From the NCBI GenBank assembly GCA_902793685.1, contig CADBEN010000016.1, positions 1 through 45,419 of the forward strand: a DNA stretch of 45,419 bases, given 5' to 3'. The DNA comes from an uncultured Lachnospiraceae bacterium (GTDB taxonomy: Bacteria; Bacillota; Clostridia; Lachnospirales; Lachnospiraceae). Below are positions 1 through 45,419 of this stretch, piece by piece. Position numbers and translations under genes: made by a program. Below the pieces are notes generated by a model that saw only the letters and a list, made by a program, of their open reading frames with translations, was not told where the DNA came from and did no database searches. The first letter of the stretch is position 1. The number at the start of each line of letters is the position of its first letter.

Positions 1-129
1 GAGGTTCACGCAAGGGCGGCGTACGAAGCCAAGAACTTTATTGGATGGGCAAGATTAGCGCTTACTTACCCACCCAAGCTACAGAAGCGCCTTTTTTTCC
101 GCAAAACTGTGCTACAATACACAGTCTGA
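1..129 (+). other. Partial open frame at left edge, unidentified
   Basis: Frame 1 is open from the first base to a TGA at 127-129 (42 codons) with no start inside the window. I do not recognise the peptide. The first 90 bases look less like the neighbouring coding DNA than the bases after the T-run at 92-98. The frame would continue exactly from the last 15 bases of the window (ATG at 45405) if the molecule were circular. It may be the tail of a small gene or a sequence-end artefact. Confidence 0.25.
110..118 (+). promoter_or_regulatory. Candidate extended -10 promoter of the permease gene
   Basis: TGCTACAAT at 110-118 matches an extended -10 (TGnTATAAT) with one mismatch and lies about 90 bases before the start codon at 209. 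No good -35 hexamer is present at the usual spacing, which is common for extended -10 promoters. Confidence 0.4.
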
Positions 130-208
130 AAATAACCCGGATTCCCGGGAAAACTGCAAAACAGGGAACTGCCGAAAAAAACTGCGGCAGCCGTGAAAGG
201 ATATCAAA

Positions 209-1564
209 ATGAATTCCGGAATGATCCCGGCATGGCTCTGTATTCCATTTGCCGGTCTGCTTCTGAGTATCGCCGTCATCCCGCTGCTCCGGCCGGAATG
301 GTGGGAGGAGCACCGCTTCCCCGCGGTGATCGCCTGGGCGCTTCTGTTCACACTGCCCTTCGCCGCGCTTTACGGTCCGTTCCGGGCCGCGGAGACGGTG
401 CTGGAGTGCCTGGTGAACGATTATCTTTCTTTTATCGTCATGCTGTTCGGCCTGTTCTGCGTGGCCGGCAACATCACCTTTACCGGGGACCTGGCAGGTT
501 CCCCGCGGGTCAACCTGATCATGCTGTCCATCGGGACCCTGCTGTCCAGCGTGATCGGCACCACCGGTTCCTCCATGCTGATGATCCGGCCGATGCTGAA
601 GATGAACTCCTGGAGACGGAGAAAGCGCCATATCATGGTCTTTTTCATCTTTCTGATCTCCAACATCGGCGGCTGCCTGACGCCGCTGGGGGACCCGCCG
701 CTTCTCATGGGCTTTATGCGGGGCGTCCCCTTCCTCTGGAGCCTCAGCCTGTTCCCGGTATTTCTGTTCACTGTCGCTGTGCTGCTGGTGATCTTCTGGC
801 GGCTTGACACGGTAAACTATCTGCGGGATGTGGCGGAGGGCCTGCGGCCCGACATCAGCCGCCCCGGCACCGAGATCCGGTTCGAAGGACTTCACAATCT
901 GGTCTTCCTTCTGATGATCATCATCGCCGTCATTCTGAGCGGCACACTCCCGGGACTCCCGGCGTTCCGGACACCGGACGGCGGCACGGCCGGCCTGAAG
1001 ATCCTCGGCGAAGTCACGCTGGGCTGGCCCACCGTCATCGAGTGCGTGATCATTCTGGCCGCCGCCTTCCTTTCCATGAAGACGACGCCGGAGCAGATCC
1101 GGAGAGTGAACCATTTCACCTGGGGTCCCATCGCGGAAGTCGCCCAGCTCTTCGTGGGCATCTTCATTACCATGCAGCCCGCGCTGATGATCCTGAAGGA
1201 ACTGGGGCCGTCCCTCGGCCTCACGAAGCCCTGGGAAATGTTCTGGGCCACCGGGAGTCTGTCCAGTTTCCTGGACAACACTCCCACCTACCTCGTCTTC
1301 CTGACCACCGCCGGGACCCTGGGAATGACCGAAGGCATCCGGACCAACGTCGGCATCATCCCGCAGATCCTGCTCCGGGCCATTTCCTGCGGCGCGGTAT
1401 TCATGGGAGGCGTCACCTACATCGGCAACGCCCCGAACTTTATGGTAAAAGCCATCTCCGAGGAAAACGGTATCCGAATGCCGTCCTTCTTCGGCTATAT
1501 CCTCTGGTCCCTCGCGTGCCTGATCCCTGTGTTCCTTCTGGACACGCTGGTCTTTTTTCTGTAA
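209..1564 (+). CDS. Sodium:proton antiporter / citrate-type permease (ion transporter superfamily)
   Basis: This is a 451-residue polytopic inner-membrane protein with about twelve hydrophobic segments. The motif NIGGCLTPLGDPPLL at residues 152-166 and FLDNTPTYL near residue 353 are typical of the NhaD/CitM-type ion transporter superfamily, close to the family annotated as putative citrate transport. The substrate (sodium, citrate or another organic anion) cannot be read from sequence. The start at 209 follows AAAGGA at 196-201 with good spacing. The gene downstream begins 13 bases after the stop behind a strong TAAGGAGG, so the two are probably co-transcribed. Length is normal and the frame is intact. 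Confidence 0.8.
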   Translation: MNSGMIPAWLCIPFAGLLLSIAVIPLLRPEWWEEHRFPAVIAWALLFTLPFAALYGPFRAAETVLECLVNDYLSFIVMLFGLFCVAGNITFTGDLAGSPRVNLIMLSIGTLLSSVIGTTGSSMLMIRPMLKMNSWRRRKRHIMVFFIFLISNIGGCLTPLGDPPLLMGFMRGVPFLWSLSLFPVFLFTVAVLLVIFWRLDTVNYLRDVAEGLRPDISRPGTEIRFEGLHNLVFLLMIIIAVILSGTLPGLPAFRTPDGGTAGLKILGEVTLGWPTVIECVIILAAAFLSMKTTPEQIRRVNHFTWGPIAEVAQLFVGIFITMQPALMILKELGPSLGLTKPWEMFWATGSLSSFLDNTPTYLVFLTTAGTLGMTEGIRTNVGIIPQILLRAISCGAVFMGGVTYIGNAPNFMVKAISEENGIRMPSFFGYILWSLACLIPVFLLDTLVFFL

Positions 1565-1577
1565 GGAGGTGTGATCC

Positions 1578-2756
1578 ATGGATTTTGAAAATGATAAGGT
1601 AATCACACGTACGTCAGCTCCTGCGGAGAATCCGGGCGCCGCGCCCGGCAAAGATGCCGGGGATGCAGCTGCCCTGGAGCTCAGGAGGAACGCCGAGCGC
1701 CGCTGCCGCGCCATCGCGGTGCGGATCTATGATCTGGACACCAGGGTCTATGAGCAGTCCGGCTCCACCCTGGGCCGCACGCTGATCTCGGAAAAATCGA
1801 AAAGCATCAATCTCCTGACCAGAGAGCTCATCTTCCGCCCCCAGGGCGAAGCGATCGTGAGCTATATGGCCCTGATCGGCAACATGGCCCGCTCTCTGAA
1901 GGATAAAAAGGTCCGGCGGGCGATGATGTCGGAGTACAATGCGATCCGGCAGGAGATCCTTTCGCTGGAAGGCGCTGTTCCGGATTCCGATATCGGAAAT
2001 CCGGCGCGCATGCGGCTGAATCCCTTCATCATCCGGAAGAATTTCGGACATCAGCCGCGGAGAAAGTTCACGGATCAGGACCGGCTGGTCATCTGCATCG
2101 GCCGCAGCTACGGCTGCGGCGGGAACGACATCGGCTTCAAGCTGGCCGACATGCTCCACATCGACTACTATGACGCCACCGTCTTCCGGGACGTGATGGA
2201 CCGGGAGCTGGCAGAACGGGAAAGCGCGGCGGGAGGGAAATCCTTCCGGGACCAGCTGGACGAAGACCGGAATCTGAAGGGGTTCCGGCGCTGGCTGGTA
2301 AACTTCAACCGTTTCCACGGTCTCCCGCCGGAGGATGCCCTCTTCTTCAACCAGAGTGAGTACATTATCGAGACGGCAAAGAAAAAGGATTTCGTGATCC
2401 TGGGGCGCTGTGCGGATGTGATCCTGAGAAACGCGGGTATTCCCCACGTCAGCATTTTCATCACCGCTCCTTTCGAAGAACGAGTCCGGAGGACCATGGA
2501 GATGCAGCAGCTCTCCCAGCGGGACGCTGCCCGGCTGATCCGCCGACAGGACCGCCAGCATGCCCGGTTCTACAAGCGTTTCACCGGTCTCGAATGGGGC
2601 AGCGCCGTCCACTACGACCTCTGCATCAACAGCGCGAGCTACGGGATCGAGGAATGCGTGCGGCTGATCCACCGTGTCACCCACGCGAGAGTCCGGGATG
2701 ACCTGGGCCTTGAAAACGCCACAGCCCGCAGACCCGCCCCGCCTGCCGCTCCGTAA
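1578..2756 (+). CDS. Cytidylate kinase-like family protein
   Basis: The protein has 392 residues. Residues 1-165 are a charged, mostly helical N-terminal part that I do not recognise. From residue 169 there is a nucleoside-kinase fold of the cytidylate kinase-like family: GRSYGCGGNDIG at 175-186 stands where a P-loop would be, and LGRCADVIL follows near residue 275. The loop lacks the canonical GKS/T lysine, so CMP kinase activity is uncertain; such proteins are common beside transporters in Clostridia and have no firm role. TAAGGAGG sits ahead of the ATG at 1578. It follows the permease gene by 13 bases and may regulate or modify that transporter, which is inference. Confidence 0.75.
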   Translation: MDFENDKVITRTSAPAENPGAAPGKDAGDAAALELRRNAERRCRAIAVRIYDLDTRVYEQSGSTLGRTLISEKSKSINLLTRELIFRPQGEAIVSYMALIGNMARSLKDKKVRRAMMSEYNAIRQEILSLEGAVPDSDIGNPARMRLNPFIIRKNFGHQPRRKFTDQDRLVICIGRSYGCGGNDIGFKLADMLHIDYYDATVFRDVMDRELAERESAAGGKSFRDQLDEDRNLKGFRRWLVNFNRFHGLPPEDALFFNQSEYIIETAKKKDFVILGRCADVILRNAGIPHVSIFITAPFEERVRRTMEMQQLSQRDAARLIRRQDRQHARFYKRFTGLEWGSAVHYDLCINSASYGIEECVRLIHRVTHARVRDDLGLENATARRPAPPAAP

Positions 2757-2788
2757 AAAGGCTGCCCGAAATAAAAAAAGTACCGGAA

Positions 2789-2834
2789 AAAGAGGCTGCC
2801 GTATTCAGGAAAAACTGAATACGGCAGCCTCTTT
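2789..2834. terminator. Bidirectional terminator hairpin
   Basis: A perfect 20-bp stem (2789-2808 with 2815-2834) encloses a six-base loop, GAAAAA. The stem begins with AAA and ends with TTT, so it can act on both strands. It separates two convergent genes, the kinase-like gene ending at 2756 and the esterase ending at 2861. Confidence 0.85.
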
Positions 2835-2860
2835 CCATGTTTCAGCCGGCAAGACTGTGT

Positions 2861-3664
2861 TTACGAATTCCAGAGCCAGTCCATAAAGACCGGCACCTGC
2901 TTCTCCCAGTCCCGCTCGCAGTGCTCTCCCTCCACCTGGCAGAACAGCTTCGCGGCCGCGCCGCGGGCCGCGAGCTGGTCAGCCGCAGCCTGATTCCAGT
3001 GAAAGGTCCTGCTGGACCGGTCTTCTTTGGAAGGATCCTTGATCCCCCAGGCTTCACGGGTCCCCCAGGACAGAAACACTCTGGTATCGGGACTGATGTC
3101 GTCCTCTTCCAGGTCCCTCATGACCTCCGGGAAGCAGAAGCCGATAGAGCTGGAGACGCAGGCCGCCTTTGAAAACCAGCGGTTGCAGCGCGCCACGCCG
3201 TAGAGCGCCATCAGGCCGCCCATACTGGAGCCGCCGATGCCGGTGCATTCCCTGAAGGGAATGGTCCGATACTCCCGGTCGATCTTCGGCTTTACGTCTC
3301 CCAGGACCCAGAGCATCGTTGCCTCTCCCAGGCCCATGATCCGCTCCGGGGCATCCGGCCCCAGGAGCTTACGCAGCCCTTTGCTCTCCGCAATGTAGGG
3401 GAAATACTCGATGAGCCTTGAGTTCCCCTCGTGGCTGCATTCCATACCGACAATGATCATCTTCCGGTTCCAGCCCTCCAGGAACTCCTTAAACCCCCAG
3501 GACTTCCCATAGGTCGCGTCCTCATTGAAGAACAGGTTGTGCCCGTCAAAGAAATACATGACCGGATACCGCTCCTCAGACTTGTGGTAGTCATCCGGAA
3601 GATAGATGTGCAGCCGGCGGGAACTGCCCGCCGGCGGATAATATATGTCTCTCTTGATAATCAT
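2861..3664 (-). CDS. Alpha/beta hydrolase, putative esterase family
   Basis: This 267-residue cytoplasmic hydrolase belongs to the esterase D / Fes-like putative esterase family. YPVMYFFDGHN at 33-43 is the strand and oxyanion region. GGSSMGG at 144-150 contains the nucleophile (Ser147 in G-S-S-M-G). GEHCERDW near the C-terminus supplies the probable catalytic histidine. There is no signal peptide. It starts 16 bases after the ddh stop, with the weak ribosome site GGGGCAGGG, so it is probably the second gene of a ddh operon. The substrate is unknown. Confidence 0.75.
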   Translation of the reverse strand: MIIKRDIYYPPAGSSRRLHIYLPDDYHKSEERYPVMYFFDGHNLFFNEDATYGKSWGFKEFLEGWNRKMIIVGMECSHEGNSRLIEYFPYIAESKGLRKLLGPDAPERIMGLGEATMLWVLGDVKPKIDREYRTIPFRECTGIGGSSMGGLMALYGVARCNRWFSKAACVSSSIGFCFPEVMRDLEEDDISPDTRVFLSWGTREAWGIKDPSKEDRSSRTFHWNQAAADQLAARGAAAKLFCQVEGEHCERDWEKQVPVFMDWLWNS

Positions 3665-3680
3665 ACCCTGCCCCTGCTGG

Positions 3681-4667
3681 TCACAGCAGATGTGCGCGGA
3701 GCTCCGCTCCGTCCATAGCGCTCAGATATGCCGGTGCGACGTCGAACACGGTCTTGCAGCCGGTCTGGCCTTCCGCCGCCATGCGGCAGGCAGCTCTCGC
3801 GTATGCCACAAGGACGCATGCGGTGAACTCCGGGTTGGAATCCAGCTTCAGGCTGTACTCGATCACCTGCTTGTGCTCTTTCTCAAAGCCGGTGACGCCG
3901 CTGCGGATCACGAATCCGCCGTGGGGCAGGCCGCTGTGCTTTTCCTTCATCTCCTCCGCGGAAATGAAGTGAACTGTGGTGTCATAATCCGCGAAGTAGT
4001 TCGGCATGGTCTTGATCTCCTGCTCGATCTTCGCCTTGTCCGCACCCTCTGCCGCGACGACATAGCATTCTCTGGTGTGCATGTCGCGGGTCCCGAGTTC
4101 CGGATTCTCGCCGTTCCGGACCTTCTGCACCGCTTCCGGCACCGGGACGGTATACTGCCGCGCGTCGATGACACCCTCGATCCGGCGGATCGCGTCGGAA
4201 TGGCCCTGGCTCACGCCTCTGCCCCAGAAGGTGTAGTTCTTTCCTTCCGTCAGGACCACGCTGGCGATCATACGGTTCAGGGAGAACATGCCGGGATCCC
4301 AGCCGAGGGAGATCATCGCGACCTTCCCGCCCTTCTTTGCGGCGGCATCGACCGCGGCAAAGTGCTCCGGGATCTTTGCGTGGGTGTCAAAGCTGTTGAT
4401 CAGGGTAAACTTCTCCGCGAGGGCCGGCGTCTGGACCGGCAGATCCGTCGCACTGCCGCCGCAGAGGATCATGACGTCGATCTTGTCCGTCCACTGGTCG
4501 ACATCGGCCGCGCTGACCACCGGAACGTTCTCCGTGCGGATCTTCAGCGCCGCGGGATCTCTTCTCGTGAAGACTGCCTTCAGTTCCATATCCGGGTTCT
4601 GACGGATGGCGCTCTCGACGCCGCGTCCCAGGTTTCCGTAACCGTAAATACCGATGCGAATGCTCAT
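3681..4667 (-). CDS. ddh: meso-Diaminopimelate D-dehydrogenase
   Basis: The protein has 328 residues, the usual size. It catalyses the reversible NADPH-dependent amination of L-2-amino-6-oxopimelate to meso-diaminopimelate, a one-step branch of lysine and peptidoglycan precursor synthesis. An N-terminal Rossmann motif, GYGNLG, is at residues 9-14. The family signatures GWDPGMFSLNR and WGRGVSQGHSDAIRR follow near residues 123 and 152. I chose the ATG at 4667 because AAAGGA lies at proper spacing; an upstream ATG at 4778 would add 37 unrelated residues. The esterase follows 16 bases later. Confidence 0.92.
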   Translation of the reverse strand: MSIRIGIYGYGNLGRGVESAIRQNPDMELKAVFTRRDPAALKIRTENVPVVSAADVDQWTDKIDVMILCGGSATDLPVQTPALAEKFTLINSFDTHAKIPEHFAAVDAAAKKGGKVAMISLGWDPGMFSLNRMIASVVLTEGKNYTFWGRGVSQGHSDAIRRIEGVIDARQYTVPVPEAVQKVRNGENPELGTRDMHTRECYVVAAEGADKAKIEQEIKTMPNYFADYDTTVHFISAEEMKEKHSGLPHGGFVIRSGVTGFEKEHKQVIEYSLKLDSNPEFTACVLVAYARAACRMAAEGQTGCKTVFDVAPAYLSAMDGAELRAHLL

Positions 4668-5012
4668 ATGCGTTTTTCCTTTCTGATGCTTTTCTGTATG
4701 ATCTCCGGATGATGCCGTATCCCTCCGGAGTGTTTGTCCCGGCAGGGAATATGTCCCCCGCCGGGATAATACTCTCACTTCTGAACTTTATACAAATTTT
4801 CACTACTTTGCAAGTCTGTTATGCATATTTGGGGGATGACGTCGGTATTTTTATTCACGCCCCTGTTTTTTTAATCACTCGCAGCCACGGATTTCAGTTT
4901 CATTTCAGCTGTTCCCGGTATAATTAAAAACCCTGTAATTATCGTATTCTGAATTCTGCACAAATCTTTAAACAACCGACCCAGTTTCGTAAGAATCCTT
5001 TTCCGGTTCCTG
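4668..5012. other. Intergenic region between divergent genes; ddh leader
   Basis: No gene is seen here. On the minus strand TTGCAA (4813-4808) and TATAAA (4792-4787), 15 bases apart, form a possible but short-spaced promoter for ddh. The resulting leader has a GC-rich hairpin: TCCCGGC (4737-4743) pairs with GCCGGGA (4760-4766). A smaller CTCCGG/CCGGAG pair lies next to it. The leader is too short to hold a lysine riboswitch. The rest, 4815-5010, is AT-rich without a recognisable element. Confidence 0.4.
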
Positions 5013-5066
5013 TGGTAGGATAGGGTTGAACAAAAAATGACAGGATGTCATATTGGTTAACAATAT
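5013..5066 (+). promoter_or_regulatory. Candidate promoter and palindromes for the secreted repeat protein
   Basis: TGGTAGGAT at 5013-5021 resembles an extended -10. Just downstream are two palindromes: TGACA-N3-TGTCA (5038-5050) and ATATTG-N5-CAATAT (5050-5066). Placed between the probable transcript start and the start codon at 5097, they look like operator sites. The regulator is unknown. Confidence 0.4.
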
Positions 5067-5096
5067 ATTCTATCCAAAATAAAGCGAGGTATCAGA

Positions 5097-6056
5097 ATGA
5101 TGAAGAGAACAGCAGCACTGAAAGTACTGGCCGCAGCAGGCGTCGTATCCGCCCTCCTTGCAGGAACTGCATTTGCCGGTACCTGGAGCCGGAACGGCAG
5201 CGATTGGGGCTATGTGGATGACCGTGGAAAATGCGTTAATGAAGGCTGGATCTATGACAACGGTTCCTGGTACTTCTTCCAGCCGAACGCCTCCGGAACC
5301 GGCGTCATGCAGACGGGCTGGGTCAAGGATGCAGGAAAGTGGTATTTCCTCGACAATACTTCCAGAGACTCCAGCGGAAAGCTTCTCACCGGCTGGACCA
5401 GCATCGACGGAGACTGGTACTATCTGGACCCCGCGAACGGCGGCGCGATGGCAACCGGCACTGTCGTGGACGGATACCGCATCGACTCTGACGGCAAGGC
5501 CGCAAAGACTTCCTCCGAAAACGGCGTATCCAGGATCATCTATGTGTATGAAGACGGAACGACTTCCGAAAGCACTGCAGCATCCTTCGACGATGAGGAA
5601 GAGGATTTCGACGCCTTCACCAACGGTGAGGGCCGCAGTTCCCGGAGAGTCAGCGTAAGTTCTTCCGGCAGCTCCGCAAAAGGACCCGGAGCCGCCCTCG
5701 GCAGCTATTATGAATATTCCTACAGCATGCCCTCTCTCAAGAAAGAGACCTACAAGGCTCCGAAGGACAACCCCAGCACCTATTCCGGTTCCGATTATCT
5801 TGCTTACGCAGACCTTCTGGATGACGATGACACCGCCGGGTCCAAGGACGACTTCATCAAGAACAACACCAGCGCTGCTGTCTACGAGCGCTACAAGAAT
5901 TCCGTGAAGACCCCGCAGAAGAAGATCGTCAATGACGACGGCAGCTATTATCTCTACAATTCAAGGACCGATTCCTACGACTATTACTCCAAGGACGGAG
6001 AACTGGAGGAAGACTCCGAAGACGAAGAGGATGAGGACGAGGACGACGAGGAATAA
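5097..6056 (+). CDS. Secreted cell-wall-binding repeat protein with acidic tail
   Basis: This is a 319-residue exported protein. Residues 1-27 form a signal peptide (lysine and arginine, hydrophobic core, then AFA before GT). Residues 28-140 hold at least four choline-binding-type repeats, recognised by GW, WYFF, GWVKDAGKWYF and GWTSIDGDWYYLD, so it should attach to the cell envelope. Residues 140-300 are polar and serine/tyrosine-rich without a domain I know. The last 16 residues are almost all Asp and Glu. No enzyme domain is visible. It is monocistronic: own promoter region upstream, strong terminator downstream. It might be a surface-display, metal-binding or adhesion protein, but this is open. 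Confidence 0.75.
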   Translation: MMKRTAALKVLAAAGVVSALLAGTAFAGTWSRNGSDWGYVDDRGKCVNEGWIYDNGSWYFFQPNASGTGVMQTGWVKDAGKWYFLDNTSRDSSGKLLTGWTSIDGDWYYLDPANGGAMATGTVVDGYRIDSDGKAAKTSSENGVSRIIYVYEDGTTSESTAASFDDEEEDFDAFTNGEGRSSRRVSVSSSGSSAKGPGAALGSYYEYSYSMPSLKKETYKAPKDNPSTYSGSDYLAYADLLDDDDTAGSKDDFIKNNTSAAVYERYKNSVKTPQKKIVNDDGSYYLYNSRTDSYDYYSKDGELEEDSEDEEDEDEDDEE

Positions 6057-6077
6057 TGATCCTTCCGGAAAAACCGG

Positions 6078-6114
6078 CGGGGTTCCGCACAGAAATGTGC
6101 GGAACCCCGTTTTT
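6078..6114 (+). terminator. Rho-independent terminator
   Basis: A perfect 13-bp GC-rich stem (6078-6090 with 6097-6109), loop AGAAAT, is followed by TTTTT. It lies 21 bases after the stop of the secreted repeat protein. Confidence 0.9.
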
Positions 6115-6186
6115 CGTTTCTGTGTGAATATCCGCGGGCGGCATTATTTGTCCCGTACGTACATTTTCAGTTCAGTCCGGACCCGC

Positions 6187-6966
6187 TTACAGCTCTTCCA
6201 TGACGGAAGAAATAAACGCGTAGCGCTGATTCGTGAGCACAGACTCGGAGTCATCCTCTTCTTCTGCCTCCACTGCCCGGATCAGCGCCTCTGCCTCCTC
6301 CAGTTCCCGCGGAGAAAGCCCCATTGCGTCGAGCGCGCGCCCGTCCCGCTCAAAAACCTTGATGGCATACCACCGGAGCATGTTCCCGGGAACCTTTCCT
6401 TTAAGGATCTCCCCGATCCCCAGAAGCGCCCTCTCCACATTCTCCCCGAACACCGCAGGCGCCTGCAGACGTTCTTCCTGCCCCGCAGCCTCGACCGCGG
6501 CACGGACTGCCGCCGCACATTCCCCGCGGTTCCGTGCGGAAAGCTCCACGACCCGGCAGTGCATCCTTGTTTCCAGCTTCCGAAGATCCATCTGCCTGCC
6601 CTTTTTCCGCACCAGGTCCATCTTCCCGACAGCCATGACAAAGGGGACTCCGAGATCATTCAGCTGAGTGCTGAGGAACAGTCCCGGCTCCGGGTTCGTC
6701 CCCTCGATCACGTTCAGGATGGCATCCGGTCTCTCCTGCACCAGGCAGTTTCTGACGGCTGCCTCTTCCCGCGTGTAGGGCGCGAGGGAGACGATGCCGG
6801 GCAGATCCATCAGGATCACCTCCGGATCGTCCGCCACCGGCGCTTCTTTACGTTCCACCGTGATCCCCGCGCGGTTCCCTGCGTCCTGCGGAACACCGGT
6901 CAGACTGTTGAACAGCGTTGTTTTTCCTGACCCCGAGTTCCCCACAAGTGCAATCTTCATCTGCAT
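6187..6966 (-). CDS. Stand-alone FeoB-type GTPase domain
   Basis: The protein has 259 residues and covers only the cytosolic G and helical-switch part of ferrous iron transporter FeoB. It ends where the first membrane helix of FeoB would start (RYAFISSVMEEL). G1 is GNSGSGKTT (9-17), the switch region NRAGITVERKE (31-41) matches FeoB, G3 is DLPG (54-57) and G5 is SAR (143-145). The G4 motif reads GKMD (114-117) where N-x-x-D is expected, so guanine specificity may be altered. No transmembrane FeoB half is nearby. It lies 93 bases after the last TolC-like gene on the same strand and may share its transcript. It could be a regulator or a remnant. Confidence 0.75.
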   Translation of the reverse strand: MQMKIALVGNSGSGKTTLFNSLTGVPQDAGNRAGITVERKEAPVADDPEVILMDLPGIVSLAPYTREEAAVRNCLVQERPDAILNVIEGTNPEPGLFLSTQLNDLGVPFVMAVGKMDLVRKKGRQMDLRKLETRMHCRVVELSARNRGECAAAVRAAVEAAGQEERLQAPAVFGENVERALLGIGEILKGKVPGNMLRWYAIKVFERDGRALDAMGLSPRELEEAEALIRAVEAEEEDDSESVLTNQRYAFISSVMEEL

Positions 6967-7059
6967 TTCCCTGCCCCCTGCAGTATTTCCCTTTTTTTCC
7001 GGAATCCTGATTTCTTCCAGGCTCCCGTTTCACAGACTCCTTCCGATGTCTGTCAAATT

Positions 7060-8223
7060 TCACCTCAGACTCACAAACCCCAGCACCGCCCAGTCATAGT
7101 CGTCCATCGCTTCCGCGAGGGCCAGCCGGGCCGCGTCTAAAGAAGCTGTCCGCTCCAGCCAGGTCTGCTCCTCCTTCAGGTAAGCCTCCCGGTCCAGAAG
7201 GCCGGCGCTGTATTTCAGATCCGCGTTCTGCTTTTCCCGCTGCCCCTTCTGCAGAGTAAGCTCCGCAGTCCGGAGGGCGCTCTGCTTCTGCAGGACCGCA
7301 TCGTAGAGCTCCTGCATTTTCGCCGTCATCTTGTCCTCGCCCTGGGCGATGGTCATCTGCCGGACGTCCGTGTGGGCGGTGGAACCATTCTTCGTGTGCC
7401 GTTCACTGATCAGCTCCTGGTTGTTTCCGATGGCTTTCCAGGTATCTGCCGCCAGATCCATGCCGGAGATCCGGCTTTCGTCCGGCGCCGGAAGCGGCGC
7501 GATGGCAAGTGATCCGTCCGCCGGCTGCCCGACCATATAGCAAAGGTTCGCATAGACCTCCGCCAGATTCTCCTGAACATTCGCCAGGGCAGACCGGGCA
7601 GTCAGGAGACGGTTCTGCGCCGTCAGGACATCCACATCCGAGGCGAGCCCGGCCTGCCGCCGGATCTGCGCGAAGGACAGGGCCGTCTCATAGAGCTCCG
7701 CCGCCTTCGTCATGGTTCTCTCCTGATGCTTCAGCGATTCGTGGGAGATCATCAGCGCCTGGGCCGCGATCACCATGGACCGCTCAGTCCGCCGGAGGGA
7801 TGCGGTCGAGGTAACAGTCTGCATGTTTTCTATCATATCGTGGTAGCGTGCACTGGCAGACTTCAGGATCTTATACTCCGCTTCCAGGGATCCCTCCTCC
7901 GGAGCGTCGTTCTCATGCGCTGTCTTAAGGTCATCATACACCGCAACTTTATGGAATTTCAGTTCATCCCTGGCTCTCTGATAGGTGTCGATGCGGTCGC
8001 TGTAGCTTTTCAGAGCAGCAAGCGTCGTCGGATTTCCTTCCTTCACCGCGTCGGCCAGCTCCCCGTATTCGAGGATATGGTCGTCCAGCACCGAAGGTGC
8101 TGCCTCCGCTGCCGGCTCTCCGGGACCTGCCGCCAGGGCGGCCGATGCCGGCAGCACCGCCGCCATCACAGCACCCAGCACCGCAGCAGCCAGCAGAACT
8201 TTTCTTCTCCCCGTTTTCCGCAT
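7060..8223 (-). CDS. TolC-like efflux protein without recognisable barrel strands (1)
   Basis: The mature part of this 387-residue exported protein is almost wholly heptad-like helix, in two repeats as in the TolC / outer-membrane efflux family (for example AGLASDVDVLTAQNRLL and YSAGLLDREAYLKEEQ). A signal peptide spans residues 1-32. The segments that form the outer-membrane beta strands in TolC are not evident: the second repeat passes directly from NNQELISERHT into helix. That fits a cell without an outer membrane. The ATG at 8223 is preferred because AGAGGAG lies 6 bases upstream; an upstream ATG at 8259 lacks this. It is the last clear gene of the RND operon. Confidence 0.75.
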   Translation of the reverse strand: MRKTGRRKVLLAAAVLGAVMAAVLPASAALAAGPGEPAAEAAPSVLDDHILEYGELADAVKEGNPTTLAALKSYSDRIDTYQRARDELKFHKVAVYDDLKTAHENDAPEEGSLEAEYKILKSASARYHDMIENMQTVTSTASLRRTERSMVIAAQALMISHESLKHQERTMTKAAELYETALSFAQIRRQAGLASDVDVLTAQNRLLTARSALANVQENLAEVYANLCYMVGQPADGSLAIAPLPAPDESRISGMDLAADTWKAIGNNQELISERHTKNGSTAHTDVRQMTIAQGEDKMTAKMQELYDAVLQKQSALRTAELTLQKGQREKQNADLKYSAGLLDREAYLKEEQTWLERTASLDAARLALAEAMDDYDWAVLGFVSLR

Positions 8224-8294
8224 GTGGTTCTCCTCTGCCTTTTCTCCGCTCATTGTCATCTGTTTCCCCTGCCTCCCTGCGGACCGGACGCGGT

Positions 8295-9455
8295 TTATTC
8301 CGCCGCGGCCAGCCCCTTCACGGCCCAGTCATAGTTTTCCATGGCGGTAAACAGGGTAAGCTCCGCGCTCCGCACGGAGAACTGCGCATTCTCCTGCGCC
8401 CGCGCCGCAGTATTGTATTCACGCTGCGTGACCATGCCGGCGGAAAGCTTTCCGGAAGCGACCCCCAGGTTCTGCTGCGCCAGCGCCAGTGCGGCACGGG
8501 CCTGCTGAAGCCTCAGCTGCGCCGTCAGGACCGAGCGGTAGGCGGAATTCAGGGAATTCCCGACCTTCCTCTCATTGTTCGCGATGGTCGTCTCAAGATT
8601 CTCCTTTGTCAGCCCGTTCCGGGCGTTTGCCAGCTTCCGGCGGTTGATGCGGAGCGTGTAATTGTTCTCCAGTGCGGCGGGAAGGTCCGCGGCGGGATCC
8701 ATCCCGGCGATCCGGCTTTCCTCCACGGCAGGGAGGTCTCCCATCTCAGGCCGGTCGTCGTGCTTCCAGCCCAGAAGCACGTTCAGGCTCTCCTGCTGGG
8801 AACGGATGCTCCTCTCTGTCTGGGCCAGCTGGTCCGCCGCAGTCTGCCGCGCTTCCTGCGCGTTCAGCACCTCCAGGTCAGTGACGGTGCCGGCGTTTCT
8901 GCGGAGAGCTGCGTAATTCAGGTTCTCCTCCGCGTCGGCAAGAGCCGCCTCCTCCTGCTGCTTCTGAAGCAGCAGCTTATAATAATTGATAAATCCGGCC
9001 TGGGCTGTGGCGACGATATTCTTCTCCGCCTGCTCGTAGGTCAGAAGATAGATCTTGCTGTCCTCCAGCGTGTCGTCGGCTTTGGCCCGCAGATTGTCTG
9101 CCTGGATCTGAAGATTCAGGTCCTGCATCAGGGAGCCGGCATCGTCCCCGCCGGAAAGCATGTCCAGATAATCCATCGCGAGGTCATAATAGGCCTCGGC
9201 GACCTCGGCGTTAGTGTCGCCGTAGTCCTCCCGGAACTTCCTGTAATTGTACTGATTGCTCTGGACCGTCACATTGTATTCCTGCACGAGGCCTTCGATC
9301 TCTCCGTACTCCATCCGGTTGTCCCGGAGCCGGTTCCACTCTTCTTCCGTCCGGGAAAATTCCGGACTCGAGGCAAGGACCGGGGCCGTCGGCAGAAGCA
9401 TTCCGAAGGCCAGTGCGCAGGCTGTCAGCCGGCAGAGTTTTTTCCTGATCATCAT
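8295..9455 (-). CDS. TolC-like efflux protein without recognisable barrel strands (2)
   Basis: This 386-residue exported paralogue of the next gene in the operon has a signal peptide at residues 1-28 (PVLA before SS). The mature part has two long helical-hairpin repeats with TolC-type turns (RRNAGTVTDLEVLNAQEARQ and KLSAGMVTQREYNTAARAQ). It lacks the approximately 40-residue beta-strand insertions between helices. The partner genes upstream (RND pump 60 bases away, adaptor) say it serves a tripartite-like export complex, acting outside the membrane and perhaps spanning the cell wall. AAAGGA precedes the ATG. Confidence 0.78.
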   Translation of the reverse strand: MMIRKKLCRLTACALAFGMLLPTAPVLASSPEFSRTEEEWNRLRDNRMEYGEIEGLVQEYNVTVQSNQYNYRKFREDYGDTNAEVAEAYYDLAMDYLDMLSGGDDAGSLMQDLNLQIQADNLRAKADDTLEDSKIYLLTYEQAEKNIVATAQAGFINYYKLLLQKQQEEAALADAEENLNYAALRRNAGTVTDLEVLNAQEARQTAADQLAQTERSIRSQQESLNVLLGWKHDDRPEMGDLPAVEESRIAGMDPAADLPAALENNYTLRINRRKLANARNGLTKENLETTIANNERKVGNSLNSAYRSVLTAQLRLQQARAALALAQQNLGVASGKLSAGMVTQREYNTAARAQENAQFSVRSAELTLFTAMENYDWAVKGLAAAE

Positions 9456-9515
9456 TCATTTTCCTTTCTTCCGGGCCGATTCCTTCCACGTCCGCCGAAG
9501 GATCCCTCTTTCGTC

Positions 9516-12500
9516 TCAGTCCACATCCGCCGGGATGTCGTCCTTCCTCTTCATTTCCTCCGGCGTCCGGCTCAGAAGCCGGTAATAGACCGGCAGCATA
9601 AGGAGCGCCAGCACGGTGGACGCTGTCAGGCCGCCGATGTCGACGATCGCCAGGCCCTGGGTGGTGCTGCCGGCGTTTCCGAGAGCCAGCGCCATGGGGA
9701 CCATAGCCAGGACCGTGGTCAGTGTAGTCATCAGGATCGGGCGGATACGGGTGGCGCCCGCCTCCACCAGGGAAGTCTCAAGGTCCATCTCCGCCCGGTT
9801 CTGGTTCGCCGCGTCGACAAAAAGAATGCCGTTGTTGACGACGGTGCCGGCCAGCATCAGGAAGCCGATCAGGGACACCATGGAGATCTTCACGTTGGTG
9901 AGCCACAGAAGTCCGAAGGCACCGATCAGGGAGAAGGGAATGGTGGTCATGACCATGACCGAATACCGGATCGACTCAAACTGGATCGCCATGACGACGA
10001 AGACCAGAAAAACTGCCGTCGCGATGGCGCCGTAGAGGGAGTCGAACTCCTCCGCCCGGGAGCGGTCCCTGCTGCTCATGCCGGTGGTGACATTGTTCTT
10101 CAGGTTTGGCTGCACCACCTCCTGCAGGATCTGGTTCCTGGTGGCGCCGGTGGCCTTCCCCGTGTACTCGCCGGAGACAGTGACCTGATACTGCTTGTCC
10201 GTCCGGGAAATGGAGGACGGGCTGTCCACATACTTGATGTCCGCGATGTCCGTCAGCGCCACCGCGCCGCCGGAGGGGGTGGTGAGGACAATTCCTTCGA
10301 CCTTGTCGATGGTATCATAGTCCGACTCCGGATAGCGGACTTTCACGTCCATGCTCTCCCCGTCCACGTCGATCTCCCGGGCCGTGGAGCCCCTCACCAG
10401 GCTGTTGATGCTGCTGCCCACCTGGGATGCGGAAATTCCTGCCGCCTTTGCCTTGATGGGATCCACCTGGATCTCCAGCACCGGAGAACCGTCGTCGAGA
10501 CTGGAGTGGATCTTGGTCACATCGTCCCGCTCCTTCAGCGTGTCGCAGATTTTGTTGACCACCTGCTTCACGTCCTCATAGTTCGTGCCCTTCAGGATGA
10601 CAGAATAGGTGTTCCGGAAGCCGGACATCATGCTCATGGAGGAACTTGCCTCGACAGAGATCTCGCAGTTCGTGATGTCTGCCAGTTCGTCCCGCCACTG
10701 GTCCGCCACCTCTGCGGTGGACATCTTCCGGTCATCCTTAAGATATGCATTGACCCGGCCCGAGGAGCCGCCCATGCCGCCGCCGAAGCTCGTCATCCAG
10801 GAATCCAGATCCGGATGCGTGGAAATGATGTCCTCGACCTGGGTCAGAATCTTGTCCACTTCTTCCACCCGGAGTCCCGGACGGGTCGACACGGAGATGC
10901 TGATCTCTCCCTGGTCGTCGGAAGCCATCAGCTCCATCTCAAGGTGCATTCCGGTATAAACCGCAATCCCGAGAAGCGCCACAGAGATCAGCATGACCAG
11001 CGCTTTATGCTTCAGGATGCGCCTCATCAGGACACGGTAGCGTTCCTGCATCCGGTGGACCGGACGGGACAGAGGTGCGTTGTCCTTCTCTTTGGGCCGG
11101 TACATCAGATAGCAGAGGGGGACGATAGAGATCGCGGAGAACAGCGACGCGATCATACAGAATACGATCGTGAAGCCCAGGGGGGTAAACATCTGCCCCG
11201 CCATGCCCGTGATCATGGCCAGCGGAATGAACACGACGCAGGTCGTCACGGTAGAGCCCATGACGGACAGGGACACCAGGTTCGTGCCCTCCAGCGCGTC
11301 CTTCGCATAGTCGGTGAAAGTACCGTGCCGGCGCTCCGTCGCGCGGAAACAGCTCTCCAGAACAACGATGGAGTTGTCGACCATCATGCCGACGCCCAGT
11401 GTCAGGGCGCTCATGGTAATGACGTTCAGGGAATAGCCCCGCCGGGTCAGAAGGATCAGGGCTGTCAGGATCGAGAACGGGATGCTGGAGCCGACGATCA
11501 GGGATGCCTTCAGATCTCCGAAGAAGAGCCAGATAACGATCATGGAAATGATGACTGCCAGGATCAGAGTCTGGACCACGGAGGTCAGCGAGTCAAGGAT
11601 CTGGTCCGCGGTATCCCGGACCACCGTGATAAGCAGGTCCGGATCATTCTTCAGCAGGGTGTCGATGACTTTCTTTACGTTTCTGGAGAGCTCCACATCC
11701 GTGGAATCCTCCTCCTTCGTGATGGAGATGGAAATGGTCGGGTTCCCGTTGTAGCGGGATACCGTGGAGACCTCTTCCTGACCGAGGCTGATGTCGGCGA
11801 CGTCCTGTAGATAGACTGTGCTGCCGCTCTTCGTGGTCAGGGGAATGTCCTTCAGGTCCTCCCAGTTGTCAAATTTCATGCGGGTGGAAAGGGACAGCTC
11901 CAGGCTGCCGACGTTGGTCTCGCCGGAAGGATAAGCGGTGTCGGAGTTCGCGATGTCCTGGGCGATCTGGCTCATGGTGAGACCGTACTGCTCCACCTTC
12001 TCCCGGATCAGCTCCACCTTTACGTACTGGTTCGAGCCGCCGCGGATGGAGACGTCGGTGACGTTCGCGATCTTCTCAAATTCCGGGACCAGCTTGTCCT
12101 CGGCATAGGTGTAAAGATCCTTCTGCGCGGTATTGTCGATGACCATGTTGACCGAGGCCTGGGAATTCATGTCCATCGCCATGACGGAAGGCGTGCTGCA
12201 TTCGTCCGGAAGACTGCTGGAGATCCGGTCCAGCTGCTTCTTGATCTCGTCGTAGGCTTCATCCGTGTCGGTCCCGTAATTATACTGGATCCGTACCATG
12301 GAGCGGCCTTCCCGGGAGGTCGATGTGATGGATTTGACGTTGGAGAGGGAGCCGACGCGGGCTTCCACCTTTTTGGTGACAAGCTCGTCCACGTCCTCCG
12401 GGCTCGCGCCGGAGTAAGTGGTCGAGATCATCAGCATCGGCATTTCCATCTGAGGCGAAAGCTCCAGCTTGGCGCCTGCCACCGACTGCCATCCGAACAC

Positions 12501-12569
12501 GATCAGGCACAGGATGCACATGAGCACCGTGATGGGCCGCCGGAGGACAAAGGATGTGATCGTTTTCAT
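9516..12569 (-). CDS. RND efflux pump, AcrB/HAE type
   Basis: This 1017-residue proton-driven exporter of the hydrophobe/amphiphile efflux RND family has the standard duplicated layout: TM1 at residues 13-31, a large extracytoplasmic loop, TM2-6, then TM7 and a second loop. The TM4 motif GVGMMVDNSIVVLE places Asp398 where the proton-relay aspartate is expected, followed by Asn399 in place of the second aspartate. It exports drugs, lipids or other amphiphiles across the membrane; the substrate is unknown. It lies 15 bases after the adaptor reading frame and 60 bases before the first TolC-like gene. Its frame is intact although the adaptor is not. Confidence 0.93.
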   Translation of the reverse strand: MKTITSFVLRRPITVLMCILCLIVFGWQSVAGAKLELSPQMEMPMLMISTTYSGASPEDVDELVTKKVEARVGSLSNVKSITSTSREGRSMVRIQYNYGTDTDEAYDEIKKQLDRISSSLPDECSTPSVMAMDMNSQASVNMVIDNTAQKDLYTYAEDKLVPEFEKIANVTDVSIRGGSNQYVKVELIREKVEQYGLTMSQIAQDIANSDTAYPSGETNVGSLELSLSTRMKFDNWEDLKDIPLTTKSGSTVYLQDVADISLGQEEVSTVSRYNGNPTISISITKEEDSTDVELSRNVKKVIDTLLKNDPDLLITVVRDTADQILDSLTSVVQTLILAVIISMIVIWLFFGDLKASLIVGSSIPFSILTALILLTRRGYSLNVITMSALTLGVGMMVDNSIVVLESCFRATERRHGTFTDYAKDALEGTNLVSLSVMGSTVTTCVVFIPLAMITGMAGQMFTPLGFTIVFCMIASLFSAISIVPLCYLMYRPKEKDNAPLSRPVHRMQERYRVLMRRILKHKALVMLISVALLGIAVYTGMHLEMELMASDDQGEISISVSTRPGLRVEEVDKILTQVEDIISTHPDLDSWMTSFGGGMGGSSGRVNAYLKDDRKMSTAEVADQWRDELADITNCEISVEASSSMSMMSGFRNTYSVILKGTNYEDVKQVVNKICDTLKERDDVTKIHSSLDDGSPVLEIQVDPIKAKAAGISASQVGSSINSLVRGSTAREIDVDGESMDVKVRYPESDYDTIDKVEGIVLTTPSGGAVALTDIADIKYVDSPSSISRTDKQYQVTVSGEYTGKATGATRNQILQEVVQPNLKNNVTTGMSSRDRSRAEEFDSLYGAIATAVFLVFVVMAIQFESIRYSVMVMTTIPFSLIGAFGLLWLTNVKISMVSLIGFLMLAGTVVNNGILFVDAANQNRAEMDLETSLVEAGATRIRPILMTTLTTVLAMVPMALALGNAGSTTQGLAIVDIGGLTASTVLALLMLPVYYRLLSRTPEEMKRKDDIPADVD

Positions 12570-12584
12570 CTGTCCTGTGCCTCC

Positions 12585-13416
12585 TTACTGCGGTCTTCCG
12601 CCGCCCTGGCTGCCGGGAGCGCCCTGGCTGCCGGAGCCGGGCCGGCCGCCTTCCTGGCCTCCGGCACCTCCCTGGCCGCCGGCGCCGTCCTGCCGCGGAG
12701 TTTCGCCGGGCAGACGGACTGCGGAGTCGTCGTAGAGCTCGGAGCTCCAGCTCGTGACCACCCGGTCGTCCTTCGTCAGTCCGGAAAGGACCTCCATCCG
12801 GGCAGAATCATAGATTCCCGTCCTGATGTCCTTCCGGTGGATCTTTCCGTCGCTGTACACGAAGACATAGGGCTCGGAATCGTCATAGTACACCGCGTCC
12901 ACCGGGATCGTCATGGCATTCTCGGTCTTCTGGGAGGTGACCGTCAGCTTCACACGGGAGCCTGTGGCCAGCTGCGCGTTTCCGTCGATGCTGGCCTTGA
13001 CCTTGTAGAGACCGGTGGACTCGTCCGCCATTGTAAAGGATGCTCTGCCGCTGCAGTTCTTCCTTTGCCTGGCGCATGTTCACTGCCGCCGCGTCCATGG
13101 CATTCTTCGAGGTGTCGACCTGCTTGGTGTCGATGGTGCAGAGTACCGTTCCGGCCTCGACGACATCGCCCGCCTTCACGTTGACCGCGGTCACATCGCC
13201 CGCAGTCTTAGGATAAATGTAGACCACGTCGGAGGGCTCGATATTGCCGACGATGCTGGTGGTGAGCCGGATGGTCGCGCCGGTCTCAGGCTGTTCGACA
13301 GACACCACCGGAAGCGCGACCGGCCTCGCATACTGCTCCTTCTTCGTAAAACGGGGGATCAGAATGGCGCAGAGGATCCCGATGACTGCGAGCGCAGCAA
13401 TGATTTTTTTCCACAT
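12585..13416 (-). pseudogene. RND/HlyD-type membrane-fusion adaptor, disrupted
   Basis: The N-terminal part starts at 13416 behind GGAGGG. It has a membrane anchor (WKKIIAALAVIGILCAIL), the first lipoyl half (KAGDVVEAGTVLCTIDTKQ) and the start of the helical hairpin (NMRQAKEELQRQ). The C-terminal part begins in another frame around 13031-13050 with GRASFTMADESTGLYKVKA, the beta-barrel domain, and ends in a Gly/Gln-rich tail at 12585. The second hairpin helix and the second lipoyl half are missing. A block of roughly 100 or more codons appears lost with a frame change. A single-base error would not explain it. A misassembly could. Confidence 0.8.
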
Positions 13417-13634
13417 ACAAAAGCCCTCCGGTTCAGAAATCCGCCGGTTCAAGCCGCGTCCGGCAGAAAAATGCACATACTTAACTTTATATTAAACCAA
13501 ATCCGCCTGAAATATAACTGAAAAGACCGGTCCTCCCGGAAAATGCAGACGCGGCCCTCCTATGCTATAATAACGGATAACCGGCGGCCGGCGGAACAGG
13601 GGCTGTATTCAAAACCGAAGCAGGTATACAAAAA
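13417..13634. other. Intergenic region; candidate small RNA locus on plus strand
   Basis: No protein gene is seen. The AT-rich stretch 13480-13525 probably holds the minus-strand promoter of the adaptor-RND operon, but no clear hexamer pair stands out. On the plus strand TGCTATAAT (13563-13571) is a perfect extended -10 with no gene downstream. A transcript from about 13578 would run through the hairpin at 13635-13654 to a small hairpin plus T6 near 13660-13676. A short RNA is possible. Confidence 0.25.
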
Positions 13635-13654
13635 GCCCTGCCGGAAGACAGGGC
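13630..13654 (-). terminator. Terminator of the chromate transporter genes
   Basis: GCCCTG (13635-13640) pairs with CAGGGC (13649-13654). On the minus strand the stem is followed by TTTTT (13634-13630). It lies 43 bases after the stop at 13697. Confidence 0.7.
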
Positions 13655-13696
13655 ATGATCACAGATTCTGTTTTTTCAGATGCTTCGTCCCGGATC

Positions 13697-14269
13697 TCAG
13701 GCCCCGGCAAACCGGAGCAGGATCCCGATCACTGCGGAGACCGCCAGGAAAAAGACAGGGTGCAGACTGATCTTCTTCATCGCGAAGTACAGGATCACCG
13801 CGAGAATAATAGCCTTCAGGTCGAACAGATCCGCGAAGGAGCCGGAGGCTGCGAAGGCCTTCACATTCAGGAGCGCGATCTTCACCACCAGGAACAGCGC
13901 CGCGGCGATCAGTCCGATGGACGCCGGCCGGAGTCCGTAGAAGGCATCCTGCACATAATGGTTCGACGAGAACTTGTCCAGGATCCGGACCACCAGAAGG
14001 ATCACGATGACGGAGGGCGTGATGAGGCCGAGGGTCGCGATCACCGCCCCGGGAAGGCCGGCGGTGGTGAAGCCGACATAGGTTGCCATGTTGACGCCGA
14101 TGGGTCCCGGCGTGGATTCCGAGACTGCCACCATATCCGCCAGCTGGGCGTGGGTGAACCACCCGGTCCTGGTGGAGATATCGTAGAGGAAGGGAAGAGT
14201 CGCAAGACCGCCGCCCACCGCAAAGAGGCCCGCGCGGAAGAACTCAATAAACAGTCTGAGAAAGATCAT
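13697..14269 (-). CDS. Chromate transporter half-protein (C-terminal type)
   Basis: This 190-residue membrane protein has about six hydrophobic segments. It is one half of a split CHR (ChrA-type) transporter. Conserved motifs are FRAGLFAVGGGLATLPFL near the N-terminus, WFTHAQLADMVAVSESTPGPIGVNMATYVG, and LGLITPSVIVI. CHR proteins export chromate or move related oxyanions; short pairs act together. The gene overlaps the preceding half by four bases (ATGA), implying translational coupling. Chromate resistance itself is not shown by sequence. Confidence 0.85.
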   Translation of the reverse strand: MIFLRLFIEFFRAGLFAVGGGLATLPFLYDISTRTGWFTHAQLADMVAVSESTPGPIGVNMATYVGFTTAGLPGAVIATLGLITPSVIVILLVVRILDKFSSNHYVQDAFYGLRPASIGLIAAALFLVVKIALLNVKAFAASGSFADLFDLKAIILAVILYFAMKKISLHPVFFLAVSAVIGILLRFAGA

Positions 14270-14817
14270 GCCTTCGCCTCCTTTCCGCCGACGTTCTTCA
14301 GAAGGATCCCGGCGACGCCGGAGAGCACCACAAAGACCGCGGGGCTGAGGTCAGTGAGAACGGAGCCGAGAAACACCAGGACTGCGATCACCGCCGTCGG
14401 TTTATCCACCACGCCCTTCTTCATGAGCTTCAGGACCGCGTTCAGGATCAGCACCACGACACAGACACGGATGCCGGCAAAGGCATTCATGACTGCGGGC
14501 ATCTCCGCGAAGTTGCTGATGAAGGCCGCGATGATGGTGATGATGACGATGGACGGAAACACGACGCCCAGCGTCGCCGCGATGGCGCCGATGACGCCGC
14601 GCTGCCGGTAGCCGATGAAGGTGGCCGTATTGACCGCGATAACGCCCGGCGTACACTGGCCCACCGCGTAGTAATCCATGAGTTCGTCTTCCGTGGCCCA
14701 GTGCCGGTGCTCCACCACTTCCTTCTGAAGCATGGGAAGCATGGCGTAGCCCCCGCCGAAGGTCAGCCCGCCGATCCTGGCAAAGGTCAGGAACATATCC
14801 AGAAGCTCTTTCATCAA
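14266..14817 (-). CDS. Chromate transporter half-protein (N-terminal type)
   Basis: The protein has 183 residues and is the other half of the split CHR pair, with FARIGGLTFGGGYAMLPML, WATEDELMDYYAVGQCTPGVIAVNTATFIG and LGVVFPSIVIITI. The paired halves show internal homology to each other, as expected for a duplicated fold. AAGGAG lies nine bases before the ATG at 14817. It is the first gene of a two-gene operon driven by an extended -10 promoter at 14857-14849. Confidence 0.87.
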   Translation of the reverse strand: MMKELLDMFLTFARIGGLTFGGGYAMLPMLQKEVVEHRHWATEDELMDYYAVGQCTPGVIAVNTATFIGYRQRGVIGAIAATLGVVFPSIVIITIIAAFISNFAEMPAVMNAFAGIRVCVVVLILNAVLKLMKKGVVDKPTAVIAVLVFLGSVLTDLSPAVFVVLSGVAGILLKNVGGKEAKA

Positions 14818-14848
14818 TGTTTCTCCTTACTTAAACTGTAGTCTGCTA

Positions 14849-14857
14849 ATTATACCA
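14849..14857 (-). promoter_or_regulatory. Extended -10 promoter of the chromate transporter operon
   Basis: On the minus strand 14857-14849 reads TGGTATAAT, a perfect extended -10. It lies about 30 bases before the start codon at 14817. A TTGAAC about 19 bases further upstream may be a poorly spaced -35. Confidence 0.6.
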
Positions 14858-14904
14858 TTGAATGACGCATTCTGTTCAATGAACTTTAGATCCGGAGGAA
14901 ACGA

Positions 14905-15516
14905 ATGTCCCCGAAAGAAGTCTCTGTCCTTGATATGATGGAAGCCCGCGACCGCCGCGCCGGACTCCAGCGCCGCATGACTGCCGCCTTTCATGTTCCG
15001 GTCATCAGCTTTACCATGAACATCGCCGGGCCGGTCAAGCGCACACCCCTGATCCGCCGCGGTTTTGTCCTGGGGCTCCGCACACTCCGGCGCCGCCTTA
15101 AGGCAGCCGGTTTTCCGGTCCTGCACGAGGAGCTCCTCGACGAATTCACCGGCTGTGAAGCTTTTCTCGCGGTGGATGCCGGCCTCCTCGCCATCAAGGC
15201 CCTGACCTCGGACATCGAAAACAGCGGCCCCCTGGGACGGCTGTTCGACATGGACGTCATCAGCCCCGCAGGCGAAAAGGCGGAGCGGGAGATGCTGGGA
15301 CTCTCCGGCCGCACCTGCCTCCTCTGCGGAAGACCTGCCGAGGAGATCCGCGGCGCCATCCGGGAACTGCTTCAGGAAACGCCCTTCCCGGACCGGGAGA
15401 CCCTGGAAGCCCTGGACTTACGTTTCCGGGAACTGAACCTGTCTCCGGGCGGAAGCGCCGACCTGCTGGCCATCTGCTATCTTCTGCACTTCATGAAGAC
15501 CGAGACTCTGGTCTGA
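14905..15516 (+). pseudogene. CitX-CitG chimera: citrate lyase prosthetic-group enzyme remnant
   Basis: Residues 1-140 of this 203-residue frame match CitX, which attaches the phosphoribosyl-dephospho-CoA group to citrate lyase acyl carrier protein (VISFTMNIAGPVK, PLGRLFDMDVISP, CLLCGRPAEE). The usual CitX ending with its C-A-R-x-x-x-H stretch is absent. Instead the frame runs into FRELNLSPGGSADLLAICY, which is the C-terminal end of CitG, the triphosphoribosyl-dephospho-CoA synthase. About 250 residues of CitG are missing. It looks like a CitXG fusion that lost its middle in frame, near 15335-15350. No citrate lyase genes are in the window. A PfkB kinase follows 13 bases later. Confidence 0.65.
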
Positions 15517-15529
15517 GAGGGAACCTGTT

Positions 15530-16579
15530 ATGACAGACACAAAGACAGCATCCGGCATCTGCATCTCTCCGGACGGATCTCTTCCGGCCGGCAATGACCT
15601 TCCCGACGTCACCCTGATCGGCGCCGCAGTGCTGGACGTCCTGGCGCGGCCGGTGACTCAGGAAGTTTTCACGGAAGGTTCTGCTTCCGTTAAGGAGACC
15701 CGCCTCGCCTTCGGCGGAGACGCCCTGAACGAAGCGACGGTGCTCTCCCGCCTGGGAAAGAAAGTCAGCCTCATCACCAGGGTCGGGGACGACGAAGCCG
15801 GAGCCGCCATCCTGCGGCAGCTCCGTTCCCTGGGGATCTCCGGCAAAGGCATCTCCGTGATCCCGGGACTCCGGACTGCCGTCAACATCGTCCTCGTGGA
15901 CGAGGCCGGCGAACGGTATTTCCTGACGGATCCGGAAAGCAGTCTCCGGACACTGGAGCCGGCGGATATTCTGCCGAAGCTGGAAGGCGCCGGAAAGATC
16001 TGCTGCCTGGCCAGCATGTTCGTCTCGGAGCGCCTGCCGTTTCCGGAAGTCACAAAACTGTTCCGGTTCCTGAAGGACAGCGGCCGCACCGTCTGCATGG
16101 ACGTGACAAAAAGAAAGCACGGGGAGACCATTTCCGATCTCCGCGCGCTGCTTTCCTGCGTCGATATTCTCTTTGCCAATGCGGAGGAGGCTTCTCTTCT
16201 CACCGGCACCGCCGATCCTGCGGGATCCGCCCGCATGCTCCGGGAGGCTGGGGTCCGCTGTGCCGTCGTGAAGACCGGGAAGAAGGGCTGCATCGTCTGC
16301 GCAGAAGATGCCTTTTTCTCCGTACCGGCATTTCCGGACGCCCGCTGTGTCGACACCACCGGCGCGGGGGACACCTTTGCCGCGGCCTTCCTCTATGCCT
16401 GGTCGGAGGGTTACTCCCTCACCGACTGTGCCTGCTTCGCGAACGCGGCAGCATCCACCGCCGTGGAACACACCGGCGCCGTGGACGGGGTCACAGATCC
16501 GGATAAGATCCTCCGGCGCTTCCGGGCGGTACGGGAACTTCCTGCTTCGATCCTTCCACTGTCCTCAGACCATTCATGA
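15530..16579 (+). CDS. PfkB-family carbohydrate kinase
   Basis: This 349-residue sugar or nucleoside kinase of the ribokinase fold has the N-terminal motif FGGDALNEATVLSRLG and the C-terminal PfkB signature DTTGAGDTFAAAF with the catalytic Asp. The sugar is not predictable; the GGDALNEA pattern is of the fructokinase/ribokinase-like branch. About 25 residues precede the first strand (VTLIGAAVLDV), a slightly long N-terminus. AGAGGG precedes the ATG. Its last 89 bases overlap the 3-prime end of the TetR gene, which runs in the opposite direction. Confidence 0.82.
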   Translation: MTDTKTASGICISPDGSLPAGNDLPDVTLIGAAVLDVLARPVTQEVFTEGSASVKETRLAFGGDALNEATVLSRLGKKVSLITRVGDDEAGAAILRQLRSLGISGKGISVIPGLRTAVNIVLVDEAGERYFLTDPESSLRTLEPADILPKLEGAGKICCLASMFVSERLPFPEVTKLFRFLKDSGRTVCMDVTKRKHGETISDLRALLSCVDILFANAEEASLLTGTADPAGSARMLREAGVRCAVVKTGKKGCIVCAEDAFFSVPAFPDARCVDTTGAGDTFAAAFLYAWSEGYSLTDCACFANAAASTAVEHTGAVDGVTDPDKILRRFRAVRELPASILPLSSDHS

Positions 16580-17150
16580 CGATCCGCGCGGTGAAGCGGG
16601 TAAATTCTTCCAGAGACATCTGCGGATCCTCGATCCACCGCTCCACCATGGCAAGAAGACCTGCGGACATATATTCCGCGTAGAGGTAGTACCGGTTCTG
16701 GACCTTCGGGTCCTGGCCGTCCAGATGGGCGTAGGCAAAGTACTGCTGGAACACACTGTCCAGAAGCAGCACCCGCAGCTTGTCCGTGAGGAAGGGCAGC
16801 AGCCCCAGCTTTCCCAGCAGCTCGTAGGTATGGTAGTCTTCGCGGACGATGCTCCGGAATGCGGCGAAAAACCTGAGCGGTTCAAAGCTTCCGGAGTAGA
16901 GCTCCACACCTGAGATCAGCTCCCGGTATTTTTCCAGGAGATCGTCCGCGATCTCCCCGAGAAGCTCCTCCGTACCGGAATAATACATGTAGAAGGTCTT
17001 CCGGTTGATTCCTGCCGCCGCGGCAAGCTCCGACACCGTGATCTTCGCCGGATTCTTCTCCTTTGCCAGCTCCAGATATGCCTCACGGATCTTTTTCAGG
17101 GTCCGGCTCACCCGCCGGTCCTTTGTCCGCCTGTTTTCGCTTTCCTTCAT
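16491..17150 (-). CDS. TetR/AcrR family regulator
   Basis: The protein has 219 residues. The N-terminal helix-turn-helix (residues 13-60) shows ITVSELAAAAGINRKTFYMY, the family signature; the C-terminal ligand domain is unassigned. I start it at the ATG at 17150 because GGAGG lies six bases upstream; an ATG at 17195 would add 15 unsupported residues. It diverges from the DegV gene across 152 bases and may control that promoter. Its 3-prime end overlaps the PfkB gene. Confidence 0.8.
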   Translation of the reverse strand: MKESENRRTKDRRVSRTLKKIREAYLELAKEKNPAKITVSELAAAAGINRKTFYMYYSGTEELLGEIADDLLEKYRELISGVELYSGSFEPLRFFAAFRSIVREDYHTYELLGKLGLLPFLTDKLRVLLLDSVFQQYFAYAHLDGQDPKVQNRYYLYAEYMSAGLLAMVERWIEDPQMSLEEFTRFTARIVMNGLRTVEGSKQEVPVPPGSAGGSYPDL

Positions 17151-17187
17151 TGATTTCCTCCGGATATGGACGTTTTCCGGTGCAAAA

Positions 17188-17273
17188 GGTAACACATGAG
17201 GTCTGAATGACCGTTGTTTTCCTTCCCGGTAATCATTATAATAGAGTCAGTCCGTAAAAGAAACAACTGTTAC
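17188..17273 (+). promoter_or_regulatory. Promoter of the DegV gene with inverted repeats
   Basis: TTGTTT (17214-17219) and TATAAT (17237-17242) are separated by 17 bases, a good sigma-A promoter. GTTGTTT (17213-17219) and AAACAAC (17261-17267) are inverted copies flanking it, and GTAACA (17189-17194) mirrors TGTTAC (17268-17273). These may be sites for the divergent TetR regulator, but the arms are far apart. Confidence 0.55.
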
Positions 17274-17302
17274 TTTTTGTCTTCGGAAAGAAGGAATCTC
17301 TT

Positions 17303-18184
17303 ATGCACGATTATGTGATCTTTGTCGATACTTCCGCGGATATCGATCCCGCCTACGCGGCTGCAAATGACATCCGCTTTGTTCCCATGCACTACACCCT
17401 CGGCAGTGAAGACCGCTGCTGCAGCCATATGGAGGATGATGACCTCCTGAAGCGCTTCTACGACGGCCAGCGGAAGGGCGACCTGACACAGACCAGCCAG
17501 ATCACCCCCAGCGTCTACCTCGACCTCTTCGCTCCCATTCTTGCGGAGGGACGTTCCATCATCTATCTCTCCCTGTCCAGCGGTCTCACCAAGACCTTCG
17601 ACAATGTGCTGGTGGCAAAGCAGGAGCTGGATGAGGAATATCCGGCGGCCAAGCTTTACCCGGTGGATTCCCTGCAGGCGACCGGCGGGATCGCTCTTCT
17701 GGCGGAGAAGGCCGTCGAGAACCGGGCGGCCGGCATGAGCGCCGCTGACAATGCGGCATTCCTCGCGGACGCGGCTCATAAAGTCTGCCTTTGCGTCATG
17801 GTGGACGATCTTATGTACCTGAAGCGCGGCGGACGCTGCCCTGCGACCACGGCTGTCCTCGGCACCATGCTGAACGTGAAGCCGATCCTGATCATCGCGG
17901 ACGACGGCACCCTGGCCACCATCAACAAGAAACGCGGCGAGAAGCTGGCGCTGAAGGAGCTCCTGACCCAGTACATGAACGCGCGGGACGCTTCCCTCGG
18001 AAACCGGTGCTACCTGACCCATGCAGACTGCCGCGGCAGGGCAGAGACCCTGGCCGGCATGATCAAGACAGAGAACCCGGACGCGGACATCACCATCATG
18101 GGTGAAAGCCCGATCATCGGCGCCCACACCGGCCCCGGCACCATCCTCATCACCTTCTGGGGCGACCGCAGCAAACTGAAGTAA
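17303..18184 (+). CDS. DegV family fatty-acid-binding protein
   Basis: This 293-residue cytoplasmic protein has the DegV fold: FVDTSADI at the N-terminus, QTSQITPSVY (the lipid-head-group Thr/Ser motif), YLSLSSGLTKTFDN, and the second-domain motif DLMYLKRGGRCPATTAVLGTMLNVKP. DegV proteins bind a fatty acid and can act as FakB-type partners of fatty acid kinase; the kinase is not in the window. The gene is monocistronic, with a promoter at 17214-17242 and a terminator right after the stop. Confidence 0.88.
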   Translation: MHDYVIFVDTSADIDPAYAAANDIRFVPMHYTLGSEDRCCSHMEDDDLLKRFYDGQRKGDLTQTSQITPSVYLDLFAPILAEGRSIIYLSLSSGLTKTFDNVLVAKQELDEEYPAAKLYPVDSLQATGGIALLAEKAVENRAAGMSAADNAAFLADAAHKVCLCVMVDDLMYLKRGGRCPATTAVLGTMLNVKPILIIADDGTLATINKKRGEKLALKELLTQYMNARDASLGNRCYLTHADCRGRAETLAGMIKTENPDADITIMGESPIIGAHTGPGTILITFWGDRSKLK

Positions 18185-18187
18185 CTT

Positions 18188-18218
18188 AAAGGGACCAGAC
18201 CGAAGTCTGGTCCCTTTT
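18188..18218. terminator. Bidirectional terminator
   Basis: A perfect 13-bp stem (18188-18200 with 18205-18217) has a CGAA loop, with AAA on the left and TTTT on the right. It ends the DegV transcript and can also end the minus-strand transcript from the AraC side. Confidence 0.9.
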
Positions 18219-18220
18219 GA

Positions 18221-18628
18221 TTACTGCCAGCCCGCGGGCAGGTATGCCGCGGTGGCCGCGATCATGTCGTCGATAAGCTTTCGGAGCTGAGCAGCGTCGG
18301 TGCACTTCGCTGCGGTATTCGGGTCGTTCCGGAAGGCCTCGAGCAGCAGGTCCCGGTCGAAGGTCTCTGCCGCCTTCAGAGTCCGGAAGTGATTCTCCGT
18401 GTGGGGCTGCACCAGCTTCCGGATCTCCTCCGGAAGGGCGCGGATCATTCCGCCGGGTCCTGCCGTATCGCCCACGGACTGCCAGATATTGAGCCGCTCC
18501 GGAAGATGCACATCCGCCTCCATCTCGTCAAAGGTGCCCGGAAGGATGGAGATCACCACGAAGTCCGCCCCGGTCAGGGCTTCCTCCAGGGTCTCCGCGA
18601 CTGTGTAATTCCAGTGTCCCTTCGTGTC
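18221..18628 (-). pseudogene. Remnant of a glycoside hydrolase family 4 enzyme
   Basis: About 136 codons remain of a roughly 440-residue NAD-dependent alpha-glucosidase/galactosidase type enzyme. The frame opens inside the protein with GHWNYTVAETLEEALTGADF, then VVISILPGTFDEMEAD and SVGDTAGPGGMIRAL, all family 4 signatures. It then jumps to a C-terminal segment, HFRTLKAAETFDRDLL, and ends at 18221. The N-terminal NAD-binding part and the central catalytic part are gone. Its 5-prime edge is fused to the end of the AraC gene around 18630-18650. Two deletions are implied. Confidence 0.65.
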
Positions 18629-19482
18629 CGGTCCCTTTCTCCGGACCGGCTTTTTCTGTATCCGGTCGGCGTCACGCCGTACCGCTTTTTAAACACATCC
18701 TTGAAATAATTGCCGTCGGAAAACCCGCAGCGGAGCGCGATCTCCGTGACGGAGCTGTCCGTGCTGAGCAGTTCCAGCGCCGCTTCCTTCAGACGCAGGA
18801 AGGTCAGGTATTCGTGGACTCCGGTTCCTGTGGCCTGCCGGAATTTCCTGCTCAGATAGTTGGGACTGAGGCCCGCCGCCTTCGCGATCTCCGCGGCAGT
18901 CACCTCCCGGCGGTAATTCTCCCGCATGAATACCGCCGCTGCCACGACCTGCCGGTCCGTCGTATGGATGTCCTCCGGCAGTTCCTCGGACACGCTGCCG
19001 ACGCGGCTCATCACGAGAAGCAGTTCCTGCAGGCGGATCCGCAGAAGCATGTCCGCATAGGCGTCTCCGATCCGCTCCTCGCCCAGCATCCGGCCAAACA
19101 GTGCGGAGATCTGGCTCCGGGAAAATTCCGGGATCCTGACGAAACGCATCTCACGGAAAAAGTTCTCTCCGCCGGGCAGCAGCGCCACGACAGCATCGTC
19201 CGCGTCCTCCCGCCGGAAATAGACGGTGCTGCGGCGGCAGGGACCATAGAGATAGCGCGTGTAATGGAGGAGCTGAGGCGGGATCAGCAGAAGATCGCCG
19301 CTGTGAAGATCCAGCATGGCATCGCCCAGGAAAAAGCGGCAGGCGCCCTGCTCCAGATAATAGATCTCATAATAAGCGTGGCAGTGATTCGCAGGCATGA
19401 CAAAATCACCGTTCCGAAGAAAACTGTCCGTGTAAACACGGGTGATGTTCCCATCCCTGAGTCTCTCGTCTCCCGACATCAT
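18574..19482 (-). CDS. AraC family regulator with cupin sensor
   Basis: The protein has 302 residues. The N-terminal half is a cupin sugar-sensing domain (CHAYYEIYYLEQG, LHSGDLLLIPPQLLHY). The C-terminal half has two helix-turn-helix units (VTAAEIAKAAGLSPNYLSRKF and SVTEIALRCGFSDGNYFKDVF) ending with the family motif GVTPTGYRKS. The last 24 residues after YRKS are odd: they read the DNA of the adjoining glycosidase remnant in another frame. The original stop was probably lost in the deletion that created this junction. DNA-binding parts are intact, so it may still work. Confidence 0.85.
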   Translation of the reverse strand: MMSGDERLRDGNITRVYTDSFLRNGDFVMPANHCHAYYEIYYLEQGACRFFLGDAMLDLHSGDLLLIPPQLLHYTRYLYGPCRRSTVYFRREDADDAVVALLPGGENFFREMRFVRIPEFSRSQISALFGRMLGEERIGDAYADMLLRIRLQELLLVMSRVGSVSEELPEDIHTTDRQVVAAAVFMRENYRREVTAAEIAKAAGLSPNYLSRKFRQATGTGVHEYLTFLRLKEAALELLSTDSSVTEIALRCGFSDGNYFKDVFKKRYGVTPTGYRKSRSGERDRTRRDTGITQSRRPWRKP

Positions 19483-19608
19483 ACGCCCTTCCTCCTTCTG
19501 AGTCGATCCTGTTGCAATTTCTGTATTTTATTCCGTTTTTACACAAATTACAGCAGAAAATGCGGATAATTTATTGTATCCTATTTTTGAAGGAATTAAC
19601 AGTCTAAC
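19483..19608. other. Divergent intergenic region between AraC gene and ADH remnant
   Basis: The DNA from 19510 to 19610 is AT-rich and must hold the AraC promoter on the minus strand and one for the rightward gene. TTACAG (19548-19553) with TATTGT (19572-19577), 18 bases apart, is a weak rightward candidate. No clear operator was recognised. Confidence 0.35.
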
Positions 19609-19803
19609 GTGCATTTTAATGTCGTTTTAACACAGGCCCTGCGAGTGTCCGGGGACGATGACCTGGCTGTCGGCGCCGCGGCAATTGAAAAAATTGCGGA
19701 ATTCTTCTATGATGAAATGGAGCTGCCGAAGACGCTCACTATCGAAAAGATCCTGACTGCCTGTAAGGAGTACAGATTTCATGAAGACCATCACCGGCTT
19801 TGA
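19609..19803 (+). pseudogene. C-terminal remnant of an iron-containing alcohol dehydrogenase (tentative)
   Basis: The 64-codon frame carries RVSGDDDLAVGAAAIEKIAEFFYDEMELPKTLT in two adjoining stretches. The pattern V-x-G-D-D, A-I-E, FF and LPxTL is that of the C-terminal helices of group III iron alcohol dehydrogenases. The approximately 330 residues that should precede it are missing, and the residues after KTLT do not match the family end. Its stop overlaps the start of the esterase gene. It is probably a deletion remnant; a short real gene is less likely. Confidence 0.4.
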
Positions 19804-20572
19804 AGACGCTCAGCTCATCCTGGATCCTGTCCCTGACTTTACCCCCACGGAGCGCGGGATCGTTCTCATCTGCCCCGGCGGCGGCTACCGCTGGCTCTCC
19901 GGCAGGGAGGACGCCCCGATCGCCCGGGCCTTTGCCCGTTACGGCTACCGGTCCGCCTTTCTCTGGTACACTGTGGATCAGGAGCCGCTGCTTCTGAAAC
20001 CGGTCCGTGAGGCAGCATGGGCCATAAACAGACTGCGGGAGTTTTATCCCGGGGAGCCGGTATATCTGCTGGGCTTTTCCGCCGGCGCCCACTGCGCGGC
20101 TTCCGTCTGTATCCGGAACGGTGTGCCCGACTGGAACGGAAACCCGGTCTTTGACCCGGTGAAGGTCGACCGGCTGATGCTGGCCTACCCGGTCATCACC
20201 GGCGGTCCCTTCGCCCATGAAGGAAGCTTCCGCACCCTGCTCGGAGACCCGGAGAGCTGGGATCCGGAGGAATACGCCCGTGCCCGCCGCTGGTTCAGCC
20301 TGGAGACCGACATCCCGTCCTCCATGCCGCCGGTCTTCCTCTGGCAGACCCAGCAGGACAACTCCGTGCCGGTCCAGAATTCCCTGCTGTTCGCCCAGAG
20401 TCTGGTCTCCGCCGAAGTTCCGCTGGAATACTATGTTTTTCCGAAGGGCATCCACGGCCTTTCTCTAGCCACTGACGAAGTGCAGGAGCCGGAAAAGGAC
20501 CGCATGAGTGATCCCCACGTAGCCCGCTGGTTCGACCTCATGATCGACTGGCTCCGGTATCCGCTGCCCTGA
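19781..20572 (+). CDS. Alpha/beta hydrolase, acetylxylan-esterase/BD-FAE type
   Basis: This 263-residue cytoplasmic esterase has an oxyanion-hole motif, CPGGGY, at 31-36, nucleophile elbow GFSAGAH with Ser100, acid in TQQDNSVP, and histidine in GIHGLSLA. The set matches the family of carbohydrate acetyl or feruloyl esterases used in plant-polysaccharide breakdown. It lies beside the uronate genes, convergent with kduD, so it could deacetylate imported pectin or xylan fragments (inference). TAAGGAG precedes the ATG at 19781. Confidence 0.82.
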   Translation: MKTITGFEDAQLILDPVPDFTPTERGIVLICPGGGYRWLSGREDAPIARAFARYGYRSAFLWYTVDQEPLLLKPVREAAWAINRLREFYPGEPVYLLGFSAGAHCAASVCIRNGVPDWNGNPVFDPVKVDRLMLAYPVITGGPFAHEGSFRTLLGDPESWDPEEYARARRWFSLETDIPSSMPPVFLWQTQQDNSVPVQNSLLFAQSLVSAEVPLEYYVFPKGIHGLSLATDEVQEPEKDRMSDPHVARWFDLMIDWLRYPLP

Positions 20573-20583
20573 GCGACGAACGG

Positions 20584-20621
20584 CACAAAAAGAACGCGGC
20601 TGCTGCCGCGTTCTTTTTGTG
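20584..20621. terminator. Bidirectional terminator
   Basis: A perfect 17-bp stem (20584-20600 with 20605-20621), loop TGCT, contains A5 on the left and T5 on the right. It separates the convergent esterase gene and the uronate operon. Confidence 0.9.
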
Positions 20622-20637
20622 TCAGGATCTGCCGGGC

Positions 20638-21435
20638 TTACGGCTGCTTGCCGATGTAGGCGAGAATGCCGCCGTCCACATAGAGAATGTGGCCGTTGAC
20701 GAAATCGGAAGCGTCCGATGCCAGGAACACTGCCGGCCCCATCAGGTCTTCCGGCGTGCCCCAGCGGCCGGCCGGGGTCTTCGACACGATGAACTGGTCG
20801 AAGGGATGACGGCTGCCGTCCGCCTGACGCTCCCGGAGCGGGGCGGTCTGCGGCGTCGCAATGTAACCGGGTCCGATGCCGTTGCACTGGATGTTGTACT
20901 CTCCGTACTCAGAGCAGATGTTTCTGGTGAGCATCTTCAGTCCGCCCTTCGCGGCTGCATAAGCGGAGACCGTCTCTCTGCCCAGCTCGCTCATCATAGA
21001 GCAGATGTTGATGATCTTTCCGTGGCCCTTCTTTATCATGCCCGGAATGACAGCCTTGGCGACGATGAACGGCGCCACCAGGTCGATGTCGATGACCTGG
21101 CGGAAATCGCTGCACTCCATCTCCGTCATCGGGATGCGCTTGATGATGCCCGCGTTGTTCACCAGAATATCGATGGTTCCCAGGTCCTTCTCGATGTCCG
21201 CGACCATCTGCTTCACCTGCTCTTCGTCGGTCACGTCACAGAAATAGCCCTTCGCGTCGATGCCCTTCTCCTTATAGGCTGCCAGCGCCTCGTCCATGTG
21301 CTTCTGTCCGCGGCAGTTGAACGCGATCTTCGCGCCTGCAGCCGCATAGGCCTCGGCGATAGCGAAACCGATTCCGTAGGCAGCGCCGGTGACCAGGGCG
21401 ACTTTGCCTTCCAGTGAGAACTTATTCATGTCCAT
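20638..21435 (-). CDS. kduD: Short-chain dehydrogenase, KduD / gluconate 5-dehydrogenase type
   Basis: This 265-residue NAD(P)-dependent SDR has the cofactor motif TGAAYGIG (16-23), NNAG near residue 93, and catalytic Ser146, Tyr159 and Lys163. Beside kduI it would reduce 2,5-diketo-3-deoxygluconate (DKII) to 2-keto-3-deoxygluconate; the sequence alone also fits gluconate 5-dehydrogenase. It is the last gene of the uxaA-uxaC-kduI-kduD transcription unit, 15 bases after kduI, and ends at a strong terminator. GGAG lies eight bases before the first ATG. Confidence 0.82.
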   Translation of the reverse strand: MDMNKFSLEGKVALVTGAAYGIGFAIAEAYAAAGAKIAFNCRGQKHMDEALAAYKEKGIDAKGYFCDVTDEEQVKQMVADIEKDLGTIDILVNNAGIIKRIPMTEMECSDFRQVIDIDLVAPFIVAKAVIPGMIKKGHGKIINICSMMSELGRETVSAYAAAKGGLKMLTRNICSEYGEYNIQCNGIGPGYIATPQTAPLRERQADGSRHPFDQFIVSKTPAGRWGTPEDLMGPAVFLASDASDFVNGHILYVDGGILAYIGKQP

Positions 21436-21450
21436 GTTTCATTCTCCTTC

Positions 21451-22296
21451 TTATCTGAGATCGGTATTCTCAATGTTGTCCATGTCGTCGAACTCCATGT
21501 TCTCGCCGCCCATGGCCCAGATAAAAGTATAGTTCGAAGTTCCGACGCCGCTGTGGATGCTCCAGGAGGGGCTGATGACGGCGTCATAATTGTGCATGAC
21601 GATGTGTCTGGTCTGAGTCGGCTCGCCGCACATGTGGAAGACCACCTGGCCTTCCGGGAGATCAAAGTAGGTGTAGATCTCCATGCGGCGCTCGTGGGTG
21701 TGGCTCGGCATGGTGTTCCAGTTGCTTCCCGGATCCAGGCAGGTCATGCCCATGCTCAGCTGGCATGTCTTCAGGACGTTCGGGTGGATGAACTGGTTGA
21801 TGGTGCGCTTGTTGCAGGTCTCCATGCTGCCCAGCGGCCGCTTCGCTGCCTCTTCGATGGTGATGAGCTTCGTCTCATAGCGGGTGTGGGCCGGCGCACT
21901 GACCATGTAAAACTTTGCGGGTGCGTTCTCATCCAGGCTCCGGAAAGTGACTTCCTTCGTGCCCTGGGTGATATACAGGCAGTCCTTGCGGTTCAGGTGA
22001 TACTCGGTGCCGTCCGCCTTGATGACGCCGGCGCCGTCGCCGATATTGAAGATGCCGATCTCACGGCGCTCCAGGAAGAACTTCGTTCCGAAGTTCGCCC
22101 AGATATCGATCCCCTTGTCGATGGAGACTTCCTCCTTCACCGGCATGCAGCCCAGGGTGACCATGCGGTCGATGTGGGAGTACACCGCGACGACCTCGTC
22201 CGCCTTGTAGAGACCGGTGATCAGGAATTCGTCCCGGGTCTCTTCCGTGGTATAGCGCTTGAAATCCTTCTGATTGCAGGAATATCTGATATCCAT
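21451..22296 (-). CDS. kduI: 5-dehydro-4-deoxy-D-glucuronate isomerase
   Basis: This 281-residue cytoplasmic zinc enzyme of the cupin fold converts 4-deoxy-5-ketouronate (DKI), formed from unsaturated uronates released by pectate or glycosaminoglycan lyases, to DKII. The metal ligands are visible as His199, His201, Glu206 (HTHERRMEIYTY) and His248 (WSIHSG). Length equals the E. coli enzyme. It follows a broken isomerase gene whose old 3-prime end carries its GAGGAG ribosome site. Confidence 0.94.
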   Translation of the reverse strand: MDIRYSCNQKDFKRYTTEETRDEFLITGLYKADEVVAVYSHIDRMVTLGCMPVKEEVSIDKGIDIWANFGTKFFLERREIGIFNIGDGAGVIKADGTEYHLNRKDCLYITQGTKEVTFRSLDENAPAKFYMVSAPAHTRYETKLITIEEAAKRPLGSMETCNKRTINQFIHPNVLKTCQLSMGMTCLDPGSNWNTMPSHTHERRMEIYTYFDLPEGQVVFHMCGEPTQTRHIVMHNYDAVISPSWSIHSGVGTSNYTFIWAMGGENMEFDDMDNIENTDLR

Positions 22297-22319
22297 TTGT
22301 TAAGTCTGCTCCTCTTGTC

Positions 22320-22852
22320 TGATGCAGTCGTTCAGCACCCCGGTCCGGGTTCCAGACGATGTGCTTCCACACCGGCTCGATGGCCATGGTCATGCCGTAG
22401 TGCTCGGCACATTCCACCACCGGTTCCAGGCCGCGGATGAAGCTCTGCAGGGCTTCCTTCCCGTGGGTGGCGGCATCGTACTTGTATTCGACGTTCGGCG
22501 TGCCGGTCTCCGTTCCGACCATCCCCGCGCCGCAGATCTTCGCGACCCGCATGCTGCCGTAGTAGCGTTCCTGCATTTCCGCAAGCTTTACCGGGTCCGG
22601 ATTCGCCAGGTTCAGATAGCACCCCAGCACCGCGATATCCAGACCCTCCTTCTGAAAGACCCGCTTCACATGCATCCCCAGGCCCTCGGTAAGGGCTCAT
22701 CCGTCAAAGACGGTCCCGGAGATCACCTTGGCCAAAGCCAGGTGCACACAGGAGAAACCTTCCTCCGCAGCGGTACGGGCCCGGGCTTCCATGGTCTTCA
22801 TCTCAGGCCCCAGGGCCGTATTCACATCGTGCAGTCTGATTCCGATCTGCAT
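22320..22852 (-). pseudogene. Sugar-phosphate isomerase/epimerase (TIM barrel), disrupted
   Basis: The frame starts at 22852 behind AGGAGG. It reads MQIGIRLHDVNTALG, then HLALAKVISGTVFDG, meets an in-frame TGA (22699-22697, codon 52), and resumes in the same frame with ALTEGLGMHVKRVFQKEG, GCYLNLANPD and MAIEPVWKHIVWNPD. After this (near 22340) the barrel is cut. The next bases read GVLNDCIRQEEQT-stop in another frame, plausibly the original C-terminus. So there is one nonsense codon and one deletion of about 100 or more codons. It lies between uxaC and kduI in their operon. The original role in uronate use is unknown. Confidence 0.75.
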
Positions 22853-22903
22853 GTTTTCCTCCTCACCGGGCTGCCGGAATTCCGGCAGCCCGGATCTTTA
22901 CTG

Positions 22904-24337
22904 TTACAGTCCGAAGTACCGCTCCGCATTCTTATAGGAAATACCCTCGACGATCTTCTTCAGGGAAGCCTCGTGGTTCGGATACTCACCGTTCTCGACC
23001 CAGTCGCCGATCAGGTTGCACATGATCCGGCGGAAGTAGTCGTGTCTGGTATAGGAAAGGAAGGAACGGGAGTCGGTCAGCATGCCGATGAAGTTTCCGA
23101 GAAGGCCGAGGTTCGCAAGAGTCTTCATCTGGGACTCCATGCCGCTCTTCGTATCCTGGAACCACCATGCGGAGCCGAGCTGGATCTTGCCCGGGATCTC
23201 GTCGGACTGGAAACAGCCGAGCAGCGTGCCTAGCTGGTCATTGTCCGCTGGATTCAGGGAGTACAGAATGGTCTTCGGGCACTCGCCGGTGGCATCCAGC
23301 GCGCTCAGGAATTCCGCGATGCTGGTGCCGCAGGTGTTCTGCGCGATCATGTCGAAGCCGGTGTCCGGTCCCATCTTCGCGTACATGCGGGCATTCGCGT
23401 TTCTCCAGCAGGAGTAGTGCAGCTGCATCGCGATGTTCAGACGGTGATAATCCTTGCCGAGCTGCATCAGGATCGCGGTCTGGTATCCCTCAGCCTCCTC
23501 GACGGTCACAGCCTCGCCGCGCATCGCTTTCGCGAACGCCGCGTCCTGCGCCTCCTCGGAGATCATGCGGAACGGGATATAGTCGAGACCATGGTCGCTG
23601 GCGCGGCATCCCATCTTCGCGAAGAACTCGATGCGCTCGGTCAGGGCTGCCTTCACCTCTGCTACAGTCTTCAGCTCCTTCTTGCCGACGCTCTCAGCCA
23701 GCTTGCCGATGTACTCCGCGAAGCCCGGCTTGGAAATGTTGATGGCTTTGTCGGGGCGGAAGGACGGGCAGACCTTGACCTTGATGGACGGATCTTCGGC
23801 AATCTTCTTATGCCATTCCAGGCTGTCGATCGGATCGTCGGTGGTTCCGACCATCTCCACATTTGCCTTCTCCATCAGGCCGCGGACCGTGAAGGACGGA
23901 TCGTTCTGCAGCTTGTCGTTGACGAAATTCCAGCAGTCTTCCGCAGTCTCCACCGTGAGAGGCTTGTCATAACCGAAGAAATAGCGGAGTTCCAGGTTGG
24001 ACCAGTGGTACATCGGGTTGCCGATGGCCATTTCCAGAGCTTCAACGAACTTCATGAAACGCTCGAAGGCCGGCTTGTTCCCGGTCACGTAATCCTCGGA
24101 AACACCGTTGGAGCGCATGACGCGCCACTTGTAATGATCGCCGAAGTACGTCCCGTCCGGATTCTCTCCGCCGAGCCACACCTGGACGATGTTGTCGAAC
24201 TTCCGGTTCTCATAGATCTCCTGCGGGGAAATGTGGCAGTGGTAATCCACCAGCGGCTTTCCGGCCGCGTACTCCGCGTAGAGGTGCTTCGCAGTCTCGG
24301 TATTCAGAAGAAAATCCTTGTCCATAAATGCTTTCAT
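22904..24337 (-). CDS. uxaC: Glucuronate (uronate) isomerase
   Basis: The 477 residues are full length for UxaC. It isomerises D-glucuronate to D-fructuronate and D-galacturonate to D-tagaturonate in the cytoplasm. Signatures include PLVDYHCHISPQEI at the N-terminus (metal-binding HCH of the amidohydrolase fold), TTDDPIDSLEWH, CRASDHGLDY and SYTRHDYFRRI. GGAG stands 11 bases before the ATG. A TATAAT at 24395-24390 upstream may add a promoter inside the operon. Confidence 0.96.
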   Translation of the reverse strand: MKAFMDKDFLLNTETAKHLYAEYAAGKPLVDYHCHISPQEIYENRKFDNIVQVWLGGENPDGTYFGDHYKWRVMRSNGVSEDYVTGNKPAFERFMKFVEALEMAIGNPMYHWSNLELRYFFGYDKPLTVETAEDCWNFVNDKLQNDPSFTVRGLMEKANVEMVGTTDDPIDSLEWHKKIAEDPSIKVKVCPSFRPDKAINISKPGFAEYIGKLAESVGKKELKTVAEVKAALTERIEFFAKMGCRASDHGLDYIPFRMISEEAQDAAFAKAMRGEAVTVEEAEGYQTAILMQLGKDYHRLNIAMQLHYSCWRNANARMYAKMGPDTGFDMIAQNTCGTSIAEFLSALDATGECPKTILYSLNPADNDQLGTLLGCFQSDEIPGKIQLGSAWWFQDTKSGMESQMKTLANLGLLGNFIGMLTDSRSFLSYTRHDYFRRIMCNLIGDWVENGEYPNHEASLKKIVEGISYKNAERYFGL

Positions 24338-24389
24338 TTCGGTTTGTTCTCCTCTCTGTATGTATGTTTATATTGCATAAGTTGTTACT

Positions 24390-24395
24390 ATTATA
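24390..24395 (-). promoter_or_regulatory. Possible internal -10 before uxaC
   Basis: The minus strand reads TATAAT at 24395-24390, 53 bases before the uxaC start. No good -35 is seen at 16-18 bases. The 130-base gap between uxaA and uxaC makes an internal promoter plausible. Confidence 0.35.
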
Positions 24396-24468
24396 CTGCT
24401 TTTTGCTTCTCTCAGGATAACCCTGAGGTCATGAACACTGAAGATCTGTCCCTTTTGTCCAGTCTGAT

Positions 24469-25953
24469 TTACAGGGTCACACCCTGCCTGAAGATGGCCA
24501 TGTCGTGACAGCCGGCCTCCTCGGATTTCACCGTTCTTCCGGAGGCAGTCTCGATCACCCGGTCGAACAGCTCCCGGGCCAGGACGTCGGGATCCTCGTC
24601 CTCCGTGACCAGCGTCCCGCAGTTAAAGTCGATCCAGTCCGGCTTCTTCTCCGCCAGCAGGGAATTGCTGGAGATCTTCATGGTCGGGACCGGACTCGCG
24701 AAGGGGGTACCCCGTCCTGTGGTGAAGAGGACCATATGGGCGCCCGCCGCTGCCAGTGCGGTGGAGGCCACCAGGTCGTTGCCCGGCGCGCTGAGAAGGT
24801 TCAGTCCCTTCCTCCGGACCTGGTCTCCATAGGCCAGAACGCCGGACACCGGCGCACTGCCTGACTTCTGCGTGCAGCCCAGGGACTTGTCTTCCAGTGT
24901 CGAGATCCCGCCCTTCTTGTTGCCCGGCGACGGATTTTCGTAGATCGTCTGGCCGTGGCGCATGAAGTAATCCTTGAACCCGTTGACCAGCTTTACCGTA
25001 TCCTCAAAGACCTTCTCGTTAATGCAGCGGTTCATAAGCAGTGTCTCCGCGCCGAACATCTCAGGAACCTCCGTGAGGATGGTCGTGCCGCCGCGGGCGA
25101 TCAGAAGATCCGAGAACCTGCCCACCGTGGGGTTCGCGGTGATTCCGGACAGCCCGTCCGATCCGCCGCACTTCATGCCGATGACCAGTTCGCTGCAGCT
25201 GACCGGTTCCCGCTGGAACCTTCCCGCATACTCTGCCAGCTCTCCGATCAGCTCCAAAGCGTCTCCGACCTCGTTCCGGGACTCCTGACAGACCAGGAAC
25301 CGGATCCGCCCGGGATCATATTCCCCGAGATATCCCTTCAGTACGTCGATGTTCGAGTTCTCACACCCGAGTCCCAGCACCAGGACGCCGCCCGCATTGG
25401 GATGCCGGATCAGATCCGCGAGAATGGTCCGTGTGTTCTCCTGATCGTCTCCCATCTGGGAACAGCCATAAGGATGGGGGAAGGCCTTCACCGCCTCGAT
25501 CGTGCCGGTCACATATCTTTGAGCTTTCCGCTCGATGGCGCCGGCAACGCTGTTGACACAGCCCACCGTGGGGATGATCCATATCTCATTGCGGATTCCG
25601 ACGCTTCCGTCTTTTCTGCGGTAACCGCGGAAGAAACATTCATCTGCCGGAGCCAGCGGAAGCGCCTTGGGCGAATAAGAGTATTCCAGCACTTCTCCGA
25701 GGCCGGTCTTCAGATTGTGGATGTGGATCCAGGCTCCCGCGGGGATTGCTTCCTTCGCGATGCCAATAGGCGCGTTGTACTTGATGACCGGCTGACCTGC
25801 CGCGATATCGGTCAGGGCGAACTTGTGTCCCTGGGGAATATCCTCAAGAAGTCTGACCGTATCTTCCCCGATCCGGACAACGGTACCCTTCGGCAGGGGC
25901 GAAAGTGCGACTGCTGCCAGGTCGTTCGGATGGATCTGGATATATCGCTTCAT
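24469..25953 (-). CDS. uxaA: Altronate dehydratase
   Basis: This 494-residue enzyme dehydrates D-altronate to 2-keto-3-deoxygluconate in galacturonate breakdown. An N-terminal SAF domain (residues 1-95) precedes the large catalytic domain with RNEIWIIPTVGCVN, HPYGCSQMGDD, GLGCENSN and GMKCGGSDG. The conserved cysteines are those expected for the iron-dependent family. The length equals E. coli UxaA. AAGGAGG precedes the ATG. It is the first gene of the operon, behind the LacI-type palindrome. The partner UxaB (tagaturonate reductase) is not in the window. Confidence 0.95.
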   Translation of the reverse strand: MKRYIQIHPNDLAAVALSPLPKGTVVRIGEDTVRLLEDIPQGHKFALTDIAAGQPVIKYNAPIGIAKEAIPAGAWIHIHNLKTGLGEVLEYSYSPKALPLAPADECFFRGYRRKDGSVGIRNEIWIIPTVGCVNSVAGAIERKAQRYVTGTIEAVKAFPHPYGCSQMGDDQENTRTILADLIRHPNAGGVLVLGLGCENSNIDVLKGYLGEYDPGRIRFLVCQESRNEVGDALELIGELAEYAGRFQREPVSCSELVIGMKCGGSDGLSGITANPTVGRFSDLLIARGGTTILTEVPEMFGAETLLMNRCINEKVFEDTVKLVNGFKDYFMRHGQTIYENPSPGNKKGGISTLEDKSLGCTQKSGSAPVSGVLAYGDQVRRKGLNLLSAPGNDLVASTALAAAGAHMVLFTTGRGTPFASPVPTMKISSNSLLAEKKPDWIDFNCGTLVTEDEDPDVLARELFDRVIETASGRTVKSEEAGCHDMAIFRQGVTL

Positions 25954-26008
25954 CAGGTCCTCCTTCCAAGTGACAAGATGTTACTGAGAGGTTGTCAAAA
26001 ATGCGCAG

Positions 26009-26026
26009 ATTGTAAGCGCTTACAAT
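26009..26026. promoter_or_regulatory. Perfect LacI-type operator in the uxaA promoter
   Basis: ATTGTAAGCGCTTACAAT is an 18-bp perfect palindrome with the central CG of LacI-family operators; it also satisfies the catabolite-response (CcpA cre) consensus. On the minus strand a promoter lies just upstream: TTGACT (26056-26051), 17 bases, TAATTT (26033-26028). The palindrome would cover the transcript start of uxaA. Confidence 0.8.
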
Positions 26027-26179
26027 TAAATTAAGAAATTTTGAGGAAAAAGTCAATGGCAATCCGGAAATTGGCCTCGGCTTTGGCATTATGCCTGTTT
26101 TTCGGCCTGCTTTTTGTGCATCATTTCCGTTGTCCGAACTGCTGTCATGACATTAAAATAGAGTTGTCGCCGCAATTTG

Positions 26180-26218
26180 TGTAAATGCTTTCATTCTTTC
26201 TTTCGGAAAGCGCTTTCA
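26180..26218. promoter_or_regulatory. Two operator-like sites before the LacI gene
   Basis: TGTAAATGCTTTCA (26180-26193) and the palindrome GAAAGCGCTTTC (26206-26217) share the core of the 26009-26026 site and are 26 bases apart. They lie just before the LacI start codon and suggest autoregulation. The rest of the 25954-26246 gap is AT-rich and holds no gene. Confidence 0.6.
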
Positions 26219-26246
26219 TCTCGTTTTCCCCCCAGAAAGGGTCCTT

Positions 26247-27248
26247 ATGAACATCTATGAAATAGCCGAACTGGCGGGTGTCTCCATCGCGACGGTGTCG
26301 CGGGTCATGAACGACAGCCCGCTGGTCAGCGAAAAGACCAAAAAGAAGGTCCGGGACGTCATCGCGCAGAATGAATACACGCCCAATGTGTTCGCGCGGG
26401 GACTCGGCCTGAATTCCATGGAGACGGTGGGCCTGATCTGCCCCGATGTGGCGGACAACTACATGGCTGTCGCCGTGGCCCGGCTGGAGCGTTCCCTGCG
26501 GGAGTGCGGATACAACTGCTTTCTCCGCTGTACCGGCCGTGACCACGACGGCTGCCGAAAAGAACTGCGGGAGCTTCTCCAGAAGCGCATCGACGCGGTG
26601 GTCCTGATCGGTTCCTCCTACGCGGACGACGATCCCGACTCCGAAAAAGTCGAATATATCCGGCAGGCAGCGTCCCAGATCCCGGTCTTCATGCTGAACG
26701 GCTACGTCCGGGGCAGCAACATCTACTGTGCCCTCTGCAACGATTATGAGTCCTCCTACTCCGCAGTCTCGGAGATGATCGCCTCCGGCCGGAAAAAACC
26801 GCTTCTTCTTATGAACGCCCGCACCTACAGTGCAAACCAGAAACGGAAGGGCTGTGAAGAAGCACTGAAGGATGCCGGCCTTCCCGTGGAAGAATCCCGG
26901 ATCCTTTACATTTCAGGCGGAGTCGAGGCAGTCACGAATCATCTTCTCCGGGAGCAGCACCCGGACATCGACGCAGTCTTTGCCGCCAACGACATCCTTG
27001 CCATCGGCGCCCTGAAATACGCCGAAAAGCTGGGGCTGCGGGTCCCGGAGGATCTCTGCATCCTCGGCTACAACAATTCTCAGTTTGCCCTCTGCACAAA
27101 CCCTGAGCTCTCCAGCATCGACAGCCGGGTGGACCGGCTCTGCGACATCATCGTCGACACGCTGCAGCTCCGCATGAAGGACCAGCCGGTCAGCAGCCAG
27201 GTGTACGCGAAGGGCTCGCTGATCCGGCGCGGCACCACCGACTTCTGA
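26247..27248 (+). CDS. LacI family transcriptional regulator
   Basis: The protein has 333 residues. The N-terminal HTH reads NIYEIAELAGVSIATVSRVMN, followed by the hinge region and a periplasmic-binding-protein-like ligand domain (VGLICPDVADNYMA, VFAANDILAIGALKYAEKLG). It diverges from uxaA with LacI-type palindromes on both sides, so it most likely represses the uxaA-kduD operon and itself, released by a uronate intermediate. CcpA is an alternative for the cre-like site, but the protein lacks the usual CcpA context. AGAAAGGG precedes the ATG. Confidence 0.9.
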   Translation: MNIYEIAELAGVSIATVSRVMNDSPLVSEKTKKKVRDVIAQNEYTPNVFARGLGLNSMETVGLICPDVADNYMAVAVARLERSLRECGYNCFLRCTGRDHDGCRKELRELLQKRIDAVVLIGSSYADDDPDSEKVEYIRQAASQIPVFMLNGYVRGSNIYCALCNDYESSYSAVSEMIASGRKKPLLLMNARTYSANQKRKGCEEALKDAGLPVEESRILYISGGVEAVTNHLLREQHPDIDAVFAANDILAIGALKYAEKLGLRVPEDLCILGYNNSQFALCTNPELSSIDSRVDRLCDIIVDTLQLRMKDQPVSSQVYAKGSLIRRGTTDF

Positions 27249-27722
27249 CCCCCGCCGGGCGGAGACGCATATTACACGAAGAGGCCCTGCCCTCAAAACC
27301 CTTGTTCTGCCTTCGTGATCCATTCGGATATATCTGACATTTCCGCTCGGTCGAGTGGCCTTGCGGCATACTCTCGGTCGCGGAAATGTCAATATCCATG
27401 GATCACTCAGTCGAACTGCGATGGTTTTGAGAGGCAGGGCCTCTTGCTCGCTGTGTTCCCCGCCGGGCGGACCGAGAGCGGGAGCCCGGACCGTGATACA
27501 GGCACAAGAAAAATACACTCCAGGGTGAAGTTTACTTCAACCTGGAGTGTATTTCTTGTAAGCGGATTCTGTAAGTCGGGCGGGAGCGATGGCCGATGGC
27601 ACCGCGGCGGAACTTCGTACAAGCGCCATTTGCCTGCAGAGGCAGCACTTCCGGCTCCCGGCTTCATTCTGCCGGGCAGGGCCTCTTCATGTAATGTGCA
27701 TCCCCCTGCCGCCGGGCGGGGA
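27249..27722. repeat. Nested inverted-repeat element between convergent genes
   Basis: This 474-bp gap has no credible gene. Terminal inverted arms 27267-27291 and 27675-27699 match at 23 of 25 positions. A second arm pair, 27279-27300 with 27423-27445, pairs almost perfectly, enclosing a third imperfect stem, 27315-27346 with 27380-27406. The block AAGAGGCCCTGCC occurs three times (one direct, two inverted). CCCCGCCGGGCGG occurs at 27250-27262 and 27458-27470, with a close variant at 27709-27721. It may be a MITE-like non-autonomous element or a large structured RNA. No transposase or target duplication was recognised. Confidence 0.75.
27505..27558. repeat. Long hairpin inside the repeat element
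   Basis: Positions 27505-27524 pair with 27541-27558 over 18 bp with a two-base bulge. The loop itself contains TGAAGT/ACTTCA (27526-27531 with 27534-27539). No T-run follows on the plus strand, so it is not a standard terminator there. Confidence 0.7.
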
Positions 27723-28745
27723 TCAGCGGTTCATCTCGGACACCGGGCCGGTGCTGCGGTGCGCCTTGATGATGGACGCGATCTCGTCGTAGCTTGTGCT
27801 GAGCAGGTCGCCCGGCACCGTATCCTTGAAGCTGGAGATCGCATTGCCGAACTGCATGGCTTTCTCGGCATCCGCGTACTTCAGGAGACCGAACAGGGTG
27901 CCGGCGACGAAGGCGTCGCCCGAACCGATGCGGTCTATCACGTCGATGTTCATGTAGGGCTCTTCCGTGTGGAAGCAGTCCTCGTTCGCGTCATAGACGA
28001 TGGAAGTGAAGTCGTGGACGCGGGGGCTGTGAACCGTGCGGCGGGTGCTGGCAACGATCTTCACGCCGAACTCCTCGGCGTAGGAGCGCATGATCTCCTC
28101 CATGCTGCCGGTCTTTTGGAACATGCGGCGGCTGGTCTCCTCAGAGACGAAAAGCACGTCCACCAGCGGCAGGATCTTCTTGATGGTCTCCCGGGCCTCG
28201 TCCTCGCCCCAGAGATTCGCACGGTAGTTCACGTCGAAGGAGATCTTCGTGCCGCTGTCGCGGAAACGACGCATGGCCGCAATGGTCACCTCGCGGAGGT
28301 GGGGATTCAGCGCCAGGGTGATGCCGGTGGTGTGGAACATTCTCGCGGCGGTGAAGATCGACTCCGGGATCTCCTCGAACTGAAGGCTGGTCACGGAGCT
28401 GTTCTGACGGTCATAGACAACGGAGGGCTTTCTCGGGTACGCGCCGCCTTCATAATAATAGATGCCGAGGCGGGAATCCGGGTCGTCGTCGAAAAGCAGG
28501 AAGTCGTCGGAAACGTCCATGAAGCGGATCCGGTTCCGCAGGAATGCGCTGACGGAGGATCTGGGAATCTTGGTGAGGACCGCGCTGCGGAGTCCCATCT
28601 GGGCGACACCTGCCGCCACGTTCAGCTCCGCTCCGCCGGCATGCTTCTCAAATACACTGCTGTCGGTGATCCGCGCGTGGCGCGGCGGGGAAAGGCGCAG
28701 CATGACCTCGCCCATGGTGATCAGGTCAAATTCTCTCTTTTCCAT
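27723..28745 (-). CDS. kdgK: 2-keto-3-deoxygluconate kinase, PfkB family
   Basis: This 340-residue kinase phosphorylates 2-keto-3-deoxygluconate to KDPG. It opens with ITMGEVMLRLSPP and GGAELNVAAGVAQMG (sugar-binding). ISFDVNYRANLW and the catalytic DRIGSGDAFVAG are PfkB/KdgK signatures. It follows the IclR gene by 53 bases on the same strand and is probably its operon partner. A second, diverged KdgK-like gene lies at 29772, so one of the pair may act on another keto-sugar acid. Confidence 0.85.
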   Translation of the reverse strand: MEKREFDLITMGEVMLRLSPPRHARITDSSVFEKHAGGAELNVAAGVAQMGLRSAVLTKIPRSSVSAFLRNRIRFMDVSDDFLLFDDDPDSRLGIYYYEGGAYPRKPSVVYDRQNSSVTSLQFEEIPESIFTAARMFHTTGITLALNPHLREVTIAAMRRFRDSGTKISFDVNYRANLWGEDEARETIKKILPLVDVLFVSEETSRRMFQKTGSMEEIMRSYAEEFGVKIVASTRRTVHSPRVHDFTSIVYDANEDCFHTEEPYMNIDVIDRIGSGDAFVAGTLFGLLKYADAEKAMQFGNAISSFKDTVPGDLLSTSYDEIASIIKAHRSTGPVSEMNR

Positions 28746-28798
28746 ATCTTATTTCCTTTCCGCAGACTCCGCTGCAAACTCCGCGTTCACCCGGCGCC

Positions 28799-29557
28799 TT
28801 ACCGGAATGCCTCCGCGATTTCTTCCTTTGTCTCCCGGACATACCCGGAAAGCTCCCGGATCCGGTCGTTGTCCATCCGCATGATCGGGACGGAAATGCT
28901 GAAAGCGTACCGGGTGTGCTCATCCCGGATATCCAGAGCCGCCGCAATGCAGCGGACGCCGGTCTCATTTTCCTCATTGTCCAGGGCATAGCCCTTTCTG
29001 CGCACTTCTTCCAGGACTTCCATAAATTCGTCGAAGTCCGTGATGGTGTAGGGCGTGGTCCGTTCGATCCTGCAGAGATTCCAGAGACGCCGGACTTCCT
29101 CCTCCGGCATCCGCGCCGCCAGGGCCTTTCCCACCGCCGAGCGGTAAAAAGGCAGCACGCCTCCGACGTGGGATACCATGCGCACCTGGTTCTGCGGCGC
29201 CTCTACCTTATCTATATAGATGCAGTTCTCTTCCTCCCGCTCCACGAAGTGGACCGTCTCCCCGCATCTCCGCATCAGCTTCTGCAGATAAGGGCGGACG
29301 ATGTCGGTGACATCGACCCGTCCCATGACCCGGCCGGCGAGGTCCACCACCTTGAAGCTGGGGCCGTAGTTCCCGGTATCCGGGTCCTGCCGGACGTATC
29401 CCATATACAGGAGCGAAGAAATGACCCGGTGCGTCGTACTCTTGTTCAGTTCCAGCGCTGCCGCCAGTTCCGCCAGAGAGACATTTCCATGATCGACCAG
29501 GTACTCCAGCGCACCGAACAGTCTGCCGGCGACCTGGATCGGATTTTTGTCTTCCAT
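28799..29557 (-). CDS. IclR family regulator, KdgR-like
   Basis: This 252-residue regulator has a winged HTH at the N-terminus (SLAELAAALELNKSTTHRVIS) and an IclR effector domain (VSHVGGVLPFYRSAVGKALAA and GVRCIAAALDI). Placement between two KDG kinases and kdgA suggests it senses 2-keto-3-deoxygluconate, as KdgR does. A 30-bp motif overlaps its own promoter and a second copy sits after the promoter of the divergent kinase operon. GAAAGGAGG precedes the ATG. Confidence 0.85.
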   Translation of the reverse strand: MEDKNPIQVAGRLFGALEYLVDHGNVSLAELAAALELNKSTTHRVISSLLYMGYVRQDPDTGNYGPSFKVVDLAGRVMGRVDVTDIVRPYLQKLMRRCGETVHFVEREEENCIYIDKVEAPQNQVRMVSHVGGVLPFYRSAVGKALAARMPEEEVRRLWNLCRIERTTPYTITDFDEFMEVLEEVRRKGYALDNEENETGVRCIAAALDIRDEHTRYAFSISVPIMRMDNDRIRELSGYVRETKEEIAEAFR

Positions 29558-29574
29558 CCCGTCCTCCTTTCACT

Positions 29575-29604
29575 ATACGAAATACTATACCGCAACATGG
29601 AACG
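29575..29604. promoter_or_regulatory. Operator candidate copy 1, over the IclR promoter
   Basis: ATACGAAA, 16 bases, then GGAACG spans 30 bases. It overlaps the minus-strand promoter TTGCAC (29612-29607), 17 bases, TATAGT (29589-29584). The same 30-base arrangement recurs at 29705-29734 in the same orientation. Confidence 0.65.
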
Positions 29605-29656
29605 CTGTGCAATGGAGTTTTGTCAAGTTTTGTCATTATTTTTTTGAATTTCCCTG

Positions 29657-29684
29657 TTGACTTTCATCGAAACCGCTTTATACT
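29657..29684 (+). promoter_or_regulatory. Promoter of the second kinase-kdgA operon
   Basis: TTGACT (29657-29662), 16 bases, TATACT (29679-29684) is a strong sigma-A type promoter. Transcription would begin about 29691, just before operator copy 2. Confidence 0.75.
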
Positions 29685-29704
29685 AGAGTCAAAGAGTTAC
29701 CGCA

Positions 29705-29734
29705 ATACGAAACTGCATTTCATAATATGGAACG
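29705..29734. promoter_or_regulatory. Operator candidate copy 2, after the kinase promoter
   Basis: ATACGAAA, 16 bases, GGAACG, identical in ends and length to 29575-29604. It also contains GAAA-N5-TTTC (29709-29721), similar to KdgR-type sites. Its place just downstream of the start site fits repression. Confidence 0.65.
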
Positions 29735-29771
29735 ACATTCAGAAAGAGAAAGATCAGAGGAGGAATTATTC

Positions 29772-30869
29772 ATGGAACTGAATCTCAGAGACAGAAAAGA
29801 CTGCAAGTTTGACGCCGTTTCCCTGGGCGAGGTCATGCTCCGTCTGGATCCGGGCGAGGGCCGGATCCGCACCGCAAGAAACTTCCGCGCATGGGAAGGC
29901 GGCGGAGAGTACAACGTCATCCGCGGCCTGCACAAGTGCTTCGGCCTGAACACCGCTGTCATCACCGCTTTCGCTGACAACGAGGTCGGTATGCTGATGA
30001 AGGATTTCATCGAGCAGGGCGGCGTTGACACCTCTCTGATCTACTGGAAGAAGACCGACGGCATCGGCCGCATCTGCAGAAACGGCATCAACTTCACCGA
30101 GAGAGGCTTCGGCATCCGCGGCGCAGTCGGCTGCTCCGACCGTGCGAACACCGCTATCTCCCAGGCGACTCCGGCTGACTTCGACTTCGATTACATCTTC
30201 GGTGAGCTGGGTGTCCGGTGGCTGCACACCGGCGGCATCTACGCTGCTCTTTCCGAGCAGGCCTGCGAGACCGTCATCGCTGCATGCAAGGCTGCAAAGA
30301 AGTACGGCACCATCGTCTCCTACGACCTGAACTACCGTCCCTCCATGTGGAGCGCCATCGGCGGCCAGGCAAAGGCTCAGGAAGTCAACAAGGAAGTCGC
30401 GAAGTATGTCGACGTCATGATCGGCAATGAGGAAGACTTCACCGCCTGCCTCGGCTTCCAGATCGAGGGCAACGACGAGAACCTCAAGGAGCTGAACCTT
30501 GACGGATACCGCAAGATGATCAACGAGGCTGCGAAGACCTATCCGAACTTCAAGGCTGTCGCAACCACCCTCCGCACCGTCAAGACCGCGACCGTCAACG
30601 ACTGGAAGGCAATGTGCTGGGCAGACGGCGAGATCTACATGTCCAAGGCTTATGACGGCCTGGAGATCATGGACCGCGTCGGCGGCGGCGATTCCTTCGC
30701 TTCCGGCCTTGTCTACGGCCTGATGACCACCGGCGATCCGGAGAAGGCAGTCAACTACGGTGCAGCTCACGGCGCACTGGCAATGACCACCCCGGGCGAC
30801 ACCTCCATGGCAAATGTCAAGGAAGTCGAAGCCATCATGGGCGGCGCAGGCGCACGCGTGAAGCGCTGA
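29772..30869 (+). CDS. PfkB sugar kinase, second KDG kinase-like
   Basis: This 365-residue kinase opens with SLGEVMLRLDPGEGRI and WEGGGEYNVIRGL; SYDLNYRPSMW and the catalytic DRVGGGDSFASG follow. The start at 29772 follows AGGAGG; an ATG at 29727 would add 15 residues lying on the operator. It is followed by kdgA after 79 bases, so it most likely makes KDPG for that aldolase. The codon choice (many GCT/GCA alanine, CTG, AAG) differs from its neighbours and hints at high expression. It is diverged from the kinase at 27723. Confidence 0.83.
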   Translation: MELNLRDRKDCKFDAVSLGEVMLRLDPGEGRIRTARNFRAWEGGGEYNVIRGLHKCFGLNTAVITAFADNEVGMLMKDFIEQGGVDTSLIYWKKTDGIGRICRNGINFTERGFGIRGAVGCSDRANTAISQATPADFDFDYIFGELGVRWLHTGGIYAALSEQACETVIAACKAAKKYGTIVSYDLNYRPSMWSAIGGQAKAQEVNKEVAKYVDVMIGNEEDFTACLGFQIEGNDENLKELNLDGYRKMINEAAKTYPNFKAVATTLRTVKTATVNDWKAMCWADGEIYMSKAYDGLEIMDRVGGGDSFASGLVYGLMTTGDPEKAVNYGAAHGALAMTTPGDTSMANVKEVEAIMGGAGARVKR

Positions 30870-30948
30870 TCCCTCTTCTGTTCCAAAGTTCCGAACAACC
30901 ACTGAATTCCGTCGAATCCATCGTTTTTAAAATATAAGGAGAAAAATC

Positions 30949-31599
30949 ATGAGCGCAAAGAGCGAAGCTATCTACAAGCAGTTTTCTGAGATCGGCATCA
31001 TCCCGGTCGTTGTCCTGAATGATGCAAAGGACGCTGAGCCGCTGGGCAAGGCACTGATGGAAGGCGGCCTTCCGGCTGCCGAGGTGACCTTCCGCACCGC
31101 AGCTGCTGAAGAGTCCATCCGCATCATGGCTGAGAAGTTCCCGGATATGCTGGTCGGCGCAGGCACTGTCCTGACCACCGAGCAGGTCGACCGTGCGGTC
31201 GCTGCAGGCGCAAAGTTCATCGTCGCTCCGGGCCTCGACACCGAGATCGTGCAGTACTGCCTCGACAGGGACATTCCGGTCTGCCCGGGCACCCAGACCG
31301 CTTCCGAGGTCATGCTGGCAGTCAAGATGGGTCTCGACCATGTGAAGTTCTTCCCGGCGGAGAATGCAGGCGGCCTGGCCATGATCAAGGCCATCGGCGC
31401 TGCCATGACGAACGTCAAGTTCATGCCCACCGGCGGCATCAACGCAAAGAACGTCGTTGAGTACCTGAAGAGCGACAAGATCTTCTGCTGCGGCGGCTCC
31501 TGGATGGTCAAGGGCGACATGATCAAGGCCGGTGAGTTCGCAAAGATCAAGAAGCTGGTCGCTGAGGCTGCCGGCATCGTGAAGGAGATCCGCGGTTAA
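30949..31599 (+). CDS. kdgA: KDPG / KHG aldolase
   Basis: This 216-residue class I aldolase splits 2-keto-3-deoxy-6-phosphogluconate into pyruvate and glyceraldehyde 3-phosphate, the last step of uronate breakdown. Catalytic Glu45 and Arg49 (EVTFRT) and Schiff-base Lys133 (HVKFFPAE) are at the classical positions; PTGGI is the phosphate site. TAAGGAG precedes the ATG. It is the second gene of the kinase-kdgA operon. Confidence 0.94.
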   Translation: MSAKSEAIYKQFSEIGIIPVVVLNDAKDAEPLGKALMEGGLPAAEVTFRTAAAEESIRIMAEKFPDMLVGAGTVLTTEQVDRAVAAGAKFIVAPGLDTEIVQYCLDRDIPVCPGTQTASEVMLAVKMGLDHVKFFPAENAGGLAMIKAIGAAMTNVKFMPTGGINAKNVVEYLKSDKIFCCGGSWMVKGDMIKAGEFAKIKKLVAEAAGIVKEIRG

Positions 31600-31717
31600 T
31601 CCGGTCGTTCCATATATCATTGAGTTCTTCCGCGAAACCGCGGGGATCCGGAAGGTCCGTACCACAAATCCCGGCCCTCCTCCAACGGTTCGGTGTCCGG
31701 GCCTTCATGAAAAATAC

Positions 31718-31753
31718 AAGAACAGGCAGAGTAAAAAACTGCCTGTTCTTTTT
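31718..31753 (+). terminator. Terminator of the kinase-kdgA operon
   Basis: A 12-bp stem (31718-31729 with 31739-31750) is closed by an A-rich loop and followed by TTTTT up to 31753. The gap 31600-31717 contains only small GC hairpins. Confidence 0.85.
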
Positions 31754-31774
31754 ATTTTTCTTGCATATTCAGGC

Positions 31775-31821
31775 TTGCTAAGCGGGTGCCGCAATGGTAC
31801 ACTCTGTATATGAAGTATACA
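31775..31821 (+). promoter_or_regulatory. Promoter and palindrome of the first GntR gene
   Basis: TTGCTA (31775-31780), 17 bases, TACACT (31798-31803). TGTATA-N5-TATACA (31805-31821) follows at once; this is a perfect palindrome of the kind bound by GntR/FCD regulators. It suggests autorepression. Confidence 0.65.
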
Positions 31822-31840
31822 ACAGAAGGAGGTTCTGCAG

Positions 31841-32512
31841 ATGGCTGGTTCCAACCTTAAAACACTTGCATACACACAGATCCGGCGGAAGATCGTGAGC
31901 TGCGAATATGCGCCGGGCTCCAACCTGAATGAAGAAATGCTGACCAGCGCTCTGGGCCTGAGCCGCACGCCGGTGCGGGATGCCCTGGGACGTCTGGAAC
32001 AGGAAGGCCTTGTAGAGATCCGTCCGAAAAAAGGCGTGACTGTCACGCCGCTGACTGTAACCGACATCAATATGATCTTTGAACTGCGCAGGCTCTATGA
32101 ACCCTTCATTCTGGAGAACTATGGGCATCTTCTTCCTGCAGAGCGGCTGAATGAATTCTACCAGATCTTCCAGACGCCGCCGGAGGACGGTTTTGAATCC
32201 GAGCGCTCCAGTCTGGCGTTCTATGACCTGGACGAGGACTTCCACCTGATGATCGTGCAGTCCTGCCCGAATGTTTATATCCGCCGCAGCTACGAGATGA
32301 TCCGGACGCAGAATGAACGTTTCCGGCATATGACCGCAGCGACCTACGTCAAGCGCCTGGAAGACTCCTATACGGAGCATCTTGAGATCCTGCGGGCCTG
32401 TCTTGCCCAGGACTGGAATGATGCCGCAGAGCGGATGCGGATCCACATCGAAAAGTCCCGCGTCGCAGCTGTGGACCGGGCCTTTGAATATATGAAGCGC
32501 ACTGCCGAATAA
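31841..32512 (+). CDS. GntR family regulator, FCD (FadR-like) domain
   Basis: The 223-residue protein has a winged HTH (residues 10-75) reading LTSALGLSRTPVRDALGRLEQEGLV, followed by an all-helical FCD ligand domain with the metal-type pattern DLDEDFHLMIV and YTEHLEILRA. It probably senses a sugar acid. It is monocistronic, with its own promoter-operator and terminator. Its target may be the adjacent dehydrogenase or the TRAP genes. Confidence 0.87.
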   Translation: MAGSNLKTLAYTQIRRKIVSCEYAPGSNLNEEMLTSALGLSRTPVRDALGRLEQEGLVEIRPKKGVTVTPLTVTDINMIFELRRLYEPFILENYGHLLPAERLNEFYQIFQTPPEDGFESERSSLAFYDLDEDFHLMIVQSCPNVYIRRSYEMIRTQNERFRHMTAATYVKRLEDSYTEHLEILRACLAQDWNDAAERMRIHIEKSRVAAVDRAFEYMKRTAE

Positions 32513-32547
32513 AAAAAAGCCCCGCCAGGACGGCGGGACTTTTTTCG
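32513..32547. terminator. Bidirectional terminator
   Basis: CCCGCC (32521-32526) pairs with GGCGGG (32532-32537), flanked by an A-run on the left and T-run on the right. It lies between the convergent GntR and dehydrogenase genes. Confidence 0.75.
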
Positions 32548-32560
32548 CTTTGCGTCAGCT

Positions 32561-33589
32561 TCAGTCGAGATCCTCGAAGGTCAGGGCGATCTTCCGGATG
32601 GAGGGATCGCGGCTGTCCACGAAGTCGAAGGCCTTCTGGGCATCGGTCAGCTTGAAGGTATGGGAGACCGTACCGTTCAGATCCAGCTTGCCGGCCTTGA
32701 TCAGGTCGATGGCCTCGCCGAACTTCCGGTTCTGCAGACGGGAGCCTCTCACATCCAGCTCCTTGGAGGTGATCAGGAACTGGTTCACGATGGTGTCCGC
32801 CACAGAGAAGCCCATGGTGATGACACGGCCCGCGTTTCCGGTGACCTTCAGGGCATTGAGCAGGGAATCCTTCACGCAGGCTGCGTCGATGGTCACGGTG
32901 GTGCCGTAGCCGTCGGTGATCTCACGGACTCTCTTCTCCAGGTCTTCCTTCATGCTGTTGATGGTCCACTTCGCGCCGTTGGCAAGGGCCTCATCCAGCT
33001 TCTCATCGACCACATCGGCCACGATGATGTTCGGGCAGTGCAGTCTTGCGATCTTCAGGATGCTGGAGCCCAGGGCGCCGGCACCGATGATGAGGAGGGT
33101 GTCCTCTTCGCAGAGCTCTGCTCTGGAGCAGCTCTGGATCGCGATGGTGGTGGGCTCGATCATGATGGCATCTCTGTCGGAGATCTCGTCCGGAAGGAGG
33201 TAGCACTTGTCATCCGGCACTGCGATCCACTGGCGGTAGCCGCCGTCAATGTGCACGCCGCGGACCTTCAGGTTTCCGCAGACATTCGGGCGGCCGTGGC
33301 GGCATGCCCAGCACTTCCCGCAGGCAGTGACCTGGTCCACGATGACGCGGTCGCCCACCTTGACGCGGGTCACGCCCTCAGCGGTCTCCTCGACCACGCC
33401 AACGATCTCGTGGCCGATAATGCGGGGATAAGTCGCCGCAGCGTTGGTTCCGTGATAGATTCCGACATCGGATCCGCAGATGCCTGCGGAGGTCATCCGG
33501 ATAATTACGTTGTTCTCTGCGTCCAGGACCGGCTTCGGCTCGTCCACCACGCGGAGGTCATTCGGTTTCACAATTCTGACTGCTTTCAT
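32561..33589 (-). CDS. Zinc-dependent dehydrogenase, L-galactonate/threonine dehydrogenase type (1)
   Basis: This 342-residue MDR-family enzyme shows the catalytic zinc site GICGSDVG and GHEIVGVV, structural-zinc cysteines CGKCWACRHGRPNVC, and the Rossmann motif IGAGALGSS. Relatives oxidise L-galactonate to tagaturonate, L-idonate or threonine. In this uronate setting an aldonate 5-dehydrogenase role is likely and could feed tagaturonate or fructuronate to the pathway. The gene overlaps its GntR partner by four bases (ATGA). Confidence 0.8.
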   Translation of the reverse strand: MKAVRIVKPNDLRVVDEPKPVLDAENNVIIRMTSAGICGSDVGIYHGTNAAATYPRIIGHEIVGVVEETAEGVTRVKVGDRVIVDQVTACGKCWACRHGRPNVCGNLKVRGVHIDGGYRQWIAVPDDKCYLLPDEISDRDAIMIEPTTIAIQSCSRAELCEEDTLLIIGAGALGSSILKIARLHCPNIIVADVVDEKLDEALANGAKWTINSMKEDLEKRVREITDGYGTTVTIDAACVKDSLLNALKVTGNAGRVITMGFSVADTIVNQFLITSKELDVRGSRLQNRKFGEAIDLIKAGKLDLNGTVSHTFKLTDAQKAFDFVDSRDPSIRKIALTFEDLD

Positions 33590-34287
33590 TTTTCATTTAC
33601 CTCTTCAAGAAAATACTCCGGATACTGCTTTCGCAGCTTTCTCTCATTGTCCGCCCATCTTCCGAGATGGATATCGACCAGTTTTTCCACAGCCCGGGGG
33701 TCCTGCTGCCGGATCGCATCCACGATGGCCTGGTGGTCATTGATGGAATCCCCGTAGGAATCGTAAAAGGTCTCCAGGACCCGGACCCGGTTGTACTGGA
33801 GCATCAGCCCCCGGGTCATCCGGTGAATATACTCCATCCCTGCGATCTCAAAGATCTTTCTGTGCAGGAGATCATCCTGCTCCATGGCTGTCTCGACTTC
33901 GCCGCGTTCAAAATAGAAATTCTGCAGGGCAATGTTATCGTCCATCCATTTCAGGTCTTCTTCGCTCCGGTTCTTACAGCACAGGCGCATCGCCCGCTTC
34001 TCCAGCATGACCCGCAGGTCCCGCACCTGGTTGATGATCCCGGTATCGATCAGAGAGATCTTCATTCCTCTCTGCGGATAGATCTCAATGATATCTGACT
34101 CATTCTTGATCTGGTTGATTGCTTCCCGCACCGGGGTCCTGCTGATCCCGAGTCTGACAGCCACTTCCTGGTCATTCAGCGGACAGCCGGGGTAAAGCTT
34201 CAGTTTTGCGATATTCTCGCTCAGTACGCGGTAGGCGTAGTCCCGGGCGGGTTCTCCGGTGTTGCGCGGTGCAATGATCAGTTCCAT
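33586..34287 (-). CDS. GntR family regulator, FCD domain (second)
   Basis: The protein has 233 residues. The winged HTH reads VAVRLGISRTPVREAINQIK, and the FCD domain contains MEQDDLLHRKIFEIAG and INDHQAIVDAI. It is translationally coupled to the dehydrogenase gene after it. Two copies of AAATATATTAC lie upstream (34402 and 34429), and a related palindrome lies in the TRAP promoter at 37616, so it is the best candidate regulator of that transporter and its own operon. Confidence 0.87.
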   Translation of the reverse strand: MELIIAPRNTGEPARDYAYRVLSENIAKLKLYPGCPLNDQEVAVRLGISRTPVREAINQIKNESDIIEIYPQRGMKISLIDTGIINQVRDLRVMLEKRAMRLCCKNRSEEDLKWMDDNIALQNFYFERGEVETAMEQDDLLHRKIFEIAGMEYIHRMTRGLMLQYNRVRVLETFYDSYGDSINDHQAIVDAIRQQDPRAVEKLVDIHLGRWADNERKLRKQYPEYFLEEVNEK

Positions 34288-34398
34288 TGATTCACTCCCT
34301 GTTCCCGGCCGCGGGCATCTCCCCGGAAATTGATTCTCCAGAGAAGGCTCTGCCCGACATTCCGTCCGTATGATGGATATATCACTTACAAAGTAGCA

Positions 34399-34440
34399 GG
34401 TAAATATATTACTATCGGATTTCCGCAGAAATATATTACC
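34399..34440. promoter_or_regulatory. Direct repeats AAATATATTAC before the second GntR gene
   Basis: AAATATATTAC occurs at 34402-34412 and 34429-34439, 27 bases apart (first copy flanked by GG, second by C, giving GGTAA-type half-sites). They lie about 110-150 bases before the GntR start. The rest of 34288-34507 is AT-rich with no gene and no clear terminator for the TRAP operon. Confidence 0.6.
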
Positions 34441-34507
34441 GTTTTATCGATATTCTATCATGTACATCCGCAAACAGAACAGGTATTTCTTCTTCCTTTT
34501 TCAGGAA

Positions 34508-35788
34508 TTATTTGCCCATGATCAGGTTTGCGACGCCCACGGACAGAGCCGGGACGTAGGTGACCAGGAACAGCACCGTAAAGTTGGAGATCAGGAACGG
34601 CGTCAGTGCCTTGACGTTCTCGGACAGTTTGTTTCCGCCGATAGCAGTCGCGGCGAACAGGCAGACACCGACCGGCGGCGTGCAGAGGCCGAGGACCAGG
34701 TTCATGACGACGACGATGGCGAACTGGATCGGGTCGACGCCCACTGCGGTGGCGACCTGAAGAAGGACCGGGAACAGGATCAGCAGTGCTGCGATGGTCT
34801 CCATGAACATTCCGACGAAGACCAGGAACAGGTTGATGAGCAGCAGGATGATGTACTTGTTGGAGGTGATGCGGAGCAGTGCGTCCGCGATCATGTTCGG
34901 GATGCGCTCCTTGGTCAGGATGTACGCGAACACGTTTGCGAAAGCAACCAGTGCCATAATGGCAGCCGCGCTGGACAGAGTCTGGCGGAGGCAGGCGTAG
35001 AAGGACTTCAGAGTCATCTTGCGGTAGATGAAGAACGCGACGATCAGGCCGTAGCAGACGCAGACGATAGATGCCTCGGTGGGGGTCATGACGCCGCCCA
35101 TGATGCCGAAGAGGATGATGCCGACCATGATGATGGCCCAGATCGCCTCACGGCCGGAGTGCATCAGTTCCTTAAACGTCGCGGGTTTTTCACGCTTCGG
35201 ATAATTGTTCTTTCTGGACTCATACCAGCAGACAAAGCACATGCCGCCGCCCATCATGAGGCCGGGGACAATGCCTGCCATGAACATCTTGGAGACAGAA
35301 AGACCGGTCATGGTCGCCGCGATGATCATCGGAACAGACGGAGGAATGATGGGGCCCATGCAGGAGCTGGCCGCCGTGACCGCGACTGCGAAGGGCGTAT
35401 CATATCCCTGGTTCACCATCATCGGGATCTCGACGCCGCCCAGGGAGACCGTGTCCGCCAGAGCCGTGCCGGAGATTCCGGCGAAGACCATGGATGCAAG
35501 AACGTTCGCGTAAGCAAGACCGCCGCGGAGATGTCCGACGGCATGCTCCGCGAAATCAAGGAGCTTGTCGGAGATTCCGCCCTGGTTCATCAGGTTTCCC
35601 GCGAAGGTGAAGCCCGGGATGCAGAGCAGGGTGAAGGAGTCCATACCATTGAAGAACTTCTGTGCGAAGGTATTGATCGGCATGCCGGATCCCACGAAAT
35701 ACAGGCAGGACGAGACGCCGAGACTGAACGCGACCGGAACGCCGACCGCAAGGCACACGACAAAACTGATAAACAGTACCGGGATCAT
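34508..35788 (-). CDS. TRAP transporter large permease (DctM type)
   Basis: This 426-residue membrane protein has about 11-12 helices; typical motifs are VGVPVAFSLG, FVGMFMETIAALLILFPVLL and GLCTPPVGVCLF. It is the channel subunit of a sodium-coupled TRAP importer for carboxylates, here probably a uronate or sugar acid. I use the ATG at 35788, behind AGGAGG and one base past the DctQ stop; an upstream ATG at 35815 would overlap dctQ. Confidence 0.93.
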   Translation of the reverse strand: MIPVLFISFVVCLAVGVPVAFSLGVSSCLYFVGSGMPINTFAQKFFNGMDSFTLLCIPGFTFAGNLMNQGGISDKLLDFAEHAVGHLRGGLAYANVLASMVFAGISGTALADTVSLGGVEIPMMVNQGYDTPFAVAVTAASSCMGPIIPPSVPMIIAATMTGLSVSKMFMAGIVPGLMMGGGMCFVCWYESRKNNYPKREKPATFKELMHSGREAIWAIIMVGIILFGIMGGVMTPTEASIVCVCYGLIVAFFIYRKMTLKSFYACLRQTLSSAAAIMALVAFANVFAYILTKERIPNMIADALLRITSNKYIILLLINLFLVFVGMFMETIAALLILFPVLLQVATAVGVDPIQFAIVVVMNLVLGLCTPPVGVCLFAATAIGGNKLSENVKALTPFLISNFTVLFLVTYVPALSVGVANLIMGK

Positions 35789-35789
35789 A

Positions 35790-36359
35790 TCAGCGGACCT
35801 CCTTTTCTGCGGCAATTTCTTCCAGGATCTTCTCCTCTTCTGTCTCTTCGAAGTCCCCTTCCTTATTGAAGTCCCGGATCTTCTGGATCAGGCGGAACAC
35901 AAGGCTGACGGAGAGGAACGCGAACAGAAGGATCTGCGAGAAGTAAATATACTGCATCGGGATCTGCATTGCCGTGGAGACCATGCGGAACTTGATGAAG
36001 CAGAAAGTCGGTTCTGCTTTGACCAGGATATAGAGGCTGATGATCAGCATCACGAAGGTGACAAGGATGCGGATGATCTTGTTGGCCTGGTGCAGGCCCT
36101 TTGCCTCCAGGGAGTCCTTCAGGAACTCGACGAAGACGAACTCATCCTTCAGGACAGCGACGCCGCAGCCGAAGGCGACCATGTAAATAAAGCTGTAGCG
36201 CGCAAGCTCTTCTGTCCAGGACGGAGCCGAGGGAAGGAAGTTGCGGCTGATGATCTGCACCATGACGCAGACGCAGAACGTGATGTAGAAGATGCTGCCG
36301 ACCGCGTAAAGGATCTCGCTGTACACCTTCACCAGCTTGTCAAAACCGCTGTTTTTCAT
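35790..36359 (-). CDS. TRAP transporter small permease (DctQ type)
   Basis: This 189-residue protein has four hydrophobic segments, with the family pattern SWTEELARYSFIYMVAFGCGVAV. It bridges the receptor and the large permease. The second of two ATGs (36359) has correct spacing to AAAGGAG; the first (36365) is too close. It lies between dctP (85 bases upstream) and dctM (one base). Confidence 0.9.
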   Translation of the reverse strand: MKNSGFDKLVKVYSEILYAVGSIFYITFCVCVMVQIISRNFLPSAPSWTEELARYSFIYMVAFGCGVAVLKDEFVFVEFLKDSLEAKGLHQANKIIRILVTFVMLIISLYILVKAEPTFCFIKFRMVSTAMQIPMQYIYFSQILLFAFLSVSLVFRLIQKIRDFNKEGDFEETEEEKILEEIAAEKEVR

Positions 36360-36444
36360 GCTCATTCTCCTTTGAGAAAGCCGGCGGCTGAGGGCACAGC
36401 CGCCGGCCGGATACTTCAGGTATTAAATTTCTGCCGGGATCAGA

Positions 36445-37539
36445 TTACTTGTTCGGGTTTGCAGCAGCGATCTCGTCGTACAGAGCCTTCTGGCTGTCGG
36501 TCAGGGTCGGAAGGACGCCGCTGATCATCGCATCCGCGAATTCCTTGGTGTCCACATCGATGAAGGTCATGCCCTTCTCCTGCAGGAACTTCTCGAACTC
36601 GGTCTCATTCTTCAGGAACAGCTCGTGCTCATACTCCTGAGCGTGCTTGCCTGCGTCAAGGACCACCTGCTGCAGGTCTGCCGGAAGAGCGTCGAACTGA
36701 GCCTTGCCCATTGCGATGTAGACCCATGCGCGAAGGTGAGCGGTCTTGATCAGGTACTTCTGGACCTCATAGAAGGACTGGGTGGTGATCATTGCCAGCG
36801 GGTTCTCCTGAGCCTCGATGGTGCCGGACTGCAGGGAAGTGAAGACCTCGGACAGAGCCATGGGGGTGGGCTTTGCGCCGATCGCGTTGAATGCAGCGAC
36901 GGTCATCGGGGACTGCGGGGTACGGATCAGCAGGTTCTGGCAGTCAGCGACGCTGTGGATCTCTCTGTTGGAGGTGATGTAACGGGGACCTCTGGTGAAG
37001 TAGCCGAGGACCTTCATGCCGGACTCTTCCATCAGGCCTTCCAGCTTCTTGCCGACTTCGCCGTCAAGAACTGCCTTCATGTGCTCGTCAGACTGGATCA
37101 GGTACGGCATACCGATCATGCCGAGGTCCGGGGAATAGGTCTGCATGGACTCGCCGGTGAAGGTGATGTCGCAGCCGCCCTGCTGAAGGATGGACTGGAT
37201 CATGTCGACCTCCGGTCCCAGCTGGGAGTTCGGATAGACCTCGACCTTGATCTGGCCGTTGGAATTCTTTTCGACCTGCTCCTTGAAGTCCAGGGCAGCG
37301 AGGTGCCAGGAGTCATTCTCCGCGTTGATGTGGCCGATGTTGATGGTGTACTTTGCGTTGCTGGTGTCGACCGCGCCGTCAGCTGCCGGTGCAGCCGCCG
37401 CTGCCGCGGTGGTCTCAGCCGCTGCCGGTGCTGCCGCTGCCGGTGCTGCCGTGGTCTCTGCCGGCTTGGAGCCGCCGCATGCTGCAAGCGATGCTGCCAT
37501 GATCGTGCTCAGTGCGATTGCAAGAACTCTTTTCTTCAT
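36445..37539 (-). CDS. TRAP transporter solute receptor lipoprotein (DctP type)
   Basis: The protein has 364 residues. A lipoprotein signal with lipobox LAAC anchors Cys21, followed by an Ala/Thr/Pro linker to about residue 60. The DctP fold has the motifs GHINAENDSWHLAALDFKEQ, SQLGPEVDMIQ, and LIRTPQSPMTVAAFNAIGA (the conserved Arg that binds the ligand carboxylate). The closest context is hexuronate-type receptors. AAGGAG lies eight bases before the ATG. It is the first gene of the TRAP operon. Confidence 0.93.
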   Translation of the reverse strand: MKKRVLAIALSTIMAASLAACGGSKPAETTAAPAAAAPAAAETTAAAAAAPAADGAVDTSNAKYTINIGHINAENDSWHLAALDFKEQVEKNSNGQIKVEVYPNSQLGPEVDMIQSILQQGGCDITFTGESMQTYSPDLGMIGMPYLIQSDEHMKAVLDGEVGKKLEGLMEESGMKVLGYFTRGPRYITSNREIHSVADCQNLLIRTPQSPMTVAAFNAIGAKPTPMALSEVFTSLQSGTIEAQENPLAMITTQSFYEVQKYLIKTAHLRAWVYIAMGKAQFDALPADLQQVVLDAGKHAQEYEHELFLKNETEFEKFLQEKGMTFIDVDTKEFADAMISGVLPTLTDSQKALYDEIAAANPNK

Positions 37540-37615
37540 TTACTTTTCTCCTTTTCTGATGTGTTTACATCCCTGTGCTCCGGCAGCTCAACCGCGTCCC
37601 TTCAGTTTGGTATGC

Positions 37616-37665
37616 TAATATATTACTGCCTGAACTCATAATACCATAAAAAAATGCCCTGTCAA
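37616..37665 (-). promoter_or_regulatory. Promoter and operator of the first TRAP operon
   Basis: On the minus strand TTGACA (37665-37660), 16 bases, TATTAT (37643-37638) is a near-consensus promoter. TAATATATTA (37616-37625), a perfect palindrome, follows near +6 to +15. TTGGTATGCTAA (37607-37618) also resembles UxuR-type sites. It shares AATATATTAC with the second GntR gene region. Confidence 0.75.
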
Positions 37666-37686
37666 CAGGAAGACAGGACATTTTTT
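37649..37686 (-). terminator. Terminator of the preceding operon, overlapping the TRAP -35
   Basis: A 15-bp stem (37649-37663 with 37672-37686) has one G-U pair on the minus strand and ends in a T-run. It would stop the transcript of the NERD-like gene. The TTGACA of the next promoter lies in its loop and stem. Confidence 0.75.
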
Positions 37687-37733
37687 ACAATTTTTCTCGT
37701 TAATTTTTTAACATGTTGGTACTTTTGAACTTG

Positions 37734-38474
37734 TTATCTTTTTCCCGGCTGGATCTTCTTCGTTACAGCGGCGAGCTGCTCCGCGACCTTCTGCGGATCC
37801 GGGATCCGCTCCTCCTCCGCGGAGGCCTGGACCTTCAGCTCCTCGATCAGACTTTCCGTGGTATACAGCCCGTAACCGTTGCCGATGGCAAGGGTCACAT
37901 GGTGATTCGTGAACACGCCGGCCACCCGGACAGAGACATCCTTCATTCCGGCCGCATCCATGGCCTGCCTGCACAGCCGCTGCTGTTTCCGGCACAGCAC
38001 CACAGGACTTTTGATCATGATGTCCTGTTCATTCATATGCTGCTTCCAGTCTGCGTCGCCCTTTCCGGCGGTGATGGTCCCGCCGTAGCCGAAGCAGTTG
38101 ATGCCGACCACTTCGGACTTCGTGACCAGCAGCGCCAGAAGCGTCGCGACCTCTGACCCGTGGGCCAGAGTTCCGGGATAGACGATCCCGAAGTCGTGCC
38201 GCCGCGCGAAGGTGATGAGGGAAGACAGGAGTTCCATCATTTCGCCTTTTCCGCCGTTGGAGAGATGCGGCTCCCGCTTTTTCGCCGCTGCTTTCTCCTT
38301 TGCCTTCGGATCATACTTTCCCTTCTTCCAGAGGCCGCCCACCAGGGCACGCATAAAGTCGTCGAAATCCCATCCGTTCCGCCGCATGATCATCGGCAGA
38401 ATAAAGATCAGAAGGATCGCGAGGATCAGCGGCAGTACCTGCTCCATCGTAAAACCGGCATAACGAATCTGCAT
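37734..38474 (-). CDS. Membrane-anchored NERD-like domain protein
   Basis: This 246-residue protein has one N-terminal membrane helix (LPLILAILLIFILPMIM), then a basic linker. Residues 85-215 resemble the nuclease-related (NERD) domain: FGYGGTITAGKGDADWKQ, QQRLCRQAMDAAG and VRVAGVFTN. The acidic and E-x-K residues of an active nuclease are not evident, so activity is doubtful. It lies 20 bases after a zinc dehydrogenase gene and is the last gene of its operon. Its link to sugar-acid use is unexplained. The domain call is by eye and tentative. Confidence 0.5.
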   Translation of the reverse strand: MQIRYAGFTMEQVLPLILAILLIFILPMIMRRNGWDFDDFMRALVGGLWKKGKYDPKAKEKAAAKKREPHLSNGGKGEMMELLSSLITFARRHDFGIVYPGTLAHGSEVATLLALLVTKSEVVGINCFGYGGTITAGKGDADWKQHMNEQDIMIKSPVVLCRKQQRLCRQAMDAAGMKDVSVRVAGVFTNHHVTLAIGNGYGLYTTESLIEELKVQASAEEERIPDPQKVAEQLAAVTKKIQPGKR

Positions 38475-38493
38475 ATTGCGGAACTCCTTTCGG

Positions 38494-39513
38494 TCAGTCT
38501 GTGGTGACGACGACCTTCATGTATTTTCCCGGATTCTTCTCGATATCGATGATGGTCTCCGGCGCTTCAGCAAGGGTGACCGTCTTCGTCAGAAGCTTCA
38601 GCATGTCCACCTTCTTCGTGCGGATCAGCTCCATTGCCTCCTCAAACTCTCCGGCGCTGGTGCGGGCGCCGCGGATGTCGATTTCCTTCCGGGTGATCAT
38701 GTCCGTGGGAAGCGGCGTTTCCTTCTTCGGCCAGCCGGTGAGGGTGATGCGCCCCGCGTGGCTCACATAGTCCAGAGCCGCCCGGATCGCCGGGTTCGCC
38801 CCGCTGCACTCCATGACCTGCTGAGCCATATCTCCGCCGGTGATCCTGCGGATCGCCTCCTCCGGGTCTTCCACGGAGGAATTGACCGTATGCTCGATAC
38901 CCAGGGAAGCCGCGAAGTCCAGCCGTTCCTGCAACAGGTCCAGAAGGATCGCATGGGCGCCGTAAGCCTGGGCGGTCATGGCCGCGGCAAGGCCGATGGG
39001 GCCCGCGCCGATGACGGCACAGTACTCTCCCGCTGTCAGACCGCCGCGGTGAATTCCGTGGAGGGAAATGGTCAGCGGCTCCGCCATGGCTGCCTGGATC
39101 CAGCTCAGATCGTCAGGCTTCCGGATCAGCATGTTCGTGGGATGGCAGTAGTATTCCGCCATGCCGCCGTCCACGTGGACGCCCAGCACGTGCAGGCTGG
39201 TGCAGCAGTTGGTCCTGCCGATGCGGCAGGGATAGCAGTGACCGCAGTAGAGGTAGGGATCCACCACCACCGCATCGCCCGGCTTCAGACCCTGCGGGTT
39301 GCTGCCGTTCACCTTGACCACCTCGCCCGCCAGCTCATGTCCGATGACGCGCGGATAGGAAACCAGCCCGTTCGTCCCGCGGAAGGCGCCGATATCGCTC
39401 CCGCAGATCCCGGCTGCATGGATCCGGAGCAGGGTCTCCCCCTCCTTCGGCTCCGGTATCGGAAGATCTACACACGCTACGTCCCAGGGTTTGTCAAATT
39501 TGATCGCTTTCAT
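38494..39513 (-). CDS. Zinc-dependent dehydrogenase, L-galactonate/threonine dehydrogenase type (2)
   Basis: This 339-residue MDR enzyme has GICGSDIGAFRG and GHELAGEVV (catalytic zinc), CGHCYPCRIGRTNCC (structural zinc) and VIGAGPIGLAAA (NAD). It resembles LgoD-type aldonate dehydrogenases and the paralogue at 32561, but is clearly diverged, which suggests a different sugar-acid epimer. It is probably in one operon with the isomerase upstream and the NERD-like gene downstream. Confidence 0.82.
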   Translation of the reverse strand: MKAIKFDKPWDVACVDLPIPEPKEGETLLRIHAAGICGSDIGAFRGTNGLVSYPRVIGHELAGEVVKVNGSNPQGLKPGDAVVVDPYLYCGHCYPCRIGRTNCCTSLHVLGVHVDGGMAEYYCHPTNMLIRKPDDLSWIQAAMAEPLTISLHGIHRGGLTAGEYCAVIGAGPIGLAAAMTAQAYGAHAILLDLLQERLDFAASLGIEHTVNSSVEDPEEAIRRITGGDMAQQVMECSGANPAIRAALDYVSHAGRITLTGWPKKETPLPTDMITRKEIDIRGARTSAGEFEEAMELIRTKKVDMLKLLTKTVTLAEAPETIIDIEKNPGKYMKVVVTTD

Positions 39514-39618
39514 CTTTACTTCCTCGATATCTCAGTCTTTCCGGTCTCAGGATCCGGCCGTTTTTTCCTGTCTGTACTTCTTCACCACCCCTGGATCCGG
39601 GGTGCTGGATCGATGTTA

Positions 39619-40533
39619 TTATTTTCCCGCCTTCATAAGTTCAAAGCATTTCTTCAGGAACTCCCGGGTGCAGTACTCCTTGTGCCAGAGATCATCGCCC
39701 GGATGCCCCAGCACCTCGACAGAAACATAGACCGTATCCACGCCGGTCTTCCCCTGTACCGCGTGGTCCAGAAGGGCCGCGCCCACTTCCGGCGTCAGGA
39801 ATCCTTCTGTCTCAAAGAGCGGCGGCTGTCCCACTTCCATGTGAAGGTCGCCGAAGCAGGGATGGGTCTTGTCGTCGATGCAGTTGCAGAGATGGATCCG
39901 CTGCAGGAAGGACTCGCAGAGATCCAGGGTGCGGAAGAGGTCGATGCCGCCCAGCTTCTCATGGGCGCTGTCCCAGTGAATGTACATATTCGGGTGGGCC
40001 GCCTGTACCGGGGCAAACCACTCGCAGGTCTCATCCATCGGCCCCAGCAGTCTCTTCTTATGCGCATAGCGGTCCAGGGGCTCCAGAAGGAGGCTGATGC
40101 CGTACTTTTTAGCTGCGTCCGCGATGGCTCCGAAGGAATCCGCCAGAGCTTCCTTGGCCGCCTCTCTCTTTTCCGGCGCCGTATCCGGGCCGCTGGGGAC
40201 GCCGACATAGGTCAGTCCCATCTCTGCCGCCACCGGCATCAGGCTGATCTCGAAGTCCACGGATTTTTTCCGGAGCTCCGGGTCCAGGGAGCTGATGTCG
40301 AAGCCCTGCCGGTTCATATAGGGTGTGGAGTAGGTCACGCCGCACCAGTTGTCCTCTTCCAGGATCCGGCGGATCTTTTTCTGGTTCTCTTTATCATAGA
40401 AGACCCCCATCTCCACGCCATGGTAGAAATCAAAGCCGCGCAGGCGGTCGATGACGCCGAGCACCCGTTTCTCGTCGTCGAGATAGGGCATGAACAACTC
40501 CATAATGTGGGCGGAAGTCACAAGCTTTTTCAT
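39619..40533 (-). CDS. Sugar-phosphate isomerase/epimerase, TIM barrel
   Basis: This 304-residue protein is of the xylose-isomerase-like TIM-barrel family. Metal-site strands are LLEPLDRY, MYIHWDSAHEKLGG and HLCNCIDD. It could be a keto-sugar or keto-acid epimerase. The substrate is unknown, but all neighbours concern sugar acids. The frame is intact, unlike the related gene at 22852. AAATG start at 40533 with a weak ribosome site. Confidence 0.75.
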   Translation of the reverse strand: MKKLVTSAHIMELFMPYLDDEKRVLGVIDRLRGFDFYHGVEMGVFYDKENQKKIRRILEEDNWCGVTYSTPYMNRQGFDISSLDPELRKKSVDFEISLMPVAAEMGLTYVGVPSGPDTAPEKREAAKEALADSFGAIADAAKKYGISLLLEPLDRYAHKKRLLGPMDETCEWFAPVQAAHPNMYIHWDSAHEKLGGIDLFRTLDLCESFLQRIHLCNCIDDKTHPCFGDLHMEVGQPPLFETEGFLTPEVGAALLDHAVQGKTGVDTVYVSVEVLGHPGDDLWHKEYCTREFLKKCFELMKAGK

Positions 40534-40611
40534 TTGCTAAACCTCTCAGTCTTGACTGTTTTCCGGAGCGGCCGGTCTGAAGGCCAGTCCTTCCGGGGCT
40601 GGTATTATTTC

Positions 40612-41112
40612 TCAGATACAGGCTTCCATCGGGACCTTGATGACGATCTTCCGGATCGCGGCCGGAGCATCCCCCGCCTGCACTGCCGGGATATGCACGT
40701 CCCATGGGAAATACAGGGCAAAGCTTCCCACCGTCAGGAGGATCTTTCCCTCCTCCTTTTCCGGATCATTCTTATAGAACAGGATGTCTCTTATCGTGTC
40801 CAGGAGATCCTCGTCCACGACTCCCTTCCCGTCGTCGGAATAGAAGCAGGCAGCTTCCGGTCCGCCGGACGCAAGGAACTGCAGGTCAATGTTCTTTCTG
40901 TGGATCTCCGGACGCAGTGTCTCCCGCGGTGCGGTGCTCTGGTCGATCACCTGCAGGATCATGGGGATCCCGCCCGGGGTGATCTCATACTTTCCGGCTT
41001 CGTAGGCGTTCATATCGTTCGCCATCAGAAAACGGATCGCATGCCGCACCGGCACCGGAAACGTCTGGATCTGTGTCTCGATCATTTCATTATGGATATT
41101 TCCAAAGATCAT
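40612..41112 (-). CDS. YhcH/YjgK/YiaL family protein (1)
   Basis: This 166-residue cupin-like protein of the YhcH / EbgC family has IHRKNIDLQFLASG and FALYFPWDVHIPAV (metal-binding His region). Members accompany sialic-acid and rare-sugar operons and may be anomerases or isomerases; the reaction is not settled. The ATG at 41112 is chosen because AGGAGG lies six bases upstream. A paralogue is at 42127. Confidence 0.8.
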   Translation of the reverse strand: MIFGNIHNEMIETQIQTFPVPVRHAIRFLMANDMNAYEAGKYEITPGGIPMILQVIDQSTAPRETLRPEIHRKNIDLQFLASGGPEAACFYSDDGKGVVDEDLLDTIRDILFYKNDPEKEEGKILLTVGSFALYFPWDVHIPAVQAGDAPAAIRKIVIKVPMEACI

Positions 41113-41188
41113 GCTGTCCTCCTCTGCTGTCTGTGCTTCAGTTTCCGGCACCGTTCCCCGGCGCCGTTTCCGGTTTTCCGGCCCGGTC

Positions 41189-42106
41189 TCAGTTCTTCGG
41201 CCGGCCTTCCAGCGCGTGGATCATCTCCACCACGAATTCATGGGTCGGTGCCGGGACGCCGCACTTCTTCGACGCGCGGACCACGGATCCGGAGATGGTG
41301 TCGACCTCGGTCTTTCTTCCGGCGCGGATATCCGCGCAGATGGAAGTGACGCCGTTGGGGGAGCCTTCGGAGGTCGTGCGGACCTTCGCGAGAAGTTTTT
41401 CATCATCCGCCTTCAGGCCCATGCCCCTGGCCACCGCCGCAGCCTCGCGGACCAGGCGCTCCGCCAGATACCAGGCGTGCTCATTCGCAGCGATGTACCC
41501 CATCTCCACGGAAAGGATCGCAGTCACTGCGGAAAGGGACACGTTGGTGAACATCTTGTCCCAGATGAGCTGCTTGATATTTTCCTGGATAGTGGTGACA
41601 AAGCCGCAGCTGTCCAGCGCTTCCTTCAGCTTCGGCAGGAACTTTCCGGTATCCTCCACCAGCATGCCGATGTTGGTCTCTCCGACACCGCCGTGCCGGA
41701 TATAGCCCATGCCGAGGATGGCGCCGTTGTCGTTGGTGGTGCCGATGATGATGTGGTCCTGCGGAACGAACTCGCCAAGAATGTCCTCATGGCCGGAGCC
41801 GTTCTGCAGCGTCATGACGTAGGTGTCGGGGCCGATGATCCCCTTGTTTCCGGAGAGGGCGGCCTTCGAGAACAGCGCCTTCACAAACAGGATCACCAGG
41901 TCCACCGGCGCGATCCCCTCCGTGGAGGTGACTGCCTTCGGATAATACATGTTGTCCGTACCATTCTCCTGGAGCTTCAGGCCTTCCTTCTGAAGGTGCT
42001 CCACCACAGCGGCGTTGGTGTCTACCAGATACACCTCATTCTTCAGGGACAGGTGCCCGCCGTAGATCGAACCCATGGCCCCCGCGCCGATGACTGCAAT
42101 TCTCAT
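41189..42106 (-). CDS. PanE/ApbA family 2-dehydropantoate 2-reductase-like oxidoreductase
   Basis: This 305-residue NADP-dependent oxidoreductase begins with GAGAMG (7-12) and contains LVILFVKALFSKAAL and TLQNGSGHED of the ketopantoate reductase family. The lysine of the catalytic region (QLIWDKMFTN) is present. In a sugar-acid operon it more likely reduces another 2-keto acid than ketopantoate; pantothenate genes are not near. It lies between two YhcH-family genes. Confidence 0.8.
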   Translation of the reverse strand: MRIAVIGAGAMGSIYGGHLSLKNEVYLVDTNAAVVEHLQKEGLKLQENGTDNMYYPKAVTSTEGIAPVDLVILFVKALFSKAALSGNKGIIGPDTYVMTLQNGSGHEDILGEFVPQDHIIIGTTNDNGAILGMGYIRHGGVGETNIGMLVEDTGKFLPKLKEALDSCGFVTTIQENIKQLIWDKMFTNVSLSAVTAILSVEMGYIAANEHAWYLAERLVREAAAVARGMGLKADDEKLLAKVRTTSEGSPNGVTSICADIRAGRKTEVDTISGSVVRASKKCGVPAPTHEFVVEMIHALEGRPKN

Positions 42107-42126
42107 ACCTGTACTCTCCTTCCTGC

Positions 42127-42582
42127 TCAGAGTGCGACTTTGACGACGACCTTCTTGACCGCTTTCTTCTCTCCGCCTGCCACAAGTCTCGGCTTGTGGG
42201 CTTCCTCCGGCTCGACGACGATCAGGTCGCCTTCCTTCAGAAGGATGGTCCCGGATTCCGCCGGCTCCTCATAAAAATAGAGGTCATTGTCCTCGTGGGA
42301 CTCGCAGAGTTTCAGCCCCTCCAGCTTGCACACGCCGAACTGCTCTTCTCCGCTCACCATGTACTGGATGTCGAAGTACTTTTTGTGGGTCTCAAAGAGG
42401 CCTTCGGACGGAAGCTTGGTGGTGTACTCCTGAACGTTCGCAATGACCTTGTCGTCCCAGATGGGATAGCTGCCTTCCGGCAGGGATTTGATGTCCGTCT
42501 CCGCAAGCCATCTGTAGGCGCGGACAAATTTCTCCTCAAGGTAATTGTACTTTTCCGCAATGCCGATATTCGCAAAAAACAT
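42127..42582 (-). CDS. YhcH/YjgK/YiaL family protein (2)
   Basis: The 151 residues have the family core KKYFDIQYMVSGEE and LIVVEPEEAHKPRL with the metal-binding acidic/His residues. It appears to be the first gene of a six-gene minus-strand cluster (42582 to 37734). GAAAGGAG precedes the ATG. An extended -10 promoter lies at 42633-42625. Confidence 0.85.
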   Translation of the reverse strand: MFFANIGIAEKYNYLEEKFVRAYRWLAETDIKSLPEGSYPIWDDKVIANVQEYTTKLPSEGLFETHKKYFDIQYMVSGEEQFGVCKLEGLKLCESHEDNDLYFYEEPAESGTILLKEGDLIVVEPEEAHKPRLVAGGEKKAVKKVVVKVAL

Positions 42583-42624
42583 GTATGTTTTCTCCTTTCC
42601 AGCAGAAAATTCATTAACATTTCT

Positions 42625-42633
42625 ATTGTATCA
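42625..42633 (-). promoter_or_regulatory. Extended -10 promoter of the YhcH cluster
   Basis: The minus strand 42633-42625 reads TGATACAAT, an extended -10 with one mismatch, 43 bases before the start. No -35 was recognised. A further hairpin, TCCCTGT/ACAGGGA (42657-42663 with 42682-42688), has its T-run on the plus strand, where no gene ends. Confidence 0.5.
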
Positions 42634-42721
42634 CATGTCGCTGTCCGCCGCAGATTTCCCTGTAAAAAATAAGCGCAGCTGACAGGGATATTTTTTCTTC
42701 GTTTACACCTTTATGGTATGT

Positions 42722-42764
42722 AAAAGCTGCCGGCCGTCCTCCGAAGGGGAGTGCGGCCGGCAGC
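42722..42764 (-). terminator. Terminator of the second TRAP operon
   Basis: An 11-bp GC stem (42726-42736 with 42754-42764) is followed on the minus strand by TTTT (42725-42722). It begins 15 bases after the dctM stop. Confidence 0.85.
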
Positions 42765-42778
42765 CGGAAAAACGAAAA

Positions 42779-44065
42779 TCAGAACAGTCCCGGGAACAGG
42801 GTCGCCGGAATGGAGAGCCACAGGTTCGGGAACAGGACCAGGAGCGCCAGAACCAGGCAGGAGGACAGGAAATAGGGAAGTGTTCCCTTGAAAGCGTCCT
42901 CGATGGTGATGCCGCTGATGGAAGAAGCGATCAGCAGACACAGTCCGTAAGGCGGCGTCACCAGTCCGAGAGCCAGCGTGACAATGATTATCAGTCCCAG
43001 GATGATGGGGCTGATGCCCAGCGCCGTTGCGGACGGAAGGATGATCGGGACAAACAGGATCATCGCCGGGACGGCGTCCATGAAGGTGCCGACAAACATG
43101 AAGAATGCCACCGTCACAAGCAGGAAGACAAGGCGTCCGCCCGGCATGTTGACGAAGAACTGCTGTACGATCACATTCAGACGGTAGTAACTGAGCAGCT
43201 CACCCAGGGCGTTCGCTGTCGCCAGCGCGAACAGAGACAGGGAGGACAGCTTCATGGTCTCGACCAGGATCGCCGGAAGCCGGGAGATCTTGATGGTCCT
43301 GTAGTAGAAGATACCGATCAGCAGCGCGTAGATGCAGGCGATCGCTGCGGACTCAGTGGGCGTGAAGAATCCGAGGACGATTCCGCCGATCAGGATGATC
43401 GGGGTCATCAGTGCCGGAAGGGAAGTAAGGGTCAGGCGAACGACTTCCTTCATCGGGACCGGATCCATCTTCGGGAAATTCTTCCGCTTCGAATAATATC
43501 TGATAACGGCCATCTGCGCGAGGCCCAGGAGGATGCCCGGGACCAGGCCGGACATGAACAGGGCGCCCGTGGAACAGTTCGCGATGCCCGCATAAACGAC
43601 CATGGTAATGCTGGGCGGAATGATGGAGCCCAGCGTGGACGATGCCGCCGTGACGCCGACGCTCGTTCCTTTGTCATAGCCGGTATTTTCCATGGCAGGG
43701 ATCAGGATCGATCCGATGCCGGCGGTATCCGCCTGGGAGGATCCGGAAATTCCGGCGAAGATCATGGAGACCAGGACGTTGGAATATGCCAGACCGCCGC
43801 GGAATCTTCCCACCAGCGCGTTGCAGCAGTCGATCAGCTTGTTGGTGATCTCTCCCTCGTTCATCAGGTTTGCCGCCAGGATGAACAGCGGGACAGCCAG
43901 CAGCGTAAAGCTGGTCATGCCGTTGAACATTTTTGTAAAGACAACCGTGTTCGGGATGGTATCCATCGCGTTGATGCCGACGAAGGAAATGAATCCCAAC
44001 GCAAAGGAGATCGGGACGCCGATCGCCACGAAGACAACGAACATTACCACAAGCAGTAAGCCCAT
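42779..44065 (-). CDS. TRAP transporter large permease (second system)
   Basis: The 428 residues have the DctM layout with about 12 helices: IGVPISFALG at the N-terminus, FVGTFMDAVPAMILFVPIILP in the middle, and GLVTPPYGLCLLIA at the end. It is the second TRAP importer of the window; the paralogue at 34508 is only moderately similar. Its ATG overlaps the DctQ stop by one base, a sign of coupling. Confidence 0.93.
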   Translation of the reverse strand: MGLLLVVMFVVFVAIGVPISFALGFISFVGINAMDTIPNTVVFTKMFNGMTSFTLLAVPLFILAANLMNEGEITNKLIDCCNALVGRFRGGLAYSNVLVSMIFAGISGSSQADTAGIGSILIPAMENTGYDKGTSVGVTAASSTLGSIIPPSITMVVYAGIANCSTGALFMSGLVPGILLGLAQMAVIRYYSKRKNFPKMDPVPMKEVVRLTLTSLPALMTPIILIGGIVLGFFTPTESAAIACIYALLIGIFYYRTIKISRLPAILVETMKLSSLSLFALATANALGELLSYYRLNVIVQQFFVNMPGGRLVFLLVTVAFFMFVGTFMDAVPAMILFVPIILPSATALGISPIILGLIIIVTLALGLVTPPYGLCLLIASSISGITIEDAFKGTLPYFLSSCLVLALLVLFPNLWLSIPATLFPGLF

Positions 44066-44550
44066 TATTCATTGCCTCCTTTCTTCAGATCCGCGATCTC
44101 ATCGGCGATCTGGCCGATCAGGTAAAGCGCGGAGGTCGCGCCGCAGACCGGCAGGCAGAGCCACGTCGGGCCGCGTTTCATTTTCGGGATATTGACCCAG
44201 GTATAGTTCCAGAACTGCTTGGCAGCCAGGGTGCCGTAATAGACCATAAGGACTGCGAAGATCAGCATGATGATGCTGATGATGATCTGCAGGATCTTTT
44301 TCGCTTTCTGGTTCTTCATCATGTCCATGATGGATGTGAAGGCAAAGTGGCGCTTCTCATAGACCATGGCGCCGGCTCCCATAAAGACAGCCCAGATGAA
44401 GGAATAGGTGCAGACGTCCTCTGTCCAGGTCGCCGCGATGCCGGCAAAACGGGAGAACATCTGGAAGGCGATCGTGACCAGGAAAATCAGCAGGAAGCAC
44501 GCAGCGATCGCGATCTGGACCTTCTGGATCACAGCTAAGGCTTTTTTCAT
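44065..44550 (-). CDS. TRAP transporter small permease (second system)
   Basis: This 161-residue protein has four hydrophobic segments and the pattern TWTEDVCTYSFIWAVFMGAGAMV of DctQ. The ATG at 44550 has AGGAG nine bases upstream; an ATG at 44676 would add 42 residues that overlap the receptor gene in another frame and is rejected. Confidence 0.9.
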   Translation of the reverse strand: MKKALAVIQKVQIAIAACFLLIFLVTIAFQMFSRFAGIAATWTEDVCTYSFIWAVFMGAGAMVYEKRHFAFTSIMDMMKNQKAKKILQIIISIIMLIFAVLMVYYGTLAAKQFWNYTWVNIPKMKRGPTWLCLPVCGATSALYLIGQIADEIADLKKGGNE

Positions 44551-44647
44551 CTCATTCCGCTCCTGTATAAACCCGGTTTCTGCACCGCCCGGGGACGATG
44601 CAGAAACCGGCAGTTGTTTTTTCTGTACTTCCGTCTGCTGCCGGAAA

Positions 44648-45322
44648 TTACTTCGCAGCGTTGCGGACCATCTCAAGCTCTGCGGTCATGTTGTTGTCTG
44701 CCGCGAACTTCTCCGCGATCGGAGCAGCGATAGCCTTGAAAGCTTCGATGTCGAGATCCTCATGATTCGTGACCTCTGCGCCGTCAGCGATGACCTTTTC
44801 CTTGGAGGTCTTGAACATATCATAGACAGTCTGGCGCTCGACCTCGGTGCACTTCTTGCAGGCCTCGTCGACCCAGCCCTTCTGCTCGTCGGTCAGCTTG
44901 TCATAGCGGTTGCCGTCCATGAGGAGCAGTCTGGTGGTGTAGTCGTGATGGGTCTCGCAGATGAAGTGGCCGTTCGGGGTCTTGTGGTGCTCCTTCAGCA
45001 TGAAGGAGGTGTAATCATTCTCAGCGGAATCGACAACGCCCTGCTGAAGTGCCTGATACAGCTCGCCCCATGCGACAGAGGTCGGGACTGCGCCGCAGGC
45101 CTTCCAGAAATCCTGCTGGACCTGGGAGGACTGGGTGCGGACGGTCATGCCCTTCAGATCATCCGGGGTCTTGATGGCCTTCTTGCCGTAGTAGTCACGG
45201 ACGGAGGAGGACCAGTAGCCCATGATGCGGAAGCCGTTGCCGGTCTTCGTAAGGACAGTCTCCTTCATCTTGTTGCCGAAGTCGCCGTCAAGGCACTTCT
45301 CCCAGTGATCGAAGCTTTCAAG
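44648..45322 (-). CDS. TRAP solute receptor (DctP type), 5-prime part missing
   Basis: About 224 C-terminal residues of a DctP receptor remain: FRIMGYWSSSVRDYYGKK, MTVRTQSSQVQQDFWKACGA (ligand-binding Arg) and VDSAENDYTSFM. The reading frame continues upstream as LESFDHWEKCLDGDFGNK until a TAA near 45323, where the DNA changes character. The signal peptide and the first lobe, roughly 100-130 residues, are absent. Either the true gene is cut by a rearrangement or the window edge carries foreign sequence. It is the receptor of the dctQ-dctM pair that follows. Confidence 0.85.
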   Translation of the reverse strand, partial: LESFDHWEKCLDGDFGNKMKETVLTKTGNGFRIMGYWSSSVRDYYGKKAIKTPDDLKGMTVRTQSSQVQQDFWKACGAVPTSVAWGELYQALQQGVVDSAENDYTSFMLKEHHKTPNGHFICETHHDYTTRLLLMDGNRYDKLTDEQKGWVDEACKKCTEVERQTVYDMFKTSKEKVIADGAEVTNHEDLDIEAFKAIAAPIAEKFAADNNMTAELEMVRNAAK

Positions 45323-45419
45323 TTACTATTCACAGTTAAGCTTTGAACACGGCCAATAGGGCGGCAGCTTTTGGCCGGTTCCGCCCAGGTAAACAGGAGA
45401 TGTTATGCTTTGGTTAGAG
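45323..45419 (+). other. Right-edge sequence of different character
   Basis: These 97 bases do not continue the dctP gene. They contain a GGCGG/CCGCC pair and, on the plus strand, AACAGGAG before an ATG at 45405 with five open codons to the edge. I do not recognise the sequence. It may be another genomic segment, a mobile-element edge or a contig-end chimera. Confidence 0.3.

What the first reader, a model, noticed from the sequence alone, without database searches (positions are those of the whole stretch)
27249..27725. Nested 470-bp inverted-repeat element between two stop codons
The whole gap between the LacI gene and kdgK is filled by arms in three nested pairs, with a 13-base core present three times and a GC block present three times. 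The outer arms match at 23 of 25 bases. Such density is not explained by terminators. It could be a MITE-like non-autonomous element, two fused copies of an intergenic repeat, or a large structured RNA.
Basis: seen in the sequence. Interest (0 to 1): 0.7.

Follow-up and report, generated by a model that had tools for sequence, protein, structure and literature searches.

The report
Dispersed giant DNA hairpin repeats
The gap between two sugar-metabolism genes is packed with two kinds of hairpin-shaped DNA repeat that recur elsewhere in this bacterial genome, and the way their arms stay matched suggests they are copied or read as DNA rather than as RNA.

Summary
In detail: 27249-27725 is one dense nested palindrome (z -10 and -12). 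It holds two dispersed elements. Element A (core 27294-27429) has 12 copies at 10 loci of this genome; element B (about 27471-27645, left half truncated) has 3. A was found in 0 of 6 congeners, 0 of 199 other family genomes, and no plasmid, phage or GTDB/viral contig searched. In ten A copies 98% of stem cells pair (shuffled 85%); 80 cells changed on both sides, one by G-U alone, 11 are unpaired. G-U is no commoner than A-C, pointing to pairing kept at DNA level (single-strand hairpin or template switching) more than to RNA selection. The closest pair (92% core identity) has unrelated outer arms, yet each copy's own flanks are complementary (outside the element 11 of 12). So A lies at the centre of a site-specific palindrome that it entered or generated; at C24 this runs through both stop codons and a gene tail is missing. 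Mobility and mechanism are inferred. New variant of small palindromic mobile repeats.

The parts
27250..27292 (+). left site-specific arm; begins at the second base after the lacI stop codon
   Evidence: pairs with both right arms
27294..27429 (+). core of element A, 136 nt, a long hairpin with fixed unpaired T/C positions; 12 copies in the genome
27282..27441 (+). probable full extent of element A (core plus about 12 bp of diverged terminal stem on each side); boundary approximate
   Evidence: homology of flanks between copies is weak and mostly within 10 nt of the core
27430..27470 (+). near right arm (starts AGAGGCAGGGCCTCTT, ends CCGCCGGGCGG)
27471..27503 (+). truncated left half of element B
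   Evidence: by eye against C13:9061-9266 and C13:20771-20932
27504..27559 (.). apical hairpin of B with A- and T-rich ends; possible bidirectional terminator (inferred; the consensus scan did not flag it)
   Evidence: not found
27560..27645 (+). right half of element B; 83 nt are 92% and 89% identical to two other copies
27674..27722 (+). far right arm, best partner of the left arm; ends at the kdgK stop codon

Best explanation
The gap is a composite of dispersed, non-coding palindromic repeats found so far only in this species: element A (about 160 bp) with a truncated element B beside it, inside a palindrome whose outer arms are peculiar to this site. A is most likely a non-autonomous mobile hairpin. 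SHOWN: many copies, pairing kept by Watson-Crick changes on both sides, fixed unpaired pyrimidines, and flanks that are unrelated between close copies but self-complementary at each site. INFERRED: it moves or moved as a folded single-stranded DNA hairpin, recognised by its unpaired T/C bases, into (or while creating) palindromes in intergenic DNA. INFERRED: its arms are kept complementary by template-switch copying of one arm from the other in replication rather than by selection on an RNA.
For: 12 copies at E<=0.001 in the own genome, 0 in 199 other family genomes and 0 of 6 congeners. The orthologous secDF-tgt gap that holds copy C11 here (303 nt) is short and lacks A in 6 of 6 congeners (23-187 nt). 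Paired cells 98.0% vs 85.0% shuffled; 29 of 54 pairs with double change; 80 double-change cells vs 1 one-sided. Over 55 pairwise comparisons: 657 Watson-Crick double changes, 10 via G-U, 141 breaking (not independent). G-U no commoner than A-C in variable core pairs (1 vs 3, after setting aside one pair that is G-U in 9 of 11 copies) and in arms (5 vs 7); tRNA stems of the same genome have 11 G-U and 0 A-C of 132 (6 tRNAs). Unpaired columns more conserved (0.88) than paired (0.76); 17 of 18 invariant unpaired columns are T or C. The closest pair, window and C25 (92% core identity), has flanks at chance similarity. Outer flanks of 11 of 12 copies pair better than the best of 50 cross-copy controls.
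Against: No strain-level empty site is available, so insertion itself is unseen; congeners are too distant to align the gaps base by base. No target-site duplication. Of transposases only the Y1 family was sought: six matches, none within 20 kb of an A copy on its contig, and the A model finds nothing in those six loci. The C1 copy's outer flanks (5.0) lie within the null, and the window (near arm) and C4c (7.0 each) only just exceed its maximum of 6.0. 'Further standard pair types' does not exceed shuffles (37 vs 39.7). The core has 11 unpaired cells of 540, the arms 34 other mismatches of 432, and one search has 141 breaking differences. Family D shows some G-U changes (15 double, 4 via G-U) and B too few to judge (3 vs 2). 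By eye no copy shows the spacer inversion that template switching can also produce.
Confidence: 0.6

Rival explanations
1. A family of structured RNAs (3' UTR element or small RNA) kept by selection on RNA folding.
For: Very strong covariation and conserved unpaired positions; by my reading, 11 of 12 copies lie 3' of a gene.
Against: Almost no G-U steps (1 one-sided cell vs 80 double), unlike tRNAs of the same genome; 2 of 12 copies antisense to both neighbours (C11, C13a); no Rfam family at gathering score; absent from the 6 congeners.
Confidence: 0.15
2. The element enters the loop of hairpins that already existed (terminators or other palindromes), as the SMR-A repeats of Haloquadratum do, and makes no arms itself.
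For: Outer arms differ between close copies but pair within a copy; some end in T-runs (C4a T8, C1 T6); in 9 of 12 copies the left strand has 1-2 extra bases 7-12 nt outside the core, near the element boundary. SMR-A repeats insert in palindromes without target duplication (PMC3119063, passages read). Congener secDF-tgt gaps hold ordinary hairpins.
Against: At C6 and C11 a separate terminator is present and half of it recurs on the other side of A (by eye); at C24 the arms run 48-52 nt beyond the element, through both stop codons, and the gene tail present in 6 of 6 congeners is missing; uninterrupted palindromes that long are unstable in bacteria (recalled).
Confidence: 0.35
3. Insertion or later replication made the arms: one flank was copied in inverted orientation to the other side (palindrome extension by template switching), at times overwriting gene ends.
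For: C24: both convergent genes end in GAGTAAACGCCGCCCC; the + gene stops there while 6 of 6 congeners continue (6 residues in G006, about 50 or more in the others); in G004 and G005 the two genes also converge, with a short terminator-like hairpin by eye and no A. Half-terminator copies at C6 and C11. Template switching makes reverse-complement copies and can extend stems (PMC8794818, abstract and passages).
Against: The gene tail differs greatly among congeners, so its loss may be unrelated. Intergenic DNA cannot be aligned to congeners. In the window both gene ends look intact (LacI ...TTDF in G001, KdgK ...SEMNR in G002).
Confidence: 0.4
4. Only ordinary intrinsic terminators of two convergent genes.
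For: Convergent context; apical hairpin 27504-27559 has A- and T-rich ends.
Against: Dispersed copies with conserved internal loops, also between co-directional genes and in a divergent gap; the consensus scan finds no terminator in 27150-27800, though it could miss one whose T-run lies inside the stem.
Confidence: 0.03

Closest known systems
SMR-A small mobile repeats and PATEs of Haloquadratum walsbyi (PMC3119063, passages read)
   Same: SMR-A: about 110 bp, inverted ends, no transposase, no target duplication, sit inside palindromes; several families per genome, nested in other elements
   Different: Here a bacterium, about 160 bp, the whole element is one hairpin with Watson-Crick changes on both sides; no link to an IS605-type palindrome was shown
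Stem-loop repeat families of bacterial genomes such as ERIC and bcr1 (PMC2267715, passages read; ERIC details recalled)
   Same: Imperfect palindromes, intergenic, limited copy number, common secondary structure
   Different: Sequence relation was not tested; here the outer arms are site-specific and stem changes are almost always on both sides
REP elements (PMC3733652, search listing only)
   Same: Extragenic palindromes
   Different: REPs are 20-40 bp with GTAG or CGTC tags; A is far larger and its copies do not share such an end
Hairpins made or kept by template switching (PMC8794818, abstract and passages)
   Same: Multi-base compensatory changes and stem extension in one event
   Different: There in RNA genes; here in a dispersed non-coding repeat, with arms reaching gene ends

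Membership tests
MITE | multiple dispersed copies without a coding gene | tested here: met
   12 copies of A; about 160 bp
MITE | terminal inverted repeats | tested here: met
   CAAAACC/GGTTTTG in most copies and the 10-bp terminal stem
MITE | target-site duplication | tested here: not met
   no boundary within 40 nt of the core gives more direct repeats than re-paired flanks
MITE | ends shared with a transposon of the genome | tested here: inconclusive
   only Y1 transposases sought; the A model finds nothing in those six loci; other families not searched
SMR-A small mobile repeats | about 110 bp, inverted ends, no target duplication, inserted in palindromes | tested here: inconclusive
   at the centre of a palindrome in 11 of 12 copies, no TSD; a palindrome older than the element not shown; about 160 bp
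ERIC / bcr1 | sequence homology to the family | not tested
   no family sequence was compared
REP | 20-40 bp palindrome with GTAG/CGTC tag | tested here: not met
   136-nt core; alignment of 12 copies shows no such shared end
described Rfam RNA | score above the family's gathering threshold | tested here: not met
   0 matches to 4227 families in the window; the five lax matches in the gap are far below cut-off
conserved structured RNA | covariation including G-U-tolerant changes | tested here: inconclusive
   covariation strong, G-U changes nearly absent
intrinsic terminator | GC stem followed by T-run | tested here: inconclusive
   0 found in 27150-27800, but the T-run of 27504-27559 would lie inside the stem

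The most novel reading that the evidence does not exclude
A mobile DNA hairpin that builds its own palindrome: each insertion, or the replication events that follow, copies flanking chromosome in inverted orientation to the other side, so the element ends up at the apex of a site-specific foldback, and the same copying keeps its stems Watson-Crick paired without selection on RNA.
Probability: 0.3. Interest if true: 0.75.

Novelty: new variant of a known kind. Interest (0 to 1): 0.5.

Why it matters
Covariation is usually taken as proof of a functional RNA. Here a dispersed repeat shows extreme covariation with almost no G-U steps, and stems that run on into site-specific flanks, at one locus through gene ends. 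That makes the proposal that template switching creates and maintains hairpins directly testable in a bacterium, warns against calling such repeats RNAs, and offers many natural replicates (12 A copies plus families B and D) in one genome.

Tried and rejected
Rfam at gathering score gave nothing; at lax E-value five matches (two to one microRNA family, far below its cut-off), taken as chance hairpin matches. Relatives: blastn in 60 relatives, 0 hits (at most 10 candidates scored per genome); covariance model in 199 other family genomes, 0 (stricter filters, 16 candidates scored per genome shown), and in 6 congeners, 0 (150 scored per genome). One exact DNA pattern in the 84,980-species contigs and in viral contigs, 0 each (the tool says own or very near records may be left out; the pattern would not hit all of the own copies either). 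Plasmids and phages, 0.

tgt locus as an empty site: one search printed the wrong side of the gene for the matches on the minus strand; redid it. The secDF-tgt order is kept in 6 of 6 congeners. Gaps are 303 nt here and 91 (G002), 23 (G001), 187 (G003) and 90 (G006) there; for G004 and G005 the script missed the GTG start, and by eye the gap is about 85 nt. None can be aligned with ours. SerS loci (80 kept of 573) served only to name the likely genus: best match 89% to 'Lachnospiraceae bacterium ACC2'; that this strain is Stomatobaculum longum is recalled, and the taxonomy tool did not know the old name.

Transposase partner: the Y1 family has six matches, four of them at contig ends. One search showed the flanks of one properly and misprinted those of the second; one search then searched all six loci with the A model: no match.

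Literature: seven searches; no listing showed this element. Passages were read of PMC8794818, PMC3119063 and PMC2267715; no paper was read whole. This does not prove that nothing is in print.

Dropped rows: the alignment A2, model R1 and the counts use 10 of the 12 copies (C1 and the divergent C24 were found later). (core) and 80 use 11 (C24 left out). The arm count holds 13 comparisons, the window's left arm twice. Searches use all 12; the null is 50 of 132 cross-copy pairs. Copies are related, so p-values and pair sums overstate independence. Identity is by gapped alignment (C4a-C6 92%, C4c-C1 91%); column by column in the structural alignment C4a-C6 is 86% and C4c-C1 is lower (below the ten listed), while window-C25 stays 92%.

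Full report
WHAT IS THERE. The 477 bases between the LacI-family gene (26247-27248, +) and the PfkB/KdgK-like gene (27723-28745, -) form one dense nested palindrome. Both strands fold far better than shuffled versions (z -10.2 and -12.3, 0 of 100 shuffles each). The left arm has two right partners: a near one (27430-27470) and a better far one (27674-27722).

TWO DISPERSED ELEMENTS. Searching the window's own genome (2.54 Mb, 63 contigs) with the gap splits it into two repeat families. Element A has its core at 27294-27429. A covariance model built from 10 copies finds 12 copies at E<=0.001, at 10 loci, plus one match at E 0.19 that I did not count. Element B (right half 27560-27645; its left half here is a remnant, judged by eye) has two further copies, both on contig C13. 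By my reading of the translations, five A loci lie between convergent genes, four between co-directional genes and one in a divergent gap with DnaA-box-like repeats beside a dnaA-like gene (only the LacI, PfkB, Tgt, SerS, zinc-ribbon and MacB/FtsX proteins were checked with Pfam, the zinc ribbon below its cut-off). A third family, D, occurs at C1:190444-190698 with partial matches on C5 and C9.

FOUND SO FAR ONLY IN THIS GENOME. A was not found in 60 relatives by blastn, in 199 other genomes of the family or in the six congeners by covariance model, in 84,980-species contigs or viral contigs by one exact pattern, or in plasmids and phages. Copy C11 lies between secDF and tgt. That gene order is kept in 6 of 6 congeners, where the gap is 23-187 nt (about 85 nt by eye for two of them) against 303 nt here, and without A. 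Gain in this lineage is the simplest reading. The nearest named SerS is 89% identical, from Lachnospiraceae bacterium ACC2, so the genus is probably Stomatobaculum (recalled synonymy).

STRUCTURE AND COVARIATION. On 10 copies the 54-pair structure keeps 98.0% of 540 cells paired, against 85.0% in shuffles and about 40% when slid. 29 pairs have changes on both sides, 80 cells in all; one cell is a one-sided G-U change and 11 are unpaired. 0 of 500 shuffles reach these values or the covariation score, but the number of further pair types does not exceed shuffles (37 vs 39.7). Unpaired columns are more conserved (0.88) than paired ones (0.76), and 17 of the 18 invariant unpaired columns are T or C. 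Among 55 pairwise comparisons of 11 copies, stem differences are 657 Watson-Crick double changes, 10 via G-U and 141 breaking; the closest pair has 4 double, 0 G-U and 1 breaking. In pairs that vary, G-U cells are 10, of which 9 belong to one pair that is G-U in 9 of 11 copies, leaving 1 against 3 A-C; in the arms G-U is 5, A-C 7 and other mismatches 34 of 432. Six tRNAs of the same genome have 11 G-U and 0 A-C of 132 stem cells. So G-U is not favoured over A-C as RNA selection would favour it. Pairing seems to be kept at DNA level: either the working form is a single-stranded DNA hairpin, or one arm is copied onto the other. Template switching in replication does this and can extend stems (PMC8794818, abstract and passages). 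The copies are related, so these are tendencies, not probabilities. D behaves similarly but less purely (15 double, 4 via G-U), and B is too similar to judge (3 and 2).

SITE-SPECIFIC ARMS. The window and C25 copies share 92% of the core, yet their flanks are no more alike than chance; the same holds for C4a-C6 and C4c-C1 (92 and 91% by gapped alignment, less column by column). Over all 12 copies weak homology is found within 10 nt of the core (left 0.447 vs 0.301 expected, right 0.379 vs 0.277), a trace at 11-20 nt on the left only (0.318 vs 0.266, p 0.003), and none beyond. Yet each copy's own flanks are complementary over 17-61 nt (scores 9.5-29.5, shuffles at most 5.0). Counted only from outside the element, 11 of 12 copies exceed the highest of 50 cross-copy controls (6.0); the exception is C1 at 5.0, and the window's near arm and C4c are close to the limit at 7.0. 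In 9 of 12 copies the left strand carries 1-2 extra bases 7-12 nt outside the core. No target-site duplication is detectable.

HOW THE ARMS AROSE. Either A enters the centre of existing palindromes, or palindromes form around it by inverted copying. For the second: at C24 both convergent genes end with the same sequence through their stop codons; the zinc-ribbon gene stops there although all six congeners carry a tail (6 residues in G006, about 50 or more in the other five), and in G004 and G005 the same two genes also converge, with a short terminator-like hairpin by eye and no A. At C6 and C11 half of a self-standing terminator recurs on the other side of A (by eye). For the first: some arms end in T-runs like terminators (C4a, C1), and the archaeal SMR-A repeats enter palindromes without target duplication (PMC3119063, passages). 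In the window both gene ends match an orthologue (LacI in G001, KdgK in G002), and the palindrome begins at both stop codons. I cannot separate the two without strain-level empty sites.

MECHANISM, COMMITTED. Most likely A is a non-autonomous mobile hairpin handled as folded single-stranded DNA, its fixed unpaired pyrimidines serving as recognition marks, with arms homogenised by template switching. Y1 (IS200-type) transposases, which act on single-stranded hairpins (recalled), exist in this genome (six matches, some partial), but no link to A was found. Shown: dispersal, the kind of covariation, site-specific arms. Inferred: mobility, recognition, template switching. An RNA function is not excluded.

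LIMITS. The genome is a 63-contig draft; there are no transcript data; other transposase families were not sought; the sample in which D and other hairpins were seen covers about 445 kb of 2.54 Mb.

Noticed in passing
G000:C1:190444-190698 (in L076 and L207), C5:42211-42293 (L209), C9:18941-19120 (L212): A third dispersed giant hairpin family (D), with changes on both sides of stems and an internal terminator-like hairpin.
   Followed up: partly
L069:2221-2460 and L081:5641-5880: A shorter palindrome built on CTGCCGCATTAAG at two places of the own-genome sample; possible fourth repeat.
   Followed up: no
L052 (G000:C24), genes 2187-2951 (+) and 3186-4373 (-): A zinc-ribbon-like protein gene lacks the C-terminal tail seen in 6 of 6 congeners and ends in the same 16-nt sequence as the convergent permease gene.
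   Followed up: yes
L069:9601-10031 (G000:C1): A strongly folded region with a 105-nt direct repeat at 96% identity, partly shared with L067; nature unknown.
   Followed up: no
L102 (G005:C1:1500001-1520000): A CRISPR-like array with repeats like CCCCGCGTGTGCGGGGAAAAC in a congener.
   Followed up: no
G000:C38:4608-4964, C44:14712-14999 and ends of contigs C2, C8, C11, C49: Y1 (IS200-type) transposase genes, four of six cut at contig ends, so probably multi-copy.
   Followed up: partly
L036 (G000:C13:38022-38434): Two A copies in opposite orientation with a third A-like right half between them (CGCTCAGTCGATCTGCGATG, seen by eye; not reported by the model), suggesting nested or fused insertions.
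   Followed up: no
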